The position numbers and the translations under genes were made by a program. Shown here piece after piece: positions 1-64,000 of a stretch of 64,000 nucleotides of DNA (its first letter is position 1; every line of letters starts with the position of its first letter). Below the pieces are notes generated by a model. It was not told the origin of the DNA, did no database searches, and was given only the letters and a program-made list of their open reading frames with translations. This DNA is from Intestinirhabdus alba (GTDB lineage Bacteria > Pseudomonadota > Gammaproteobacteria > Enterobacterales > Enterobacteriaceae). Location of the stretch: assembly GCF_009711095.1 (NCBI RefSeq), contig NZ_WMJZ01000010.1:62001-126000 (forward strand). The letters are read 5' to 3'.

Positions 1-1286
1 GCAAAATTGACGTCATTGCCCAGGCGCTGGCTGGGGCGAAAAAGCCGCTGATTATCTCCGGCACCAACGCCGGCAGTACGGAAGTGATTCAGGCCGCTGC
101 CAACGTGGCGAAGGCGCTGAAGGGCCGCGGGGCGGACGTCGGCATCACCATGATCGCCCGTTCGGTTAACAGCATGGGGCTGGGCATGATGGGCGGCGGC
201 TCCCTTGACGACGCGCTGCTCGAGCTGGAAACCGGTCGTGCGGACGCCGTGGTGGTGCTGGAAAACGATCTGCACCGTCACGCCTCCGCCGTCCGGGTTA
301 ACGCCGCGCTGGCGAAAGCGCCGCTGGTGATGGTGATCGACCATCAGCGCACGGCGATTGCAGAACACGCCCACCTGGTGCTGCCGGCGGCAAGCTTCGC
401 CGAAAGCGACGGTACGGTAATCAACAACGAAGGCCGCGCCCAGCGCTTCTTCCAGGTTTACGATCCGGCGTACTACGACGAAAAGACCACCATGCTGGAG
501 AGCTGGCGCTGGCTGCACGCGCTGCACAGTGCCGTGCGCAACCGCGAGGTGGACTGGACCCAGTTGGATCACGTTATCGACGCCGTGGCGGCCGCCATCC
601 CGGCGCTGGCCGGAATCAAAGACGCCGCCCCGGATGCCAGCTTCCGCATTCGCGGGCAGAAGCTGGCGCGCGAGCCGCACCGCTACAGCGGCCGGACCGC
701 CATGCGCGCCAATATCAGCGTGCATGAGCCGCGTCAGCCGCAGGATCGGGACACCATGTTCGCCTTCTCTATGGAGGGGAACAACCAGCCGTCGGCCCCG
801 CGTTCACAGGTGCCGTTTGCCTGGGCTCCGGGCTGGAACTCTCCGCAGGCGTGGAACAAGTTCCAGGATGAGGTGGGCGGCCATCTGCGCCACGGCGATC
901 CGGGCGTGCGCCTGATTGAAGCGACGGCGGGCGGGCTGGACTACTTCACCGCCGTTCCGGAGAGCTTCCGGGCGCAGGAGGGGCGCTGGCGTATCGCGCC
1001 GTACTATCATCTGTTCGGCAGCGACGAGCTGTCCCAGCGCGCTCCGGTATTTCAGAGTCGGATGCCACAGCCCTACCTGAAGCTCAACCCGGCGGACGCC
1101 GCGAAGCTGGGGGTCAATGCCGGTACGCGCCTCACCTTCAGCTACGGTGGCAATAGGGTCACGCTGCCGGTGGAAATCGCCGAAGGCTTAACGGCCGGGC
1201 AGGTCGGTCTGCCGATGGGGATGCCCGGCATCGCGCCGTTTCTTACGGGTGAACACCTTGAGGATCTGCAGGAGGCACAACAATGA
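1..1286 (+). CDS. nuoG: NADH-quinone oxidoreductase subunit G, 3' part
   Basis: C-terminal part of the large iron-sulfur subunit of the peripheral arm of complex I, which passes electrons from NADH towards quinone on the cytoplasmic side. The frame is open from the first base, so the start lies outside the window; about 427 codons are visible of roughly 908 expected. The visible part is the molybdopterin-oxidoreductase-like region, which in NuoG binds no molybdenum, and it ends in a compact domain containing [12 protein letters not shown], typical of the dinucleotide-binding fold of that superfamily. Its TGA overlaps the nuoH ATG (ATGA), indicating translational coupling. Identification is firm from sequence and operon order; nothing unusual was seen. 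Confidence 0.96.
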
Positions 1287-2260
1287 ACTGGATTACACCG
1301 GAGCTTATCGACATCCTGCTGACCGTGCTCAAGGCGGTGGTGATCCTGCTGGTGGTGGTGACCTGCGGGGCCTTCATGAGCTTTGGCGAACGTCGCCTGC
1401 TGGGGCTGTTCCAGAACCGTTACGGGCCTAACCGCGTCGGCTGGGGCGGCTCGCTCCAGCTGGTGGCGGATATGATCAAGATGTTCTTTAAAGAGGACTG
1501 GGTGCCGAAGTTTACCGACCGGGTCATCTTTACCCTGGCACCGATGATCGCTTTCACCTCGCTGCTGCTGGCCTTCGCCATCGTGCCGGTCAGCCCCGGC
1601 TGGGTGGTCGCCGACCTGAATATCGGGCTGCTGTTCTTCCTGATGATGGCCGGGCTGGCGGTGTATGCGGTGCTGTTCGCCGGCTGGTCGAGCAACAACA
1701 AATACTCGCTGCTGGGGGCGATGCGCGCCTCCGCGCAGACCCTGAGCTATGAGGTGTTCCTTGGTCTTTCGCTGATGGGGGTGGTGGCCCAGGCCGGTTC
1801 GTTCAATATGTCCGATATTGTTGAAAACCAGGCCAATATCTGGAACGTCATCCCGCAGTTCTTTGGTTTTGTCACCTTCGCCATCGCCGGGGTGGCGGTC
1901 TGCCACCGCCACCCGTTCGACCAGCCGGAGGCCGAACAGGAGCTGGCCGACGGCTATCACATTGAATATTCCGGCATGAAGTTCGGCCTGTTCTTCGTGG
2001 GCGAGTACATCGGTATCGTCACCATTTCCGCGCTGATGGTTACCCTGTTCTTCGGTGGCTGGCACGGCCCGTTTTTACCGCCGTTCATCTGGTTCGCGCT
2101 GAAAACCGCGTTCTTTATGATGATGTTTATTTTGATTCGCGCGTCGTTACCGCGTCCTCGCTATGACCAGGTCATGTCCTTTGGCTGGAAGATCTGTCTG
2201 CCGCTGACGCTGATCAATCTGCTGGTAACGGCGGCTGTCATTCTCTGGCAGGCGCAATAA
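1283..2260 (+). CDS. nuoH: NADH-quinone oxidoreductase subunit H
   Basis: Membrane subunit of complex I at the junction between the peripheral and membrane arms; it forms part of the quinone-binding site. The 325 residues equal the E. coli length. The sequence is strongly hydrophobic with about eight membrane segments and carries family signatures: [20 protein letters not shown] near residues 35-55 and the acidic cytoplasmic loop [21 protein letters not shown] around residues 210-230. The start overlaps the nuoG stop by four bases, with GGAGG just upstream inside nuoG. It is followed after 13 bp by nuoI. Function is assigned from family knowledge and the conserved operon. Confidence 0.97.
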
Positions 2261-2273
2261 GGGGCACAAGACC

Positions 2274-2816
2274 ATGACCTTAAAAGAATTATTGGTGGGC
2301 TTTGGCACCCAGGTACGCAGTATCTGGATGGTTGGCCTGCACGCATTCGCCAAACGTGAAACGCAGATGTATCCGGAAGAGCCGGTTTATCTGCCGCCCC
2401 GCTATCGCGGACGGATCGTACTGACGCGCGATCCGGACGGCGAGGAGCGCTGCGTAGCCTGCAACCTCTGTGCGGTTGCCTGTCCGGTCAGCTGTATTTC
2501 GCTGCAGAAGGCGGAGACACAGGACGGCCGCTGGTATCCGGAGTTTTTCCGCATCAACTTCTCGCGCTGCATCTTCTGCGGTATGTGCGAAGAGGCCTGT
2601 CCGACGACGGCGATTCAGCTGACGCCCGACTTCGAGCTGGGCGAGTACAAGCGCCAGGATTTGGTTTACGAGAAAGAGGATCTGCTGATTTCCGGTCCGG
2701 GCAAGTACCCGGAATATAACTTCTACCGGATGGCAGGTATGGCAATCGACGGCAAAGATAAGGGCGAAGCAGAGAACGAAGCCCGTCCTGTCGACGTCAA
2801 GGGCCTGTTACCGTAA
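2274..2816 (+). CDS. nuoI: NADH-quinone oxidoreductase subunit I
   Basis: Peripheral-arm subunit that carries two [4Fe-4S] clusters (N6a and N6b) and relays electrons to cluster N2 and quinone. The two classical ferredoxin motifs are visible: [12 protein letters not shown] around residues 60-71 and [12 protein letters not shown] around residues 99-110. At 180 residues the protein is exactly the E. coli length. The N-terminal stretch is amphipathic and probably docks on the membrane arm. It sits between nuoH (13-bp gap) and nuoJ (10-bp gap containing the AAGGAG ribosome-binding site). No anomalies. Confidence 0.97.
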
Positions 2817-2826
2817 GGAGAGGGCA

Positions 2827-3381
2827 ATGGAGTTCGCTTTTTATATCTGTGGCCTGGTCGCCATTCTCGCTACCCTGCGGGTGATCACCCATACCAATCC
2901 GGTGCACGCGCTGCTGTACCTGATTATTTCGCTGCTGGCGATATCCGGGGTGTTCTTCTCGCTGGGTGCTTACTTTGCCGGCGCGCTGGAAATTATCGTC
3001 TACGCGGGTGCCATTATGGTGCTGTTTGTCTTCGTGGTGATGATGCTCAACCTGGGCGGCCCGGAAATCGAGCGTGAGCGCCAGTGGCTGAAGCCGCAGG
3101 TGTGGATCGGCCCGGCGATTCTGTCGGCCATCATGCTGGCGGTTATCGTTTACGCCATTCTGGGCGTTAACGACCAGGGTATCGATGGTACGGCGATCGG
3201 CGCGAAGGCGGTGGGCATTACGCTGTTTGGCCCTTATGTACTGGCGGTGGAACTGGCTTCCATGCTGCTGCTGGCCGGTCTGGTGGTTGCCTTCCACATC
3301 GGTCGCGAGGAGCGGGCGGGCGAAGTGCTGAGCAATCGTGCTGAAGACCGCGCGAAAAGAAAAACGGAGGAGCACGCATGA
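2827..3381 (+). CDS. nuoJ: NADH-quinone oxidoreductase subunit J
   Basis: Membrane-arm subunit of complex I with about five transmembrane segments, 184 residues as in E. coli. The third segment holds the conserved run [18 protein letters not shown] (residues about 59-76), the kinked helix known to be involved in coupling. The C-terminus is charged ([14 protein letters not shown]) and overlaps the nuoK start (ATGA, 4 bp). The ribosome-binding site is AAGGAGAGGGCA directly before the ATG. Assigned from sequence family and operon position. Confidence 0.96.
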
Positions 3382-3680
3382 TCCCCTTACAACACGGACT
3401 GATCCTCGCGGCGATATTATTCGTGCTGGGTCTGACCGGGCTGATTATCCGCCGCAACCTGCTGTTTATGCTGATCGGTCTGGAAATTATGATTAACGCC
3501 TCCGCGCTGGCCTTCGTGGTCGCCGGCAGCTACTGGGGCCAGTCCGATGGCCAGGTGATGTACATTCTCGCCATCAGCCTTGCTGCTGCCGAGGCGAGCA
3601 TCGGGCTGGCGCTGCTGCTGCAGCTGCACCGCCGTCGCCAGAACCTGAACATTGATTCAGTAAGTGAGATGCGTGGATGA
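3378..3680 (+). CDS. nuoK: NADH-quinone oxidoreductase subunit K
   Basis: Small membrane subunit of complex I (MrpC homologue), 100 residues, three transmembrane helices. The two membrane-embedded glutamates that are important for proton transfer in this family are visible: Glu in [13 protein letters not shown] (about residue 36) and Glu in [13 protein letters not shown] (about residue 72). It overlaps nuoJ upstream and nuoL downstream by four bases each, so nuoJ-K-L are tightly coupled. The length is identical to E. coli NuoK. Confidence 0.97.
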
Positions 3681-5518
3681 ACATGCTTGCCTTAACCATT
3701 ATTTTGCCATTGATTGGCTATGTGCTGCTGGCCTTCTCCCGCGGGCGCTGGTCGGAAAATCTCTCCGCTGTCGTGGGCGTCGGCTCAATCGGCCTGGCGG
3801 CGCTGGTGACCGCCTTTGTCGGCGTGGACTTCTTCGCCAGCGGCCGGCAGGCCTTCAGCCTGCCCCTGTGGACGTGGATGTCGGTCGGCGACTTTAACAT
3901 CGGCTTCAGCCTGGTGCTGGACGGCCTGTCGCTGACCATGCTGTCGGTGGTCACCGGCGTCGGCTTCCTGATCCACATGTTCGCCTCCTGGTACATGCGC
4001 GGCGAGGAGGGCTATTCGCGCTTCTTCGCGTATACCAACCTGTTTATCGCCAGCATGGTGGTTCTGGTGCTCTCCGACAACCTGCTGTTGATGTATCTCG
4101 GCTGGGAAGGGGTGGGCCTGTGCTCCTATTTGCTGATCGGCTTCTACTACAGCGATCCGAAGAACGGCGCTGCGGCCATCAAGGCGTTTGTGGTGACCCG
4201 CGTGGGCGATGTGTTTCTCGCCTTCGCCCTGTTCATTCTCTATAGCGAGCTGGGCACCCTGAACTTCCGCGAAATGGTAGAGCTGGCACCGGCGCACTTC
4301 CAGGCGGGCAATAATATGCTGACCTGGGCGACGCTGATGCTGCTGGGCGGGGCGGTGGGTAAATCCGCCCAGCTGCCGCTGCAGACCTGGCTGGCCGACG
4401 CGATGGCCGGTCCGACGCCGGTCTCCGCGCTGATCCACGCCGCCACGATGGTGACCGCCGGCGTCTACCTGATCGCCCGCACCCACGGCCTGTTCCTGAT
4501 GACCCCGGAGATCCTCCATCTGGTGGGGGGTATCGGGGCGATCACCCTGGTGCTGGCGGGCTTCGCCGCGCTGGTGCAGACCGATATCAAGCGGGTGCTG
4601 GCCTATTCCACCATGAGCCAGATTGGCTATATGTTCCTGGCGCTCGGCGTGCAGGCGTGGGACGCGGCGATTTTCCATCTGATGACCCACGCTTTCTTTA
4701 AAGCCTTGCTGTTCCTCGCCTCCGGTTCGGTGATCCTGGCCTGCCACCACGAGCAGAACATCTTTAAGATGGGCGGACTGCGCAAATCCATTCCGCTGGT
4801 TTACCTCTGCTTCCTGGTCGGCGGCGCGGCGCTGTCGGCGCTGCCGCTCATCACCGCGGGCTTCTTCAGTAAGGATGAGATCCTCGCCGGGGCGATGGCC
4901 AATGGCCACGTTAACCTGGCGGCGGCGGGGCTGGTGGGGGCCTTTATGACCTCCCTGTACACCTTCCGGATGATCTTCATTGTTTTCCACGGTAAAGCGC
5001 AAATTCACGCCCACGCCGGGAAGGGGATTACCCATCACCTGCCGCTGATCGTGCTGATGGTGCTCTCCACCTTCGTCGGCGCGCTGATTGTGCCGCCGCT
5101 GCAGGGCGTGCTGCCGGAGAGCGCCGCGCTGGATCACGGCCGCCTGCTGACCCTGGAAATCACCTCCGGCGCGGTGGCGATTGCGGGCATCCTGATTGCT
5201 GCATGGCTGTGGCTGGGCAAACGTACGCTTGTCACGTCGATTGCCAATAGCGCGCCGGGCCGCCTGCTGGGTGCCTGGTGGTACAACGCCTGGGGCTTCG
5301 ACTGGCTGTACGATAAGGTGTTTGTGAAGCCGTATCTTGGCATCGCATGGCTGCTTAAGCGCGATCCGCTGAATGCGCTGATGAATATACCCGGCTTCCT
5401 TTCCCGCTACGCAGGCCGCGGCCTGCTGTTCAGCGAGAACGGTTACCTGCGCTGGTATGTGGCGTCCATGAGCATCGGCGCGGTTATCGTGCTGGCGCTG
5501 CTGATGGTGTTGCGTTGA
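3677..5518 (+). CDS. nuoL: NADH-quinone oxidoreductase subunit L
   Basis: Distal antiporter-like proton-pumping subunit of complex I, 613 residues, the E. coli length. About sixteen membrane helices are followed by the long lateral C-terminal helix and a final anchor. Family signatures include [16 protein letters not shown] with the key glutamate at residue 144, [32 protein letters not shown] (residues about 229-260) and [17 protein letters not shown] in the second half. It overlaps nuoK by 4 bp. Unlike every other junction in the visible operon, its stop is followed by a 230-bp untranslated gap before nuoM. Confidence 0.97.
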
Positions 5519-5748
5519 GTTTGTTGGCTGAGTGAATATGCCCGGCGGTATGTCGGGCCTGTGAACTAAGAATGAATTTTAGTAACTGTTCCTGAAGTAC
5601 AGGCGTCATCGGCGAAGTCAGACCGGAAACCGCCAGCGCACAGCAACCGGAGCGTACTCAAGTACGTGAGGATTGCGAGCACTGCCGGGGTTCGGGCTGG
5701 CGAGCAAGATAGCCTGAGCAGGAGTAAATATAAGGGACATACTTAGCT
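5519..5748. repeat. ERIC-like imperfect palindrome in the nuoL-nuoM gap
   Basis: A 230-bp non-coding stretch splits the otherwise overlapping nuo operon. It begins with a hairpin (GCCCG...CGGGC, about 5538-5558). A longer imperfect inverted repeat centred on CGTACTCAAGTACG (about 5652-5665) follows; its arms pair over roughly 30 bases each side, GCAACCGGAGC on the left with GGATTGCGAGCACTGCC on the right. The arrangement GGAGC-palindrome-GTGA-GAGC resembles the core of enterobacterial intergenic consensus elements, but I cannot align it to a reference. The last 25 bp hold the nuoM ribosome-binding region (AAGGGACA). Confidence 0.6.
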
Positions 5749-7278
5749 ATGTTATTACCCTGGTTGATACTAATCCCCTTTATCGGCGGCCTCCTGTGCT
5801 GGCAGACCGAACGCTTCGGCGTGAAGGTGCCGCGCTGGATCGCGCTGATTACCATGGGACTGACGTTCGCGCTCTCTCTACAGCTGTGGCTGCAGGGCGG
5901 TTATTCACTGACGCAATCCGCGGGGCTTCCGCAGTGGCGGTCTGAGTTCCTGCTGCCGTGGATCCCGCGCTTTGGCATCTCAATCCACCTGGCACTCGAC
6001 GGGCTGTCGCTGCTGATGGTGGTACTGACCGGCCTGCTCGGCGTTCTGGCGGTTCTCTGCTCCTGGAAAGAGATCGAAAAATATCAGGGCTTCTTCCACC
6101 TCAACCTGATGTGGATCCTCGGCGGCGTAATCGGCGTGTTCCTGGCCATCGATATGTTCCTGTTCTTCTTCTTCTGGGAAATGATGCTGGTGCCGATGTA
6201 CTTCCTGATAGCACTCTGGGGCCACAAGGCCTCGGACGGGAAAACGCGCATCGCGGCGGCCACCAGGTTCTTTATCTACACCCAGGCGAGCGGTCTGGTG
6301 ATGCTGATCGCCATCCTGGCGCTGGTGTTCGTGCACTACAACGCCACCGGCGTCTGGACCTTCAGCTACGAAGCGCTGTTGAAGACGCCGATGTCCCACG
6401 GCATGGAATACCTGCTGATGCTGGGCTTCTTCATCGCTTTCGCGGTGAAAATGCCGGTGGTACCGCTGCACGGCTGGCTGCCGGACGCCCACTCCCAGGC
6501 ACCGACCGCCGGCTCCGTCGACCTTGCGGGCATTCTGCTGAAAACCGCGGCCTACGGCCTGCTGCGTTTCTCCCTGCCGCTGTTTCCCAACGCCTCGGCG
6601 GAGTTTGCGCCCATCGCTATGTGGCTCGGGGTCATCGGTATCTTCTACGGCGCGTGGATGGCCTTCACCCAGTACGATATCAAGCGGCTGATCGCCTATA
6701 CCTCCGTTTCGCATATGGGCTTTGTGCTGATCGCCATCTACACCGGCAGCCAGCTGGCGTACCAGGGGGCGGTGATCCAGATGATCGCCCACGGCCTCTC
6801 CGCGGCGGGCCTGTTTATTCTGTGCGGCCAGCTGTACGAACGTCTGCACACCCGCGATATGCGCATGATGGGCGGCCTGTGGGGCAAGATGAAATGGCTG
6901 CCCGCGCTGTCGATGTTCTTCGCGGTGGCGACGCTTGGTATGCCGGGCACCGGCAACTTCGTTGGCGAGTTTATGATCCTGTTCGGCAGCTACCAGGTGG
7001 TGCCGGTTATTACGGTGATCTCCACCTTCGGTCTGGTGTTCGCCTCCGTGTACTCGCTGGCGATGTTGAGCCGCGCTTACTTCGGTAAGGCAAAGAGCGA
7101 AATCGCCGCCCGGGAGCTGCCGGGGATGTCGCTGCGCGAGCTGTTTATCATCCTGTTGCTGGTTGTGCTTCTGGTACTGCTTGGCTTCTATCCGCAGCCG
7201 GTTCTGGATACCTCGCATTCTGCGATGAGCAACATCCAGCAGTGGTTTGTTAATTCCGTTACTACTACAAGGCCGTAA
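5749..7278 (+). CDS. nuoM: NADH-quinone oxidoreductase subunit M
   Basis: Second antiporter-like proton-translocating subunit of the complex I membrane arm, 509 residues as in E. coli, with about fourteen membrane helices. Signatures are FFFWEMMLVPMYFLI with the essential glutamate at residue 144, FAVKMPVVPLHGWLPDAHSQAPTAGS around residues 230-255, and SHMGFVLIAIYTG in the second pseudo-repeat. The gene is followed by nuoN after 6 bp. Because the upstream gap is 230 bp and carries a structured repeat, ribosomes probably initiate independently here rather than by coupling from nuoL. Confidence 0.97.
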   Translation: MLLPWLILIPFIGGLLCWQTERFGVKVPRWIALITMGLTFALSLQLWLQGGYSLTQSAGLPQWRSEFLLPWIPRFGISIHLALDGLSLLMVVLTGLLGVLAVLCSWKEIEKYQGFFHLNLMWILGGVIGVFLAIDMFLFFFFWEMMLVPMYFLIALWGHKASDGKTRIAAATRFFIYTQASGLVMLIAILALVFVHYNATGVWTFSYEALLKTPMSHGMEYLLMLGFFIAFAVKMPVVPLHGWLPDAHSQAPTAGSVDLAGILLKTAAYGLLRFSLPLFPNASAEFAPIAMWLGVIGIFYGAWMAFTQYDIKRLIAYTSVSHMGFVLIAIYTGSQLAYQGAVIQMIAHGLSAAGLFILCGQLYERLHTRDMRMMGGLWGKMKWLPALSMFFAVATLGMPGTGNFVGEFMILFGSYQVVPVITVISTFGLVFASVYSLAMLSRAYFGKAKSEIAARELPGMSLRELFIILLLVVLLVLLGFYPQPVLDTSHSAMSNIQQWFVNSVTTTRP

Positions 7279-7284
7279 AGCGCT

Positions 7285-8742
7285 ATGACTTTAACTCCAC
7301 AACACCTGATTGCGCTGCTGCCGCTGCTGATCGTCGGTTTGACGGTGGTGGTCGTGATGCTTTCCATAGCCGCGCGGCGCAATCATTTCCTGAACGCCAC
7401 GCTGTCGGTTATCGGGCTGAACGCCGCGCTGGTTTCGCTCTGGTTTGTCGGTCAGGCGGGCAGCATGGACGTCACCCCGCTGATGCGCGTTGACGGTTTC
7501 GCTATGCTCTATACCGGGCTGGTTCTGCTGGCAAGCCTGGCCACCTGTACCTTTGCTTACCCGTGGCTCGAAGGCTATGACGATAACAAGGAAGAGTTCT
7601 ACCTGCTGGTGCTGATCGCTACCCTGGGCGGCATCCTGCTGGCGAACGCCAACCACCTGGCGGCGCTGTTCCTCGGCATAGAGCTTATCTCCCTGCCGCT
7701 GTTTGGCCTGGTGGGCTACGCTTTCCGGCAGAAGCGCTCCCTGGAAGCCAGCATTAAGTACACCATTCTTTCCGCCGCCGCCTCGTCGTTCCTGCTGTTC
7801 GGCATGGCGCTGGTGTACGCGCAGTCCGGTAACCTGTCATTCCTCGCGCTCGGCAAGAGCCTGGGCGACGGCATGTTGCACGAGCCGCTGCTGCTGGCGG
7901 GGCTGGGGCTGATGATCGTCGGCCTCGGCTTTAAGCTCTCGCTGGTGCCGTTCCACCTGTGGACGCCGGACGTCTACCAGGGGGCTCCGGCTCCGGTCTC
8001 CACCTTCCTGGCGACGGCGAGTAAAATCGCCATCTTTGGGGTGGTGATGCGTCTGTTCCTCTACGCGCCGGTGGGCGACAGCGAAGCGGTACGTGTGGTG
8101 CTGGGGGTGATTGCCTTCGCCTCCATCATCTTCGGTAACCTGATGGCGCTGAGCCAGACCAACATTAAGCGTCTGCTCGGCTACTCGTCTATTTCTCACC
8201 TCGGCTATCTGCTGGTGGCGCTGGTGGCGCTGCAGGCGGGCGAAATGTCGATGGAGACGGTCGGCGTCTATCTCTCAGGCTACCTGTTCAGCAGCCTCGG
8301 CGCGTTTGGCGTGGTCAGCCTGATGTCCAGCCCTTACAGTGGCCCGGACGCCGACTCGCTGTTCTCTTATCGCGGCCTGTTCTGGCACCGGCCGATCCTC
8401 GCGGCGGTAATGACGGTGATGATGCTTTCGCTGGCGGGTATTCCGATGACCCTGGGCTTTATCGGCAAGTTCTACGTGCTGGCGGTTGGCGTACAGGCGC
8501 AGCAGTGGTGGCTGGTTGCCGCCGTGGTGATCGGCTCGGCGATTGGTTTGTACTATTACCTGCGCATGGCCGTCAGCCTCTACCTGAGCGCGCCGCGGCA
8601 GCCCGGCCGCGATGCGCCGACCAACTGGCAGTACAGCGCGGGCGGCATCGTGGTGCTGATCTCCGCGCTGCTGGTACTGGTGCTGGGCATCTGGCCTCAG
8701 CCGCTGATTGACGTTGTACGGCTTGCGATGCCGATGATGTAA
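7285..8742 (+). CDS. nuoN: NADH-quinone oxidoreductase subunit N
   Basis: Third antiporter-like subunit of the complex I membrane arm and last gene of the nuo operon; 485 residues, matching E. coli. Typical features are [17 protein letters not shown] (a membrane glutamate in helix 5), [32 protein letters not shown] (residues about 214-245) and [16 protein letters not shown]. The start ATG lies 6 bp after the nuoM stop. Two hairpins follow the stop, the second a good Rho-independent terminator, consistent with the end of the transcript. Confidence 0.97.
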
Positions 8743-8748
8743 GCGAAG

Positions 8749-8826
8749 CGGGCGGGTGCCTGACCGCCCGGCAGCAATAAACCACAGAACGCCTGATGAA
8801 TGTATCGGGCGTTTTAGTTTTTTCTG
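8749..8826 (+). terminator. nuo operon terminator
   Basis: Two hairpins follow nuoN. The first is GGGCGG...CCGCCC at about 8749-8769. The second, 8788-8813, pairs AACGCC-GAT with ATC-GGGCGTT and runs into a T-rich tail up to 8826, the classic Rho-independent form. Confidence 0.85.
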
Positions 8827-8977
8827 CGGATTTATCGTTCGTCCCGGCCAGCCTGTTCGCTCTACTCGCGGGAAAAGGCAGAGGGACAGCCTTACCTGGT
8901 CGAAGGCCGTGCAGACGCCTCCTTTTGCTGCGCTTTCGGTGAGGGCGTTATCGGTCATATTCATGTCAGGAATTTTT

Positions 8978-9331
8978 ATGCTTAACCGACTGCTGCTTGT
9001 ATTAATGGTGACCTTACTGCCCGGCTGTAAGGAACAGAGCCTGCTATTAGCGAAACAGGACGTCATCAATCTTACCGTTAACGAGGCGCATGGCGCAGGC
9101 GGGAAGAGGCGGGTAACGGTTAGCGGTCTTGCAGCCCATAGCGCGCTGGCCGTGGAGCGGATCGAGCAGGTTGAGCAGCCCGCTGGCTCCGTGGCGTTAC
9201 GGGTCTATTTATCGCCCGCCGGGGCGGGACGTACGGGGCAGTTCAGCTATACGTTAACCGTACCCGACACCATAAAACAGATTACTTTTGGCCCCGCCCG
9301 GGACGTTATCTGGAGCCGGTCGGACCCATAA
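8978..9331 (+). CDS. small predicted lipoprotein of unknown function
   Basis: Not recognised as a named gene. The 117-residue product starts with a short lipoprotein signal, MLNRLLLVLMVTLLPGC, in which LLPGC is a good lipobox with the acylated cysteine at residue 17; the following residues (KEQ) predict outer-membrane sorting. I chose the ATG at 8978 because CAGGAA lies 6 bp upstream and it makes the signal peptide start correctly; an ATG at 8963 would add five residues. The rest is beta-rich in character, with conserved-looking VTVSGLAAHSALAVERIEQ and TYTLTVPDTIKQITFG-like strands. It stands alone between the nuo terminator and the convergent cheV. A surface or periplasmic role is inference only. 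Confidence 0.7.
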   Translation: MLNRLLLVLMVTLLPGCKEQSLLLAKQDVINLTVNEAHGAGGKRRVTVSGLAAHSALAVERIEQVEQPAGSVALRVYLSPAGAGRTGQFSYTLTVPDTIKQITFGPARDVIWSRSDP

Positions 9332-9387
9332 TCACGGGGTGATTTTTCCGCACTTTGCGTCTATCGTCACGGCGAGCGGTTTTTGCC

Positions 9388-9418
9388 GGGCGATAAGGCG
9401 TATCGTCCCGGCGGCGGT
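9388..9418. repeat. REP-like palindrome
   Basis: The sequence GCCGGGCGATAAGGCG followed by TATCGTCCCGGCGGC has the composition and partial dyad symmetry of enterobacterial repetitive extragenic palindromes. It lies between two convergent genes (the lipoprotein gene and cheV), the usual REP setting, and the rest of this 180-bp gap holds no gene that I can support. Confidence 0.5.
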
Positions 9419-9513
9419 AAAGGCTGAGCGGAGCGGTGCGCGGGTTGGCGAGACCCGCCGCGCGGTGGGCTATCCCGTGCCGCGCATGGCCGGTTGCGCT
9501 GGCCGCCGCCCGA

Positions 9514-10518
9514 TCAGCTAATAAGCTGCCGGCTTACCAGCGGCCCGCTGATATTTTTCGCCGCGCGATCCATCACCTCCTGAATCACCGACGACAGCTC
9601 GTTGATCTCAAACTTCGCCACGTAGCCGTCCGCCTGCACCTTACGCACATGATCCTCGTTGGCGCTGCCGGAAAGCGAAGAGTGGATCACCACCGGCAGC
9701 TTTTTCAGCCGCTCGTCGCTCTTAATTTTTCGCGTCAGGGTGAATCCGTCCATCTCCGGCATTTCGAGATCGGTCAGCACCAGGGCAATTTTCTCGCTGA
9801 TTGCTTTACCTTCGGCTTCCGCCTCCTGGGCCAGCAGCTGGATTTTCTGCCAGGCGTCTTTGCCGGTCATATGCATCTGGTGCGGGATGCCCATCGCGTC
9901 CAGCCCCTTTTCCAGCATCGCGCGGGCGACTTTAGAATCTTCAGCGACAATGGCTACCGCGCCGGGGGTAATGTTGAATTTATTAATCTGCAGGTTAGTG
10001 GTGCGCAGATCGTGGCTGGCGGGCACGATGTCATACAGGATCTGCTCAACGTCGAGCACCAGCGCCAGGCTGTTGGTCTCCTTGTTATCGTCCAGACAGG
10101 CAATGCTGGTGATATAGCGGCCGTTCACCGCCTTCTCGGCGGTGTGTACCTGCTTCCAGTCGAGACGCATAATATTTTCCACCGACTCCACGGCGAAGGC
10201 CTGCACGCTGCGGGCATATTCGGTGATGAGCAGGATATTCAGCCCGCTCTCCGGTTTACAGCCGGCCACCGCGGGCAGATCGATAACCGGGATCGTCTGG
10301 TCACGTATATTAACCACCCCCAGCAGCGGAGGTTTCATGCCGGCAGGACGGGTGAATTTCGGCATCGGCACGATTTCCCGTAGCTTAAATACGTTGATGC
10401 CAAACAGTTCGGATTTCTGTTCATGCAGTGAGGTGCCAAGCCGAAACAGCAGCAGCTCAAAGCGGTTAGACAGGGTCAGATTGGCCCTGTCGTCAATATC
10501 TTTCTGGAAGTTATCCAT
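9514..10518 (-). CDS. cheV: chemotaxis coupling protein CheV
   Basis: Cytoplasmic chemotaxis protein that couples receptors to CheA and is itself phosphorylated. The 334-residue product has an N-terminal CheW-like domain (residues about 20-165, with GVVNIRDQTIPVIDLP) and a C-terminal response-regulator receiver domain (residues about 180-310) containing EDSKVAR and the phospho-acceptor aspartate in LVLTDLEMPEMDGF. I chose the ATG at 10518 because GAGGAC precedes it and homologues begin MDNFQKDID; an upstream in-frame ATG would add 43 basic residues that run through the promoter. A FliA-type promoter lies about 40 bp upstream. No other chemotaxis gene is nearby. K-12 lacks this gene, whereas Salmonella and Enterobacter have it. 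Confidence 0.93.
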   Translation of the reverse strand: MDNFQKDIDDRANLTLSNRFELLLFRLGTSLHEQKSELFGINVFKLREIVPMPKFTRPAGMKPPLLGVVNIRDQTIPVIDLPAVAGCKPESGLNILLITEYARSVQAFAVESVENIMRLDWKQVHTAEKAVNGRYITSIACLDDNKETNSLALVLDVEQILYDIVPASHDLRTTNLQINKFNITPGAVAIVAEDSKVARAMLEKGLDAMGIPHQMHMTGKDAWQKIQLLAQEAEAEGKAISEKIALVLTDLEMPEMDGFTLTRKIKSDERLKKLPVVIHSSLSGSANEDHVRKVQADGYVAKFEINELSSVIQEVMDRAAKNISGPLVSRQLIS

Positions 10519-10556
10519 CCTTGTCCTCGTTGTAAAAGCCAGCCTTCTCTGGGGAG

Positions 10557-10583
10557 TTATCGGCACCCTGGACAAAAAGTGGA
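10557..10583 (-). promoter_or_regulatory. probable sigma-28 (FliA) promoter of cheV
   Basis: On the minus strand GCCGATAA (10564 to 10557) is an exact match to the flagellar sigma-28 -10 element. After an 11-base spacer comes TCCACTTT (10583 to 10576), which agrees with the -35 consensus TAAAGTTT at five of eight positions. It lies 38 bp upstream of the cheV start, so cheV is likely a class 3 flagellar gene. Confidence 0.75.
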
Positions 10584-10586
10584 GCG

Positions 10587-11504
10587 CTAAACGCAGAAAA
10601 CGGCGAAATCGTCGGCCAGTTCGCTTGACGGAAATATCTTCCGGCACTCATCCAGCAGGCGCTGGCAGCCCTGTTCATCGTAGCGGGAGCTAAGGTGGGT
10701 AATAATCAGCCTGCCGACGCCCGCCTCCCGCGCCAGCTGGGCCGCCTGGCGGGAGGTGCTGTGCCCGCGGCCGTTGGCTTTCTCCTCCATTGCGGCCTCC
10801 AGCGTCGCTTCATGTACCATTACGTCCACCCCCTGTGCCAGCGCCAGGGCCGCGGCGCAGGGCGCGGTGTCGCCAAACAGCGCCACCGACCTGCCCGGCG
10901 TGGCCGGAGCCAGAAAATCCGCGCCGTTAATTTGGCGGCCGTCGTCAAGGGTGACGGTTTTGCCAGCCTTAAGCTGCTGAAACAGCGGGCCGGGCGGCAC
11001 GCCCGCCGCTTTTAACGCTTTGGCATTCAGAGCGCCGGGTTTATCGTGTTCAACGACGCGATAGCCGTAGCACTCCAGCGGATGCGCCAGCGGGTAAGCG
11101 GTGACCGTCCGCAGGCCGTCGTCGAGAATCTTTCCGGGGCCGATTTCGATAATCTCCAGCGGATAGTCGGTCCAGGAGCCGCTCAGACGCAGGGCGGTTT
11201 CGGTAAACTCCCGCAGCCCTTTCGGTCCGTACAGGGTCAGCGGCAGAGGGCTACCGGCCATCGAGCGGCTGCACAGCAGCCCCGGCAGGCCGAAAAGGTG
11301 GTCGCCGTGCAGATGGCTGATAAAGATACGCTCCAGCCTGCCCGGATTAAACGGCGTGGCCAGCATCTGCTGCTGCGTGCCTTCGCCGCAGTCGAACAGC
11401 CAGAGTCCGGCCCGGGTCGGGTGCTGTAAATTTAACAGCATCGCCGGCACATTGCGTGTGCGGGTCGGAACGCCCGCAGAGGTGCCTAAAAAGTATAATT
11501 GCAT
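10587..11504 (-). CDS. rbn: ribonuclease BN/Z (ElaC)
   Basis: Zinc metallo-beta-lactamase-fold ribonuclease that processes tRNA 3' ends. It has 305 residues. The signature [13 protein letters not shown] (HxHxDH, residues about 63-75) supplies metal ligands, and later ligands are visible in FGDTAPC and [20 protein letters not shown], the last being typical of the tRNase Z family. The C-terminal [11 protein letters not shown] is also characteristic. The gene is divergent from elaA, separated by about 70 bp, and its stop lies just beyond the cheV promoter, so cheV and rbn are transcribed in the same direction. Confidence 0.94.
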
Positions 11505-11575
11505 TATTTCTCTGCATTTTTGCCTGGTTAAGAGTTACAGCCTGGTATAAAACAAATTATCAACGGGAGCGCTCC

Positions 11576-12034
11576 ATGATCAACTGGCAGGATCTTCACC
11601 ACGCCGAACTGACCGTTGCGCAGCTTTATGCGCTGCTTCAGCTGCGCAGCGAGGTGTTTGTTGTTGAACAGAAATGTCCGTATCTGGATGTCGACGGCGA
11701 AGATTTAGTGGGAGAAAACCGCCACATTCTCGGCTGGCGTAACGGCGAGCTGGCGGCGTACGCCAGAATTTTACCGCGTGAGGATGACGGGCCGCTGGCG
11801 ATCGGCCGGGTTATCGTCAGCCGGGCGCTGCGCGGAGAGGCGCTGGGTCAGCAGCTGATGCGACAAACCCTGGCGGTCTGTCAGCGGCGCTGGCCGGGCA
11901 GGGCGATCTACCTCAGCGCGCAGGCTCATCTGCAGGATTTCTACGCGCGCTTTGGCTTCAGGGCGGTCACCGACGTTTATGACGAAGACGGCATTCCGCA
12001 CGTAGGGATGGCGCGGGAGGGGGAGCAGGCGTAA
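11576..12034 (+). CDS. elaA: GNAT-family acetyltransferase ElaA
   Basis: Predicted N-acetyltransferase of the GNAT superfamily, 152 residues, almost identical in length to E. coli ElaA (153). The N-terminal LYALLQLRSEVFVVEQKCPYLDVDGED is diagnostic. The acetyl-CoA-binding region IGRVIVSRALRGEALGQQLM sits at residues about 77-96, followed by YLSAQAHLQDFYARFGFRAV. The ATG at 11576 was chosen because GGGAGC precedes it and homologues start MINW; the longer frame reads back through the rbn leader. The substrate is unknown. It is probably in one transcription unit with elaB, 56 bp downstream. Confidence 0.92.
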   Translation: MINWQDLHHAELTVAQLYALLQLRSEVFVVEQKCPYLDVDGEDLVGENRHILGWRNGELAAYARILPREDDGPLAIGRVIVSRALRGEALGQQLMRQTLAVCQRRWPGRAIYLSAQAHLQDFYARFGFRAVTDVYDEDGIPHVGMAREGEQA

Positions 12035-12090
12035 ACCGCAGCCGTTGGCTATAGTTATGGGCGGGCTTATTAAATGGATGGAGAACGAGA

Positions 12091-12396
12091 ATGTCATATC
12101 AATTTGGTGATTCGCGTATCGATGATGACCTGACGCTGCTGAGCGAAACGCTGGAAGAAGTGCTGCGCTCCTCGGGCGACCCTGCCGATCAGAAATATGT
12201 TGAGCTGAAGGCGCGGGCCGAACGGGCGCTGGATGACGTGAAAAAGCGCGTCAGCCAGGCCTCTGACAGCTACTACTATCGGGCCAGGCAGGCCGCTTAC
12301 AAAGCCGACGACTACGTGCATGAGAAACCCTGGCAGGGAATTGGCGTAGGCGCGGCGGCCGGGCTGGTGCTTGGGCTGCTGCTGGCGCGGCGATAA
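12091..12396 (+). CDS. elaB: DUF883 family inner-membrane protein ElaB
   Basis: Small C-tail-anchored membrane protein of the ElaB/YqjD/YgaM family, which is reported to bind ribosomes or protect the membrane in stationary phase. The 101 residues comprise a charged helical N-terminal part (residues 1-75, ELKARAERALDDVKKRVSQ) likely to form coiled coil, the family motif PWQGIGVGAAAGLVLGLLLARR and a single membrane helix of about 18 residues at the very C-terminus. The ribosome-binding site is GGAG, 7 bp before the ATG. Such genes are usually RpoS-dependent in E. coli; no sigma-S element was assigned here. Confidence 0.92.
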   Translation: MSYQFGDSRIDDDLTLLSETLEEVLRSSGDPADQKYVELKARAERALDDVKKRVSQASDSYYYRARQAAYKADDYVHEKPWQGIGVGAAAGLVLGLLLARR

Positions 12397-12425
12397 TTTC
12401 GCCATACGGACGGGATTGCGCCAAC

Positions 12426-12471
12426 TCCCCGAAACGGGGTACTGCTTTTTTGGGCCAGTACCCCGTATAAT
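12426..12471 (+). promoter_or_regulatory. overlapping hairpins and -10 box upstream of menF
   Basis: Two mutually exclusive stem-loops share one arm. The short one, CCCCG-aaa-CGGGG (12427-12439), followed by a run of six T, could end elaB transcription. The longer perfect inverted repeat pairs ACGGGGTACTG (12434-12444) with CAGTACCCCGT (12456-12466). Its right arm runs directly into TATAAT (12466-12471), a consensus -10 box about 30 bp before the menF GTG. No good -35 is visible at 16-18 bp spacing. Confidence 0.55.
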
Positions 12472-12499
12472 ACGCGGTTTTTAACCGGGAGAGGCCCGC

Positions 12500-13798
12500 G
12501 TGCATTCACTCACTACCGCGCTGGAAAGTCTGATACGTCTTGTATCGCAGGTGCAGCCGTCGGCACCCGGACTGCGCGTTTACGACGTGCCTTTTCCCCT
12601 GAACGACGCCTTTGACGCCCTGAGCTGGCAGGCCGCTCAGGGCGTTTATCCCCAGTTTTACTGGCAGCAGCGCAGCGGTGATGAAGAGGCCGCCGTGCTG
12701 GGTGCCGTCGCCGATTTCTCCTCTCTGCAGCAGGCGCAGCAGTTTCTCCGACAGTATGAGTCGCATCCGGATCTGCGCGTCTGGGGGCTGAACGCATTTG
12801 AGCCACAGCGAGGGGCGCTGTTTCTGCCGCGTCTGGAATGGCGGCGCAGCGCGGGAGCCGCCACGCTGCGTCTGCACCTGTGGAGCGCGGTGTCTCTGCG
12901 CGAGGATGCCGGACAGGCGCGGGCGTTTCTTGCCGCGCTTGTCGGGATGAAGCCGCTGCCCTCCCTGCGCCTGACGCCGATCGACGAACAACATCGGCCG
13001 GAGCGACCGGAGTGGGAGCGCCTGATCGGGCAGGCGACGCGGGCCATCGCTGACCAGGCGTTTGACAAGGTGGTGCTGGCGCGGGCGACCGACCTGCGGT
13101 TTTCGCGCCCGGTGAGCGCCGCGGCGCTGATGGCCGCCAGCCGTCGTCTGAATCTCAACTGCTATCACTTCTGCATGGCCTTTTCGCCGACGCGGGCCTT
13201 TTTAGGCTCCTCCCCGGAGCGGCTCTGGCGGCGGCGCGGCTGCGCGCTGCGCACCGAAGCGCTGGCGGGCACCGTCGCCAGTCATCCTGATGAACATCGG
13301 GCATGGCAACTGGGCGACTGGCTGATGAAGGATGATAAAAACCAGCGCGAGAATATGCTGGTGGTAGAGGATATCTGCCAGCGGCTGCAGCAGCATACCC
13401 GGGCGCTGGAGGTGCTGCCGCCCCAGGTGCTGAGGCTGCGCAAGGTGCAGCATCTGCGGCGCTGTATCTGGACGACGCTGCACCGGGCGGATGATGCCCT
13501 TTGTCTGCTACAGCTGCAGCCCACCGCCGCGGTGGCGGGGCTTCCCCGCGAGCAGGCGCGGCGATTTATTCAGCGCAATGAAGCCTTCGATCGCGAATGG
13601 TACGCCGGTTCGGCGGGCTATCTGTCGCAGCAGCAGAGCGAATTCTGCGTGTCGCTGCGCTCGGCGAAAGTGACCGACCGCGCGGTGCGGCTGTACGCCG
13701 GGGCGGGGATCGTACGCGGCTCGGACCCGGGACTGGAGTGGCAGGAAATTGAGAACAAGGCGGCAGGGCTGCGCACTTTGTTACAGATAGCCACCTGA
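12500..13798 (+). CDS. menF: isochorismate synthase MenF
   Basis: Converts chorismate to isochorismate, the first committed step of menaquinone synthesis. It has 432 residues with the chorismate-binding domain in the C-terminal 260. Visible family motifs are AFDKVVLARATDL, which contains the catalytic lysine (about residue 191), FLGSSPERLW, RTEALAGTVA with an active-site glutamate, and GSAGYLSQQQSEFCVSLRSA and YAGAGIVRGSDPGLEWQEIENKA near the end. Translation starts with GTG behind GGGAGAGG. It is the first gene of the menFDHBCE cluster. The neighbouring men genes separate it from the siderophore-linked EntC paralogue. Confidence 0.94.
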   Translation: MHSLTTALESLIRLVSQVQPSAPGLRVYDVPFPLNDAFDALSWQAAQGVYPQFYWQQRSGDEEAAVLGAVADFSSLQQAQQFLRQYESHPDLRVWGLNAFEPQRGALFLPRLEWRRSAGAATLRLHLWSAVSLREDAGQARAFLAALVGMKPLPSLRLTPIDEQHRPERPEWERLIGQATRAIADQAFDKVVLARATDLRFSRPVSAAALMAASRRLNLNCYHFCMAFSPTRAFLGSSPERLWRRRGCALRTEALAGTVASHPDEHRAWQLGDWLMKDDKNQRENMLVVEDICQRLQQHTRALEVLPPQVLRLRKVQHLRRCIWTTLHRADDALCLLQLQPTAAVAGLPREQARRFIQRNEAFDREWYAGSAGYLSQQQSEFCVSLRSAKVTDRAVRLYAGAGIVRGSDPGLEWQEIENKAAGLRTLLQIAT

Positions 13799-13882
13799 TG
13801 AGTTATACATTCCCGACTCATATCAATAATCCATTTTTTCTTAACTTTATACTTAGTCGCAATATTGATACCGGACAATCTC

Positions 13883-15553
13883 ATGTCAGTAAGCGCATTT
13901 AACCGACGCTGGGCGGCGGTCATTCTGGAAGCTCTCACGCGGCACGGCGTCAGGCATATCTGTATTGCCCCCGGCTCCCGATCCACGCCCCTGACCCTGG
14001 CGGCGGCGGAAAACGCGACCTTTATTCACCATACCCACTTCGATGAGCGCGGGCTGGGTCACCTGGCGCTGGGGCTGGCGAAGGTCAGCAAACGGCCGGT
14101 AGCCGTGATCGTCACCTCCGGAACGGCGGTGGCGAACCTCTATCCGGCGCTGATCGAAGCGGGGCTGACCGGCGAAAAGCTGATTCTGCTGACCGCGGAT
14201 CGCCCGCCGGAGCTTATCGACTGCGGTGCCAACCAGGCGATCCGCCAGCCGGGCATGTTCGCCTCGCATCCGGCGCAGACCCTCTCGCTGCCGCGCCCGA
14301 CCAGGGATATCCCGGCGAGCTGGCTGGTTTCGACGATCGATAACGCGCTGGCCGCGCTGCACGGCGGCGCGGTGCATATTAACTGCCCGTTTGCCGAACC
14401 GCTGTACGGCGAACCTGACGACACGGGCCTCGCCTGGCAACAGCGCCTCGGCGACTGGTGGCAGGACCACAGGCCGTGGCTGAACGCGGCGCGACGGCTG
14501 GAGAGCGATCCTCAGCCCGACTGGCACTTCTGGCGACAGAAGCGCGGCGTGGTGGTGGCCGGCAGGATGAGCGCGGAAGAGGGAAAAAAGGCGGCGCGGT
14601 GGGCGCAGACCCTGGGCTGGCCGCTGATTGGCGACGTGCTGTCGCAAACCGGGCAGCCGCTGCCCTGCGCCGACCTCTGGCTGGGCAACACGAAGGCGGT
14701 CAGCGAGCTGGAGCAGGCGCAGATCGTGGTGCAGCTCGGCAGCAGCCTCACCGGGAAGCGTCTGCTCCAGTGGCAGGCAAGCTGCACGCCGGAGGAGTAC
14801 TGGATTGTCGACGCCATCGACGGACGGCTGGACCCGGCGCACCACCGGGGGCGGCGGCTGGTGGCGGAGGTGGGCGACTGGCTGGAGAAGCATCCGGCGG
14901 AGAAGCGCCAGCCCTGGTGCACGGCCGTTCCGCGGCTGGCGCAGCAGGCATGGCAGGCCGTGACCGCCCGCCGCGACGCCTTCGGCGAGGCGCAGCTGGC
15001 GCACCGGATTAGCGACTATCTGCCGGAGCAGGGGCAGCTGTTCGTCGGCAACAGCCTGGTGGTGCGCCTGATTGATGCGCTGGCGCAGCTGCCGGCGGGC
15101 TATCCGGTTTACAGCAACCGCGGGGCCAGCGGCATCGACGGCCTGCTGTCGACGGCGGCGGGCGTGCAGCGCGCCGGTGCCCGGCCGACGCTGGCCATCG
15201 TTGGCGATCTGTCGGCGCTGTACGACCTTAACGCCCTGGCGCTGCTGCGCCAGGTCTCCGCCCCTTTTGTGCTGATCGTGGTTAACAACAACGGCGGACA
15301 GATTTTCTCGCTGCTGCCAACCCCCCGGAGCCAGCGCGAACAGTTCTATCTGATGCCCCAGAACGTGCGCTTCGCTCATGCCGCCGCCATGTTTAATCTG
15401 CCGTACCACTGCCCCCGGAGCTGGGCGGAGCTGGAGGCCGCGCTGGCGGACGCCTGGCGCGCTCCGGCGACGACGGTTATCGAGCTGGTGGTTAACGACG
15501 TCGATGGGGCGCATACGCTGCAGCAGCTGCTGGCGCAGGTGAGCCAGCTGTGA
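13883..15553 (+). CDS. menD: SEPHCHC synthase MenD
   Basis: Thiamine-diphosphate enzyme that joins 2-oxoglutarate-derived succinic semialdehyde to isochorismate. The start at 13883 gives 556 residues, the E. coli length, and the conserved N-terminus [22 protein letters not shown]; an ATG six codons upstream is unlikely. Motifs include [14 protein letters not shown] (residues about 27-40), the N-terminal [13 protein letters not shown] region, and the ThDP-binding stretch from [12 protein letters not shown] to [11 protein letters not shown] (residues about 435-475). An AT-rich 84-bp gap separates it from menF and may hold a promoter (TATACT at about 13849). Its TGA overlaps the menH GTG. Confidence 0.96.
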
Positions 15554-16314
15554 TCCTGCACGCGCGGGCAAAACGCGGCCGGCCGGGGATGCCCTGGCTG
15601 GTGTTTTTGCACGGTTTTTCCGGCGACGCGCGGGAGTGGCAGGCGGTGGGCGAGCGCTTTTCCGACCATTCGCGGCTTTATATCGATCTGCCGGGGCACG
15701 GCGGCTCGGCGGAAATCGCCGTCGGCGGCTTTGACGAGGTCAGCGCGCTGCTGCGCGCCACCTTAATTAGTTACAACATACTCGACTACTGGTTGGTGGG
15801 CTACTCCCTCGGCGGTCGGGTGGCGATGATGGCGGCCTGTCAGGGCGCGCCGGCCTCCGGCCTGCGCGGGCTGGTGGTGGAGGGGGGCCATCCGGGCCTG
15901 ACGAACGACGAAGAGCGCCTCCGGCGTCGTCTGTCCGATCTTCGCTGGGCCGATCGCTTTCGCCAGCAGCCGCTGTGCGAGGTTTTTAGCGACTGGTATC
16001 AGCAGCCGGTCTTCGCGTCGCTGACCGCCAGCCAGCGCCGGACGCTGGTGGCTCTGCGTAGCCGTAACAACGGCGACACCCTTGCCGCGATGCTCGAAGC
16101 CACCTCCCTTGGCGTCCAGCCGGATCTGCGCGCGCGGATTAACGGCGGGGCGTTTCCGTTTTATTATCTCTGTGGCGAACGCGACGGCAAATTTCGCGCC
16201 CTGGCGGCGGAGCTGGCAGCGGTAACCCACATCATTCATCACGCCGGACACAACGCGCACCGGGAAAATCCCGCGGGCGTGGCGGCCTGTCTGGCTCAGA
16301 TTCTGCGTCACTGA
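15550..16314 (+). CDS. menH: SHCHC synthase MenH
   Basis: Alpha/beta-hydrolase-fold lyase that eliminates pyruvate from SEPHCHC to give SHCHC in menaquinone synthesis. It has 254 residues. The catalytic triad is recognisable: serine in [11 protein letters not shown] (about residue 85), aspartate in CGERDGKF and histidine in [12 protein letters not shown] near the C-terminus. The oxyanion-region motif [12 protein letters not shown] is at residues 18-29. It starts with GTG overlapping the menD stop (GTGA), so translation is coupled. MenB follows after 14 bp. Confidence 0.94.
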
Positions 16315-16328
16315 CTAAAGGACACCCT

Positions 16329-17186
16329 ATGATTTACCCTGATGAAACCATGCTCTACGCCCCGGTTACGTGGCAGGATTGCTCCGAAGGCTACACGGAT
16401 ATTCGTTATGAAAAATCCACCGACGGCATTGCCAAAATCACCATTAATCGTCCGCAGGTGCGTAACGCCTTTCGTCCTCTGACCGTTAAAGAGATGATTC
16501 AGGCGCTGGCGGATGCCCGCTATGACGATAACGTCGGCGTGATTATCCTGACCGGCGAAGGTGACAAAGCGTTCTGCGCCGGCGGCGACCAGAAGGTGCG
16601 CGGCGACTACGGCGGCTACCAGGACGACTCCGGGGTGCATCACCTGAACGTGCTGGACTTCCAGCGCCAGATCCGCACCTGCCCGAAGCCGGTGGTGGCG
16701 ATGGTGGCCGGCTATTCCATCGGCGGCGGCCACGTGCTGCACATGATGTGCGACCTGACCATCGCGGCGGAAAACGCCGTCTTTGGTCAGACCGGTCCGA
16801 AGGTCGGCTCTTTTGACGGCGGCTGGGGCGCTTCCTATATGGCGCGCATCGTCGGCCAGAAGAAAGCGCGTGAAATCTGGTTCCTCTGCCGTCAGTACGA
16901 CGCGCAGCAGGCGCTGGATATGGGGCTGGTCAACACCGTGGTGCCGCTGGCGGATCTGGAAAAAGAGACCGTGCGCTGGTGCCGTGAAATGCTGCAGAAC
17001 AGCCCGATGGCGCTGCGCTGCCTGAAGGCGGCGCTCAACGCCGATTGCGACGGTCAGGCGGGGCTGCAGGAGCTGGCGGGCAACGCCACCATGCTGTTCT
17101 ACATGACGGAAGAGGGACAGGAAGGCCGCAACGCCTTTAACCAGAAGCGTCAGCCGGACTTCAGCAAATTCAAACGGAATCCCTGA
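16329..17186 (+). CDS. menB: 1,4-dihydroxy-2-naphthoyl-CoA synthase MenB
   Basis: Crotonase-superfamily enzyme that closes the second ring of the naphthoquinone. The 285 residues are the standard length. Motifs are [34 protein letters not shown] (CoA and bicarbonate region, residues about 84-98), [20 protein letters not shown] (oxyanion-hole glycines), [14 protein letters not shown] and the C-terminal [17 protein letters not shown] tail that is hallmark MenB. It is preceded by AAAGGACA and its TGA overlaps the menC ATG by one base. No anomaly. Confidence 0.97.
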
Positions 17187-18148
17187 TGCGCGGCGCGCAG
17201 GTATACCGCTGGCAGATCCCCATGGACGCGGGGGTGGTTCTGCGCGACAGGCGGTTAAAAACCCGCGACGGGCTGTACCTTCACCTGCAGGAAAACGGAC
17301 GCGAAGGGTGGGGGGAGATAGCGCCGCTGCCCGGCTTCAGCCAGGAGACGCTGGAAGAGGCTCAGGGCGCGCTGCTGGCCTGGCGCGACGGCTGGCTGCG
17401 GGGCGACGCTTCGCTGCCTGCGCTTCCCTCGGTGGCCTTTGGCGTCAGCTGTGCGCTGGCGGAGCTGGCCGGCGAACTACCGGAGGCGGCGGACTATCGC
17501 GCCGCGCCGCTGTGCACCGGCGATCCTGACGCGCTGGTGGTGCAGCTGGCCGGGATGGCGGGCGAAAAGGTGGCGAAGGTCAAGGTGGGTCTCTATGAGG
17601 CGGTGCGCGACGGCATGGTGGTCAACCTGCTGCTGGAGGCGATCCCCGATCTCCGCCTGCGCCTGGACGCCAACCGCGCCTGGACGCCGCTGAAGGCGCA
17701 GCAGTTTGCGAAGTATGTTAATCCGCTGCACCGGGAGCGCATCGCCTTTATTGAGGAGCCCTGTCGGACCCGCGAGGCGTCGCGCGCTTTCGCCCGCGAA
17801 ACCGGCATCGCCATCGCCTGGGACGAAAGCCTGCGCGAGGCCGATTTTGCCTTTGCGGCGGAAGAGGGCGTGCGGGCGGTGGTCATCAAGCCGACCCTGA
17901 CCGGCAGCCTGGAGCGGGTGCGCGAGCAGGTTGCGGCGGCCCACGGGCTGGGGCTGACCGCGGTGATCAGCTCCGCCATTGAGTCCAGCCTCGGCCTGAC
18001 CCAGCTGGCGCGCCTTGCCGCCTGGCTGACGCCGGACACCGTTCCGGGGCTGGATACCCTGAGCCTGATGCAGAGGCAGCAGCTTCGCCGCTGGCCGGGC
18101 AGCCCGCTGCCGTGCGTCGGTAGTGACGCGCTGGAACCGCTGCGATGA
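17186..18148 (+). CDS. menC: o-succinylbenzoate synthase MenC
   Basis: Enolase-superfamily dehydratase converting SHCHC to o-succinylbenzoate. It has 320 residues. The catalytic lysines lie in KVKVGLYE (about residue 133) and [10 protein letters not shown] (about residue 235); metal ligands are the acidic residues in [15 protein letters not shown] and AWDESLRE, in the order expected for this superfamily. The N-terminal capping domain includes [19 protein letters not shown]. It overlaps menB by one base and menE by four, consistent with a single polycistron. Confidence 0.94.
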
Positions 18149-19539
18149 CCGAACGACAGACCTCCGACCAACCGCACTCCTTTAGCGACTGGCCGTGGCG
18201 TCACTGGCGGCAGGCGCGCGGCGACGCGCCGGCGGTGCGTTTTAACGATGAGGTATTAAGCTGGCGGGAGCTGTGCGCGCGGGTCGATCGGCTGGCGGGC
18301 GGTTTCGCCTGGCAGGGGGTGACCGAAGGCAGCGGCGTGATGCTGCGCGCCTGGAACAGCCCCTGGACGCTGCTGGCCTGGCTGGCGCTGCTGCAGTGCG
18401 GCGCGCGGGTTCTGCCCGTCAATCCGCAGCTTCCCCGTCCGCAGCTCGACGCGCTGCTGCCCGGCTTAACGCTGCGCTTTGCCCTGCAGCCGGAGGGGGA
18501 GAACCTCTGTCCCGATCTGCTGGCGCTGCGGATGCAGGAGGATCGGGCCGGGCACTGCGCGCCCTGGCAGCCCCGACGGCTGGCGTCGATGACGCTGACC
18601 TCCGGCTCGACCGGGCTGCCGAAGGCGGCGGTGCACAGCTGCCGGGCGCATCTTGCCAGCGCGGCGGGCGTGCTGTCGCTGATGCCTTTCGACAGGGGAG
18701 ACGACTGGCTGCTGTCGCTGCCGCTGTTTCATGTTTCCGGGCAGGGGATTCTCTGGCGCTGGCTGTACGCGGGCGGACGCATTACCGTACGCGATAAGCA
18801 GCCGCTGGCGCAGATGCTGGCCGGCTGCACCCATGCTTCGCTGGTGCCCACTCAGCTGTGGCGTCTGCTGGCGGACCGCGCGCCGGTAACGCTAAAAGCG
18901 GTGCTGCTGGGGGGCGCGGCGATCCCGGTAGCCCTGACCGAGCGGGCGCGCGAGCGCGGCATTCGCTGCTGGTGCGGATATGGGCTGACCGAGTTTGCCT
19001 CCACGGTGTGCGCGAAAGAGGCGGATGGCCTGGCGGACGTCGGCTCGCCTCTGCCGGGGAGGGAGGTGCGCATCGTCAATGAGGAGGTGTGGTTGCGCGC
19101 CGCCAGCATGGCCGAGGGCTACTGGCGCGACGGCAGGCTGATGCCGCTGGCAAATGACGAGGGCTGGTTCGCAACCCGCGATCGGGGGGCGCTGCGCGAC
19201 GGCAGGCTGACGATCGTCGGCAGGCTGGATAACCTGTTCTTCAGCGGCGGCGAAGGCATTCAGCCGGAAGAGGTGGAGCGCATTATTGCCACCCACCCGC
19301 AGGTGGCGCAGGCTTTTATCATACCGGTTGAGGATGACGAGTTTGGCCACCGCCCGGTGGCGGTGGTTGAGTATATCGCCGGAGATGAGGTCGATCTCAG
19401 CGGCTGGGTAAAAGACAAGCTGGCGCGTTTTCAGCAGCCCGTGCGCTGGCTGACGCTGCCCGAAGCGTTAAAAACCGGCGGCATTAAGTTATCCCGCCGG
19501 GCGCTGTCCGGGTGGGTACAGACGCAGCTGACGGCGTGA
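18145..19539 (+). CDS. menE: o-succinylbenzoate-CoA ligase MenE
   Basis: ATP-dependent acyl-CoA synthetase that activates o-succinylbenzoate before MenB. It has 464 residues of the ANL superfamily. The P-loop-like motif [15 protein letters not shown] lies at residues about 150-165, followed by [16 protein letters not shown], the adenylate-binding [43 protein letters not shown] at the hinge, and the catalytic lysine near [11 protein letters not shown] at the C-terminus. Last gene of the men cluster; a terminator hairpin starts two bases after the stop. Confidence 0.95.
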
Positions 19540-19540
19540 A

Positions 19541-19585
19541 AACGGCAATCGGCGGTCCCATGCACCGGATATTGCCGTTTTGTTT
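19541..19585 (+). terminator. men operon terminator
   Basis: An inverted repeat, AACGGCAAT at 19541-19549 with ATTGCCGTT at 19571-19579, has a second short internal stem and is followed by TTGTTT. It sits immediately after menE and before pmrD, so it likely isolates pmrD transcription from the men operon. Confidence 0.75.
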
Positions 19586-19634
19586 ATTCAGCAATGTGTA
19601 GCGTAGGTGAAATTTTTCTCTTCGCGGGTGCGTT

Positions 19635-19892
19635 ATGGAGTGGCTGGTTAAAAAAACGCTGTATCTTGAAAAGAGTACGCGGCAGTTTCTCGTGCTTTGG
19701 GACAGCGGTGGTTCGCTGAAAATGATTGCCGAAGTGCTCTCCGTCCGGCTGCTGCAGGTGGGCGATGTTCTCTCGCCGATGCCGGATGCCCTGTACTGCA
19801 TCAACCGTGACCGCAGCTGGACGGTGAAAATGATCAGCGCCGGTTACTATTGCCGTACCGAGTGGGAGCGGCTGGCGGCCTGCGACGAATAG
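19635..19892 (+). CDS. pmrD: signal transduction connector protein PmrD
   Basis: Small connector that, in Salmonella, protects phosphorylated PmrA and so links the PhoPQ magnesium response to PmrAB-controlled lipid A modification. The 85 residues begin MEWLVKK and share LKMIAEV, VGDVLSP, ALYCINRD and YYCRTEWER with the E. coli/Salmonella proteins; the N-terminal half is more diverged, as is usual for PmrD. Upstream, TGTTTA at 19581-19586 could be one half of a PhoP box, but no second half is evident at the right spacing. Its normal downstream neighbour in E. coli, the arn operon, is absent. Confidence 0.9.
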   Translation: MEWLVKKTLYLEKSTRQFLVLWDSGGSLKMIAEVLSVRLLQVGDVLSPMPDALYCINRDRSWTVKMISAGYYCRTEWERLAACDE

Positions 19893-19975
19893 CCGCGTCG
19901 GCAGCCGCTATTCGCCATTAAAAAATAAAAACCGCGTTCGGATATATTATTTTTTTTGCATTCTAGCGCCGCAAG

Positions 19976-19992
19976 ATTAAATTATCCTTAAG
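19976..19992 (+). promoter_or_regulatory. PmrA (BasR) box upstream of ais
   Basis: ATTAAA-TTATC-CTTAAG matches the PmrA direct-repeat consensus (YTTAAK, five bases, YTTAAK): the second half is perfect and the first differs at two positions. It lies about 150 bp upstream of the ais start in the AT-rich pmrD-ais gap, which otherwise contains no gene. Expected from the known PmrA control of ais in Salmonella. Confidence 0.6.
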
Positions 19993-20142
19993 CTGCCTGG
20001 GTGATGGAAATATATAATTTTCAGGCACTTTTTTCTTTGCCTTCGCTCTCTTTTTCAGGCATTTTTGCTTGTGCTGAGTTTATTTTTTGTATAAATGCCC
20101 GTCCCCCCTGCTCAGTGAAACGGTTCCCGTGGAGAGATTAAC

Positions 20143-20748
20143 GTGTTGCCATTTGCCCGAACTTCATTATCTGTTCGTAGAAAATCTGTCGCTATTTTTA
20201 TTATGCTGGCGCTTGTCGCAGCGCTCTGTTCTGAGCTGGCCTGGAGCAGCAGCGGGCTGCCGCGTATCGACGTTAAAACCCTCGGTCTGCTGGCGAAGCA
20301 GCGCCCGGTAATCGTGTTGTTCCGCCACGCCGAGCGCTGTGACCGTTCAGATAACCCATGCTTGTCCGATAAAACCGGCATTACCCTTAGCGGAGCGCAG
20401 GCCGCCAGGGCGCTGGGTAAAACCTTCAGCGCCAATATAAAAGAGTACGATCTCTATTCCAGCAGCGCGGTGCGGACGATTCAGTCGGCCAGCTGGTTTT
20501 CCGGTGGCAAAAAGCTGACGGTAGATAAAAATATGCTGTCCTGCGGCCGGGATATTTATCGCGCCATGAATAATATCATTAGCCGCTCGCCGGATAAGAA
20601 CGTGGTTATTTTTACCCATAATCACTGCCTCAGCCGAATTGCAGAAGATAAGCGCGGCGCAAACGTTGATCCGGACTATCTGGATGGACTAGTGATGCAT
20701 GCGGATAAGGGCAGGCTGTTTCTCGACGGACGGCTGGCGGCCCGCTGA
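20143..20748 (+). CDS. ais: LPS core heptose(II)-phosphate phosphatase Ais (PmrG)
   Basis: Histidine-phosphatase-family periplasmic enzyme that removes phosphate from heptose II of the lipopolysaccharide core, a PmrA-regulated envelope modification. It has 201 residues. An N-terminal signal or anchor (residues about 15-36, [20 protein letters not shown]) is followed by the phosphohistidine motif [10 protein letters not shown] (residues about 58-67) and [13 protein letters not shown], which supplies the second histidine. I use the GTG at 20143, 6 bp after GGAGAG; a TTG one codon later is possible. In E. coli ais is divergent from arn; here pmrD is its upstream neighbour in the same orientation. 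Confidence 0.9.
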
Positions 20749-20760
20749 CGGGCCGTTTTT
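20737..20760 (+). terminator. ais terminator
   Basis: CGGCCCG-ctga-CGGGCCG followed by TTTTTA forms a strong Rho-independent terminator whose left arm overlaps the last codons of ais. Confidence 0.85.
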
Positions 20761-20864
20761 ACGCTCAGAGCAGCCCTTTCAGCCTCAGGTTTTTTGCGTA
20801 GCCTCACTGTGTTTATTTCCGCCCCGCTGCGCAGCGGCGGTCTCCTTAGGGTATATACCCGTCA

Positions 20865-20957
20865 TACTTCAGGTTGCATGTGCGTTGGCTTTATTCGGCC
20901 CGGGGGCTGTTCAAAACGCGCTGCGTTTTGCCCTGCAACTCGAATTATTTAGGGTAT
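20865..20957. repeat. 93-bp MITE-like element
   Basis: The element is bounded by imperfect terminal inverted repeats of about 24 bp: ATACCCgtcATacTTCaGgTTGCA on the left, matching the complement of TGCAactCGAattaTTtaGGGTAT on the right. Inside is the hairpin CAAAACGC-gct-GCGTTTTG. There is no open reading frame. The right 60 bases recur nearly unchanged at 49470-49532 upstream of ompC, which shows that it is a dispersed repeat. It ends 31 bp before the yfaY ATG. Confidence 0.75.
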
Positions 20958-20988
20958 AGTGTTTTGACGATAAAAGCAGGAGAACGCG

Positions 20989-22185
20989 ATGTTAAACGTG
21001 GAGATGCTGTCCACCGGGGATGAAGTGTTGCACGGGCAAATCGTCGACACCAACGCCGCCTGGCTGGCCGATTTTTTCTTTCATCAGGGGCTGCCGCTGT
21101 CGCGCCGCAATACGGTAGGCGACAGCCTGGACGCGCTGGTGGCGATTCTGCGTGAGCGCAGCCAACATGCCGACGTGCTGATCGTCAACGGCGGGCTGGG
21201 GCCTACCGGCGACGATCTGAGCGCGCTGGCCGCCGCGACGGCGAAAGGCGAGCCGCTGGTGCTGCACGAGGCGTGGCTGGCCGGGATGGAGCGCTTCTTC
21301 CGCGAGCGCGGGCGGGTAATGGCGTCCAGCAACCGTAAGCAGGCGGAGCTGCCCGCCAGCGCGGAGCTTATTAATAATCCGGTGGGCACCGCCTGCGGCT
21401 TTGCGCTGCAGCTTAACCGCTGCCTGATGTTCTTTACCCCCGGCGTGCCGTCGGAATTTAAGGTGATGATTGAGCAGGAGATCCTGCCGCGCCTGCGCGA
21501 GCGCTTCTCCCTGCCGGAGCCACCGCTCTGCCTGCGCCTGACCACCTTTGGTCGCTCGGAAAGCGATCTGGCGCAAAGCCTCGATGCGCTGCCGCTGCCG
21601 GAAGAGGTGACCATGGGCTATCGCTCCTCAATGCCGATCGTTGAGCTGAAGCTGACCGGGCCGTCCGGGCAGCGCGCGGCAATGGAGAGCCTGTGGCAGG
21701 AGGTGAAGCGCGTTGCCGGGCAAAGCATCATTTTTGAAGGTACTGAAGGGCTGCCGGCGCAGCTTGTCCACGCGCTGCAGGAGAGGCAGTTCAGCCTGAC
21801 CTTAAGCGAGCAGTTTACCGGCGGCCTGCTGGCGCTGCAGCTCTCCCGGGCCGGAATGGCGCTGCGTGATAGCGAGGTCGCGCCTTCCCGGGAGGAGACG
21901 CTGGATGAGACGGCGCGGCGGATCGACGGGCGTCGCCGCGCGCAGCGCGCGGATCTGGCGCTGGCGATCGCTGGCCTGGAAAACGAGCACCTTAACGTTG
22001 CCCTCGCCACGCCGGACGGCACCTTCGCCCTGCGCGTCCGCTTCAGCACGACGCGCTACAGCCTGCCGGTGCGCCAGGAGGTCTGTGCCATGATGGCCCT
22101 TAATATGCTGCGCCGCTGGCTTAACGGGCAGCCGGTTGCCAGCGACCACGGCTGGATCGAGGTGGTTGAGTCGTTAACGCTGTAA
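20989..22185 (+). CDS. yfaY: CinA-family protein YfaY
   Basis: Member of the CinA/nicotinamide-nucleotide amidohydrolase-related family, 398 residues. The N-terminal half (residues 1-170) is a molybdopterin-binding-like domain beginning with MLNVEMLSTGDEVLHGQIVDTNAAWLA and containing NGGLGPTGDDLSALAAA, a pattern shared with MoaB/MogA and CinA. The C-terminal half resembles the PncC-type amidohydrolase domain but appears diverged, as in E. coli YfaY, where deamidase activity is not established. AGGAG lies 7 bp before the ATG. The gene stands alone, preceded by the MITE-like element; E. coli yfaZ, which separates ais and yfaY in K-12, is missing. Confidence 0.88.
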   Translation: MLNVEMLSTGDEVLHGQIVDTNAAWLADFFFHQGLPLSRRNTVGDSLDALVAILRERSQHADVLIVNGGLGPTGDDLSALAAATAKGEPLVLHEAWLAGMERFFRERGRVMASSNRKQAELPASAELINNPVGTACGFALQLNRCLMFFTPGVPSEFKVMIEQEILPRLRERFSLPEPPLCLRLTTFGRSESDLAQSLDALPLPEEVTMGYRSSMPIVELKLTGPSGQRAAMESLWQEVKRVAGQSIIFEGTEGLPAQLVHALQERQFSLTLSEQFTGGLLALQLSRAGMALRDSEVAPSREETLDETARRIDGRRRAQRADLALAIAGLENEHLNVALATPDGTFALRVRFSTTRYSLPVRQEVCAMMALNMLRRWLNGQPVASDHGWIEVVESLTL

Positions 22186-22494
22186 TGGCGTCCGTGCGGT
22201 CAGCGAAAATGCAGCTTCGCTGGCCGCTATCCGGCGTCTGGCCCGCCGGTGCTAACCACGTTCCGGAGATAGCGCTTTACCATAGGTCGGATAAGGCGCT
22301 GCCGACATTCGCTCCGTTTGTCGCCGTGGTTGTCCAACCTGTTGTACTCTTCATAAAAAAATCCGTGCGCGCACTCACGTTTCCTGGCGTTATTCTTCCA
22401 CTCCGCTGGACGAAAGGCGCGTTTTGATGCGCTTCACAAATTCCCCTTAGCGGACCGATCACACTGATTCCAGTATCTCAGACTGGAGTCCAGT
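22186..22494. other. hairpin-rich intergenic region upstream of rhmR
   Basis: No gene is supported in these 309 bp. A long hairpin at 22196-22227 (GCGGTCAGCGAA with TTCGCTGGCCGC) probably terminates yfaY. It is followed by CCGGCG...CGCCGG (about 22231-22249) and a REP-like fragment, GGTCGGATAAGGCG (about 22286-22299). The last 40 bp contain the repeated motif CCAGT/ACTGG (TTCCAG, CTGGAG, CCAGTA and TTGGAA), a possible autoregulatory operator for RhmR that overlaps its start. Confidence 0.5.
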
Positions 22495-23277
22495 ATGTTG
22501 GAATCAAGCAAAGTCCCGGCGCTGACGCGCGCCATCGACATTCTTAATCTGATCGCGAAAATTGGTCCGTGCAGCGCGACGACGATTATTGAAACGCTGG
22601 GGATCCCCAAAAGCACGGCCTATCTGCTGCTCAATGAGCTGAAACGACAGCGCTTTATCAGCGTCGATCACCATGAGAACTTTTGTCTGTGGACGAAACT
22701 GGTGGAGCTGTCGGGCCACGCGCTCGGCAACATGGATTTGCGTGAGCTGGCGCGTCCCCGCCTGACGCAGCTGATGGATGAAACCGGGATGCTCTGCCAT
22801 CTGGGGATCATCGATCGCGAAAGCGCTTACTACATCCTGAAAATTGAATCCTCGTCCACCGTCAGCGTCCGCTCCCACGAAGGCAAAAGTCTTTCGCTGT
22901 ATCGCTCCGGCATCGGCAAATGTCTGCTGGCCTGGCAGCCTGCGCCCGCGCGCAAAGCCATTATCGGGCAACTGGTCTGGGAAAAGGCGACGCCGACCAC
23001 GATTACCGATCCGCAACGGTTAAGCGATGAACTGGAGCGCATTCGCCAGCGCGGCTGGAGCTTTGACAACGGAGAGGATTACCCGGACGTGCGCTGCGTC
23101 GCGGCACCCGTTTTTAACGCCAACAGTGAACCTGCCGCCGCCATCTCGGTGGTCGGCACCCGATTACAAATCAACGATGAGAACCGTGATTACCTGGCCG
23201 GGAAGGCGATTGCCTGCGCGAAGGATATTTCACGTCTTCTGGGATGGAAAAGTCCCTTTGATTCACTCGCATCATAA
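22495..23277 (+). CDS. rhmR: IclR-family regulator of rhamnonate catabolism RhmR (YfaX)
   Basis: Predicted transcriptional regulator of the adjacent L-rhamnonate genes. The 260 residues include an N-terminal winged helix-turn-helix (residues about 8-70, ALTRAIDILNLIAKIG and TLGIPKSTAYLLLNELKRQRFI) and a C-terminal IclR effector-binding domain (residues about 80-250, with SVRSHEGKSLSLYRSGIGKCLLAW and CVAAPVFN). Length and sequence match E. coli YfaX. It is co-oriented with rhmD, whose start lies 12 bp after its stop, so regulator and enzymes are probably one operon. Effector identity (rhamnonate or a product) is inference from context. Confidence 0.92.
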   Translation: MLESSKVPALTRAIDILNLIAKIGPCSATTIIETLGIPKSTAYLLLNELKRQRFISVDHHENFCLWTKLVELSGHALGNMDLRELARPRLTQLMDETGMLCHLGIIDRESAYYILKIESSSTVSVRSHEGKSLSLYRSGIGKCLLAWQPAPARKAIIGQLVWEKATPTTITDPQRLSDELERIRQRGWSFDNGEDYPDVRCVAAPVFNANSEPAAAISVVGTRLQINDENRDYLAGKAIACAKDISRLLGWKSPFDSLAS

Positions 23278-23289
23278 ATGGAGAACATC

Positions 23290-24495
23290 ATGAACCTACC
23301 CAAAATTAAACAGGTTCGCGCCTGGTTTACCGGCGGTGCCACCGCAGAGAAAGGCGCTGGCGGCGGTGACTATCACGATCAGGGAGCCAACCACTGGATT
23401 GACGATCATATCGCGACGCCGATGAGTAAATACCGCGAATACGAGCAGTCGCGTCAGTCCTTCGGTATTAACGTGCTGGGCACGCTGATTGTGGAAGTGG
23501 AAGCCGATAACGGCCAGATCGGATTCGCCGTCTCCACGGCGGGGGAGATGGGCTGCTTTATTGTGGAAAAGCATCTCAGTCGTTTTATTGAAGGGAAATG
23601 CGTCAGCGACATCAAACTGATTCATGACCAGATGCTCGGCGCGACGATGTACTACTCCGGCTCCGGCGGCCTGGTGATGAACACCCTCTCCTGCGTCGAT
23701 CTGGCGCTGTGGGATCTGTTCGGCAAAGTGGTCGGCCTGCCGGTTTACAAACTGCTGGGCGGCGCGGTGCGGGAGGAGATTCAGTTCTACGCCACCGGCG
23801 CGCGTCCGGACCTGGCGAAGGCGATGGGCTTTATCGGCGGGAAAATGCCAACCCACTGGGGGCCGCACGATGGCGACGCGGGTATCCGCAAAGACGCGGC
23901 GATGGTCGCCGGGATGCGCGAGAAGTGCGGCGCGGATTTCTGGCTGATGCTCGACTGCTGGATGAGCCAGGATGTGAACTATGCGACCAGGCTGGCTCAC
24001 GCCTGCGCGCCGTACAATCTTAAATGGATTGAGGAGTGTCTGCCGCCGCAGCAGTACGAAGGCTACCGCGAACTGAAACGCAGCGCGCCGGCGGGCATGA
24101 TGGTCACCAGCGGCGAGCATCACGGCACGCTGCAGTCATTCCGCACCCTGTCAGAGACCGGCATCGACATCATGCAGCCGGACGTCGGCTGGTGCGGCGG
24201 GTTAACCACCCTGGTGGAGATCGCGGCCATCGCCAAAGCGCGCGGACAGCTGGTGGTGCCGCACGGCTCCTCCGTCTATTCGCACCATGCGGTGATTACC
24301 TTCACCAATACGCCGTTCAGTGAATTCCTGATGACCAGTCCGGACTGCTCCACGATGCGCCCGCAGTTTGATCCGATCCTGCTTGACGAGCCGGTGCCGG
24401 TGAACGGACGTATTCATAAATCCGTGCTGGATAAACCGGGATTCGGCGTCGAGCTTAATCGCGACGGTAACCTGAAGCGCCCTTATAGCCACTAA
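23290..24495 (+). CDS. rhmD: L-rhamnonate dehydratase RhmD (YfaW)
   Basis: Enolase-superfamily (mandelate racemase group) enzyme that dehydrates L-rhamnonate to 2-keto-3-deoxy-L-rhamnonate. The ATG at 23290 gives the 401-residue E. coli form ([16 protein letters not shown]); the in-frame ATG at 23278 is part of the ribosome-binding sequence ATGGAGA. Recognisable are the capping-domain loop [21 protein letters not shown], metal ligands in [20 protein letters not shown] and SGEHHG, and the catalytic histidine in [14 protein letters not shown]. It overlaps nothing and precedes the transporter rhmT by 53 bp. Near identity of motifs makes the call firm. Confidence 0.96.
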
Positions 24496-24548
24496 TGACC
24501 CGTGCGTTGCCCGATGCCGGCAACGCCCTCCCTGTTGAGGAATCTGCT

Positions 24549-25838
24549 ATGAGCACCACTTTACTTGACGGCGTGGTGAAGAAAAACCGCGCGCGTTTAA
24601 TTCCGTTCATGCTGGCGCTGTACGTGCTGGCGTTTCTTGACCGTTCGAACATCGGCTTCGCCAAAGAGACTTATCAGATTGACACCGGGCTGAGCAACGA
24701 AGCGTACGCGCTGGGGGCCGGGATTTTCTTCGTGGTTTACGCCTTTCTCGGCGTGCCCGCCAACCTGCTGATGCGCAGGCTGGGCGCGAGAACCTGGATC
24801 GGCACCACCACCCTGCTGTGGGGCTTACTCTCCGCGGCGATGGCGTGGGCGGATACAGAGGCGAAATTCCTGATCGTTCGCACCCTGCTGGGGGCGGCGG
24901 AAGCCGGGTTCTTCCCCGGCATGATCTACCTGACCTCGCAGTGGTTTCCCCAGCGTACCCGCGCCAGCATTATGGGGCTGTTCTACATGGGCGCGCCGCT
25001 GGCCCTGACGCTCGGTTCGCCGCTCTCCGGCGCGCTGCTGGAAATGCACGGCTTTCTGGGGCATCCGGGATGGTTCTGGATGTTCGTTATCGAAGGTTTA
25101 CTGGCGGTGGGCGCAGGAATATTTACCTTCTTCTGGCTGGACGATACGCCGCAGCAGGCGCGTTTCCTTAACGCTGAAGAAAAAGCCGCGCTGCTCGGTC
25201 AACTGGCGAGCGAAGATGAGAAAAAAGTGACCTCAAAACTCACCGATGCGCTGCGTAACGGCCGCGTCTGGCAGCTGGCGATGATCTACCTGACGATTCA
25301 GGTGGCGGTGTATGGCCTGATCTTTTTCCTGCCGACTCAGGTGGCCGCGCTGCTGGGGACGAAGGTGGGCTTTACTGCTTCGGTGGTCACCGCCATCCCG
25401 TGGGTCGCCGCGCTGTTTGGCACCTGGCTTATTCCGCGCTATTCGGACCGGACCGGCGATCGCCGCAATGTCGCCGGGCTGACGCTGTTGGCGGCAGGTA
25501 TCGGCATCGGCCTTTCCGGCCTGGTTTCTCCGATCCTGGCGCTTCTGGCGCTCTGCATCGCGGCGGTAGGCTTTATCGCGGTGCAGCCGGTGTTCTGGAC
25601 CATGCCGACGCAGCTGCTTTCCGGCACCGCGCTGGCGGCGGGCATTGGCTTCGTTAACCTGTTCGGCGCGGTGGGCGGCTTTATCGCCCCGATCCTGCGG
25701 GTGAAGGCTGAAACCCTGTTCGCCAGCGACGCGGCGGGGCTGCTGACGCTGGCCGGGGTCGCCATCCTCGGCGCGCTAATTATTTTCACGCTGGGCGTGA
25801 ACCGTACCGCGTCACAGCCGGGTGCAGCGCATCAATAA
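24549..25838 (+). CDS. rhmT: L-rhamnonate MFS transporter RhmT (YfaV)
   Basis: Major facilitator superfamily permease, anion:cation symporter type, predicted to import L-rhamnonate. The start at 24549 yields 429 residues, identical in length to E. coli YfaV ([21 protein letters not shown]), and discards an 18-residue extension that runs into the rhmD stop. Twelve membrane segments are apparent. Motifs are [21 protein letters not shown] in helix 1, [25 protein letters not shown] around helices 4-5 and [15 protein letters not shown] between helices 8 and 9. AGGAAT lies 8 bp upstream. Substrate is inferred from the operon. Confidence 0.93.
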
Positions 25839-25863
25839 TTTTATCCACGTTGTAAGGATCATT

Positions 25864-26664
25864 ATGAACGCATTGTTAGCAAACCCCTTTAAGGAAGGAT
25901 TGCGTAAAGGCGAGGTTCAGATAGGGCTGTGGCTAAGTTCGACGACCGCTTATATGGCGGAAATTGCCGCGACCTCGGGATACGACTGGCTGCTCATCGA
26001 CGGCGAGCACGCGCCCAATACGGTACAGGATCTGTATCACCAGCTGCAGGCCATCGCGCCCTATGCCAGCCAGCCGGCGATCCGCCCCGTCGAGGGAACA
26101 AAGGCCCTGATTAAGCAGGTGCTGGATATCGGCGCGCAGACGCTGCTTATTCCGATGGTGGATAGCGCTGAGCAGGCGCGTCAGGTGGTGGCCGCCACCC
26201 GTTACCCGCCGCTGGGTGAGCGCGGCGTCGGGGCCAGCGTCGCGCGGGCCGCGCGCTGGGGGCGCATCGATAACTATATGGCGCAGGCGAACGAATCGCT
26301 CTGTCTGCTGGTGCAGGTCGAAAGCAAAACGGCGCTGGATAATCTTGATGCGATTCTCGATGTGGATGGCATTGACGGCGTGTTTATCGGGCCTGCGGAT
26401 CTGTCGGCGTCGCTGGGCTATCCGGATAACGCCGGGCACCCTGAGGTGCAGCGGATTATTGAGCAGAGCATCCGGCGCATACGCGCCGCGGGTAAAGCGG
26501 CGGGCTTTCTGGCCGTCGACCCGGAAATGGCGCAAAAGTGTCTGCAATGGGGGGCCAGTTTCATCGCCGTGGGCGTTGATACCATGCTCTACACGGAGGC
26601 GCTGGACGCCCGGCTGGCGCGGTTTAAACCGGCTCCGGAGGTGAAGGTGAAAAGCAGCTATTAG
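25864..26664 (+). CDS. rhmA: 2-keto-3-deoxy-L-rhamnonate aldolase RhmA (YfaU)
   Basis: Class II, metal-dependent HpcH/HpaI-family aldolase that cleaves 2-keto-3-deoxy-L-rhamnonate to pyruvate and lactaldehyde. It has 266 residues (E. coli 267). Motifs are [32 protein letters not shown] (residues about 19-50, with catalytic histidine), [37 protein letters not shown] with a metal-ligand glutamate and [16 protein letters not shown] with a metal-ligand aspartate. The ATG at 25864 is preceded by AAGGA. The C-terminus differs slightly from E. coli. A bidirectional hairpin follows before convergent glpC. Confidence 0.94.
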
Positions 26665-26677
26665 GCGGCGGCCGTAC

Positions 26678-26707
26678 ACGACCCCGACGGCGTGCCGCCG
26701 GGGTCGT
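26678..26707. terminator. rhmA/glpC bidirectional terminator
   Basis: Near-perfect hairpin ACGACCCCG-ACGG with CCG-CGGGGTCGT between two convergent genes. There is no strong T-tract on either side, so it may act in both directions or need Rho. Confidence 0.6.
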
Positions 26708-26718
26708 TGTGAATGTCG

Positions 26719-27906
26719 TCAGCCCAGGGCCCGGGCTAACAGGGTGATGGGATGTTCGCAGCGTTTGCTGGTGGACATCTCAATCTGCCATTTGCAGGTT
26801 TCACAGTCGGAGACCACCAGGTCCGCGCCGCTTTCCTCAATTTGCTTAAACAGCGGGGCACCGATGGCCTGGGAGGTGGGATAGTTCTCCTTCTTAAAGC
26901 CGTAGGTGCCGGCGATGCCGCAGCACTGCGAGTCCAGCACCGTCAGCTCAAGGCCGGGAATGCGCCGCAGCAGCTCCAGGGTATAGAGCGTCCAGCCCAT
27001 TTTTTCCATATGGCACGGCGTATGGTAAACCACCTTCAGCGGCAGCGGCTTCAGCGGCAGCGTTTTCCCCTCGTCCAGCCTGCGCCACAGCCAGCGGGTG
27101 GCCAGCTCGATATGGTCGCGCAGATCCGCGTTATCGACGTCCAGCACCTCCGGATATTCGTCGCGCAGCGCAAAGGTACAGGTGGAGGAGGTGGCGATAA
27201 CCGGAATGCCCTCACCGATGGCTTCGCGCAGGGACGCCACGTTGCTTATCGCCTGCTTTCGCGCTTTGTCGGTAAAGCCGTTGGCGATCAGCGGCACCCC
27301 ACAGCACTTCTCCTTGCTCAGCAGCACGACGCCGGTGCCCGTCGCGTTGAACACCTTAATCAGATCCTTCCCGAGCTGCGGGTGGTTGTAGTTGACGAAG
27401 CAGCCGTGGAAAAAGGCCACCCGATCGGCATACTGCGCCTGCCGGGCGGCCTGGCTGCGATACCAGCGGCGGAAGGTGCCGAAGGAGTATTTCGGCAGCG
27501 TGCGGCGATGGTCGATTTTCAGGGCGTAGTCCAGCAGCTGGCGCACCGGCTTCAGGGCGGTGGCGGTATTGACCACCGGCGCGAAGGGCGTGGAGACGCT
27601 GCCCATCAGGTCGGTATGGCTTAAGATAAAGTTGCGCAGGGACGGGCGCGCGGTGTCATATTTCGCCCGCGCGCGCTGGATAATATCGCCAATTTTCACG
27701 TCCGACGGGCAGGCCACCTCGCAGCGCTTGCAGTTGATGCAGTACTTCAGCGCGTCGTCGTACAGCGCGCCGTCCTTCAGGCGCAGGCGCTCGCCGTCGG
27801 GGCCGGCCTGTTTTGGTCCCGGATAGCCAGGGTTGACGCGGCTGACCGGGCAGGCGGTGGTGCATACGGTGCATTTAATGCAGCTCTCAAAACGGGTATC
27901 GCTCAT
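26719..27906 (-). CDS. glpC: anaerobic glycerol-3-phosphate dehydrogenase subunit C
   Basis: Iron-sulfur membrane-anchoring subunit of the GlpABC complex, which passes electrons from glycerol 3-phosphate to menaquinone in anaerobic respiration. The ATG at 27906 gives 395 residues; a longer frame would start inside glpB. Two [4Fe-4S] motifs lie at residues about 9-20 ([12 protein letters not shown]) and 53-64 ([12 protein letters not shown]). Two cysteine-rich CCG domains follow, with [10 protein letters not shown] and [16 protein letters not shown]. The start overlaps the glpB stop by four bases. Last gene of glpACB. Confidence 0.96.
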
Positions 27907-29162
27907 TGCTGATCTCCTGCGCGCCGGGCAATCTGGTGGGCGGCATACAGGGCGGTTACCGCGCTGACGCCGCCTCCGCATCCCTGGGAAATGGGGTCGA
28001 AGCCGCCGAGCACCGAGCCGATGGCAAACAGGTTGTCCACCGTTTTGCCGGCCAGCGACGGCCGCAGCGCCTTATCGGTCACCACGCCGAACTGCTGCCA
28101 GGGCTGCGGATCGAAAAAGTCCGGCCGATACCATTCGGCGCGGGTGGCGGTTTGCCGCACGTCCAGCCCGAGAATCGCTTCGCGGACGCCGTCGCGCCCG
28201 GCAGTCAGCCCGCTGCTGAAGAAGCTGCCGCTGGCGAGCACCGCGAAGCGCGGGCGCAGCGGGATATCGGCATGGTTGCGGGTATGGATTTCGCTTACCG
28301 CGCCGTCGCGGCAGGTGACCGCCGTTACCTCATCGCCCGGCATCCAGATGCCGCCCTGGCGCACGAAGCGGCGCTGCAGCTGGTTATGCAGGCGAATGCC
28401 CGGCACCGAAGGCGGCAGGGTGGGCAACAGCGCCAGCGGGCAGGGGAGCCGTTCGTTGAGCCAGCGCCACAGCGCGTCATCCGCCAGCCCGAAGCAGGCG
28501 GGCATCATCAGCATTTCGTAGCGCTGCGCTATGGGCAGCAGCGCCTCGTACAGCCGCGGCCACAGCGCTTCGTTGTCGAGGACGCGGGCGATGTTAACGG
28601 CGCGAAACTCGGTGGCGTTATCGCGCAGAACGTCCAGCTCCGGCAGTTCGATCTCCGCCGTTTCAACCTGCAGATTGCGCTGGCGCAGCGAGGCCGCCGC
28701 CAGATGGGCCTGAAAGTCGAGCAGGCCGCTGATGCCGACCACGCAAATTTGCCGGGCGCTGAGCGGCCAGACCGGCGTCTCCGGGGCGCTCAGCCAGGTG
28801 GTGCGCAGGGTGCCCAGCGGGGTAACGCGCTGATGCGCCTGGCGGACCTCTCCCCGCAGTCGGGTTCCGCATTCGCCCATCAGTACCCGGGCCTGTTCCG
28901 CCAGATCCAGCACGGTCTGCGCGCCGAGCAGCGCGTAGGGATGCTCCGGTGCCTGGGCGCTCAGGGCGTTCAGGCCGTCGGCAATATCCTCCACCGGCTG
29001 GCCGTCCGGCAGGACGCTGAGGAGATCCAGCGATCCGGAGGAGAAGTGCAGCGCGCTCTGTCCACGGGTGACAATCGCGCAGCGTAAGCCCTGTTTTTGC
29101 AGCTGCAGGCCGCACAGCAGGCCGGCGAATCCGCCGCCCATAATGACCGTATCAAATCTCAT
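27903..29162 (-). CDS. glpB: anaerobic glycerol-3-phosphate dehydrogenase subunit B
   Basis: FAD/FMN-containing subunit of the GlpABC membrane complex. The ATG at 29162 gives 419 residues, the E. coli length, and puts the nucleotide-binding motif [20 protein letters not shown] right at the N-terminus. The C-terminus has the second cofactor contact, [32 protein letters not shown], typical of this flavoprotein family. It overlaps glpA by 11 bp and glpC by 4 bp, so the three subunits are translationally coupled. Confidence 0.96.
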
Positions 29163-30780
29163 CGCCCGGCTCCTTCTCCAGACCGCAAAGCCCCTGATAA
29201 ACCCAGCGCGTAAATTCGCTTTCGCGCAGCGCATCGCCCCAGGCGATGGGCTGTACGCCCTTCCAGCGCTCATTGAGAAAATCCGAAAGCTGGGTAAGGG
29301 ACTGCGCCGGGGTGGTGATGTTAAAGCGCTGCAGCAGGCCGGCGGCGCGGCAGGCGCACAGCTCGCCCTGGCAGGTGCCCATGCCTACGCGGGTGCGGCG
29401 ACGCAGGTCGAGCAGGCTGTGCACGTTCAGATTTTCAACCGCGTACTGCACCTCGCCCGCGGTGACCGCTTCGCACTCGCAGACCACGCTGCGGTGGTGG
29501 CGGCCTTCGCTCAGCCACGCGGGGGTGCGATCGCCGTGACGATACACCGCCGAGCCGCGCAGCGGCGCGGGCAGGGAGATAATGCGCTTTAAGGTGTTTT
29601 CGGTCGGCTCATGAGAGCCGGGCAGCGGTGCCTCGGCGGTCGTGCAGGGGCGGCTGTTGCCAAGCTTACGGCAGACCGCGTCGGTGGCCCACTCCGCCAT
29701 CAGGCGGTAGGTCATCAGCTTGCCGCCGGTGATGGTAATAAATCCGTCGAGGCCGTCGCGTTCGGCGTGATCGAAAAGCACGATGCCGCGGCTGACGTTA
29801 CGTCCGCTCGGATCGTTGTCGCTGGCCACCAGCGGGCGCACCCCGGAGTAGGCGCGCAGAATGCGGGTTTGCGCCATTACCGGGGCCAGCTTCTCGCCCT
29901 CGCGCAGCAGAATGTCGACCTCGTCGGCGGTCACCCGGTTGCTGTCGATGTCGCGGTAATCAATATGGGTTGAGGTGGTGCCGATCAGTGAAATGGTGTC
30001 GCCGGGCACCAGAATATCGGCGTCCGACGGCTTACGGCAGCGGTTAATCACGTGCTGGTTGATGCGGTGATCCACGATCAGCAGCGATCCCTTGGCCGGG
30101 AACATGCGGATGTTCAGATCGGCGTATTCGGCGATGCGCTGGCCCCAGATGCCGGCGGCGTTGACCACCACCGGCGCGTGCAGCGACAGGGTCTCCCCGG
30201 TGAGGTGGTTACGCAGGTGAACGCCGCAGACCGTCGCCCCTTCGCGGATAAGGCCAATAACCTCATGGGCGGTCAGTATCGTCGCCCCGTGCTCCCTGGC
30301 GTCCAGCATATTGGCGGCGGTCAGGCGGAAGGGATCGACGGTGCCATCCGGTACTTTAACCGCGCCGATCAGCTGCGGGTTGACCGCAGGTTCAATCAGG
30401 CGCGCCTGCTGCGGATCGATCGCCTCAGCGCGGATCCCCGCCGCTTCGCAGGCGCGGATAAAGGTGGCCTGAAAGCCAAGATCGTCTTCCGGCAGGGTAA
30501 TAAAGAGTCCGTCCGTCGGCTCCACGCAGTGGCGGGCGATACGCTTCAGGATCTGGTTTTCGCTGATGCATTCGCGGGCGGACTCCGCGTCGGTAACGGC
30601 GTAGCGCGCCCCGCTGTGCAGCAGGCCGTGGTTGCGGCCGGTAGCGCCGGTGGCGATATCGTGGCGTTCGACCAGAATAGCGCGCAGCCCGCGCAGGGCG
30701 CAGTCGCGGGCTATCCCTGCGCCGGTGGCTCCGCCGCCAATGATAATCACGTCACCCGTTTGCGCGTCGCGAGATTTCAT
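29152..30780 (-). CDS. glpA: anaerobic glycerol-3-phosphate dehydrogenase subunit A
   Basis: Catalytic FAD subunit that oxidises sn-glycerol 3-phosphate to dihydroxyacetone phosphate. It has 542 residues, the E. coli length. The dinucleotide-binding motif [21 protein letters not shown] is at residues about 11-31, followed by HNIATG-type [23 protein letters not shown]. The C-terminal part holds a BFD-like [2Fe-2S] segment with [10 protein letters not shown] and [11 protein letters not shown] (residues about 410-470). First gene of the operon, divergent from glpT across a 261-bp control region. Confidence 0.97.
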
Positions 30781-30840
30781 TGCTCATCCTCACAGTTCGT
30801 TTTTTATCATTTAGCCACACAAAAAGCGCGGTTTGTTTGA

Positions 30841-30940
30841 TTTCGCGCATATTCGAGCATTTTTCGAAAATGAAACGTGATTCCATGCGTCTTTTTGAAC
30901 ATTTGTCATAGATCTGTAACACTCTGTGCTTTAATTCACA
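30841..30940. promoter_or_regulatory. glpACB-glpTQ divergent control region (CRP and GlpR sites)
   Basis: The 261-bp divergent gap holds an excellent CRP site, TGTGCTTTAATTCACA (30925-30940, one mismatch to TGTGA-N6-TCACA). GlpR-like half-operators are ATATTCGAG (about 30850-30858), the dyad CATTTTTCGAAAATG (about 30858-30872) and TTTGAACATTT (about 30894-30904); these resemble WATGTTCGWT and its complement. The arrangement fits the known joint control by CRP and the GlpR repressor. An FNR site for glpA was not clearly identified. Confidence 0.65.
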
Positions 30941-31041
30941 TTCACATTATGTAACTTTACATAACATCGCGACCGCCCCGGAAGCAGCAGGGGTTGTACC
31001 GTACTTAATCACTACTAAAAAATGAGCCACGGAGGCTTTAT

Positions 31042-32400
31042 ATGTTGAGTATTTTTAAACCTGCGCCCCACAGGGCGCGTTTGCCCGCTGCGGAGATCGA
31101 TCCGACCTACCGCCGGCTGCGCTGGCAAATTTTTCTGGGGATTTTCTTTGGCTATGCCGCGTACTATCTGGTGCGCAAGAACTTTGCCCTGGCGATGCCC
31201 TGGCTGGTGGAGCAGGGCTTTTCGCGCGGCGATCTGGGCTTTGCCCTGTCGGGCATCTCTATCGCCTACGGATTTTCGAAATTCATCATGGGGTCGATTT
31301 CCGACCGCTCGAATCCGCGCGTTTTTCTGCCCGCCGGCCTGATTCTGGCGGCGATGGTGATGCTGTTTATGGGCTTTGTGCCCTGGGCGACCTCAAGTAT
31401 CACCGTCATGTTCGTGCTGCTCTTTCTCTGCGGCTGGTTCCAGGGGATGGGGTGGCCGCCGTGCGGCCGCACCATGGTGCACTGGTGGTCGCAGAAAGAG
31501 CGCGGCGGCGTGGTGTCGGTGTGGAACTGCGCCCATAACGTCGGCGGCGGTATTCCTCCGCTGCTGTTCCTGCTGGGCATGATGTGGTTTAACGACTGGA
31601 AGGCGGCGTTCTATATGCCGGCGCTGGGCGCGGTTCTGGTGGCCCTGTTCGCCTTCGCCATGATGCGCGATACGCCGCAGTCCTGCGGCCTGCCGCCCAT
31701 CGAAGAGTACAAAAACGACTATCCGGACGATTACAACGAAAAGGCGGAAGAGGAGCTGACCGCGAAGCAGATCTTTATGCAGTACGTGCTGCCAAACAAG
31801 CTGCTGTGGTATATCGCTATCGCTAACGTCTTTGTCTATCTGCTGCGCTACGGCATTCTCGACTGGTCGCCGACCTATCTGAGAGAGGTGAAGCACTTCG
31901 CGCTGGATAAATCCTCCTGGGCCTATTTCCTCTACGAGTACGCCGGTATTCCTGGCACCCTGCTGTGCGGCTGGATGTCCGATAAGGTCTTCCGCGGCAA
32001 CCGTGGCGCTACCGGCGTCTTCTTTATGACCCTGGTGACCATCGCCACCATCGTTTACTGGCTGAACCCGGCCGGCAACCCGACGGTGGATATGATCTGC
32101 ATGATTGTCATCGGCTTCCTGATCTACGGTCCGGTTATGCTGATCGGCCTGCACGCCCTCGAGCTGGCACCGAAAAAGGCGGCGGGCACCGCGGCGGGCT
32201 TCACCGGCCTGTTCGGCTACCTCGGCGGCTCGGTGGCGGCCAGCGCCATCGTCGGCTATACCGTCGACTTCTTCGGCTGGGACGGCGGCTTTATGGTGAT
32301 GATCGGCGGCAGTATCCTGGCGGTCCTTCTGCTGATCGTTGTGATGATCGGCGAAAATCGTCGTCATCATGAGCTGCAGATGAAACGCGGCGGGGAGTAA
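31042..32400 (+). CDS. glpT: glycerol-3-phosphate:phosphate antiporter GlpT
   Basis: Major facilitator superfamily organophosphate:phosphate antiporter of the inner membrane; it is also the uptake route for fosfomycin. It has 452 residues and 12 membrane segments. Motifs are [49 protein letters not shown] (helices 1-2, including the substrate-binding arginine of YLVRKN) and the family signature [21 protein letters not shown]. The sequence appears intact. The ribosome-binding site GGAGG is 6 bp upstream. glpQ follows after 4 bp. Confidence 0.97.
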
Positions 32401-32404
32401 AACG

Positions 32405-33472
32405 ATGAAAACCTCTCTGATAAACCTGAGCGCAGCGCTGATGCTGGCCGGTGCCGTCGTCAGCGGCAGCGTCTTCGCCGCTGAGAAGATTGTCATTGCC
32501 CACCGCGGTGCCAGCGGCTATCTGCCGGAGCATACGCTGCCGGCGAAGGCGATGGCCTACGCCCAGGGCGCGGACTATCTGGAGCAGGATCTGGTGCTGA
32601 CCAGGGACGACCGGCTGATTGTCCTGCATGACCACTATCTCGACCGGGTCACCGACGTTGCGGAGCGTTTTCCTGACCGCGCGCGCAAGGATGGCCGGTA
32701 TTACGCTATCGACTTCACCCTCGACGAGGTTAAATCGCTGAAGTTTACTGAAGGGTTCGATATCAAAAACGGTACGAAGGTGCAGACGTATCCTGGCCGC
32801 TTCCCGATGGGAAAGTCTGATTTTCGCATTCACACCTTCGAAGAAGAGATTGAGTTTGTGCAGGGGCTGAACCATGCCACCGGTAAGAACATCGGTATCT
32901 ATCCGGAGATTAAGGCTCCGTGGTTCCACCATCAGGAAGGCAAGGATATCGCGGTAAAAACGCTGGAGGTGCTGAAAAAATATGGCTACACCGGTAAGCA
33001 GGATAAGGTTTTTCTGCAGTGCTTTGACGTCGCCGAGCTGAAGCGCATCAAAAACGTGCTGCAGCCGAAGATGGGCATGGATCTTAACCTGGTGCAGCTG
33101 ATTGCCTATACCGACTGGAACGAAACGCAGCAGAAGCAGCCGGACGGCAGCTGGGTGAACTACAGCTACGACTGGATGTTCCAGCCCGGCGCGATGAAGC
33201 AGGTGGCGGAGTATGCCGACGGCATTGGCCCTGACTACCATATGCTGATTGCGGACTCTTCGAAGAAGGGGGCGATTAACCTGACCGGCATGATGCAGGA
33301 CGCGCGGCAGAATAAGCTGCTGGTGCATCCCTTTACCGTGCGGGCGGACCAGCTTCCGGACTATGCGGCCGACGTGACGCAGCTGTATGACATTCTGTAC
33401 AACCAGGCGGGCGTCGACGGGCTGTTCACCGACTTCCCCGATAAGGCGGTGCAGTTCCTCGAAAAACGCTGA
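32405..33472 (+). CDS. glpQ: periplasmic glycerophosphodiester phosphodiesterase GlpQ
   Basis: Hydrolyses glycerophosphodiesters in the periplasm to glycerol 3-phosphate, which GlpT then imports. It has 355 residues with a signal peptide of about 25 residues (cleavage after SVFA). The GDPD catalytic histidine lies in IAHRGASGYLPEHT (His33 and His43 region), and YLEQDLVLTRDDRLIVLHDHYLDRVTDV completes the calcium-binding active site. It ends with YNQAGVDGLFTDFPDKAVQFLEKR. Coupled to glpT by a 4-bp gap; followed by a strong terminator. Confidence 0.96.
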   Translation: MKTSLINLSAALMLAGAVVSGSVFAAEKIVIAHRGASGYLPEHTLPAKAMAYAQGADYLEQDLVLTRDDRLIVLHDHYLDRVTDVAERFPDRARKDGRYYAIDFTLDEVKSLKFTEGFDIKNGTKVQTYPGRFPMGKSDFRIHTFEEEIEFVQGLNHATGKNIGIYPEIKAPWFHHQEGKDIAVKTLEVLKKYGYTGKQDKVFLQCFDVAELKRIKNVLQPKMGMDLNLVQLIAYTDWNETQQKQPDGSWVNYSYDWMFQPGAMKQVAEYADGIGPDYHMLIADSSKKGAINLTGMMQDARQNKLLVHPFTVRADQLPDYAADVTQLYDILYNQAGVDGLFTDFPDKAVQFLEKR

Positions 33473-33485
33473 CGCCCCGTCAGCC

Positions 33486-33518
33486 AAAACCCCGGCCAGC
33501 CGTGCCGGGGTTTTTTTT
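33486..33518 (+). terminator. glpTQ terminator
   Basis: AAAACCCCGGC-cagccgt-GCCGGGGTTTTTTTT is a textbook Rho-independent terminator 14 bp after the glpQ stop. Confidence 0.93.
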
Positions 33519-33572
33519 GCCCGCCGCGCCATTTATCCCCGGACGCAGAAGTCCAGTTACGATCTTCAATTT

Positions 33573-33589
33573 CTTAAGAAAGACTTAAC
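33573..33589 (+). promoter_or_regulatory. PmrA-box-like repeat upstream of inaA
   Basis: CTTAAG-AAAGA-CTTAAC matches the PmrA direct-repeat consensus (YTTAAK-N5-YTTAAK) except for the last base, 60 bp before the inaA start. It could equally be part of an A/T-rich promoter. inaA is not a known PmrA target as far as I know. Confidence 0.35.
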
Positions 33590-33648
33590 AAAAAGAACTA
33601 TATTCATTTCGGCGTAGTGATTGTCAGTACAATAATGGATGAAATGAG

Positions 33649-34302
33649 ATGACAGTATCAGCAAAACACGACGAATTTAGCCGCTGGTGGGCAACGGAAG
33701 GCGACTGGGTGGAAGAGCCTAACTATCGCCGTAAGGGTATGAGCGGGGTGCAGTGCGTGGAGCGCGACGGCAAAAGGCTCTACGTTAAGCGCATGACCCA
33801 CCATCTGTTTTACTCGCTCCGCTACCCCTTTGGCCGCCCGACCATCGTGCGGGAGATCCGCGTCATTAAGGCGCTGGAGCGCGCCGGGGTGATCGTGCCA
33901 AAAATCGTCTACGGCAGGGCGACCAAAGTGGACGGTGAATGGCGGGCGCTGCTGGTTACCGAAGACATGGCCGGCTTTATCAGCATCGCCGACTGGTATC
34001 ATCGCCATGCGGTAACGCCCTACCCGGATGAGGTGCGTGAGGCGATGCTCAGGGCGGTGGCCCTGGCGTTTAAAAAGATGCACCGCATAAAGCGCCAGCA
34101 CGGCTGCTGTTACGTCCGGCATATTTACGTTAAAACCGAAGGCGAGGCGGAAGCCGGCTTTCTCGATCTTGAAAAGAGCCGCCGCCGCTTCAGCCGCAGC
34201 CGGGCGGCTGGCCATGATTTCGCCCAGCTGGAGAAGTATCTCGATCCGATCCCCCGGGCCGACTGGGAGAAGGTGAAGGCGTACTACCACGCCCTGCCGT
34301 AG
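33649..34302 (+). CDS. inaA: InaA, Kdo-kinase/WaaP-like protein
   Basis: Cytoplasmic protein of the lipopolysaccharide kinase (Kdo/WaaP) superfamily; in E. coli inaA is induced by weak acids and by the MarA/SoxS/Rob regulators, but its substrate is unknown. It has 217 residues. It shows the kinase-like elements KRLYVKRMTHHLFYSLRYPFGRPTIVREIRVIKALERAGV (ATP-lysine and following helix), LLVTEDMAGFISIADW, MHRIKRQHGCCYVRHIYVK and a metal-binding FLDLEKSRRRFSRSRAAGHDFAQLEKYL. The ATG follows GATGAAATGAG. It is convergent with yfaE. Confidence 0.9.
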   Translation: MTVSAKHDEFSRWWATEGDWVEEPNYRRKGMSGVQCVERDGKRLYVKRMTHHLFYSLRYPFGRPTIVREIRVIKALERAGVIVPKIVYGRATKVDGEWRALLVTEDMAGFISIADWYHRHAVTPYPDEVREAMLRAVALAFKKMHRIKRQHGCCYVRHIYVKTEGEAEAGFLDLEKSRRRFSRSRAAGHDFAQLEKYLDPIPRADWEKVKAYYHALP

Positions 34303-34362
34303 CCGTGGGCGCTTTCCGACGCCGCCGGGCCGTTCGTCCAGCGCGCGGCGCGGCAGAGGGTG

Positions 34363-34617
34363 CTACATTTCGATTTCAATATCCCCTTTCGCCCGGCAGC
34401 AGCAGGGCAGGATTTCGCCCGGCTGAATGCAGGCTAAAGGCTCGGCGATCCAGTCCACCTGGCCCGCCAGCAGGCGGCAGCGGCAGGAGCCGCAGTAGCC
34501 CTCCCGACACTGGAACTCAACGTTAACGTTATGCGACTCCAGCGCCGCCAGCAGGGAGGGGTACTCCTCCCTGCACAGCAGCTGTGCGCCGGTGATGCGC
34601 AGCGTCACGCGGCCCAT
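34363..34617 (-). CDS. yfaE: [2Fe-2S] ferredoxin YfaE (NrdB cofactor maintenance)
   Basis: Small plant-type ferredoxin, 84 residues, that in E. coli supplies electrons to regenerate the diferric-tyrosyl radical of NrdB. The cluster ligands are visible as CREGYCGSCRCRLL (residues about 37-50) with the fourth cysteine in LPCCCRAKGD near the C-terminus. The ATG overlaps the last base of the nrdB stop (TGATG), so it is translationally coupled to nrdB and forms the third gene of nrdA-nrdB-yfaE. Confidence 0.94.
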   Translation of the reverse strand: MGRVTLRITGAQLLCREEYPSLLAALESHNVNVEFQCREGYCGSCRCRLLAGQVDWIAEPLACIQPGEILPCCCRAKGDIEIEM

Positions 34618-35747
34618 CAGAGCTGAAAGTTGCTCAGATCGTCGGTATCGACTTCCGAATCGATTTGTCCGACCAGGTAAGAGCTGACCTCCACCTCCTG
34701 CGGTGCCACCTGCACGTTGTCAGACACCAGCCAGGTATTGATCCACGGAATCGGATTGGAGCGCGTCTGGAACGGCAGATCGAGCCCCACCGCCTGCATG
34801 CGGATGTTGGTGATGTACTCGACATACTGGCAGAGAATGTCTTTATTGAGGCCGATCATCGAGCCGTCGCGGAACAGGTATTCCGCCCACTCTTTCTCCT
34901 GCTGCGCCGCCTGCACGAACAGGTCATAGCACTCCTTTTGACATTCGTTGGCGATCTCCGCCATTTCCGGATCGTCGCTGCCGGAGCGCAGCAGATTCAG
35001 CATATGCTGGGTGCCGGTCAGGTGCAGGGCTTCGTCCCGGGCGATAAGGCGGATAATTTTGGCGTTGCCCTCCATCAGCTCGCGCTCGGCGAAGGCGAAG
35101 GAGCAGGCGAAGCTGACGTAGAAGCGGATCGCCTCCAGCGCGTTAACGCTCATCAGGCACAGATAGAGCTTTTTCTTCAGCTCGCGCAGGCTTATGGTCA
35201 CGGTTTTGCCGTTGACGGTGTGGCTGCCTTCGCCCAGCAGGTGCCAGTAGCTGGTCATCTCGATAAGCTCATCGTAATAGCGAGAGATGCCCTCCGCGCG
35301 CTTCTGGATCTGTGCGTTGGTGACGATATCGTCAAACACCACCGACGGATCGTTAACGATATTGCGGATGATGTGGGTGTAGGAGCGCGAGTGGATGGTT
35401 TCCGAAAAGGCCCAGGTTTCCACCCAGGTTTCCAGCTCCGGAATGGAGATCAGCGGCAGCAGGGCGACGTTCGGACTGCGCCCCTGAATGGAATCCAGCA
35501 GGGTCTGGTACTTCAGGTTGCTGATAAAAATGTGCTTTTCATGCTCCGGCAGCGCCTGGTAGTCGATGCGGTCGCGGGAGACGTCGACCTCCTCCGGACG
35601 CCAGAAGAAGGAGAGCTGTTTTTCGATCAGCTTTTCAAAGATGTCATATTTTTGCTGATCGTAGCGTGCAACGTTTACCGGCTGGCCGAAAAACATCGGC
35701 TCCAGCAGCTGGTCATTTTTCGTCTGTGAAAACGTAGTGTATGCCAT
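34617..35747 (-). CDS. nrdB: class Ia ribonucleoside-diphosphate reductase beta subunit
   Basis: Radical-generating small subunit of aerobic ribonucleotide reductase. The 376 residues match E. coli. The radical tyrosine is Tyr123 (HSRSYTHI), and iron ligands Asp85 (LLDSIQGR), Glu116 and His119 (SETIHS) are all present; the second set lies in [12 protein letters not shown]. The C-terminal tail [13 protein letters not shown] is the part that binds NrdA. It lies 115 bp downstream of nrdA, a gap filled by a REP pair, and overlaps yfaE. Confidence 0.97.
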
Positions 35748-35773
35748 TGAAGTGAATCCTTTATGGGATGAGC

Positions 35774-35855
35774 GCCGGATGGCGGCGCAAGCGCCTTATC
35801 CGGCCTACAAGCCGTGCAATTGCAGGCCGGGTAAGCGTCGTCGCGCCACCCGGCA
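35774..35855. repeat. BIME: two inverted REP sequences between nrdA and nrdB
   Basis: The first REP, 35774-35808, pairs GCCGGATGGCGGCG with CGCCTTATCCGGCCTAC, an essentially exact REP consensus. The second, in opposite orientation (35822-35855), contains GCAGGCCGGGTAAGCG and CGCGCCACCCGGCA. Together they form a small bacterial interspersed mosaic element that almost fills the nrdA-nrdB intercistronic gap and could stabilise or attenuate the transcript. Confidence 0.85.
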
Positions 35856-35862
35856 TCATTCA

Positions 35863-38148
35863 TCAGATCTTACATGCGCCGCTTTCGCAGCCGTCGTCCT
35901 GAACAGACGGCACCATGTCGTCCTGGGCATCCTCCGCACCGTCGCGAGTGTTCTGATAGTACAGCGTCTTCACGCCAAACTTATAGGCGGTAAGCAGATC
36001 CTTCAGCAACTGCTGCATCGGCACCTTGCCCGACGGGAAGCGCGACGGATCGTAGTTGGTGTTGGCGGAGATCGACTGATCGATAAACTTCTGCATAATG
36101 CCCACCAGCTGCAGGTAGCCGTCGTTGCCCGGCATCTCCCACAGCAGCTCGTAGGCGGAGCCCAGGCGCTCGTAATCCGGCACCACCTGGCGCAGAATGC
36201 CGTCCTTCGACGCCTTAATGCTGACGTAGCCGCGCGGCGGCTCAATGCCGTTGGTGGCGTTGGAGATCTGCGAAGAGGTCTCGGACGGCATCAGGGCGGA
36301 GAGCGTGGAGTTGCGCAGGCCGTGGGTTCTGATGGACTCACGCAGCGTCTCCCAGTCGAGGTGCAGCGGCTCGCTGACGATGGCGTCCAGATCCTTTTTA
36401 TAAGTGTCGATGGGCAGGATGCCTTTGGCGTATGTGGTTTCATTGAACCACGGGCAGGCACCTTGCTCTTTCGCCAGCTCGTTGGAGGCCTTCAGCAGGT
36501 AATACTGAATGGCTTCGAAGGTTTCATGGGTCAGGTTGTTGGCGCTGCCGTCGGAGTAGCGCTTGCCGTTCTTCGCCAGCCAGCAGGCGAAGTTGATCAC
36601 CCCAATGCCCAGCGTACGCCGCCCCATCGCCCCGCGTCTGGCCGCCGGGATTGGGTAGTCCTGATAGTCGAGCAGGGCGTCCAGCGCGCGTACCGCCAGC
36701 ACCGCCAGATCTTCCAGCTCCGCCAGGCCGCTGATGGCACCGAGGTTAAAGGCTGACAGGGTGCACAGGGCGATTTCACCGCTCTCGTCGTTGACGTCCA
36801 TCAGCGGTTTGGTCGGCAGGGCGATCTCCAGGCACAGGTTGGACTGGCGCACCGGTGCCACCTGCGGATCGAACGGGCTGTGGGTGTTGCAGTGGTCAAC
36901 GTTCTGAATATAGATACGGCCGGTGGAGGCGCGCTCCTGCATCATCAGGGAGAAGAGATCCACCGCTTTTACCCGCTGCTTACGGATGCTGTCGTCTTTT
37001 TCATACTTCGTGTAGAGGCGTTCGAACTCCTCCTGATCGGCGAAGAAGGCGTCGTACAGACCCGGCACGTCGGACGGGCTGAACAGGGTGATCTCTTCCC
37101 CCTTCAGCAGGCGGGTGTACATCAGCTTGTTAATTTGTACCCCGTAGTCCATATGGCGCACGCGGTTGCCTTCGACGCCGCGGTTGTTTTTCAACACCAG
37201 CAGGCTTTCGACTTCCAGATGCCACATCGGGTAGAAGAGGGTGGCCGCGCCGCCGCGAACCCCGCCCTGGGAGCAGGATTTAACCGCCGTCTGGAAGTGC
37301 TTATAGAACGGAATGCAGCCGGTATGGAACGCCTCGCCGCCGCGAATCGGGCTGCCCAGCGCGCGAATGCGCCCGGCGTTGATGCCGATACCGGCGCGCT
37401 GGGAGACATATTTCACGATGGCGCTGGAGGTGGCGTTGATGGAGTCGAGGCTGTCGCCGCACTCGATCAGCACGCAGGAGCTGAACTGGCGCGTCGGGGT
37501 ACGCACGCCGGACATGATTGGCGTCGGCAGCGAAATTTTAAAGGTGGAAACCGCGTCGTAGAAGCGCTTCACGTAGTCAAGGCGCGTTTCGCGTGGATAG
37601 CCGGAGAAAAGGCAGGCGGCGACCAGCAGATAGAGGAACTGAGCGCTTTCGTAGATCTCGCCGGTAACGCGGTTCTGAACCAGATATTTGCCTTCCAGCT
37701 GCTTTACCGCCGCGTAAGAGAAGGTCATATCGCGGTCGTGAACGATAAACGAGTCCATCTGCTGGAACTCTTCTTCCGTGTAGTCTTCCAGCAGATGATT
37801 GTCGTACTTGCCCAGCGCCACCATTTTTACCACGTGGTCGTAGAGCGCCGGCGGCTCGAACTGGCCCCAGGCTTTTTTACGCAGATGGAAAATCGCCAGA
37901 CGTGCGGCCAGGTACTGGTAATCCGGCGCGTCCCGGGAGATCAGGTCGGCGGCGGCTTTGATGATCGTTTCATGGATGTCGGACGTTTTGATACCGTCAT
38001 AAAACTGAATGTGCGAGCGCAGTTCGACCTGAGAAATTGAGACATTGCTCAACCCCTCTGCCGCCCAGTCCAGAACGCGGTGGATTTTGTCGAGATTAAT
38101 GCGTTCGGTGCTGCCATCACGCTTTGTCACCAGCAGACTCTGATTCAT
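35863..38148 (-). CDS. nrdA: class Ia ribonucleoside-diphosphate reductase alpha subunit
   Basis: Catalytic large subunit that reduces ribonucleoside diphosphates to deoxy forms. The ATG at 38148 gives 761 residues, the E. coli length (MNQSLLVTKRDGSTERINLDKIHRVLDWAAEGL), rather than a 14-residue longer form. The N-terminal ATP cone is at residues 5-95. Active-site cysteines appear in RQFSSCVLIECGDS (Cys225), and RQSNLCLEIALPT (about Cys439), with Cys462 in IALCTLSAFNLGAI. Radical-transfer tyrosines lie in KTLYYQNTRDG, and the redox-active C-terminal pair is CESGACKI (Cys754 and Cys759). NrdR and DnaA boxes lie upstream. Confidence 0.97.
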   Translation of the reverse strand: MNQSLLVTKRDGSTERINLDKIHRVLDWAAEGLSNVSISQVELRSHIQFYDGIKTSDIHETIIKAAADLISRDAPDYQYLAARLAIFHLRKKAWGQFEPPALYDHVVKMVALGKYDNHLLEDYTEEEFQQMDSFIVHDRDMTFSYAAVKQLEGKYLVQNRVTGEIYESAQFLYLLVAACLFSGYPRETRLDYVKRFYDAVSTFKISLPTPIMSGVRTPTRQFSSCVLIECGDSLDSINATSSAIVKYVSQRAGIGINAGRIRALGSPIRGGEAFHTGCIPFYKHFQTAVKSCSQGGVRGGAATLFYPMWHLEVESLLVLKNNRGVEGNRVRHMDYGVQINKLMYTRLLKGEEITLFSPSDVPGLYDAFFADQEEFERLYTKYEKDDSIRKQRVKAVDLFSLMMQERASTGRIYIQNVDHCNTHSPFDPQVAPVRQSNLCLEIALPTKPLMDVNDESGEIALCTLSAFNLGAISGLAELEDLAVLAVRALDALLDYQDYPIPAARRGAMGRRTLGIGVINFACWLAKNGKRYSDGSANNLTHETFEAIQYYLLKASNELAKEQGACPWFNETTYAKGILPIDTYKKDLDAIVSEPLHLDWETLRESIRTHGLRNSTLSALMPSETSSQISNATNGIEPPRGYVSIKASKDGILRQVVPDYERLGSAYELLWEMPGNDGYLQLVGIMQKFIDQSISANTNYDPSRFPSGKVPMQQLLKDLLTAYKFGVKTLYYQNTRDGAEDAQDDMVPSVQDDGCESGACKI

Positions 38149-38189
38149 CTGTTTTTTACCTGTCCGTGAAAGAAAAAATATCCCCGGCA

Positions 38190-38275
38190 CTATCCACAGC
38201 GCCGGTTGTGGCTAAACCTGTGGATAAACACTATATGTAGGGGGTTGGTGTTAATGAAAACGCTATATGGTGAGT
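38190..38275 (-). promoter_or_regulatory. nrdA control region: DnaA and NrdR boxes
   Basis: A perfect DnaA box, TGTGGATAA (38219-38227), and a one-mismatch box CTATCCACA (38190-38198) flank the nrdA leader. Two NrdR-type boxes, ACACTATATGTAG (38228-38240) and AAACGCTATATGGTG (about 38258-38272), are spaced 32 bp apart, three helical turns, as required for NrdR repression. This matches the known E. coli nrdAB control by DnaA and NrdR. Confidence 0.8.
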
Positions 38276-38436
38276 ATTCTAGTAGGGAATCTTTTCAGTA
38301 CAAGAGTTGATTTTGAGGTTAAATTGAGGTTGCAAAAGGGTAAGAGTCGCCAGGTGCGCGTCCCGTAAGGGCTGGCGAGGTTGTCAAGAAATGACAAAAA
38401 AAATAGAAAATTTGATCGAACGCCGATTTCTTCGGC

Positions 38437-38473
38437 TAAGAAAAGAGCGAGCCCCGCGAAGAGGCTCGCTCTA
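38437..38473 (-). terminator. ubiG terminator
   Basis: On the minus strand AGAGCGAGCC-(10-base loop)-GGCTCGCTCT is followed by TTTTCTT, 22 bp after the ubiG stop. A strong Rho-independent terminator separating ubiG from the nrdA promoter. Confidence 0.88.
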
Positions 38474-38494
38474 TGTCAAATTTCCTGGCGCTTT

Positions 38495-39223
38495 TTAGTC
38501 GATTCTGGCGCTGGTGTGCAACATGTAGTTAACATCGACGCCCGGCCCCAGCCTGAACGTGTTGCTGAGGGGATTATAGTGCAGCCCGATGATGTGCCGC
38601 TCCCGCAGCCCCGTCTGGTCAATCCAGCCCAGCAGCTCCGCGGGCTTGATAAACTTTTTCACGTCGTGAGTGCCTTTCGGCACCATGCGCAGGATATATT
38701 CCGCGCCGATCACCGCCATCAGCCAGGATTTGCCGTTGCGGTTCAGGGTAGAGAAAAAAACCTCGCCGCCGGGCTTCACCAGCCGGGCGCAGGCGTTAAC
38801 CACCGACTGCGGGTCCGGCACGTGCTCCAGCATCTCCATGCAGGTGACCACATCGTACTGCCCGGGGTGCTTCGCCGCATGTTCTTCTACCGTCTCCTGC
38901 ACGTACTCAACCTGAATGCCGCTCTCAAGGGCGTGGAGCCTCGCCACCTGCAGCGGCTCAAAACCCATATCAAGACCGGTCACCGCCGCGCCTTCACGCG
39001 CCATGCTCTCCGCCAGGATGCCCCCGCCGCAGCCGACGTCGAGCACCTTTTTGCCAAACAGCCCGCCGCAGCGCCCGGCGATGTACTCCAGCCGCAGAGG
39101 GTTGATGCGGTGCAGCGGCTTAAATTCGCCTTCTAAATCCCACCAGCGTGAGGCAACCGCTTCAAATTTAGCAATTTCCTGCTGGTCCACATTGTGCTTC
39201 ATCGGCTCTGTTTCGCCATTCAT
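38495..39223 (-). CDS. ubiG: ubiquinone biosynthesis O-methyltransferase UbiG
   Basis: SAM-dependent methyltransferase that carries out both O-methylations in ubiquinone synthesis. The ATG at 39223 gives 242 residues close to E. coli (240); the open frame extends 44 codons further but that part is not conserved. Motif I is [19 protein letters not shown] (residues about 60-78), followed by [29 protein letters not shown] and the membrane-association segment [28 protein letters not shown] lies 11 bp upstream. Divergent from gyrA, as in E. coli. Confidence 0.95.
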
Positions 39224-39341
39224 CGGGGCATTCACTCCTTCCTGGGCAAGATAAATGAGTATATCAGGCAATCCTGGCGAAGAAAGTGAATATCCCCTCC
39301 TCCCCGGCGGGGCGTTTATCCCGCTGAATAACGTGCATAGG

Positions 39342-39372
39342 TTTACCTCAATCACGACGGCTGTGTTATAAT
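39342..39372 (+). promoter_or_regulatory. gyrA promoter
   Basis: TTTACC (39342-39347) and TATAAT (39367-39372) are 19 bp apart, or TTACCT with 18 bp, in GTGTTATAATTTCCGACC, very like the E. coli gyrA promoter. Transcription would start about 40 bp before the gyrA ATG. In E. coli this promoter is induced by DNA relaxation. Confidence 0.75.
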
Positions 39373-39417
39373 TTCCGACCTTTGAATCCGGGATTACAGT
39401 AGAGGGATAGCGGTTAG

Positions 39418-42054
39418 ATGAGCGACCTTGCGAGAGAAATTACACCGGTCAACATTGAGGAAGAGCTGAAAAGCTCCTATCTGGATTATGCGATGTCGGT
39501 CATTGTTGGCCGTGCGCTGCCGGATGTCCGAGATGGCCTGAAGCCGGTACACCGTCGCGTACTTTACGCCATGAACGTATTGGGCAATGACTGGAATAAA
39601 GCCTATAAAAAATCTGCCCGTGTCGTTGGTGACGTAATCGGTAAATACCATCCCCACGGCGATACCGCGGTATATGACACCATCGTGCGTATGGCGCAGC
39701 CGTTCTCGCTGCGCTACATGCTGGTGGATGGCCAGGGTAACTTTGGTTCTGTCGACGGCGACTCTGCCGCAGCGATGCGTTATACGGAAATCCGTATGTC
39801 GAAGATCGCCCATGAGCTGATGGCCGACCTGGAAAAAGAGACGGTAGACTTTGTTGATAACTATGACGGCACGGAGAAAATTCCTGACGTCATGCCAACC
39901 AAAATTCCCAACCTGCTGGTAAACGGCTCGTCCGGTATCGCGGTCGGTATGGCCACCAACATCCCGCCGCACAACCTGACGGAAGTGGTTAACGGCTGCC
40001 TGGCCTATATTGATGATGAAGAGATCAGCATTGAAGGGCTGATGGCGCATATTCCGGGGCCGGACTTTCCGACGGCGGCGATCATCAACGGCCGTCGCGG
40101 CATCGAGGAAGCCTATCGCACCGGCCGCGGCAAGGTCTATATTCGCGCCCGCGCCGAGGTAGAGGTTGACGACAAAACCGGTCGTGAAACCATCATCGTT
40201 CATGAAATTCCTTATCAGGTGAACAAAGCGCGCCTGATCGAAAAAATCGCCGAGCTGGTAAAAGAGAAGCGCGTTGAAGGGATCAGCGCGCTGCGCGATG
40301 AATCCGATAAAGACGGTATGCGCATTGTGATCGAAGTGAAGCGCGACGCGGTCGGAGAGGTGGTACTTAACAATCTCTACTCCCAGACCCAGCTGCAGGT
40401 CTCCTTCGGCATCAACATGGTTGCGCTGCACCACGGCCAGCCGAAGATCATGAACCTGAAGGATATTATTTCAGCGTTCGTTCGCCACCGTCGTGAGGTG
40501 GTGACCCGCCGTACTATCTTCGAACTGCGTAAAGCCCGCGATCGCGCGCACATCCTTGAGGCGCTGGCGATTGCGCTGGCCAACATCGATCCGATCATCG
40601 AGCTGATTCGCCGTGCGCCGACCCCGGCGGAAGCGAAAGCGGGGCTGGTAGCGCGTCCGTGGGCTCTGGGCAACGTCGCCGCCATGCTGGAGCGCGCCGG
40701 TGACGACGCCGCGCGTCCGGAGTGGCTGGAGCCGGAGTTCGGCGTCCGCGACGGCCAGTACTACCTGACCGAACAGCAGGCCCAGGCGATCCTCGATCTG
40801 CGTCTGCAGAAGCTGACCGGCCTGGAGCATGAAAAGCTGCTCGACGAATATAAAGAGCTGCTGGAGCAGATTGCCGAGCTGTTGCACATCCTCGGCAGCG
40901 CCGATCGCCTGATGGAGGTGATCCGCGAAGAGTTAGAGCTGGTCCGCGATCAGTTTGGCGACGCGCGTCGCACCGAGATCACCGCCAACAGCGCCGATAT
41001 CAACATTGAAGATCTGATAAGCCAGGAAGACGTAGTGGTTACCCTGTCTCATCAGGGATATGTGAAGTATCAGCCGCTGACCGACTACGAGGCGCAGCGT
41101 CGCGGTGGTAAAGGTAAATCCGCCGCGCGTATTAAAGAAGAAGACTTTATTGACCGCCTGCTGGTGGCCAATACCCACGATACGATCCTCTGCTTCTCCA
41201 GCCGTGGCCGTCTCTACTGGATGAAGGTGTACCAGCTGCCGGAAGCCAGCCGCGGGGCGCGCGGTCGTCCGATCGTCAACCTGCTGCCGCTGGAGGCCAA
41301 TGAGCGTATTACCGCCATCCTGCCGGTTCGCGAGTACGAAGAGGGGGTGAACGTCTTTATGGCGACCGCCAGCGGCACCGTTAAGAAAACGGCGCTGACC
41401 GAGTTCAGCCGCCCGCGCTCCGCCGGGATCATCGCCGTTAATCTGAACGAGGGCGACGAGCTGATCGGTGTGGACCTGACCGCCGGCAATGATGAAGTGA
41501 TGCTGTTCTCCGCCGCCGGTAAAGTGGTGCGCTTTAAGGAGAATGCCGTCCGGGCGATGGGCCGTACCGCCACCGGCGTGCGCGGCATTAAGCTGGCGGA
41601 CGAAGATAAAGTGGTTTCGCTGATCGTGCCGCGTGGCGAAGGCGCTATCCTCACCGTGACGCAAAACGGCTACGGTAAGCGTACCGCCGAAGGCGAGTAT
41701 CCGACCAAGTCGCGCGGAACCCAGGGCGTTATCTCCATTAAGGTCACCGAGCGTAACGGCACCGTGGTGGGCGCGGTGCAGGTAGATGACTGCGACCAGA
41801 TCATGATGATCACCGACGCCGGCACCCTGGTGCGCACCCGCGTTTCGGAGATCAGCGTGGTGGGCCGCAATACCCAGGGCGTGATCCTGATCCGGACGGC
41901 GGAAGAGGAGCACGTGGTCGGCCTGCAGCGCGTGGCGGAGCCGGTCGACGACGAGGAGCTGGACTCCATCGACGGCAGCGCTGCGGAAGGGGATGACGAT
42001 ATCGCCCCGGAAGCGGAGAGCGACGACGAAGCGGCGGATGACGACGCCGAGTAA
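39418..42054 (+). CDS. gyrA: DNA gyrase subunit A
   Basis: Breakage-reunion subunit of DNA gyrase, which introduces negative supercoils. It has 878 residues (E. coli 875). The N-terminal winged-helix/tower domain includes the active-site Tyr122 ([10 protein letters not shown]). The quinolone-resistance-determining region reads [12 protein letters not shown], so residue 83 is threonine instead of the serine of E. coli, while Asp87 is conserved. The C-terminal beta-pinwheel contains the GyrA box QRRGGKGK (residues about 560-567). The acidic tail ([22 protein letters not shown]) is typical and slightly extended. Thr83 is the natural residue in some genera of the family, so it need not mean resistance. 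Confidence 0.98.
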
Positions 42055-42069
42055 AATAGCGTAATGCCA

Positions 42070-42101
42070 GGGGCCGGATAAAAACCGGCCCTTTTCTTTT
42101 A
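42070..42101 (+). terminator. gyrA terminator
   Basis: GGGGCCGG-ataaaaa-CCGGCCCTTTTCTTTT: strong Rho-independent terminator 15 bp after the gyrA stop. The remaining 160 bp before rcsC contain no gene that I can support and presumably hold the rcsC promoter. Confidence 0.92.
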
Positions 42102-42263
42102 TTACGCCAGTATCAGCCGGCTACTGGCTAAGTTATTCGCGCCGCCGGGGCTCCTGAACGAGCCTTTATGCCGCTGCTAAAGGTAAACGCGGCTTGAAGT
42201 ATGCCGGGTATACCGCTACCTTAATCACACTCTATTGATTGACTGAGGCGGAGCTTCGCCCCT

Positions 42264-45113
42264 TTGAAATATCTGGCTTCCTTTCGCACCACCCTGAAGG
42301 TTTCGCGCTATCTTTTCAGGGCGCTGGCGCTGCTTATCTGGCTGCTTATTGCCCTGTTTTCGGTGTTTTACATCGTCAACGCCCTGCACCAGCGGGAGTC
42401 TGAGATCCGCCAGGAGTTTAACCTCAATTCCGACCAGGCCCAGCGCTACATCCAGCGTACCTCTGACGTCATGAAAGAGCTGAAGTACATCGCTGAAAAC
42501 CGTCTGGCGGCGGATAACGGCGTGCTGTCGTCGCGGGCGCGCGACGATAAAATCGTGGTGCCCACCTTTGAGCCGCTGGTTGCCGATTCCGACTGTACCG
42601 CTATGGGCAACGCCTGGCGCGGTTCGCTGGAGTCGCTGGCGTGGTTTATGCGCTACTGGCGCGATAACTTTTCCGCCGCCTACGATCTTAACCGCGTTTT
42701 TTTAATCGGCAGCAACAGCCTCTGTATGGCCAACTTCGGCCTGCGCGACATGCCGGTCGAGCGCGACGAGGCGCAGCGGGCGCTGCATGAGCGTGTGATG
42801 AAGCACCGCAACACGCCGCAGGACGAGGCGGGAAATAACCTCTTCTGGATAGGCCAGGGCCCGCGCCCCGGCACCGGCTATTTTTATGCCCTGACGCCGG
42901 TCTATCTGGCGAATCGCCTGCAGGCTCAGCTGGGCGTTGAGCAGTCCGTGCGAATGGAAAATTTCTTTACGCCGGGCAGCCTGCCGATGGGCGTCACCCT
43001 CCTTGACGAGAACGGCCACGTGCTGATTTCGCTCACCGGCGCGGAGGGGAATATTAAAGTGGAGCCGCGCTGGATGCAGGAGCGTTCATGGTTTGGCTAC
43101 ACGGCGGGCTTTCGTGAGCTGGTGCTGAAGAAAAGCCTGCCGCCGTCGTCGCTGAGCGTCGTCTATTCCGTCCCCGTCGATCAGGTGCTGGAGCGCATTC
43201 GTATGCTGGTGCTCAACGCCATTCTGTTCAACGTGCTGGTGGGAATAGGGCTGTTTACCCTGGCGCGGCTCTATGAACGGCGGATTTTCATTCCGGCGGA
43301 GAGCGACGCCCTGCGGCTGGAGGAGCATGAGCAGTTTAACCGTAAAATCGTCGCCTCCGCGCCGGTGGGGATATGCATTCTGCGCACTCTCGACGGCGTC
43401 AATATCCTCAGCAACGAGCTGGCCCACACCTACCTCAATATGCTTAACCATGAGGACCGGCAGCGGCTGACGCAGATCGTCTGCGGCCAGCAGGTCAACT
43501 TTGTCGACGTGCTGACCAGCAACAACACCAATCTGCAGATCAGCTTCGTCCATTCGCGCTACCGCAATGAAAACGTGGCGATCTGCGTGCTGGTGGACGT
43601 CTCGGCGCGCGTCAAAATGGAGGAGTCGCTGCAGGAGATGGCTCAGGCGGCGGAGCAGGCCAGCCAGTCGAAGTCGATGTTCCTTGCCACAGTAAGCCAC
43701 GAGCTGCGTACTCCGCTGTACGGCATCATCGGCAACCTCGATCTGCTGCAGACCAAGGCGCTGCCGGAAGGGGTGGATCGCCTGGTAACGGCGATGAACA
43801 ACTCCTCCAGCCTGCTGCTAAAAATCATCAGCGATATTCTTGATTTCTCAAAAATTGAGTCCGAGCAGCTGAAAATTGAGCCGCGGGCGTTCTCGCCCCG
43901 CGAGGTGATGAGCCATATCACGGCCAACTATCTGCCGCTGGTGGTGCGTAAGCAGATCGGGCTGTACTGTTTTATCGAGCCGGAGGTGCCGGTCACCCTG
44001 AACGGCGATCCGATGCGCCTGCAGCAGGTGATCTCCAACCTGCTCAGTAACGCCATTAAGTTTACCGATATCGGCTGTATTGTTCTGCACGTCCAGTGTG
44101 ACGAAAACTACCTCAGCATTCGGGTGCGCGACACCGGCGTGGGCATTCCCGCCAAAGAGGTGGTGCGCCTGTTCGATCCCTTCTTTCAGGTGGGCACCGG
44201 CGTCCAGCGCAACTTCCAGGGGACCGGGCTGGGGCTGGCGATATGCGAGAAGCTGATCAATATGATGGACGGCGATATCGCCGTGGATTCTGAGCCGGGC
44301 ATGGGCAGCCAGTTCACGCTGCGCATTCCGCTGTACGGCGCTCAGTATCCGCAGAAAAAGGGCGTGGAGGGGCTGTCCCGGACGCGCTGCTGGCTGGCGG
44401 TGCGCAACGCCTCGCTGTGCCGCTTTGTTGAAAACAGCCTGGCGCTCAGCGGCGTTGAGGTTATCAGCTATGAGGGGCAGACCCCTGCCGCTGACGATCT
44501 GCTGATTACCGACGAGGCGCGGCTGGCGCAGCCGTGGCCGGGGCGCGCGGCGGTTATTTTCTGCCGTCGGCACATCGGTATTCCGCAGGAGAGAGCGCCG
44601 GGTGAATGGGTGCACAGCGTGGCGTCGCCCCACGAACTGCCCGCGCTGCTGGCGCATATTTACTGCATTGAGCTGGATAGCGAGGCGCTTCCGTCGGCGC
44701 TGCCCGTGGCGGATCGCATCGCCGACAGCAACGACGATATGATGATCCTGGTGGTGGACGATCACCCCATTAACCGCCGGCTGCTGGCCGATCAGCTGGG
44801 ATCGCTGGGCTATCAGTGCAAAACGGCGAACGACGGCGTCGATGCGCTCAACGTACTGAGCAAAAACCATATCGATATCATTCTGAGCGATGTCAACATG
44901 CCCAATATGGATGGCTACCGCCTGACGCAGCGGATCCGCCAGCTTGGGCTGACCCTGCCGGTGGTTGGCGTGACGGCTAACGCCCTGGCGGAAGAGAAAC
45001 AGCGCTGCCTGGAGTCAGGTATGGACAGCTGCCTCTCCAAGCCGGTGACGCTGGATGTCCTGAAACAGACGCTGGCGGTTTACGCGGAGCGGGTGAGAAA
45101 GGCGCGAGATTAA
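42264..45113 (+). CDS. rcsC: hybrid sensor histidine kinase RcsC
   Basis: Inner-membrane hybrid kinase of the Rcs envelope-stress phosphorelay; it passes phosphate through RcsD to RcsB. The 949 residues match E. coli. Order of parts: membrane segment at residues about 20-40, a periplasmic domain to about 310, a second membrane segment (ILFNVLVGIGLFTLARL), a PAS-like linker, the dimerisation domain with His479 in TVSHELRTPLYG, the ATPase domain with NLLSNAIKFTD and GTGLGLAICEK, and a receiver domain with the phosphorylatable aspartate at about 876 (IILSDVNMPNMDGY). The start is TTG, and the first residues MKYLASFRTTLK coincide with E. coli, which supports it. Confidence 0.96.
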   Translation: MKYLASFRTTLKVSRYLFRALALLIWLLIALFSVFYIVNALHQRESEIRQEFNLNSDQAQRYIQRTSDVMKELKYIAENRLAADNGVLSSRARDDKIVVPTFEPLVADSDCTAMGNAWRGSLESLAWFMRYWRDNFSAAYDLNRVFLIGSNSLCMANFGLRDMPVERDEAQRALHERVMKHRNTPQDEAGNNLFWIGQGPRPGTGYFYALTPVYLANRLQAQLGVEQSVRMENFFTPGSLPMGVTLLDENGHVLISLTGAEGNIKVEPRWMQERSWFGYTAGFRELVLKKSLPPSSLSVVYSVPVDQVLERIRMLVLNAILFNVLVGIGLFTLARLYERRIFIPAESDALRLEEHEQFNRKIVASAPVGICILRTLDGVNILSNELAHTYLNMLNHEDRQRLTQIVCGQQVNFVDVLTSNNTNLQISFVHSRYRNENVAICVLVDVSARVKMEESLQEMAQAAEQASQSKSMFLATVSHELRTPLYGIIGNLDLLQTKALPEGVDRLVTAMNNSSSLLLKIISDILDFSKIESEQLKIEPRAFSPREVMSHITANYLPLVVRKQIGLYCFIEPEVPVTLNGDPMRLQQVISNLLSNAIKFTDIGCIVLHVQCDENYLSIRVRDTGVGIPAKEVVRLFDPFFQVGTGVQRNFQGTGLGLAICEKLINMMDGDIAVDSEPGMGSQFTLRIPLYGAQYPQKKGVEGLSRTRCWLAVRNASLCRFVENSLALSGVEVISYEGQTPAADDLLITDEARLAQPWPGRAAVIFCRRHIGIPQERAPGEWVHSVASPHELPALLAHIYCIELDSEALPSALPVADRIADSNDDMMILVVDDHPINRRLLADQLGSLGYQCKTANDGVDALNVLSKNHIDIILSDVNMPNMDGYRLTQRIRQLGLTLPVVGVTANALAEEKQRCLESGMDSCLSKPVTLDVLKQTLAVYAERVRKARD

Positions 45114-45125
45114 CGCCGCCATCGC

Positions 45126-45172
45126 CTTATCGGGCCAGCGGAGCCGTTTGTTGACTCCGCTGGCCCGATAAG
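45126..45172. terminator. rcsC 3' perfect inverted repeat
   Basis: CTTATCGGGCCAGCGGA (45126-45142) is exactly complementary to TCCGCTGGCCCGATAAG (45156-45172) across a 13-base loop. There is no T-run, so it may be a bidirectional or Rho-assisted terminator or a REP derivative between convergent rcsC and rcsB. Confidence 0.65.
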
Positions 45173-45229
45173 CAAACGCCACCGGACAATGGCGGGAAAT
45201 ACGGTCGGCTTTTCCGCCTCTCAGAGCCA

Positions 45230-45372
45230 GGCTCATCAGGCGGGTGACCTGCCGTTTTGCACCCGGGCGCAGCCCGCACAAAACGCATCGCGTTTGTGCG
45301 GCCCCCCCGGAGAGCGCTTCGCGAATCCCCCTCACGTATCGGGTGTACGCTCCGGGCGCTGTCCGCGTGACA
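45230..45372. repeat. hairpin-bearing intergenic repeat between rcsC and rcsB
   Basis: The rest of the 273-bp rcsC-rcsB gap has no credible gene. Its main feature is the hairpin CCGCACAAA-ACGC-atc-GCG-TTTGTGCGG (45274-45301), whose core AAAACGCA..GCGTTT also appears in the hairpins at 20914-20932 and 49487-49505. Other short palindromes (GGAGAGCGCTTCGCG and GGTGTACGCTCCGGGCGC) surround it. It probably belongs to the same family of dispersed structured repeats. Confidence 0.45.
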
Positions 45373-45386
45373 ATGACGCCAGGCGG

Positions 45387-46037
45387 TTAGTCTTTATCCG
45401 CCGGACTCAGGGTGACGGAAGAGAGGTAGTTCAGCAGCGCGATGTCGTTCTCGACGCCGAGCTTCATCATCGCCGATTTTTTCTGGCTGCTGATGGTTTT
45501 AATGCTGCGGTTCAGCTTCTTGGCAATCTCTGTCACCAGGAAACCTTCGGCGAACAGGCGCAGCACCTCGCTCTCCTTCGGCGAAAGGCGCTTGTCGCCG
45601 TAGCCGCCAGCGCTGATTTTCTCCAGCAGGCGGGAGACGCTCTCCGGGGTGAATTTTTTCCCCTTCTGCAGCGCGGCCAGCGCCTTCGGCAGATCCGTCG
45701 GCGCGCCCTGTTTCAGGACGATGCCTTCGATATCAAGGTCAAGCACCGCGCTGAGAATAGCCGGGTTATTGTTCATGGTCAGCACAATGATCGACAGGTT
45801 CGGGAAGTGGCGCTTGATATATTTAATCAAGGTAATTCCATCACCATATTTATCTCCCGGCATGGAGAGATCGGTAATCAGTACGTGTGCATCTGATTTA
45901 GCCAGGTTATTGATTAACGCTGTGGAGTCTTCAAATTCGCCGACTACATTCACCCACTCGATTTGTTCAAGTGATTTGCGAATACCGAACAGTACGATCG
46001 GATGGTCATCGGCAATAATTACGTTCATAGTGTTCAT
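45387..46037 (-). CDS. rcsB: response regulator RcsB
   Basis: DNA-binding output of the Rcs phosphorelay, controlling capsule, motility and envelope genes. It has 216 residues. The receiver domain (residues 1-125) has the phospho-acceptor Asp56 in LITDLSMPGDKYGDG. The LuxR-type helix-turn-helix (residues about 148-205) reads LSPKESEVLRLFAEGFLVTEIAKKLNRSIKTISSQKKSAMMKLG. Sequence is nearly identical to E. coli. It lies 17 bp downstream of rcsD in the same direction, the usual rcsDB operon; an additional promoter inside rcsD is known in E. coli but was not assigned here. Confidence 0.97.
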   Translation of the reverse strand: MNTMNVIIADDHPIVLFGIRKSLEQIEWVNVVGEFEDSTALINNLAKSDAHVLITDLSMPGDKYGDGITLIKYIKRHFPNLSIIVLTMNNNPAILSAVLDLDIEGIVLKQGAPTDLPKALAALQKGKKFTPESVSRLLEKISAGGYGDKRLSPKESEVLRLFAEGFLVTEIAKKLNRSIKTISSQKKSAMMKLGVENDIALLNYLSSVTLSPADKD

Positions 46038-46054
46038 GTATTTAGGCTACCTTG

Positions 46055-48724
46055 CTACAGCAAGCTTTTGACGTAAGCGTCAATGTCGCTGATATATTTC
46101 TCTATACCTGGAGCATCTTTTTCATGAATCAGATGTTCCAGCGTTTCACATAACTGCTTGCCGGGTACCAGATTTAGCATGGCAAACACGCCCTTCAGGC
46201 GGTGAGCCGTTTGGGCCAGCGCAGCGAAATCGCTGGTTGCCGCCTCAGTATACAACCTCTTAACATCATCCGGTACTGTGTCTACAAACAGTGCATAATA
46301 GCCGCTGGCATGAAGTTCGGCATTTTCATTTCCACCGGGGGATAGATCAGATATCGCCTCCTGGGCCAGCTGCTCCTCAATAAGCGCCAGTATCGCCTGC
46401 TGCATTGCGTTACTCATATTAAAGTTAACGCACAGCTGACCTGGCCCTATTTTTCGTACCCCAGGCTCATCATCGCTTAAAAGCAGGCCAGAGGCAGTAA
46501 GATTAGACGGATTATCCGTTAAAAAAAGATCATATTCTTGATTTAAAAATCTTTCGTCCGGGGTAAGGCAGGTAGCTCCCCAGTGTTCCAGCTGTCGCCG
46601 CACGATATGACGAATCTCGCTGGAGGTGACGTCAACCATCACGCTGACATCATCCAGCAGCCGCTCTTCCGTTTCCCTGTGCTGGCCGTGCGGTGCCATT
46701 TTAACATGTACGGTATAGCGTGTGCCAAGCGTATCCCGCGCTTTAATACTCAGATGGCCGCCCAGCTTGCGCGCCAGCTGGTCGCACAGCCAGAAGGTCA
46801 GCGGGTTGGCTTTACCGTAGCGGTCGCCCTGGGTCTCGTTAATATAGGGGAAGTGCAGATTGTCGATCTCGCTCAGGGTCACCCCTTCGCCGGTATCAAG
46901 GATGCGAAAGGTCAGGCGATCCGGCGATGATTCATCCTGGTCGACCTCAAGGGTGATTTTGCCAATCTGCGTTGTGGTAACGGCATACTGGATCAGCAGT
47001 AGCAGGATTCGCCGCAGAGCGCTGCGATCGCCGTGGCGCTCGTCGTTGGCGCTCAGATGATTATTGATGAGCAACTGCAGGCCTTTGCGGCGGATGGTTG
47101 GCAGCACCTCCGGCACCACGTCATCAATCAGCGCCTGCACGGAGAAAAGATCGGTGTCGCTTTTCCAGGTGTCGTTTTCCAGCACGTTGGCCAGCTGGAT
47201 TTCCTCAATAATGCGCACCAGCAGCTCGGCCTGGCTCACCAGCTTTTGCGCCTCCGGGCCGCTTAACGCCGCAGCGCTCGCCGCCAGCTCGTTCACCGGA
47301 TCCCTGAGGGCGCTGCCGATGTTCTGCATAAAGAGGGCGCGGCCGTGCTGATTTTTTTCATACAGGCGCTGGGCCTGCTTCAGCTTCTTATTCACCAGCA
47401 CTTCGCGGTCCTGATCGCGAATAATAAAGATTTGCGTGCGCGACGCCGTCTGGCTGCGGAACAGGCGGATCTCGTACAGCTCGTTATTGATGGTAGCCTG
47501 AATGACCCCCTGATGCTGCTCCGCCATGCTGGTGATATTTTGCAGATTCAGGTGCGGCAGCAGGTGATCGGCGATCTTATTGCTGATGATCGTGCGGTTG
47601 GCCTCCTGGTCGTGCACCAGCAGCCCCAGCGGCAGCAGGGAGACGATCTCCTCGTTGATGGCCCGCAGCACTCTCAGCTCGTTGGTGGCGGCGCTGCTGG
47701 TGGCCACTTCGGTTGAGCGGCCGGGCTGATGGCGAAAGGTGGAGTAGCCGAACAGGGCCAGCGCCAGCAGGCCGATATTCAGCAGCAGCGGCAGCAGAAT
47801 GTTTTGCAGCGTATCGAGCAGCAGCGTGCCGAAGGGCACCTGCCAGATCAGCCGCATACCGGTGGTGTTCAGCGCCGATGATATTTCGATTTTCGAGTCA
47901 TTAAAGCTAATGCTGACGCTGTCCGTGGTCTCTTTGTCATTGCTGCGCGCGGCGGCAGGCGCGGTTTCAGGCTCAAGGCGGAAGCTGTCCAGCGCCATTC
48001 CAGGCGGGATCAGATCGTTGATCGGCAGATCGAAAGCCACGACGGTGGCCAGATGTCCCGGCTGGTTAAAGGTGGTGCGCAGCGTGAAATAGTGACCGTT
48101 CTGCCACGCCAGGCGGCGCAGCGAAGAGAAGCTTTCGCGCTCGTCCAGCGCGTTGGCCTGCTGCAGCATTTCCGCCCGCCGCGAGTCGACGATGTTGCCG
48201 ATAGCGGACTCTTTAAACCCGGAGGCGAGATCCTTTAGCGGCAGCGTGGAGACCAGAATCAGGCTGTTGTCCTGGCCGTTCAGATAATACATTGACCAGG
48301 GTACGGATTCTGCGCCCCACAGCGTATCAAGATAGGTTGAAATGCGCTGGGTCATCTCCAGGGTAGAGCCGTCGTGAGAGCCGAAAATAAGCGCTTCGGT
48401 TTTTCGCCTGGGCTTTTCCAGATAATAGACGTCCTGCTTCAGGCGCGTCTCCTGCAGGCCTTCGCCGTTGGAGGGGGTCGTGGTGGCGGCGATATTGTCA
48501 TACATTTGCCAGGTGACGTAGCGCCAGGCATCCACGCGCTTGTGGATCGCATGGGTAATGTCGACGACCTGATAGCTTTTATCCTTCAGCCAGGCGTTGA
48601 CCGCGCTTTGCACCATCACGCCCATAGTGACCAGCAACACGATGATGAGCAGCAAAAAGAAACGGGTAATGCTTCCCGGCAGGAGGGAAAATCGGGTGGA
48701 CGCCGCTGTATCAGACTGACTCAT
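46055..48724 (-). CDS. rcsD: phosphotransfer intermediate RcsD
   Basis: Inner-membrane histidine phosphotransferase that relays phosphate between RcsC and RcsB. The ATG at 48724 gives 889 residues (E. coli 890) and the conserved start MSQSDTAASTRFSLLPGSITRFF; the upstream 33 codons of open frame are not conserved. Membrane segments are at about 20-40 and 305-325, flanking a periplasmic domain. The kinase-like domain is degenerate and lacks the catalytic histidine. The C-terminal HPt domain carries His841 in QTAHRLKGVFAMLNL. Expressed with rcsB. Confidence 0.96.
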   Translation of the reverse strand: MSQSDTAASTRFSLLPGSITRFFLLLIIVLLVTMGVMVQSAVNAWLKDKSYQVVDITHAIHKRVDAWRYVTWQMYDNIAATTTPSNGEGLQETRLKQDVYYLEKPRRKTEALIFGSHDGSTLEMTQRISTYLDTLWGAESVPWSMYYLNGQDNSLILVSTLPLKDLASGFKESAIGNIVDSRRAEMLQQANALDERESFSSLRRLAWQNGHYFTLRTTFNQPGHLATVVAFDLPINDLIPPGMALDSFRLEPETAPAAARSNDKETTDSVSISFNDSKIEISSALNTTGMRLIWQVPFGTLLLDTLQNILLPLLLNIGLLALALFGYSTFRHQPGRSTEVATSSAATNELRVLRAINEEIVSLLPLGLLVHDQEANRTIISNKIADHLLPHLNLQNITSMAEQHQGVIQATINNELYEIRLFRSQTASRTQIFIIRDQDREVLVNKKLKQAQRLYEKNQHGRALFMQNIGSALRDPVNELAASAAALSGPEAQKLVSQAELLVRIIEEIQLANVLENDTWKSDTDLFSVQALIDDVVPEVLPTIRRKGLQLLINNHLSANDERHGDRSALRRILLLLIQYAVTTTQIGKITLEVDQDESSPDRLTFRILDTGEGVTLSEIDNLHFPYINETQGDRYGKANPLTFWLCDQLARKLGGHLSIKARDTLGTRYTVHVKMAPHGQHRETEERLLDDVSVMVDVTSSEIRHIVRRQLEHWGATCLTPDERFLNQEYDLFLTDNPSNLTASGLLLSDDEPGVRKIGPGQLCVNFNMSNAMQQAILALIEEQLAQEAISDLSPGGNENAELHASGYYALFVDTVPDDVKRLYTEAATSDFAALAQTAHRLKGVFAMLNLVPGKQLCETLEHLIHEKDAPGIEKYISDIDAYVKSLL

Positions 48725-49029
48725 TCGTGGTGATGACCTGTGAAAACAACGCAAAAGGTGAAAAGGCAGTATAAAGGGTACGGCGTGAATTTCCATACTC
48801 TCGCTGACGGGGAAAGGGTGCATTTTTCCGAAAAGAGAGCCGCCGCCGCTGAGCGGGCTAATGCAGGCATATTATTTGCCTTATGCGCCACCCGCGGCCG
48901 CGTAGCCCGAAAACGGCACGGCAGGGACGAGCAGGTTATTCGCTGTTCCGACACAAGGAAGTGCTAATAATTGATTATTGTGATTATTTTAATGTTTGGC
49001 TATTGCGCCAGAGAGCGGCGACAGGGGCC
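48725..49029. other. intergenic region between rcsD and micF
   Basis: About 305 bp without a supportable gene. It must hold the rcsD promoter on the minus strand. Short open frames exist on both strands but have no ribosome-binding sites or family features. AT-rich sequence at about 48960-49010 (TAATAATTGATTATTGTGATTATTTTAA) is a likely promoter or protein-binding site. Confidence 0.4.
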
Positions 49030-49124
49030 AAAAAAAAAACCGAATGTGCGGCATCCGGTTATCAAGGGGGAAATGACCATTCAGTAAGGAATGACGGTAA
49101 CAAATAAAAATTAATGATGATAGC
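49030..49124 (-). ncRNA. micF: antisense regulatory RNA MicF
   Basis: Small RNA that pairs with the ompF leader and represses its translation with Hfq. On the minus strand the 5' end GCTATCATCATTAATTTTT (49124 backwards) is nearly identical to E. coli micF through the ompF-pairing region TTACCGTCATTC. The 3' end is the terminator hairpin AACCGGATGCC-gcac-ATTCGG followed by TTTTTTTTT (49039-49029). It is divergent from ompC, as in E. coli. The RNA looks intact although its neighbour ompC is broken. Confidence 0.93.
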
Positions 49125-49264
49125 GACGATATTGTAAGGGGGAGTGGCGCTGTTGTTTTGGCATTCAGTGCGCTAAAAAAACGTTTTGCAGCTTATTGTT
49201 TTAATATATTATTTTCCCGTTTTACCCGAAAAGCCTCTCGTTAATCTCCGGGAACTTATTGTAG

Positions 49265-49535
49265 TCATTGACCGGGGACGCGGCGTTCAAATCTGCTCCC
49301 GACAGATTTGTCACTCACCCCGGTCACAGTGTTTGCTATGTTCCCGGGGATAAATGAGGGACATCCCTGTCCCTCACCGAAGGCGACCTTCGGTCGGGCA
49401 AATTCGTTCCTGACGGATTTGTTGCACGTTTGCCGCATGATTCGGCCTGAGGGCCTCACCCCTTCGGGGCCAGCCCGGGGGCTGTTCAAAACGCACTGCG
49501 TTTTGTCATGCAACTCGAATTATTTGGGGTATATA
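49265..49535. repeat. array of seven hairpins between micF and the ompC promoter
   Basis: An insertion-like stretch made almost entirely of consecutive stem-loops: ACCGGGG/CCCCGGT (49271-49324) enclosing CAAATCTG-7-CAGATTTG (49288-49310); TGAGGGACA-4-TGTCCCTCA (49355-49376); ACCGAAGG-3-CCTTCGGT (49376-49394); CAAATTCG-7-CGGATTTG (49399-49421); CCCC-ttc-GGGG (49459-49469); CAGCCC-gg-GGGCTG (49471-49484); and CAAAACG-5-CGTTTTG (49487-49505). The two CAAAT hairpins are variants of one unit, with loops CTCCCGA and TTCCTGA. The right end, from 49470 to 49532, is nearly identical to the right end of the MITE-like element at 20865-20957. Confidence 0.7.
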
Positions 49536-49572
49536 TATATTTCGCAATACTTTTAAAAAGTGCCCTGTCACT

Positions 49573-49616
49573 TATATTCTGAAACACCTGAATTGCGCTA
49601 TGAAACATCTTTAACC
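49573..49616 (+). promoter_or_regulatory. OmpR-binding region of ompC
   Basis: TTCTGAAACACCTG and, two helical turns on, TATGAAACATCTTT reproduce the spaced GAAACAT motifs of the E. coli ompC OmpR sites. It is followed by the expected AT-rich promoter region and by a leader containing ATGCAGTGGCATAAAAA, which is also conserved in E. coli. The upstream control region therefore looks functional although the gene behind it is not. Confidence 0.8.
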
Positions 49617-49748
49617 GTCTGGTATCACATTCACATTAGATTAATCCAGGGTTTTACGGAAAATGAAACGGCCGCCTGATTAATAAAGGAGTAATCAGGA
49701 TGCAGTGGCATAAAAAGTAAATAAAGGCAAAAGCTAAGGGTTAATAAC

Positions 49749-50316
49749 GTGAAAATTAATGCACTCTCTCTTCTGATTCCCGCGCTGCTGGCGCAGCAAA
49801 TGCGGCTGAGATTTATAATAAAGACGAAAATAAATTAGATCTGTTTGGTAAAGTCGACGGCCTGCACTATTTCTCTGACGATAAAAGCGCCGATGGCGAT
49901 CGAACCTACGTTCGCTTTGGCTTCAGGGGCGAAACCCAGGTCAGCGATCTTATCACCGGCTACGGCCAGTGGGAGTATCAGATCCAGGAGAACGACGCTG
50001 AATCCACCGACAACGCCTGGACCCGCGTGGCCTTTGCCGGGGTGAAGTTTGGCGATGCCGGCTCTTTTGACTACGGGCGCAACTACGGCGTGGTGTATGA
50101 CGTCACCTGCAGTCAAGGGGTAAAGATCTGGAACGCGGCTATGGCGATGAAGATATCCTGAAATACGTGGACGTCGGCGCGACCTGGTACTTCAACAAAA
50201 ATATGTCCACCTGGGTGGATTACAAAATCAACCCGCTGGACGACAACCGCTTCACCCGCGATGCGGGCATTAGCACTGACAATATCGTCGCGCCGGGGCT
50301 GGTTTACCCGTTCTGA
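49749..50316 (+). pseudogene. ompC: ompC porin, disrupted remnant
   Basis: Remains of the major outer-membrane porin. The frame opens at GTG (49749; E. coli has ATG) with the signal sequence [15 protein letters not shown] deletion of about 7 bases relative to E. coli then shifts the frame just before [30 protein letters not shown] (in frame from 49793). Mature sequence continues to [12 protein letters not shown] (about 50107), where it jumps, in another frame, to [65 protein letters not shown] and a stop at 50316. About 180 codons of the roughly 365 expected are missing, including loop L3 and most strands. No functional porin can be made. The terminal phenylalanine needed for assembly is still there, so decay is probably recent. 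Confidence 0.9.
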
Positions 50317-50340
50317 CGGGCGTTGGCCGCTGAGCGTCAA

Positions 50341-50396
50341 AGAGAGGATATTCCCCCTCTCTGTCAGCAAACTGAAAGGCCAGTCGGGCCTTTTTT
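50341..50396 (+). terminator. ompC terminator
   Basis: AGAGAGG...CCTCTCT (50341-50361) followed by AAAGGCC-agtc-GGGCCTTTTTT (50375-50396). The second is a good Rho-independent terminator and remains intact after the pseudogene. Confidence 0.85.
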
Positions 50397-50501
50397 AACG
50401 CACTTTTACGACGCACGGACGGTCGCTTTTGGTGTAGTCTGTGTCGCAAAATTTCTCAGGGGAGGGCGCGTTGCTCATCGCCCGCAGGAGGACAATCAGG
50501 T

Positions 50502-51557
50502 ATGGAGATAAACGTTGCCCGGGCCGTCGTGCTGGCCGCCGCGCTTTTTTTCACCGGCTGCGAAGAGGCTCCGACACCCGCTGACGCCACGCCGCCCGTC
50601 GTCATGGTGCTGCAGGGCAAGACGATGGGCACCGTCTGGCGGGTCAGCGCCGTCGGCGTGGACCCGCGGCGCGGTGCGGCGTTAAAAGAGCGAATACAGG
50701 CGCAGTTGGACGCCGACGATCGGCTGCTGTCGACCTATAAAAACGACTCCGCGCTGATGCGTTTTAACCACTCCGGCAGCCTGTCGCCCTGGCCGGTCAG
50801 CGAAGCGATGGCGGATATCGTCACTACCGCCCTGCGCATTGGTGCCCGCACCGACGGCGCGATGGATATTACCGTCGGGCCGCTGGTAAACCTGTGGGGC
50901 TTTGGCCCGCAGCAGCAGCCGGTAAATACGCCCACCCCGGCGCAAATCGAGGCGGCAAAGGCCCGGAGCGGGCTGCAGCATCTGACGGTCATCAATCAGG
51001 CGCGACGCCAGTATCTGCAAAAGGATATTCCCGATCTGTACGTCGATCTCTCCACCGTTGGCGAAGGCTATGCGGCGGATCGCCTGGCGCGTCTGATGGA
51101 GCAGGAGGGCATCGTTCGCTATCTGGTTTCCGTCGGCGGCGCGCTGAGCGGCCGGGGCATGAACGGTGAGGAGCGACCCTGGCGGGTGGCGATTCAGAAG
51201 CCCACCGACCGGGAAAACGCGGTGCAGGCGATAGTCGATATTAACGGCCACGGCATCAGCACCTCCGGCAGCTACCGGAACTATTACGAGCTGGACGGCC
51301 GACGCCTCTCGCACATTATCGATCCGCAGACCGGCAGGCCCATCGAACACAATCTGGTTTCGGTAACGGTTATCGCGCCAACGGCGCTGGAGGCGGACGG
51401 CTGGGACACCGGCCTGATGGTGCTCGGCGCGGAAAAAGCCAAAGAGGTGGCGCGTCGGGAAGGGCTGGCGGTCTATCTGATCGTCAAAGAGGGCGAGGGC
51501 TTTAAAACCTGGATGTCGCCGCAGTTCCACAGTTTTCTTATCAGCAATAAAAATTAA
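50502..51557 (+). CDS. apbE: FAD:protein FMN transferase ApbE (lipoprotein)
   Basis: Periplasmic, magnesium-dependent flavin transferase that attaches FMN covalently to target proteins such as Rnf/Nqr subunits. It has 351 residues with a lipoprotein signal, LAAALFFTGC, and the acylated cysteine at residue 20. Family motifs are GKTMGTVWRV (residues about 40-49), TDGAMDITVGPLVNLWGFG, DLSTVGEGYAADRLARLMEQ, GGALSGRG, STSGSYRNYYELDGRRLSHIIDPQTGRPIEHNLVSVTVIA and ALEADGWDTGLMVLG, the last holding metal-binding aspartate residues. AGGAGGA precedes the ATG. Order ompC-apbE-ada is as in E. coli. Confidence 0.95.
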   Translation: MEINVARAVVLAAALFFTGCEEAPTPADATPPVVMVLQGKTMGTVWRVSAVGVDPRRGAALKERIQAQLDADDRLLSTYKNDSALMRFNHSGSLSPWPVSEAMADIVTTALRIGARTDGAMDITVGPLVNLWGFGPQQQPVNTPTPAQIEAAKARSGLQHLTVINQARRQYLQKDIPDLYVDLSTVGEGYAADRLARLMEQEGIVRYLVSVGGALSGRGMNGEERPWRVAIQKPTDRENAVQAIVDINGHGISTSGSYRNYYELDGRRLSHIIDPQTGRPIEHNLVSVTVIAPTALEADGWDTGLMVLGAEKAKEVARREGLAVYLIVKEGEGFKTWMSPQFHSFLISNKN

Positions 51558-51640
51558 ACCGCAAGATTGCTGGTTTTCGCCCGCGGATTTGCGGGCACAC
51601 TGGACCTGAGTAAGCGCTATGCTGAATAAAGGAGTCCATG

Positions 51641-52699
51641 ATGAAAAACCTTATACCGATAAGCGACGATAAATGCTGGCAACTGGTGCAGGCGCGCGAT
51701 CCGCGCGCCGATGGTCGCTTTGTCTATGCGGTGCGCACCACCGGCATCTTCTGCCGCCCCTCCTGTCGGGCGAAGCGCGCCCTGCGCCGTAACGTCGCCT
51801 TCTTTATCGACGCGGCGGCGGCGCTGACCGCCGGGTTTCGCCCCTGCAAACGCTGCCGGCCGGACGGCGAAGATGCCCGGCTGCCGCAGCGGGAGAAAAT
51901 TGTCCGCGCCTGCCGTCTGCTGGAGCAGGATACTCCCGTCACCCTTGCTGAGTTAGCCCACCGGGTGGCGTTAAGCCCGTATCATCTGCACCGTCTGTTT
52001 AAGGCCGCCACCGGCATGACCCCGAAGGCATGGCAGCAGGCGTTTCGCGCCCGCCGCCTGCGCGAGTCGCTGCTGGCGGGCGGCAGCGTGACCCGGGCGA
52101 TCCATCACGCTGGTTTTCCCGACGCCGGCAGCTATTATCGCCGGGCGGACAGGGCGCTCGGGATGACGGCAACGCAGTTTCGCCGCGGCGGCGAGCGGCT
52201 GGTGATAGAGTACGGGCTGGCGGAGTGCGCGCTGGGGCGCTGCCTGGTGGCGGAAAGCGAGCGCGGCATTTGCGCGATTTTGCTGGGCGATGATGACGCG
52301 GCGCTGATTGCGGAGCTGCGCGCCCTGTTTCCCGCCGCCGGGGTGCGGCAGGGTGGCGGCGGATTTATGCAGCGCCTTTATGAGGTTATCGCCAGCGTCA
52401 ACGCCCGGGACAGGCCGCTAACGCTGCCGTTAGATATTCAGGGCACCGCCTTTCAGCAGCAGGTCTGGCAGGCGCTGCGCGCTGTGCCCTGCGGCGAGAC
52501 CGTCTGCTACCGGCAGCTGGCGAGCGCGGCGGGCAGGCCGAAGGCGGCGCGTGCAGCGGCCAGCGCCTGCCGGGCCAACAGGCTGGCGATCGTCATTCCC
52601 TGTCACCGGGCGGTGCGCGGCGACGGCTCCCCGGCAGGCTATCGCTGGGGGGCGGAGCGCAAGGCGCGGCTGTTGAAACGTGAGGCGGAGGAGGAGTAA
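51641..52699 (+). CDS. ada: bifunctional DNA methyltransferase and regulator Ada
   Basis: Repairs methylphosphotriesters and O6-methylguanine and activates the adaptive response. There are two adjacent ATGs; the second (51641) has the better spacing, 6 bp from AGGAG, and puts the sensor cysteine at Cys38 (TTGIFCRPSC) as in E. coli, giving 352 residues. The N-terminal zinc domain has the four cysteines of CRPSC and FRPCKRC. An AraC-type helix-turn-helix spans residues about 85-180. The C-terminal methyltransferase active site is IVIPCHRAVRGDGSPAGYRWG. The stop overlaps the alkB start (TAATG). Confidence 0.95.
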   Translation: MKNLIPISDDKCWQLVQARDPRADGRFVYAVRTTGIFCRPSCRAKRALRRNVAFFIDAAAALTAGFRPCKRCRPDGEDARLPQREKIVRACRLLEQDTPVTLAELAHRVALSPYHLHRLFKAATGMTPKAWQQAFRARRLRESLLAGGSVTRAIHHAGFPDAGSYYRRADRALGMTATQFRRGGERLVIEYGLAECALGRCLVAESERGICAILLGDDDAALIAELRALFPAAGVRQGGGGFMQRLYEVIASVNARDRPLTLPLDIQGTAFQQQVWQALRAVPCGETVCYRQLASAAGRPKAARAAASACRANRLAIVIPCHRAVRGDGSPAGYRWGAERKARLLKREAEEE

Positions 52700-53349
52700 T
52701 GCTCGATCTGTTTGCGGAAGCCGAACCCTGGCGGGAGCCGCTGGCCCCCGGCGCGGTGATTCTGCGTCGGCTGGCCCTTGAGAAAGCGCCGCAGCTGGCA
52801 GCGGATATTCAGGCCGTCGCCCGCCGCGCGCCGCTGCGCCAGATGGTAACCCCCGGCGGCTATACCATGTCGGTGGCGATGACCAACTGCGGCCCGCTGG
52901 GCTGGACCAGCGATCGCCGCGGCTACCGCTATTCTGCCGTCGATCCCCTTAGCGGAGAACCCTGGCCACCGTTTCCGGCCTCGTTCACCGCCCTTTGCCG
53001 CGAGGCGGCGTCGGCGGCGGGCTACGGCGATTTTCAGCCGGACGCCTGCCTGATTAACCGCTACGCGCCGGGGGCGAAGCTGTCGCTGCATCAGGATAAA
53101 GACGAGCCGGACCTGCGCGCCCCCATCGTCTCCGTATCGCTGGGACTGCCGGCCCTGTTTCAGTTCGGCGGCCTGCGGCGCAGCGATCCGCTGCGGCGTA
53201 TGCTGCTGGAGCATGGCGATGTGGTGGTGTGGGGCGGCGATTCCCGGCTGTTCTATCACGGCATTCAGCCCCTGAAGCCCGGCATTCATCCTCTGACCGG
53301 CGACTGTCGCTACAACCTGACCTTCCGTCAGGCGGGTAAAAAAGAATAA
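52699..53349 (+). CDS. alkB: alpha-ketoglutarate-dependent DNA dioxygenase AlkB
   Basis: Iron(II)/2-oxoglutarate dioxygenase that reverses N1-methyladenine and N3-methylcytosine damage by oxidative demethylation. The 216 residues equal the E. coli length. The iron ligands are His131 and Asp133 in LSLHQDKDEPDL and His187 in RLFYHGIQPLK; the 2-oxoglutarate-binding arginines lie in CRYNLTFRQA. The substrate-lid residues TPGGYTMSVAMTNCGPLGW are also conserved. It is translationally coupled to ada (one-base overlap), forming the adaptive-response operon. Confidence 0.96.
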   Translation: MLDLFAEAEPWREPLAPGAVILRRLALEKAPQLAADIQAVARRAPLRQMVTPGGYTMSVAMTNCGPLGWTSDRRGYRYSAVDPLSGEPWPPFPASFTALCREAASAAGYGDFQPDACLINRYAPGAKLSLHQDKDEPDLRAPIVSVSLGLPALFQFGGLRRSDPLRRMLLEHGDVVVWGGDSRLFYHGIQPLKPGIHPLTGDCRYNLTFRQAGKKE

Positions 53350-53424
53350 AAATAAGAATTATTATTGATGTGCGCCGGCAGATGTTTAAACTGCGGGCTG
53401 TTTATATTTCTCCTGGATGTATTC

Positions 53425-55068
53425 ATGGAACTTCTCTTTCTTGTCTGGCGGCAGTATCGCTGGCCATTTATCGGCGTGATGGCGCTCAGTCTCGCCAGCG
53501 CCGCGCTGGGTATCGGGCTGATTGCCTTTATTAACCAAAGGCTTATCGAAACGGTGGACGTCTCGCTGACGGTGCTGCCGGAATTCCTCGGCCTGCTGCT
53601 GCTGTTGATGGCGGTTACCCTCGGGTCGCAGCTGGCGCTAACCGTCCTGGGCCACCATTTCGTCTACCGCCTGCGCGGCGAGTTTATCAAGCGCATTCTG
53701 GATACCCGGGTCGAGCGCATCGAGCGGCTGGGCAGTGCCTCCCTGCTGGCCGGGCTGACCAGCGATATCCGCAATATCACCATCGCCTTTGTGCGCCTGC
53801 CGGAGCTGGTGCAGGGGATCGTTCTGGCCTTCGGCTCGGCGGCCTATCTGGCGATGCTGTCGACGAAGATGCTGCTGGTCACCGTCGTCTGGATGGCGAT
53901 CACCATCTGGGGCGGATTTGTGCTGGTGGCGCGGGTCTATAAGCATATGGCGACCCTGCGTGAGACTGAGGATCGGCTGTACGCCGATTATCAGACGGTG
54001 CTGGAAGGGCGCAAAGAGCTGACCCTCAACCGCGAACGCGCGGAGTTCATCTTCCGCCAGCAGTATGAGCCGAACGCCAGCGCGTACCGTCACCATATCA
54101 TTCGCGCCGACACCTTCCACCTCAGCGCCGTCAACTGGTCGAACATTATGATGCTTGGCGCTATCGGCCTGGTGTTCTGGATGGCGAACGGCCTGGGATG
54201 GGCCGATACCGCGGTGGCGGCAACCTATTCACTGACCCTGCTGTTTCTGCGCACGCCGCTGCTGTCGGCGGTCGGGGCGCTGCCGACCCTGCTCACCGCG
54301 CAGGTGGCGTTTAACAAGCTGAATAAATTCGAACTGGCCCCGTTCCGGGCGGCGTTCCCGCGCCCCCGCCCGCAGACCGGCTGGCAAACGCTGGAGCTGC
54401 GGGACGTGGTCTTCCACTATCAGGACAACGCTTTCTCGATAGGCCCGGTAAACCTGACCATCCATCGCGGCGAACTGCTGTTCTTAATCGGCGGCAACGG
54501 CAGCGGTAAATCCACCCTGGCGATGCTGTTGACCGGTCTGTATCAGCCACAGTCCGGGACGATCCTGCTCGACGGCAGGCCGGTTTCGGCCGACGGGCCG
54601 GAGGATTATCGCCAGCTTTTCTCGGCGGTCTTTACCGACGTCTGGCTGTTCGACAGGCTGCTGGGGCCGGGAGGCAAACCGGCCGATCCGCAGCGGGTGG
54701 AGAAATGGCTGGCGCATCTGAAGATGGCGCGTAAGCTGGAGCTGAGCGACGGGCGGATATGCAATCTGCAGCTGTCGAAAGGGCAGAAAAAGCGCGTGGC
54801 GCTGCTGCTGGCGCTGGCGGAAGATCGCGATATTATCTTGCTGGACGAGTGGGCCGCCGACCAGGATCCGCACTTCCGCCGTGAATTCTACCAGGTGTTG
54901 CTGCCGCTGATGCAGGAGATGGGGAAAACCATTTTCGCCATCAGCCATGACGATCACTACTTTATTCACGCCGACCGCCTGCTGGAAATGCGCAACGGGC
55001 AGCTGAGCGAGCTGATGGGCGAGGAGCGCGACGCCGCCTCGCGGGATGCGGTGGCGCGCACCGCCTGA
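53425..55068 (+). CDS. yojI: ABC-type exporter YojI
   Basis: Homodimeric ABC exporter of the inner membrane; in E. coli YojI exports the antibacterial peptide microcin J25 together with TolC. The ATG at 53425 gives the 547-residue E. coli form ([19 protein letters not shown]). Six membrane helices fill residues 1-330. The nucleotide-binding domain (about 340-547) has Walker [10 protein letters not shown], the signature LSKGQKKR (a variant of LSGGQ, identical in E. coli), Walker [12 protein letters not shown] and the switch histidine in [10 protein letters not shown] separate transcription unit from alkB, with a 75-bp gap. Confidence 0.94.
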
Positions 55069-55074
55069 CCAACC

Positions 55075-55103
55075 GGTTGCCGCCCCGTCGGCGGGCGGTA
55101 ACC
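55075..55103 (+). terminator. yojI terminator hairpin
   Basis: GGTTGCCGCCC-cgtcggc-GGGCGGTAACC begins six bases after the yojI stop; a T-rich stretch follows about 10 bp later. Probable transcription terminator. Confidence 0.65.
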
Positions 55104-55207
55104 TCACTCTCTTTGTTGTTTTTTCATCCGTTTGATCGCGCCGTTTATTGTTATTTACATAACCCCGAACCATGCTTAACGGCAACTCATTTCATGGACG
55201 CATATTA

Positions 55208-56644
55208 ATGACCGTTAAAACAAAAAACAGCGCCAGGCTGCGTGATGAAGAGCGTGCGCGCCTTATCTGGCTGTTAACCACCGATAAGGCCATTATTTCC
55301 ACGCTGTTGGGGAAGCTTACACTGGCTGAGCAATATGACGTCGGCACCTTAGCCGACGATATTGCTGAGGTAGGGGTGCTGGTGGCCCACCTGCCGCCGC
55401 CGGATCTGGCGGACACCCTCGAAGCGCTGCCGTCGGATGAGCGTCACGCCCTGTGGAGCCTGGTGGAGAGCGCCAGGCGCGGCAACGTGCTGCTTGAGGC
55501 CTCCGAAAACGTCTGGGACGACCTGATTGACGGCATGAGTGACCAGGAGCTGATCGACGCCCTGCAATATCTGGATATCGACGAGCAGATCTACCTGGTG
55601 CACCATCTGCCGCGCAACCTTACCGGGCAGCTGCTGGCAACGCTGCCGCCGGATGAGCGCGAGCGCGTACGGCAGGTGATGCGCTACGAAAAAAATCGCG
55701 TCGGCGCGCTAATGGAGTTTGGGGTTATCACCGTCCGCCCGGACGTTACCCTGCAGGCGGTACAGCGCTACCTGCGGCGGCTGGGCAAAATGCCCCACAA
55801 CACCGATAAGCTGTTCGTTACCGGGCGGGATAAAACGCTGATGGGCGAGCTGACGCTGACCAGCATCCTGCTTAACGACGTACAGAGCAAGGTGAGCGAG
55901 GTGATGGACGACGATCCGCTAACCTTCTCGCCGGAGGATATTGCGGAAAACGCCGCGCGCACCTTTGAGCGCGACAACCTGGTCAGCGCGGCGGTGGTCG
56001 ATGCCTCCGGCAAGCTGATGGGGCGCTTAACCGTTGACGATATCGTTGACGTGGTTTACGAAGAGACCGACAGCGACCTGCGGCGGATGGGGGGCCTGAG
56101 CGCCGAAGAGGACGTGTTCGCCCCGGTGGCGAAAGCGGTGAAAACCCGCTGGGCGTGGCTGGCCGTTAACCTGTGCACCGCGTTTATCGCCTCGCGGGTG
56201 ATCGACGGCTTCGAGCATACCATCTCCCGGCTGGTGGCGCTGGCGTCGCTGATGCCCATCGTGGCGGGCATCGGCGGCAACACCGGCAATCAGACCATCA
56301 CCATGATCGTGCGCGCCCTGGCGCTGCAGAAAATCCAGCCGGGCAACCTGTCGTTTCTTATCCTGCGTGAAATGGGCGTGGCGCTGGTGAACGGCCTGGT
56401 CTGGGGCGGCATCATGGGCGGCGTGACATGGTGGCTGTATGAGGACCGCGCGCTGGGCGGGGTGATGACCCTGGCGATGGTGCTGAACCTGCTGGTGGCG
56501 GCGCTGATGGGGGTGCTGATCCCGATGACGATGGTGAAGCTCGGCCGCGATCCGGCGGTCGGCTCAAGCGTGATGATCACCGCCATCACCGACACCGGCG
56601 GCTTCTTTATTTTTCTCGGTCTGGCGACGCTGTTTCTGCTGTAG
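55208..56644 (+). CDS. mgtE: MgtE-family magnesium transporter
   Basis: Magnesium-gated Mg2+ channel/transporter of the inner membrane. With the ATG at 55208 it has 478 residues; an ATG at 55172 would add 12, and neither has a strong ribosome-binding site. The N domain (residues about 20-135, with repeated PPDERERVRQVMRYE-like helices), a CBS pair (about 140-265, including VMDDDPLTFSPEDIAENAARTFERDNLVSAAVVD) and five membrane helices (about 290-478) with the pore motif MPIVAGIGGNTGNQ are all present. It is not at this locus in E. coli K-12. Its 3' end overlaps the convergent SulP gene by 38 bp. Confidence 0.92.
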   Translation: MTVKTKNSARLRDEERARLIWLLTTDKAIISTLLGKLTLAEQYDVGTLADDIAEVGVLVAHLPPPDLADTLEALPSDERHALWSLVESARRGNVLLEASENVWDDLIDGMSDQELIDALQYLDIDEQIYLVHHLPRNLTGQLLATLPPDERERVRQVMRYEKNRVGALMEFGVITVRPDVTLQAVQRYLRRLGKMPHNTDKLFVTGRDKTLMGELTLTSILLNDVQSKVSEVMDDDPLTFSPEDIAENAARTFERDNLVSAAVVDASGKLMGRLTVDDIVDVVYEETDSDLRRMGGLSAEEDVFAPVAKAVKTRWAWLAVNLCTAFIASRVIDGFEHTISRLVALASLMPIVAGIGGNTGNQTITMIVRALALQKIQPGNLSFLILREMGVALVNGLVWGGIMGGVTWWLYEDRALGGVMTLAMVLNLLVAALMGVLIPMTMVKLGRDPAVGSSVMITAITDTGGFFIFLGLATLFLL

Positions 56645-57851
56645 CCGGACGCCTGCCTCTGACGAGGCGAGGAAGCAGCGCCATCGCGAGGACCCCGGCG
56701 GCTACGCCGATCGCCAGGTTGCCGGTGGAGACCGTCGCCGCCACGGTGACCAGCATTGTCAGCGTTTCGGCGATCGGCGTTCTGGTAAGCGAGGCGGGCT
56801 GCACGCTGCGCCAGCTGAAGGTCTTCACCGCCACTAACACCATAATGCCCGCCAGCACCGCCATCGGGATCTTCGCCATCACCTCGCTCAGGGCGGTCAC
56901 CAACAGCAGCAGCACGCCGGCGGCGGCGAAGGTTGACACCCGGCTGCGGCCTTTGCCCATTTCAACGTTGACGATGGTCTGGCCGATCATCGCGCAGCCC
57001 GCGATCCCGCCGTAGAAGCCCGCCAGCATATTGGCGATCCCCAGACCCGCGCTCTCACGATTCTTGTTGGACGGGGTGGCCGTCAGATCGTCCACCAGCC
57101 TGGCGGTCAGCAGGGATTCCATCAGGCCGACAAAGGCAATGCTCAGGGCGCAGGGCCAGATAATCATCAGCGTCTGCAGCGTCAGCGGTGCCAGCAGCGG
57201 GGTCAGCCCCGGCAGACCGCCGCTCATGGAACCTTCGTCGCCGACCGTTGGCAGCGGCTGTCCGCTGGTGGCGGTAAAAAGGGTCAGCGCAACGACGGCG
57301 ATCAGCGGTGCGGGGATGCTCTTAATCACTCGCGGCGTCCACTGGACGATGAACAGCGTCAGGGCGAACAGCCCCCAGATAAGCGGGCTTTTGTTCCAGA
57401 AGTGCGGCACCTGGGCGAAGAAGATCAGAATCCCCAGCGCGTTAACAAAGCCGGTCATTACCGCAGCGGGAATAAAGCGCATCAGCCGGGCCATGCCCAG
57501 CGCGCCGAACAGGATCTGAATGACGCCAGCCAGTATCACCGCCGGCAGAATGTACTGCACGCCGTGCTGATGCACCATCGGGCCGATAACCAGCGCGACG
57601 GAGCCTGCCGCCGCGGTAACCATTGCCGGACGGCCGCCGAGAAACGACATCGCCAGGCACAGCACCACCGAGGCGATCAGGCTGACCTTCGGGTCTACGC
57701 CGGCAATCACCGAAAAGGAGATCACTTCCGGGATCAGCGCCAGGGCGGTAATGACGCCGGCAAGCGTCTCGCGAGCCAGCAGGCGCGGCGCGCGAAGTAC
57801 GTCGCCGACGGTATGTTCCGCCGCGCGGGCAGAGGGGGAGGTCTTAGGCAT
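56607..57851 (-). CDS. SulP-family anion transporter lacking a STAS domain
   Basis: Predicted inner-membrane anion permease of the SulP (SLC26) family, possibly for sulfate, bicarbonate or a dicarboxylate; the substrate cannot be read from sequence. The 414 residues are mostly hydrophobic. The N-terminus carries the SulP pattern ETLAGVITALALIPEVISFSVIAGVDPKVSLIASVV, and later GLMESLLTARLVDDLT and NMLAGFYGGIAGCAMIGQTIVNVEMGKGRSRVSTFAAA. It stops with RGRRPATAETASPDREK straight after the last membrane helix, so the cytoplasmic STAS domain found in DauA/YchM is absent. It ends inside the mgtE 3' end on the opposite strand. Not a standard K-12 gene here. Confidence 0.85.
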   Translation of the reverse strand: MPKTSPSARAAEHTVGDVLRAPRLLARETLAGVITALALIPEVISFSVIAGVDPKVSLIASVVLCLAMSFLGGRPAMVTAAAGSVALVIGPMVHQHGVQYILPAVILAGVIQILFGALGMARLMRFIPAAVMTGFVNALGILIFFAQVPHFWNKSPLIWGLFALTLFIVQWTPRVIKSIPAPLIAVVALTLFTATSGQPLPTVGDEGSMSGGLPGLTPLLAPLTLQTLMIIWPCALSIAFVGLMESLLTARLVDDLTATPSNKNRESAGLGIANMLAGFYGGIAGCAMIGQTIVNVEMGKGRSRVSTFAAAGVLLLLVTALSEVMAKIPMAVLAGIMVLVAVKTFSWRSVQPASLTRTPIAETLTMLVTVAATVSTGNLAIGVAAGVLAMALLPRLVRGRRPATAETASPDREK

Positions 57852-58021
57852 ACAATCTCTCAGGTCAGGAGGGGCCTGATAACGGCCTGACGATGGCCGT
57901 TCGTGCGGTGAATAACAGAGCGCCGCATAGTACCTTTCCCCGGCGGGGGAGGCCAGTAATGTTTGCGGCGACGCGGGCGAAAATAACGCCCGGCGGTAGC
58001 GCGCGTAAGCGGATATTTAAA

Positions 58022-58049
58022 GGCGATCCGCGGTGCGGGTGGGATCGCC
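58022..58049 (-). terminator. eco terminator
   Basis: GGCGATCC and GGATCGCC pair across a 12-base loop; on the minus strand the stem is followed by TTTAAATATC. It lies 23 bp after the eco stop. The rest of the eco-SulP gap (57852-58021) shows no gene. Confidence 0.75.
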
Positions 58050-58071
58050 GGTCAGCTATGGCAGGTGAGGA

Positions 58072-58563
58072 TTAGCGGACGACCGCGCTTTGCACATTCT
58101 CTTCCGCTTTCCAGATCCGGTACTTCACTTCTATGTTCTCCGGGACGTACACCACAATCGGCAGCCTGCTGTTGTAGCGCAGCATCTCTTTGTCGCCCAG
58201 CCAGGCGGTAACAAATTTCTGCGTTTTTTTGCCGTCCGGACAGGCCATCAGGGTGGAAACCGGGGAAGCGGCCTTCTCAAAAATGTAATAGTCGTAGCCC
58301 CAGCCTTCCAGGGTTTTGCTCTCCAGCTTTCCGCCGAGGCGGTGCCGGTTGCAATCCACCTCCATCGTCTGGCCAATCAGCAGTTCCACTTTGAGAGTAG
58401 ACTCATCTTCCTGTGGGGTAAGCTGAATAACCTGGCGTTTCATCCCGCTTTCCGCCTTCGGCCAGGGGGCGATTTTCTCCAGCGGCCGGGCGTCAGCGGC
58501 CCAGGCTGAGGTGCTGGCAAACGCCGCAAACAGGACGGCAGGTAATATCATCTTCATTTTCAC
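58072..58563 (-). CDS. eco: ecotin, periplasmic serine-protease inhibitor
   Basis: Dimeric periplasmic inhibitor of trypsin-fold serine proteases, thought to protect the cell from host elastase and similar enzymes. It has 163 residues with a signal peptide of about 22 (cleavage after SAWA). The mature protein shows ecotin motifs: [57 protein letters not shown] and [22 protein letters not shown]. The two cysteines of the reactive-loop disulfide are present. The reactive site reads [10 protein letters not shown], so the P1 residue is leucine (Leu105 of the precursor), where E. coli has methionine. Located just upstream of nap, as in E. coli. Confidence 0.95.
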
Positions 58564-58818
58564 AGCGATTCCTTTTTATCTATTGCCGACATCTTTCACG
58601 CGGCATCGGCGTTGACACCTTATATGCGGCCTGAAACGGATGGGATATTGCACAACGTTGGCGACAGATTAACACGACGGCATATGAGATAAATCTGCTT
58701 TTACCGCGAGCGGACGGTGAGCGGCGGTCTGACAAGCGGTTTCGATATGTAAATATCAATATAACCCGTTGAAAATTTCAGATAAATACGCCTTTCCGGG
58801 CGGTTTATTACCGCGATT

Positions 58819-58879
58819 TTGATCCGGCTACCGCAATTACCCCAATCGGGGTATGCACCTCAGACACATCCTTTAATAT
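58819..58879 (+). promoter_or_regulatory. nap control region: NarP site and probable FNR site
   Basis: TACCCCAATCGGGGTA (58838-58853) is an almost ideal 7-2-7 inverted-heptamer site for NarP/NarL. Exactly 20 bp upstream, centre to centre, lies TTGATCCGGCTACC (58819-58832), whose left half is a perfect FNR half-site and whose right half is degenerate. The spacing copies the E. coli napF promoter (FNR at -64.5, NarP at -44.5). The TAATAT at 58874-58879 fits the predicted -10. The remainder of the 459-bp eco-napF gap holds no gene that I can support. Confidence 0.72.
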
Positions 58880-59022
58880 CTTAGCGGCATAATAATGATT
58901 CAGGCTGACTTCCCTGTCTAAACAGAGGGTAAGCGCTTCTGCTGCCGGGAAAACGTCTGATAATTTTACGCTTGATTCAGCCGCGCACTCCCCCGTGAGC
59001 GCCGCTTATGGAAGGCAACGTG

Positions 59023-59514
59023 ATGGTCGATCTCTCCCGTCGAAATATTCTGACAGGCAGCTGGCGTGCGGCCCGCGGCGAGATCCGTCCGCCCTGGACC
59101 CAGGAAGATAGCGCTTTTCTTTCCCGCTGCATCCGCTGCGACGCCTGTGTCCAGGCCTGCGAAAACGGCATTCTGCAGCGCGGCGCGGGCGGCTATCCGG
59201 CGGTAAATTTTCTGCGGGGGGAATGCAGCTTTTGTTATGCCTGCGCCAGCGCCTGTCCGGAAGCACTTTTTTCCCCGCGCCACGCCAGGGCCTGGGATCT
59301 GCGGTTTACCCTCGGGGAGGCATGTCTGGCGCAGCGCTCTATTGAGTGCCGCCGCTGTGAGGACAGCTGCGAGCCACAGGCCATTACCTTTCGCCCGACG
59401 TTGTCCGGCATCTATCAGCCCCGGCTCGTCGTTGAGGCATGTAGCGGATGCGGTGCATGCGTGGCGGATTGCCCGGTGTCAGCCATTACCGTGGAGTATA
59501 ACCATGCACACTAA
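59023..59514 (+). CDS. napF: NapF, ferredoxin-type assembly protein of periplasmic nitrate reductase
   Basis: Cytoplasmic iron-sulfur protein that helps mature NapA before export. The ATG at 59023 has GGAAGG 7 bp upstream and gives 163 residues (E. coli 164), starting MVDLSRRNILTGSWR; an ATG at 59008 would add five. Cysteine clusters are CIRCDACVQACENG, CSFCYACASACPEA, CRRCEDSCEP and CSGCGACVADCPVSA, consistent with several [4Fe-4S] centres. First gene of the nap operon; its end overlaps napD by 11 bp. Confidence 0.95.
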   Translation: MVDLSRRNILTGSWRAARGEIRPPWTQEDSAFLSRCIRCDACVQACENGILQRGAGGYPAVNFLRGECSFCYACASACPEALFSPRHARAWDLRFTLGEACLAQRSIECRRCEDSCEPQAITFRPTLSGIYQPRLVVEACSGCGACVADCPVSAITVEYNHAH

Positions 59515-59767
59515 CTGGCAGGTCTGCAGCCTGATTGTTCAGGCTAAAGGCGAAGTTTTACAGGATGTCAGCGCCCGGCTGAACGCCTTCCCCGGCTGTG
59601 AAGTCGCCGTTAGCGACAGGGAGAGCGGTCAGCTGATCGTCGTGGCGGAAGCAGAGCACAGCGAAACGCTGATGCAAACAATTGAGTCGGTACGCAACGT
59701 TGCGGGCGTGCTGGCGGTGTCGCTGGTTTATCACCAGCAGGATGAGCAAGGTGAGGAAACGCCATGA
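59504..59767 (+). CDS. napD: NapD, NapA signal-peptide chaperone
   Basis: Small cytoplasmic chaperone that binds the NapA twin-arginine signal peptide and delays export until the cofactor is loaded. The 87 residues, equal to E. coli, begin [18 protein letters not shown] and include [26 protein letters not shown] and [28 protein letters not shown], with a ferredoxin-like alpha/beta pattern. The ATG at 59504 lies inside the napF 3' end (11-bp overlap), and the stop overlaps the napA ATG by four bases. All three are thus coupled. Confidence 0.96.
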
Positions 59768-62250
59768 AACTCAGTCGTCGTAGCTTTATGAAAGCTAACG
59801 CCGTTGCGGCCGCTGCGGCGGCTGCCGGGCTAAGCGTGCCGGGCGTCGCCCGCGCCGTCGTGGGGCAGCAGGAAGCCATTAAGTGGGACAAAGCCCCGTG
59901 CCGCTTTTGCGGAACGGGGTGCGGCGTGCTGGTCGGCACCCAGCAGGGGCGCATCGTCGCCTGCCAGGGCGACCCGGATGCGCCGGTCAACCGCGGTCTT
60001 AACTGCATTAAGGGCTACTTCCTGCCCAAAATCATGTACGGAGAGGATCGTTTAACCCAGCCGCTGCTGCGTATGAAGGACGGCCAGTACAGCAAAGACG
60101 GCGAATTTACGCCGATTAGCTGGGAGAAGGCCTTTGACGTAATGGAAGAGAAGTTTAAAACGTCGCTTAAGGAGAAAGGGCCAGAAGCGATCGGCATGTT
60201 CGGCTCCGGCCAGTGGACTGTCTGGGAAGGCTACGCCGCGGCGAAGCTGTTTAAGGCCGGGTTCCGCTCGAACAATATCGACCCGAACGCGCGCCACTGC
60301 ATGGCGTCGGCGGTGGTCGGCTTTATGCGCACCTTTGGCATGGATGAGCCGATGGGCTGCTACGACGATATCGAGCAGACCGACGCCTTCGTTCTCTGGG
60401 GCTCCAATATGGCGGAGATGCACCCGATCCTCTGGTCGCGTATCACCAACCGCCGCCTGTCGGATCCGAACGTCACCGTCAACGTACTCTCCACCTACCA
60501 GCACCGCAGCTTCGAGCTGGCGGACAACGGGATGGTCTTTACGCCGCAGACCGACCTGGTGATCCTGAACTATATCGCCAACTACATTATCCAGAACAAC
60601 GCGGTTAACCAGGCGTTTATGGATAAGCACGTCAACCTGCGCAGAGGGGTAACGGATATCGGCTACGGCCTGCGTCCGACCCATCCGCTGGAGAAGGCGG
60701 CGAAGAATCCCGGCTCAGGGGACTCCGAGCCGATGAGCTTCGAAGAGTACAAGGCCTTCGTGGCGGAGTACACGCTGGAAAAAACCGCCGAAATGTCCGG
60801 CGTGCCGAAAGATCAGCTGGAGAAGCTGGCGCAGCTGTACGCCGATCCGAACAAGAAGGTGATCTCCTACTGGACGATGGGCTTCAACCAGCACAGCCGC
60901 GGCGTGTGGGCCAATAACATGGTCTACAACCTGCACCTGCTGACCGGCAAAATCTCCCGGCCTGGCTGCGGCCCGTTCTCCCTGACCGGCCAGCCCTCCG
61001 CCTGCGGCACCGCCCGCGAAGTGGGCACCTTCGCCCACCGCCTGCCGGCCGACATGGTGGTCACCAACGAGAAGCACCGCGATATCTGCGAGAAGCACTG
61101 GCAGATCCCGACCGGCACCATTCCGGCGAAGATCGGCCTGCACGCCGTGGCGCAGGATCGTGCCCTGAAGGACGGTAAGCTCAATGTTTACTGGACCATG
61201 TGTACCAATAACCTGCAGGCGGGGCCGAACATCAACGAGGAGCGACTGCCGGGCTGGCGCGATCCGCGTAACTTTATCATCGTCTCCGATCCCTATCCGA
61301 CCATCAGCGCCCTGGCCGCCGACCTGATCCTGCCGACCGCCATGTGGGTGGAAAAAGAGGGGGCCTACGGCAACGCCGAGCGCCGCACCCAGTTCTGGCG
61401 TCAGCAGATTAAAGCGCCGGGCGAAGCCAAATCCGACCTGTGGCAGCTGGTGCAGTTCTCTCGCCGTTTCAAAACCGACGAGGTCTGGTCAGAAGAGCTG
61501 CTGGCGCAGAAGCCGGAGCTGCGCGGCAAAACCCTGTACGAAGTGCTGTTCGCCACGCCTGCGGTAACGAAATACCCGCTGAGCGAGCTGGCGGAAGATC
61601 AACTGAACGATGAATCCCGGGAGCTGGGCTTCTATCTGCAAAAAGGGCTGTTTGAAGAGTACGCCTGGTTCGGCCGCGGACACGGCCACGATCTGGCACC
61701 GTTCGACGATTACCACAAGGCGCGCGGCCTGCGCTGGCCGGTGGTCGATGGCAAAGAGACCCAGTGGCGCTATATCGAAGGCAGCGATCCTTACGTGAAG
61801 GCGGGGGAAGGCTACAAATTCTACGGCAAACCGGACGGCAAGGCGGTGATCTTCGCGCTGCCGTTCGAACCGGCGGCGGAATCGCCGGATAAAGAGTACG
61901 ACCTGTGGCTCTCCACCGGCCGCGTGCTGGAGCACTGGCATACCGGCAGTATGACCCGCCGCGTGCCGGAGCTGCACCGCGCCTTCCCGGAAGCGGTGGT
62001 GTACGTTCATCCGCTGGATGCGAAAGCGCGCGGCCTGCGCCGCGGGGACAAGGTAAAAATCGTCTCCCGCCGCGGCGAGGTGATTTCGGTTGTCGAAACG
62101 CGCGGGCGTAACCGTCCGCCCCAGGGGCTGGTCTATATGCCGTTCTTCGACGCCGCGCAGCTGGTGAACAACCTGACGCTGGACGCGACAGACCCGCTCT
62201 CTAAAGAGGCGGATTTCAAGAAGTGCGCCGTTAAGCTGATGAAGGTGTAA
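59764..62250 (+). CDS. napA: periplasmic nitrate reductase catalytic subunit NapA
   Basis: Molybdenum bis-MGD enzyme that reduces nitrate to nitrite in the periplasm. The 828 residues match E. coli. A twin-arginine signal, [20 protein letters not shown], is followed by cleavage near VARA. The [4Fe-4S] ligands lie in [13 protein letters not shown] (residues about 46-58) and NCIKGYF (about 79-85). The molybdenum-ligand cysteine is in [14 protein letters not shown] (about residue 181). The C-terminal cofactor-binding domain (about 700-828) includes [17 protein letters not shown]. It overlaps napD by four bases and napG follows after 6 bp. Confidence 0.97.
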
Positions 62251-62256
62251 TGCAGC

Positions 62257-62952
62257 ATGGCCCGCTCAGCAAAGCCGCAAAACGGCCGCCGCCGCTTTCT
62301 GCGCGACGTTGCGCGCACGGCGGGCGGGCTGGCCGCCGTTGGCGTGGTGCTGGGGCTGCAGCAGCAGACCGCCCGCGCCGCCGGCGTGCGGCTGCGTCCG
62401 CCGGGGGCGAAGCCTGAGGCCGCGTTTGCCAGCGCCTGCGTGCGCTGCGGCCAGTGCGTACAGGCCTGCCCCTACGACACGCTGAAGCTGGCGACGCTGG
62501 CCTCCGGCCTCAGCGCCGGTACGCCTTACTTTGTCGCCCGGGATATCCCCTGCGAGATGTGCGAGGAGATCCCCTGCGCCAGAGTGTGCCCCAGCGGGGC
62601 GCTGGATCGGGAGCTGGCCTCCATTGACGATGCGCGGATGGGGCTGGCGGTGCTGATGGATCAGGAAAACTGCCTTAACTTCCAGGGGCTGCGCTGCGAC
62701 GTCTGCTATCGGGAATGTCCGAAGATTGACGACGCTATCACCCTTGAGCTGGAGCGTAATATGCGCACCGGCAAACACGCGCGGTTTTTACCCACCGTCC
62801 ACAGCGACGCCTGCACCGGCTGCGGCAAGTGTGAAAAAGTGTGCGTACTGGAGCAGCCGGCAATAAAGGTGCTGCCGCTGTCGCTGGCGAAAGGGGAGCT
62901 GGGCCACCACTACCGCTTCGGCTGGCTGGAGGGCAAAGATGGCAAATCGTAA
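62257..62952 (+). CDS. napG: NapG, periplasmic ferredoxin-type quinol dehydrogenase subunit
   Basis: Exported iron-sulfur protein that, with NapH, forms a quinol dehydrogenase feeding NapC/NapB/NapA, preferring menaquinol and ubiquinol. It has 231 residues. An N-terminal twin-arginine signal, [21 protein letters not shown], precedes four [4Fe-4S] motifs: [40 protein letters not shown] and [16 protein letters not shown]. The start follows napA by 6 bp. The end overlaps napH by 14 bp. Confidence 0.96.
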
Positions 62953-63832
62953 ACGTGACGCCGGGCGTGAAGCGCTGGAGAAGAAGGGCTGGTGGCGCAG
63001 CCACCGCTGGCTTGTGCTTCGCCGCCTCAGCCAGCTGGCGGTGCTGGGGATGTTTCTCAGCGGCCCGTGGCTGGGGGTCTGGATCCTGCACGGCAACTAC
63101 AGCAGCAGCCTGCTGCTGGACACCGTGCCGTTGACCGATCCGCTGATGACCCTGCAGAGCCTGGCGAGCGGCCATCTGCCCGCCGCCGTGGCGCTGACGG
63201 GGGCGGCGATCGTGGCGGCGGCGTACGCCCTGGCAGGCAAGCGGTTATTTTGCGGCTGGGTTTGTCCGCTGAATCCCGTCACCGACCTGGCGAGCTGGCT
63301 GCGCAGACGGTTTGACCTGAATCAGTCCGCCACGCTGCCGCGTCGTATACGGTACGTGCTGCTGGCGGTGGTGCTGGTGGGGTCGGCGCTGAGCGGAACC
63401 CTGCTGTGGGAGTGGATTAACCCTGTTTCCCTGCTCGGGCGTAGTCTGGTAATGGGGTTCGGCAGCGGCATCCTGCTGATTATCGCACTGTTTTTATTTG
63501 ATTTACTGGTCGTTGAACACGGCTGGTGCGGGCATCTCTGTCCGATGGGAGCGCTGTACGGCGCGCTGGGAAGTAAAGGCGCGCTGACCGTAGCGGCGAA
63601 CGCGCGACAGAAGTGTAACCGCTGTATGGATTGTTTTCATGTTTGCCCGGAACCGCATGTACTACGTGCGCCGGTGCTGGATGAGCAAAGCCCGGTGCAG
63701 GTCACCAGCCGCGACTGCATGGCCTGCGGCCGCTGCGTGGATGTCTGTTCTGAGGATGTATTTACAATAACAATACACAAAATCATTCGGGATGCATCGC
63801 GGCGGCAAGCGAGGAATTCCCCGGGAGCATAG
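62939..63832 (+). CDS. napH: NapH, membrane ferredoxin-type quinol dehydrogenase subunit, altered C-terminus
   Basis: Membrane partner of NapG that oxidises quinol and passes electrons to the Nap system. It has 297 residues (E. coli 287) and four membrane helices. Paired CxxxCP motifs at the cytoplasmic side are [10 protein letters not shown] and [10 protein letters not shown]. Two [4Fe-4S] clusters lie near the C-terminus ([13 protein letters not shown] and [14 protein letters not shown]). The protein matches E. coli up to VFTIT; the last 19 residues ([19 protein letters not shown]) are encoded by an ERIC element in place of the usual TRWSSGAKS-like tail. All cofactor ligands precede the change, so function is probably kept. 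Confidence 0.94.
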
Positions 63833-63894
63833 TCACTATGCGACCAGGGGGCGGAGTGCAGCCTACAAAGAGGCAGCCTGAAGGATGAAGTGTA
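63774..63894. repeat. ERIC element between napH and napB
   Basis: About 121 bp with imperfect dyad symmetry and ends TACACAAAATCATTCGGGATGC... and ...CTGAAGGATGAAGTGTA. The core contains GAATTCCCCGGGAGC, the central palindrome CATAGTCACTATG and GGGGGCGGAGTGCAGCC, all hallmarks of enterobacterial repetitive intergenic consensus. Flanking TA dinucleotides on each side fit ERIC insertion at TA. The left 59 bp are translated as the end of NapH; the right half separates napH from napB. Confidence 0.85.
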
Positions 63895-63921
63895 CACACG
63901 ATGGAGTTCGGGAGCGAAACA

Positions 63922-64000
63922 ATGAAAAGCCATGACCTGAAAAAAGCGCTGCGTCAATGGACGGCCCTGCTGGCCCTGGCCGTGAGCGGCGCGGTGTGGG
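63922..64000 (+). CDS. napB: NapB, diheme cytochrome c subunit, 5' part
   Basis: Periplasmic diheme cytochrome that donates electrons to NapA. Only the first 26 codons are in the window: MKSHDLKKALRQWTALLALAVSGAVW, a Sec signal peptide matching E. coli NapB. GGGAGCG lies 6 bp before the ATG. The heme-binding motifs lie beyond the window. The 89-bp gap from napH contains the second half of the ERIC element; coupling to napH translation is thus lost. Confidence 0.9.
   Translation, partial: MKSHDLKKALRQWTALLALAVSGAVW

Follow-up and report, generated by a model that had tools for sequence, protein, structure and literature searches.

ERIC, also called IRU or RU-1, is listed in ISFinder as MITEEc1 (PMC6267812), and the 127-nt ERIC/RU-1 sequence of E. 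coli is printed in PMC2759123. An ERIC-related MITE, MITEPlu5 of Photorhabdus, has a TA target, occurs in high copy number and resembles at its ends the CCC-type IS630 elements ISPlu3, 8 and 19; 467 of its 552 complete copies are 123 bp long, and modules go unmentioned in its description in PMC6267812. Small TA-ended MITEs are described from other hosts as well (PMC2229807), namely RUP of the pneumococcus, for which use of an IS630 transposase has been proposed, and Correia/NEMIS, where a longer variant of NEMIS contains an internal sequence of 50 bp; their likeness to ERIC is taken here by description only. IS630 elements of the ISEc40 family, which differ from ERIC in being about 1.1 kb long and in carrying a transposase gene, have the terminal sequence TATACC-N9-T(C/G)(A/G)AG(A/T)TGC with the same spacing as the ERIC ends. 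According to PMC2229807, experimental support for transposases was lacking as of 2007, and the evidence on a mobiliser of the ERIC-related element given in PMC6267812 is end similarity only.

We analyzed a 64,000-nt stretch of Intestinirhabdus alba DNA (hereafter designated the window, to which coordinates refer unless a locus is named), in which a sequence-only reading had picked out a hairpin-rich block at 49265–49535. This block is very probably an enlarged ERIC in truncated form, that is, a non-autonomous, TA-ended MITE, with an origin as proposed in the Discussion. The elements of this genome share with ERIC/IRU/RU-1 the TATACCC ends, the core, the TA ends and strong folding, together with intergenic placing at this locus. 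They differ from it in that 105 of the 123 classed copies, a non-random sample, hold one to three added modules of about 70 bp, in 31 cases in place of the core, and in that the window copy is without one end.

Results

Structure of the hairpin block

The main element, delimited by own-genome matches, lies on the reverse strand at 49279–49533, and all of its parts read on that strand. Inward from the A end at 49533, it comprises the ERIC A terminal repeat (49514–49533; TATACCCCAAATAATTCGAG), module M1 with four hairpins (49435–49507) and module M2 with three (49353–49423), both bounded by eye, the ERIC core palindrome (49312–49352), placed by alignment with the printed E. coli ERIC and with the family, and a partial module M3 (49279–49311) that retains its first hairpin only. 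Homology to full copies stops at 49279, inside M3, where the element is truncated. Thus, the window copy is 255 bp long and not the ERIC/IRU unit of about 127 bp, and of the terminal repeats TATACCC...GGGTATA it has the A end, the other (B) end being lost. It aligns with the printed ERIC both at the core and near the A end; larger forms with ERIC ends and core are an ERIC variant, not canonical ERIC. At 49240–49277, on the forward strand, lies a decayed ERIC core in the opposite orientation, in which 27 of 38 letters equal the printed core and which has reverse-strand matches to the core region of other ERIC copies.

The stem-loops that the sequence-only reading had located at 49265–49535 are indeed there, with their arms checked. 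M1 contains GGCC/GGCC (49444–49455), CCCC/GGGG (49459–49469), CAGCC/GGCTG (49471–49484) and CAAAACGCA/TGCGTTTTG (49487–49505); M2 contains TGAGGGACA/TGTCCCTCA (49355–49376), ACCGAAGG/CCTTCGGT (49376–49394) and, as its first hairpin, CAAATTCG/CGGATTTG with one U-G pair (49399–49421); and the first hairpin of M3 is CAAATCTG/CAGATTTG (49288–49310). Two hairpins (CAAAT hairpins) had been regarded as variants of one unit, which was borne out, one being the first hairpin of M3 and the other that of M2; the G-U pair is peculiar to the window copy, all 28 of the aligned family copies having U-A at this position. The outermost stem, GACCGGGG/CCCCGGTC, pairs two different pieces, the inverted decayed core (49240–49277) and the main element (49279–49533), by way of an inverted repeat of 41 nt that is 71% complementary. 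Compared with 200 dinucleotide shuffles per strand, 49265–49535 folded at −111.5 kcal/mol on the forward strand (z −3.91) and at −111.8 kcal/mol on the reverse strand (z −4.45), with 0 of 200 shuffles as good in either case. The hairpins are real and non-random.

Elsewhere in the window, a second ERIC of 105 bp (20854–20958) has an M1-type hairpin and is without the ERIC core, and an isolated ERIC B end (42193–42212) lies just upstream of a sensor-kinase gene starting near 42264.

ERIC copies in the genome

A 401-bp query had at least 44 matches in the draft genome (174 contigs, 4.83 Mb), the best 40 of 220 first-look candidates having been scored. Full copies extend past the window element and end in TATACCCTAAATAATTCGAGTTGCAGG (A) and TATACCCGTCATACTTCAAGTTGCATG (B). 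The A end occurs at 183 places (92+91, with at most three mismatches; reversed control, 1+0) and the B end at 131 (67+64; control, 0). The outcome that would have spoken against the sequence-only reading, a single-copy sequence in all relatives with no conserved stems, did not occur. A third end pattern was found 166 times, more often than in any other of the 149 family genomes (the next two have 164 and 120); 69 of the 149 have it at least once. On these counts, ERIC is widespread across the family and abundant in the present genome. Four other family genomes rich in ERIC ends (G030, G068, G094 and G104, with 164, 120, 95 and 91) gave no match to a strict M1 pattern.

From 131 fetched stretches, 125 elements with both ends were recovered, forming a non-random sample, of which 39 were chosen for their likeness to the window copy and 86 by end patterns among the matches listed. 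Compared over the first 111 letters of the E. coli RU-1/ERIC sequence given in PMC2759123, fourteen elements of 126–127 bp were 78–86% identical to it, which makes their core and ends homologous to published ERIC. TA stands at both start and end of 117 of the 125 elements, which were picked by ends with up to five mismatches, so that TA ends partly shaped the choice. These ends, used also for the picking, would be consistent with a TA duplication on ERIC insertion.

Modules and size classes

After two elements had been dropped for poor ends, 123 were classed. The full form M1+M2+core+M3 accounts for 32, of which 29 come from the 39 similarity-picked elements, a bias of the sample. M1 only, with the module in place of the core, is found in 31, core only (126–127 bp) in 14, M1+core+M3 in 13, core+M3 in 12, M1+M2+core in six, M2+core+M3 in four, neither module nor core in four, M1+core in two, M3 only in two, and M1+M3, M1+M2 and M1+M2+M3 in one each. 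The modules are about 70–82 bp long, have the common layout ACAAAn...nTTTGAAC-GCC..GGC and sit at fixed sites around the ERIC core. Among the consensus strings M1, M2, M3a and M3b, each of the six pairs scored higher than all 1,000 shuffles (z 4.2–9.4).

It is hardly credible that the block is a plain ERIC of 127 bp into which unrelated hairpins were inserted by chance: canonical ERICs of 126–127 bp do exist here (14 of the 123 classed), but the mutual homology of the modules, and their recurrence at the same sites in E. coli, already contradict this explanation. Within the modular family, 28 core-less, M1-headed elements measure 120–145 bp, and 24 of them end with an M3a junction, two with M3b and two with M1, so that 26 are M1/M3 fusions; moreover, an M2 tail is kept behind the M1 head in 11 of 13 M1+core+M3 elements. 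These hybrid junctions suggest that the short forms are mostly module hybrids and point to deletion between homologous palindromic modules of the full-length form, the change presumably having run from the full-length form to the short ones.

Our literature search, in which subscription papers were incompletely covered, found no published account of the modules of about 70 bp, and we do not claim them to be unpublished. Cromie, Collins and Leach reportedly dealt in 1997 with interruptions in enterobacterial repeats that keep a well-folded RNA structure, and the title of that paper suggests that part of the module story is already known.

Modular ERICs in E. coli and the family

In E. coli, M1 was found at iscX-pepB, M2 at panC, M3 at acpH-queA, M2+M3 next to gyrA in SMS-3-5, and M1+M2+M3 next to ybhM in RM9088, with the modules at the same sites as in the own-genome copies. 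The block has a match in 941 of 5426 E. coli genomes, of which seven cover at least 80% of it; the matches fall at a median of one place per genome and at two at most, in contrast to the bloom in the present genome. A count of 5146 of 5426, obtained with a wide-flank query, was dropped because most of its matches must stem from the flanks. Since E. coli has the same modules singly or together, the own-genome expansion is a bloom, within one lineage, of something already known in kind, in which a more widely scattered form, the modular ERIC, has been multiplied. The scattered form would be older than the bloom. The strict M1 pattern has a match in eight of the 149 family genomes, 61+62 times in the present one and at most three times in any other. 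This M1 variant is thus rare elsewhere among these genomes as judged by the strict pattern, which misses diverged modules; for example, the E. coli M1 of locus L258 is by eye three mismatches off.

Conserved pairing

Pairing was analyzed in an alignment of 27 own-genome copies of 329–341 bp and one E. coli copy, which left out one of the 28 own copies in this size range (containing an N) and the truncated window copy. RNAalifold predicted 100 pairs, and 97.9% of 2799 cells in the alignment were paired in this structure, as against at most 39.3% for slid structures. Changes on both sides of the stem were seen in 16 of the 100 pairs versus a shuffled mean of 8.6 (0/500), a count that may be raised by relatedness among the copies. 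These family-wide changes lend support to the earlier suggestion of selection for, or generation by, structure.

Which of the two processes acted on the ERICs is a matter of graded judgment. Hairpin-templated mutation (quasipalindrome correction), and not selection for RNA or DNA structure, might lie behind the two-sided changes; we give this explanation somewhat less than an even chance. Single stem positions flip between complementary states, as in one M3 stem pair that is U-A in 15, G-C in six and A-U in five copies, which speaks for such correction, but sequence alone does not separate it from selection. Because the two-sided changes would fit either process alike, we claim no RNA function.

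The micF-ompC site

As first read, the block lies between micF and OmpR-like boxes. The micF antisense RNA gene is at 49032–49125 on the reverse strand (RF00033, E 2e-9, 64.4 bits, below the gathering score of 79). Alignment with relatives places the OmpR-box-like sequence at about 49575–49650 and, together with Porin_1 pieces 1–107 and 270–337 of 337, an ompC pseudogene at 49750–50315 on the forward strand. The ompC gene has suffered a 7-nt deletion in its signal-peptide region and a large internal loss; three intact porin genes are present elsewhere in the genome. The element had no BLAST match in the stretches fetched from 80 relatives. In 75 relatives (micF was not found in the fetched stretch of the other five), the gap between micF and the ompC promoter region was in every case shorter than in the window, by 286–296 bp (median 292). 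The added length of about 292 bp fits the whole of 49240–49533 (294 bp) as the insert, and the inverted core is therefore counted as part of it.

The block had been thought to be a composite MITE, a structured RNA or a transcription barrier; the first of these stood, in the form of a multi-copy ERIC with modules. The other two are unsupported, the insert being absent from 75 of 75 relatives with micF in the fetched stretch and ompC being broken. A regulatory RNA or barrier selected at this very locus would find favor in the strong folding on both strands and in its location between two genes, where the OmpR-like boxes have been moved about 292 bp further from micF (286–296 against the 75 relatives). 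It is nevertheless very improbable, as well over a hundred further places in the genome have related sequence, the site is empty in all 75 relatives, the copy is truncated and ompC is a pseudogene. In the simplest reading, the window copy is probably a passenger that is tolerated beside the dead ompC, and the locus warns against taking ERIC hairpins for a regulator of micF or ompC.

No Rfam family reached the gathering level in 47500–51500, the window copy scoring 38.6 bits against RF02902 (gathering, 39.8). This sub-threshold match to Aggregatibacter sRNA 22 (RF02902) was rejected as a sign of an sRNA gene and is read as marking the module, since the same family reaches the gathering level at seven of the 18 repeat loci searched in this genome and at one of the two ERIC loci of E. 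coli. In these eight of 20 loci, RF02902 (AaHKsRNA22) lies on the ERIC M1 (for example, L258 812–884 and L212 547–619), and the family may represent a module of a mobile repeat.

A record titled Chryseobacterium sp. (L077) carries an enterobacterial micF-ompC-apbE region with an apbE product 74% to the query, and is probably a mislabelled or contaminated assembly.

ERIC ends and a candidate mobiliser

Pfam DDE_3 detected two IS630 remnants in the genome, both near ERICs. The 174-contig draft contains these two remnants only and no intact IS630 transposase of the ISEc40 type, and present mobility is therefore unproven. An ERIC ends inside the reading frame of the remnant on contig C120, and that on C98 is an internally deleted element (locus L223, about 1366–1774) about 100 bp from an ERIC. 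Relatives of a 75-residue piece turned up in 26 of 392 family genomes, among them the present one, and in 289 of 72,556 plasmid records; the best plasmid match is annotated as ISEc40 family.

Complete IS elements, found in loci L256 and L257 at 643–1743, end in TATACCCGTGATCATTGAAGATGCTTG and TATACCCAATAAACCTCAAGATGC. Over five IS copies, ERIC B agrees with the IS left end in 19–21 of 27 letters and ERIC A with the right end in 19–20 of 27 (shuffle p 5e-5 to 2e-3). Crossed pairs were lower on average but likewise above chance (17–20 of 27; p 5e-5 to 0.03), so that the end-to-end match is, in terms of aligned letters, a preference and not exclusive. The ERIC ends thus resemble those of an autonomous ISEc40-type IS630 element. 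Because PMC6267812 already reports the resemblance of MITEPlu5 to IS630 ends, the ERIC-IS630 link is not new here; the ISEc40-type match for the ERICs of this genome is the added piece.

In L223 1264–1774 and L224 1501–1620, each of the two remnants has an ERIC copy no more than about 100 bp away. The 105 bp or so between ERIC and remnant at L223 1264–1370 have IS-like ends on both sides and resemble a miniature IS630 derivative. Direct abutment of an ERIC on the C98 remnant was rejected, as comparison with an intact element puts the left end of the remnant about 100 bp further on.

Discussion

An ERIC end and core, three homologous modules, copies of discrete size, conserved pairing and absence from relatives are directly supported for the block at 49265–49535. 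As for its origin, an IS630-type transposase, of the ISEc40/'CCC' kind, would have recognized ERIC ends in trans, and modules would have multiplied inside ERIC. Deletion between homologous palindromic modules during replication would then give rise to the short and hybrid forms, and the hairpins would be kept either because selection acts on how the mobile DNA or its transcript folds or because hairpins template their own correction. In the micF-ompC interval, where the main element and the inverted core piece together fit the added 292 bp or so, the ERIC presumably underwent rearrangement, by foldback or by fusion with an older copy, and lost its B end.

The enlarged, modular, high-copy ERIC is uncommon but is no new kind of system. 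ERIC is widely used for strain typing, and what moves it is treated as unsettled in PMC2229807 and PMC6267812; the ISEc40-type match names a transposase group to assay. With over a hundred copies of discrete size and interpretable hybrids, module exchange, palindrome deletion and the upkeep of structure may be tested within one genome. More speculatively, and on balance rather unlikely, the module of about 70 bp may itself be a spreading unit, which entered ERIC at three set sites, perhaps via single-stranded hairpin intermediates, and through recombination among modules and cores produced a combinatorial MITE family, with structured parts that can be exchanged, driven in trans by ISEc40-type IS630 transposases. 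If this is true, ERIC would be a modular chassis and not a fixed 127-bp repeat.
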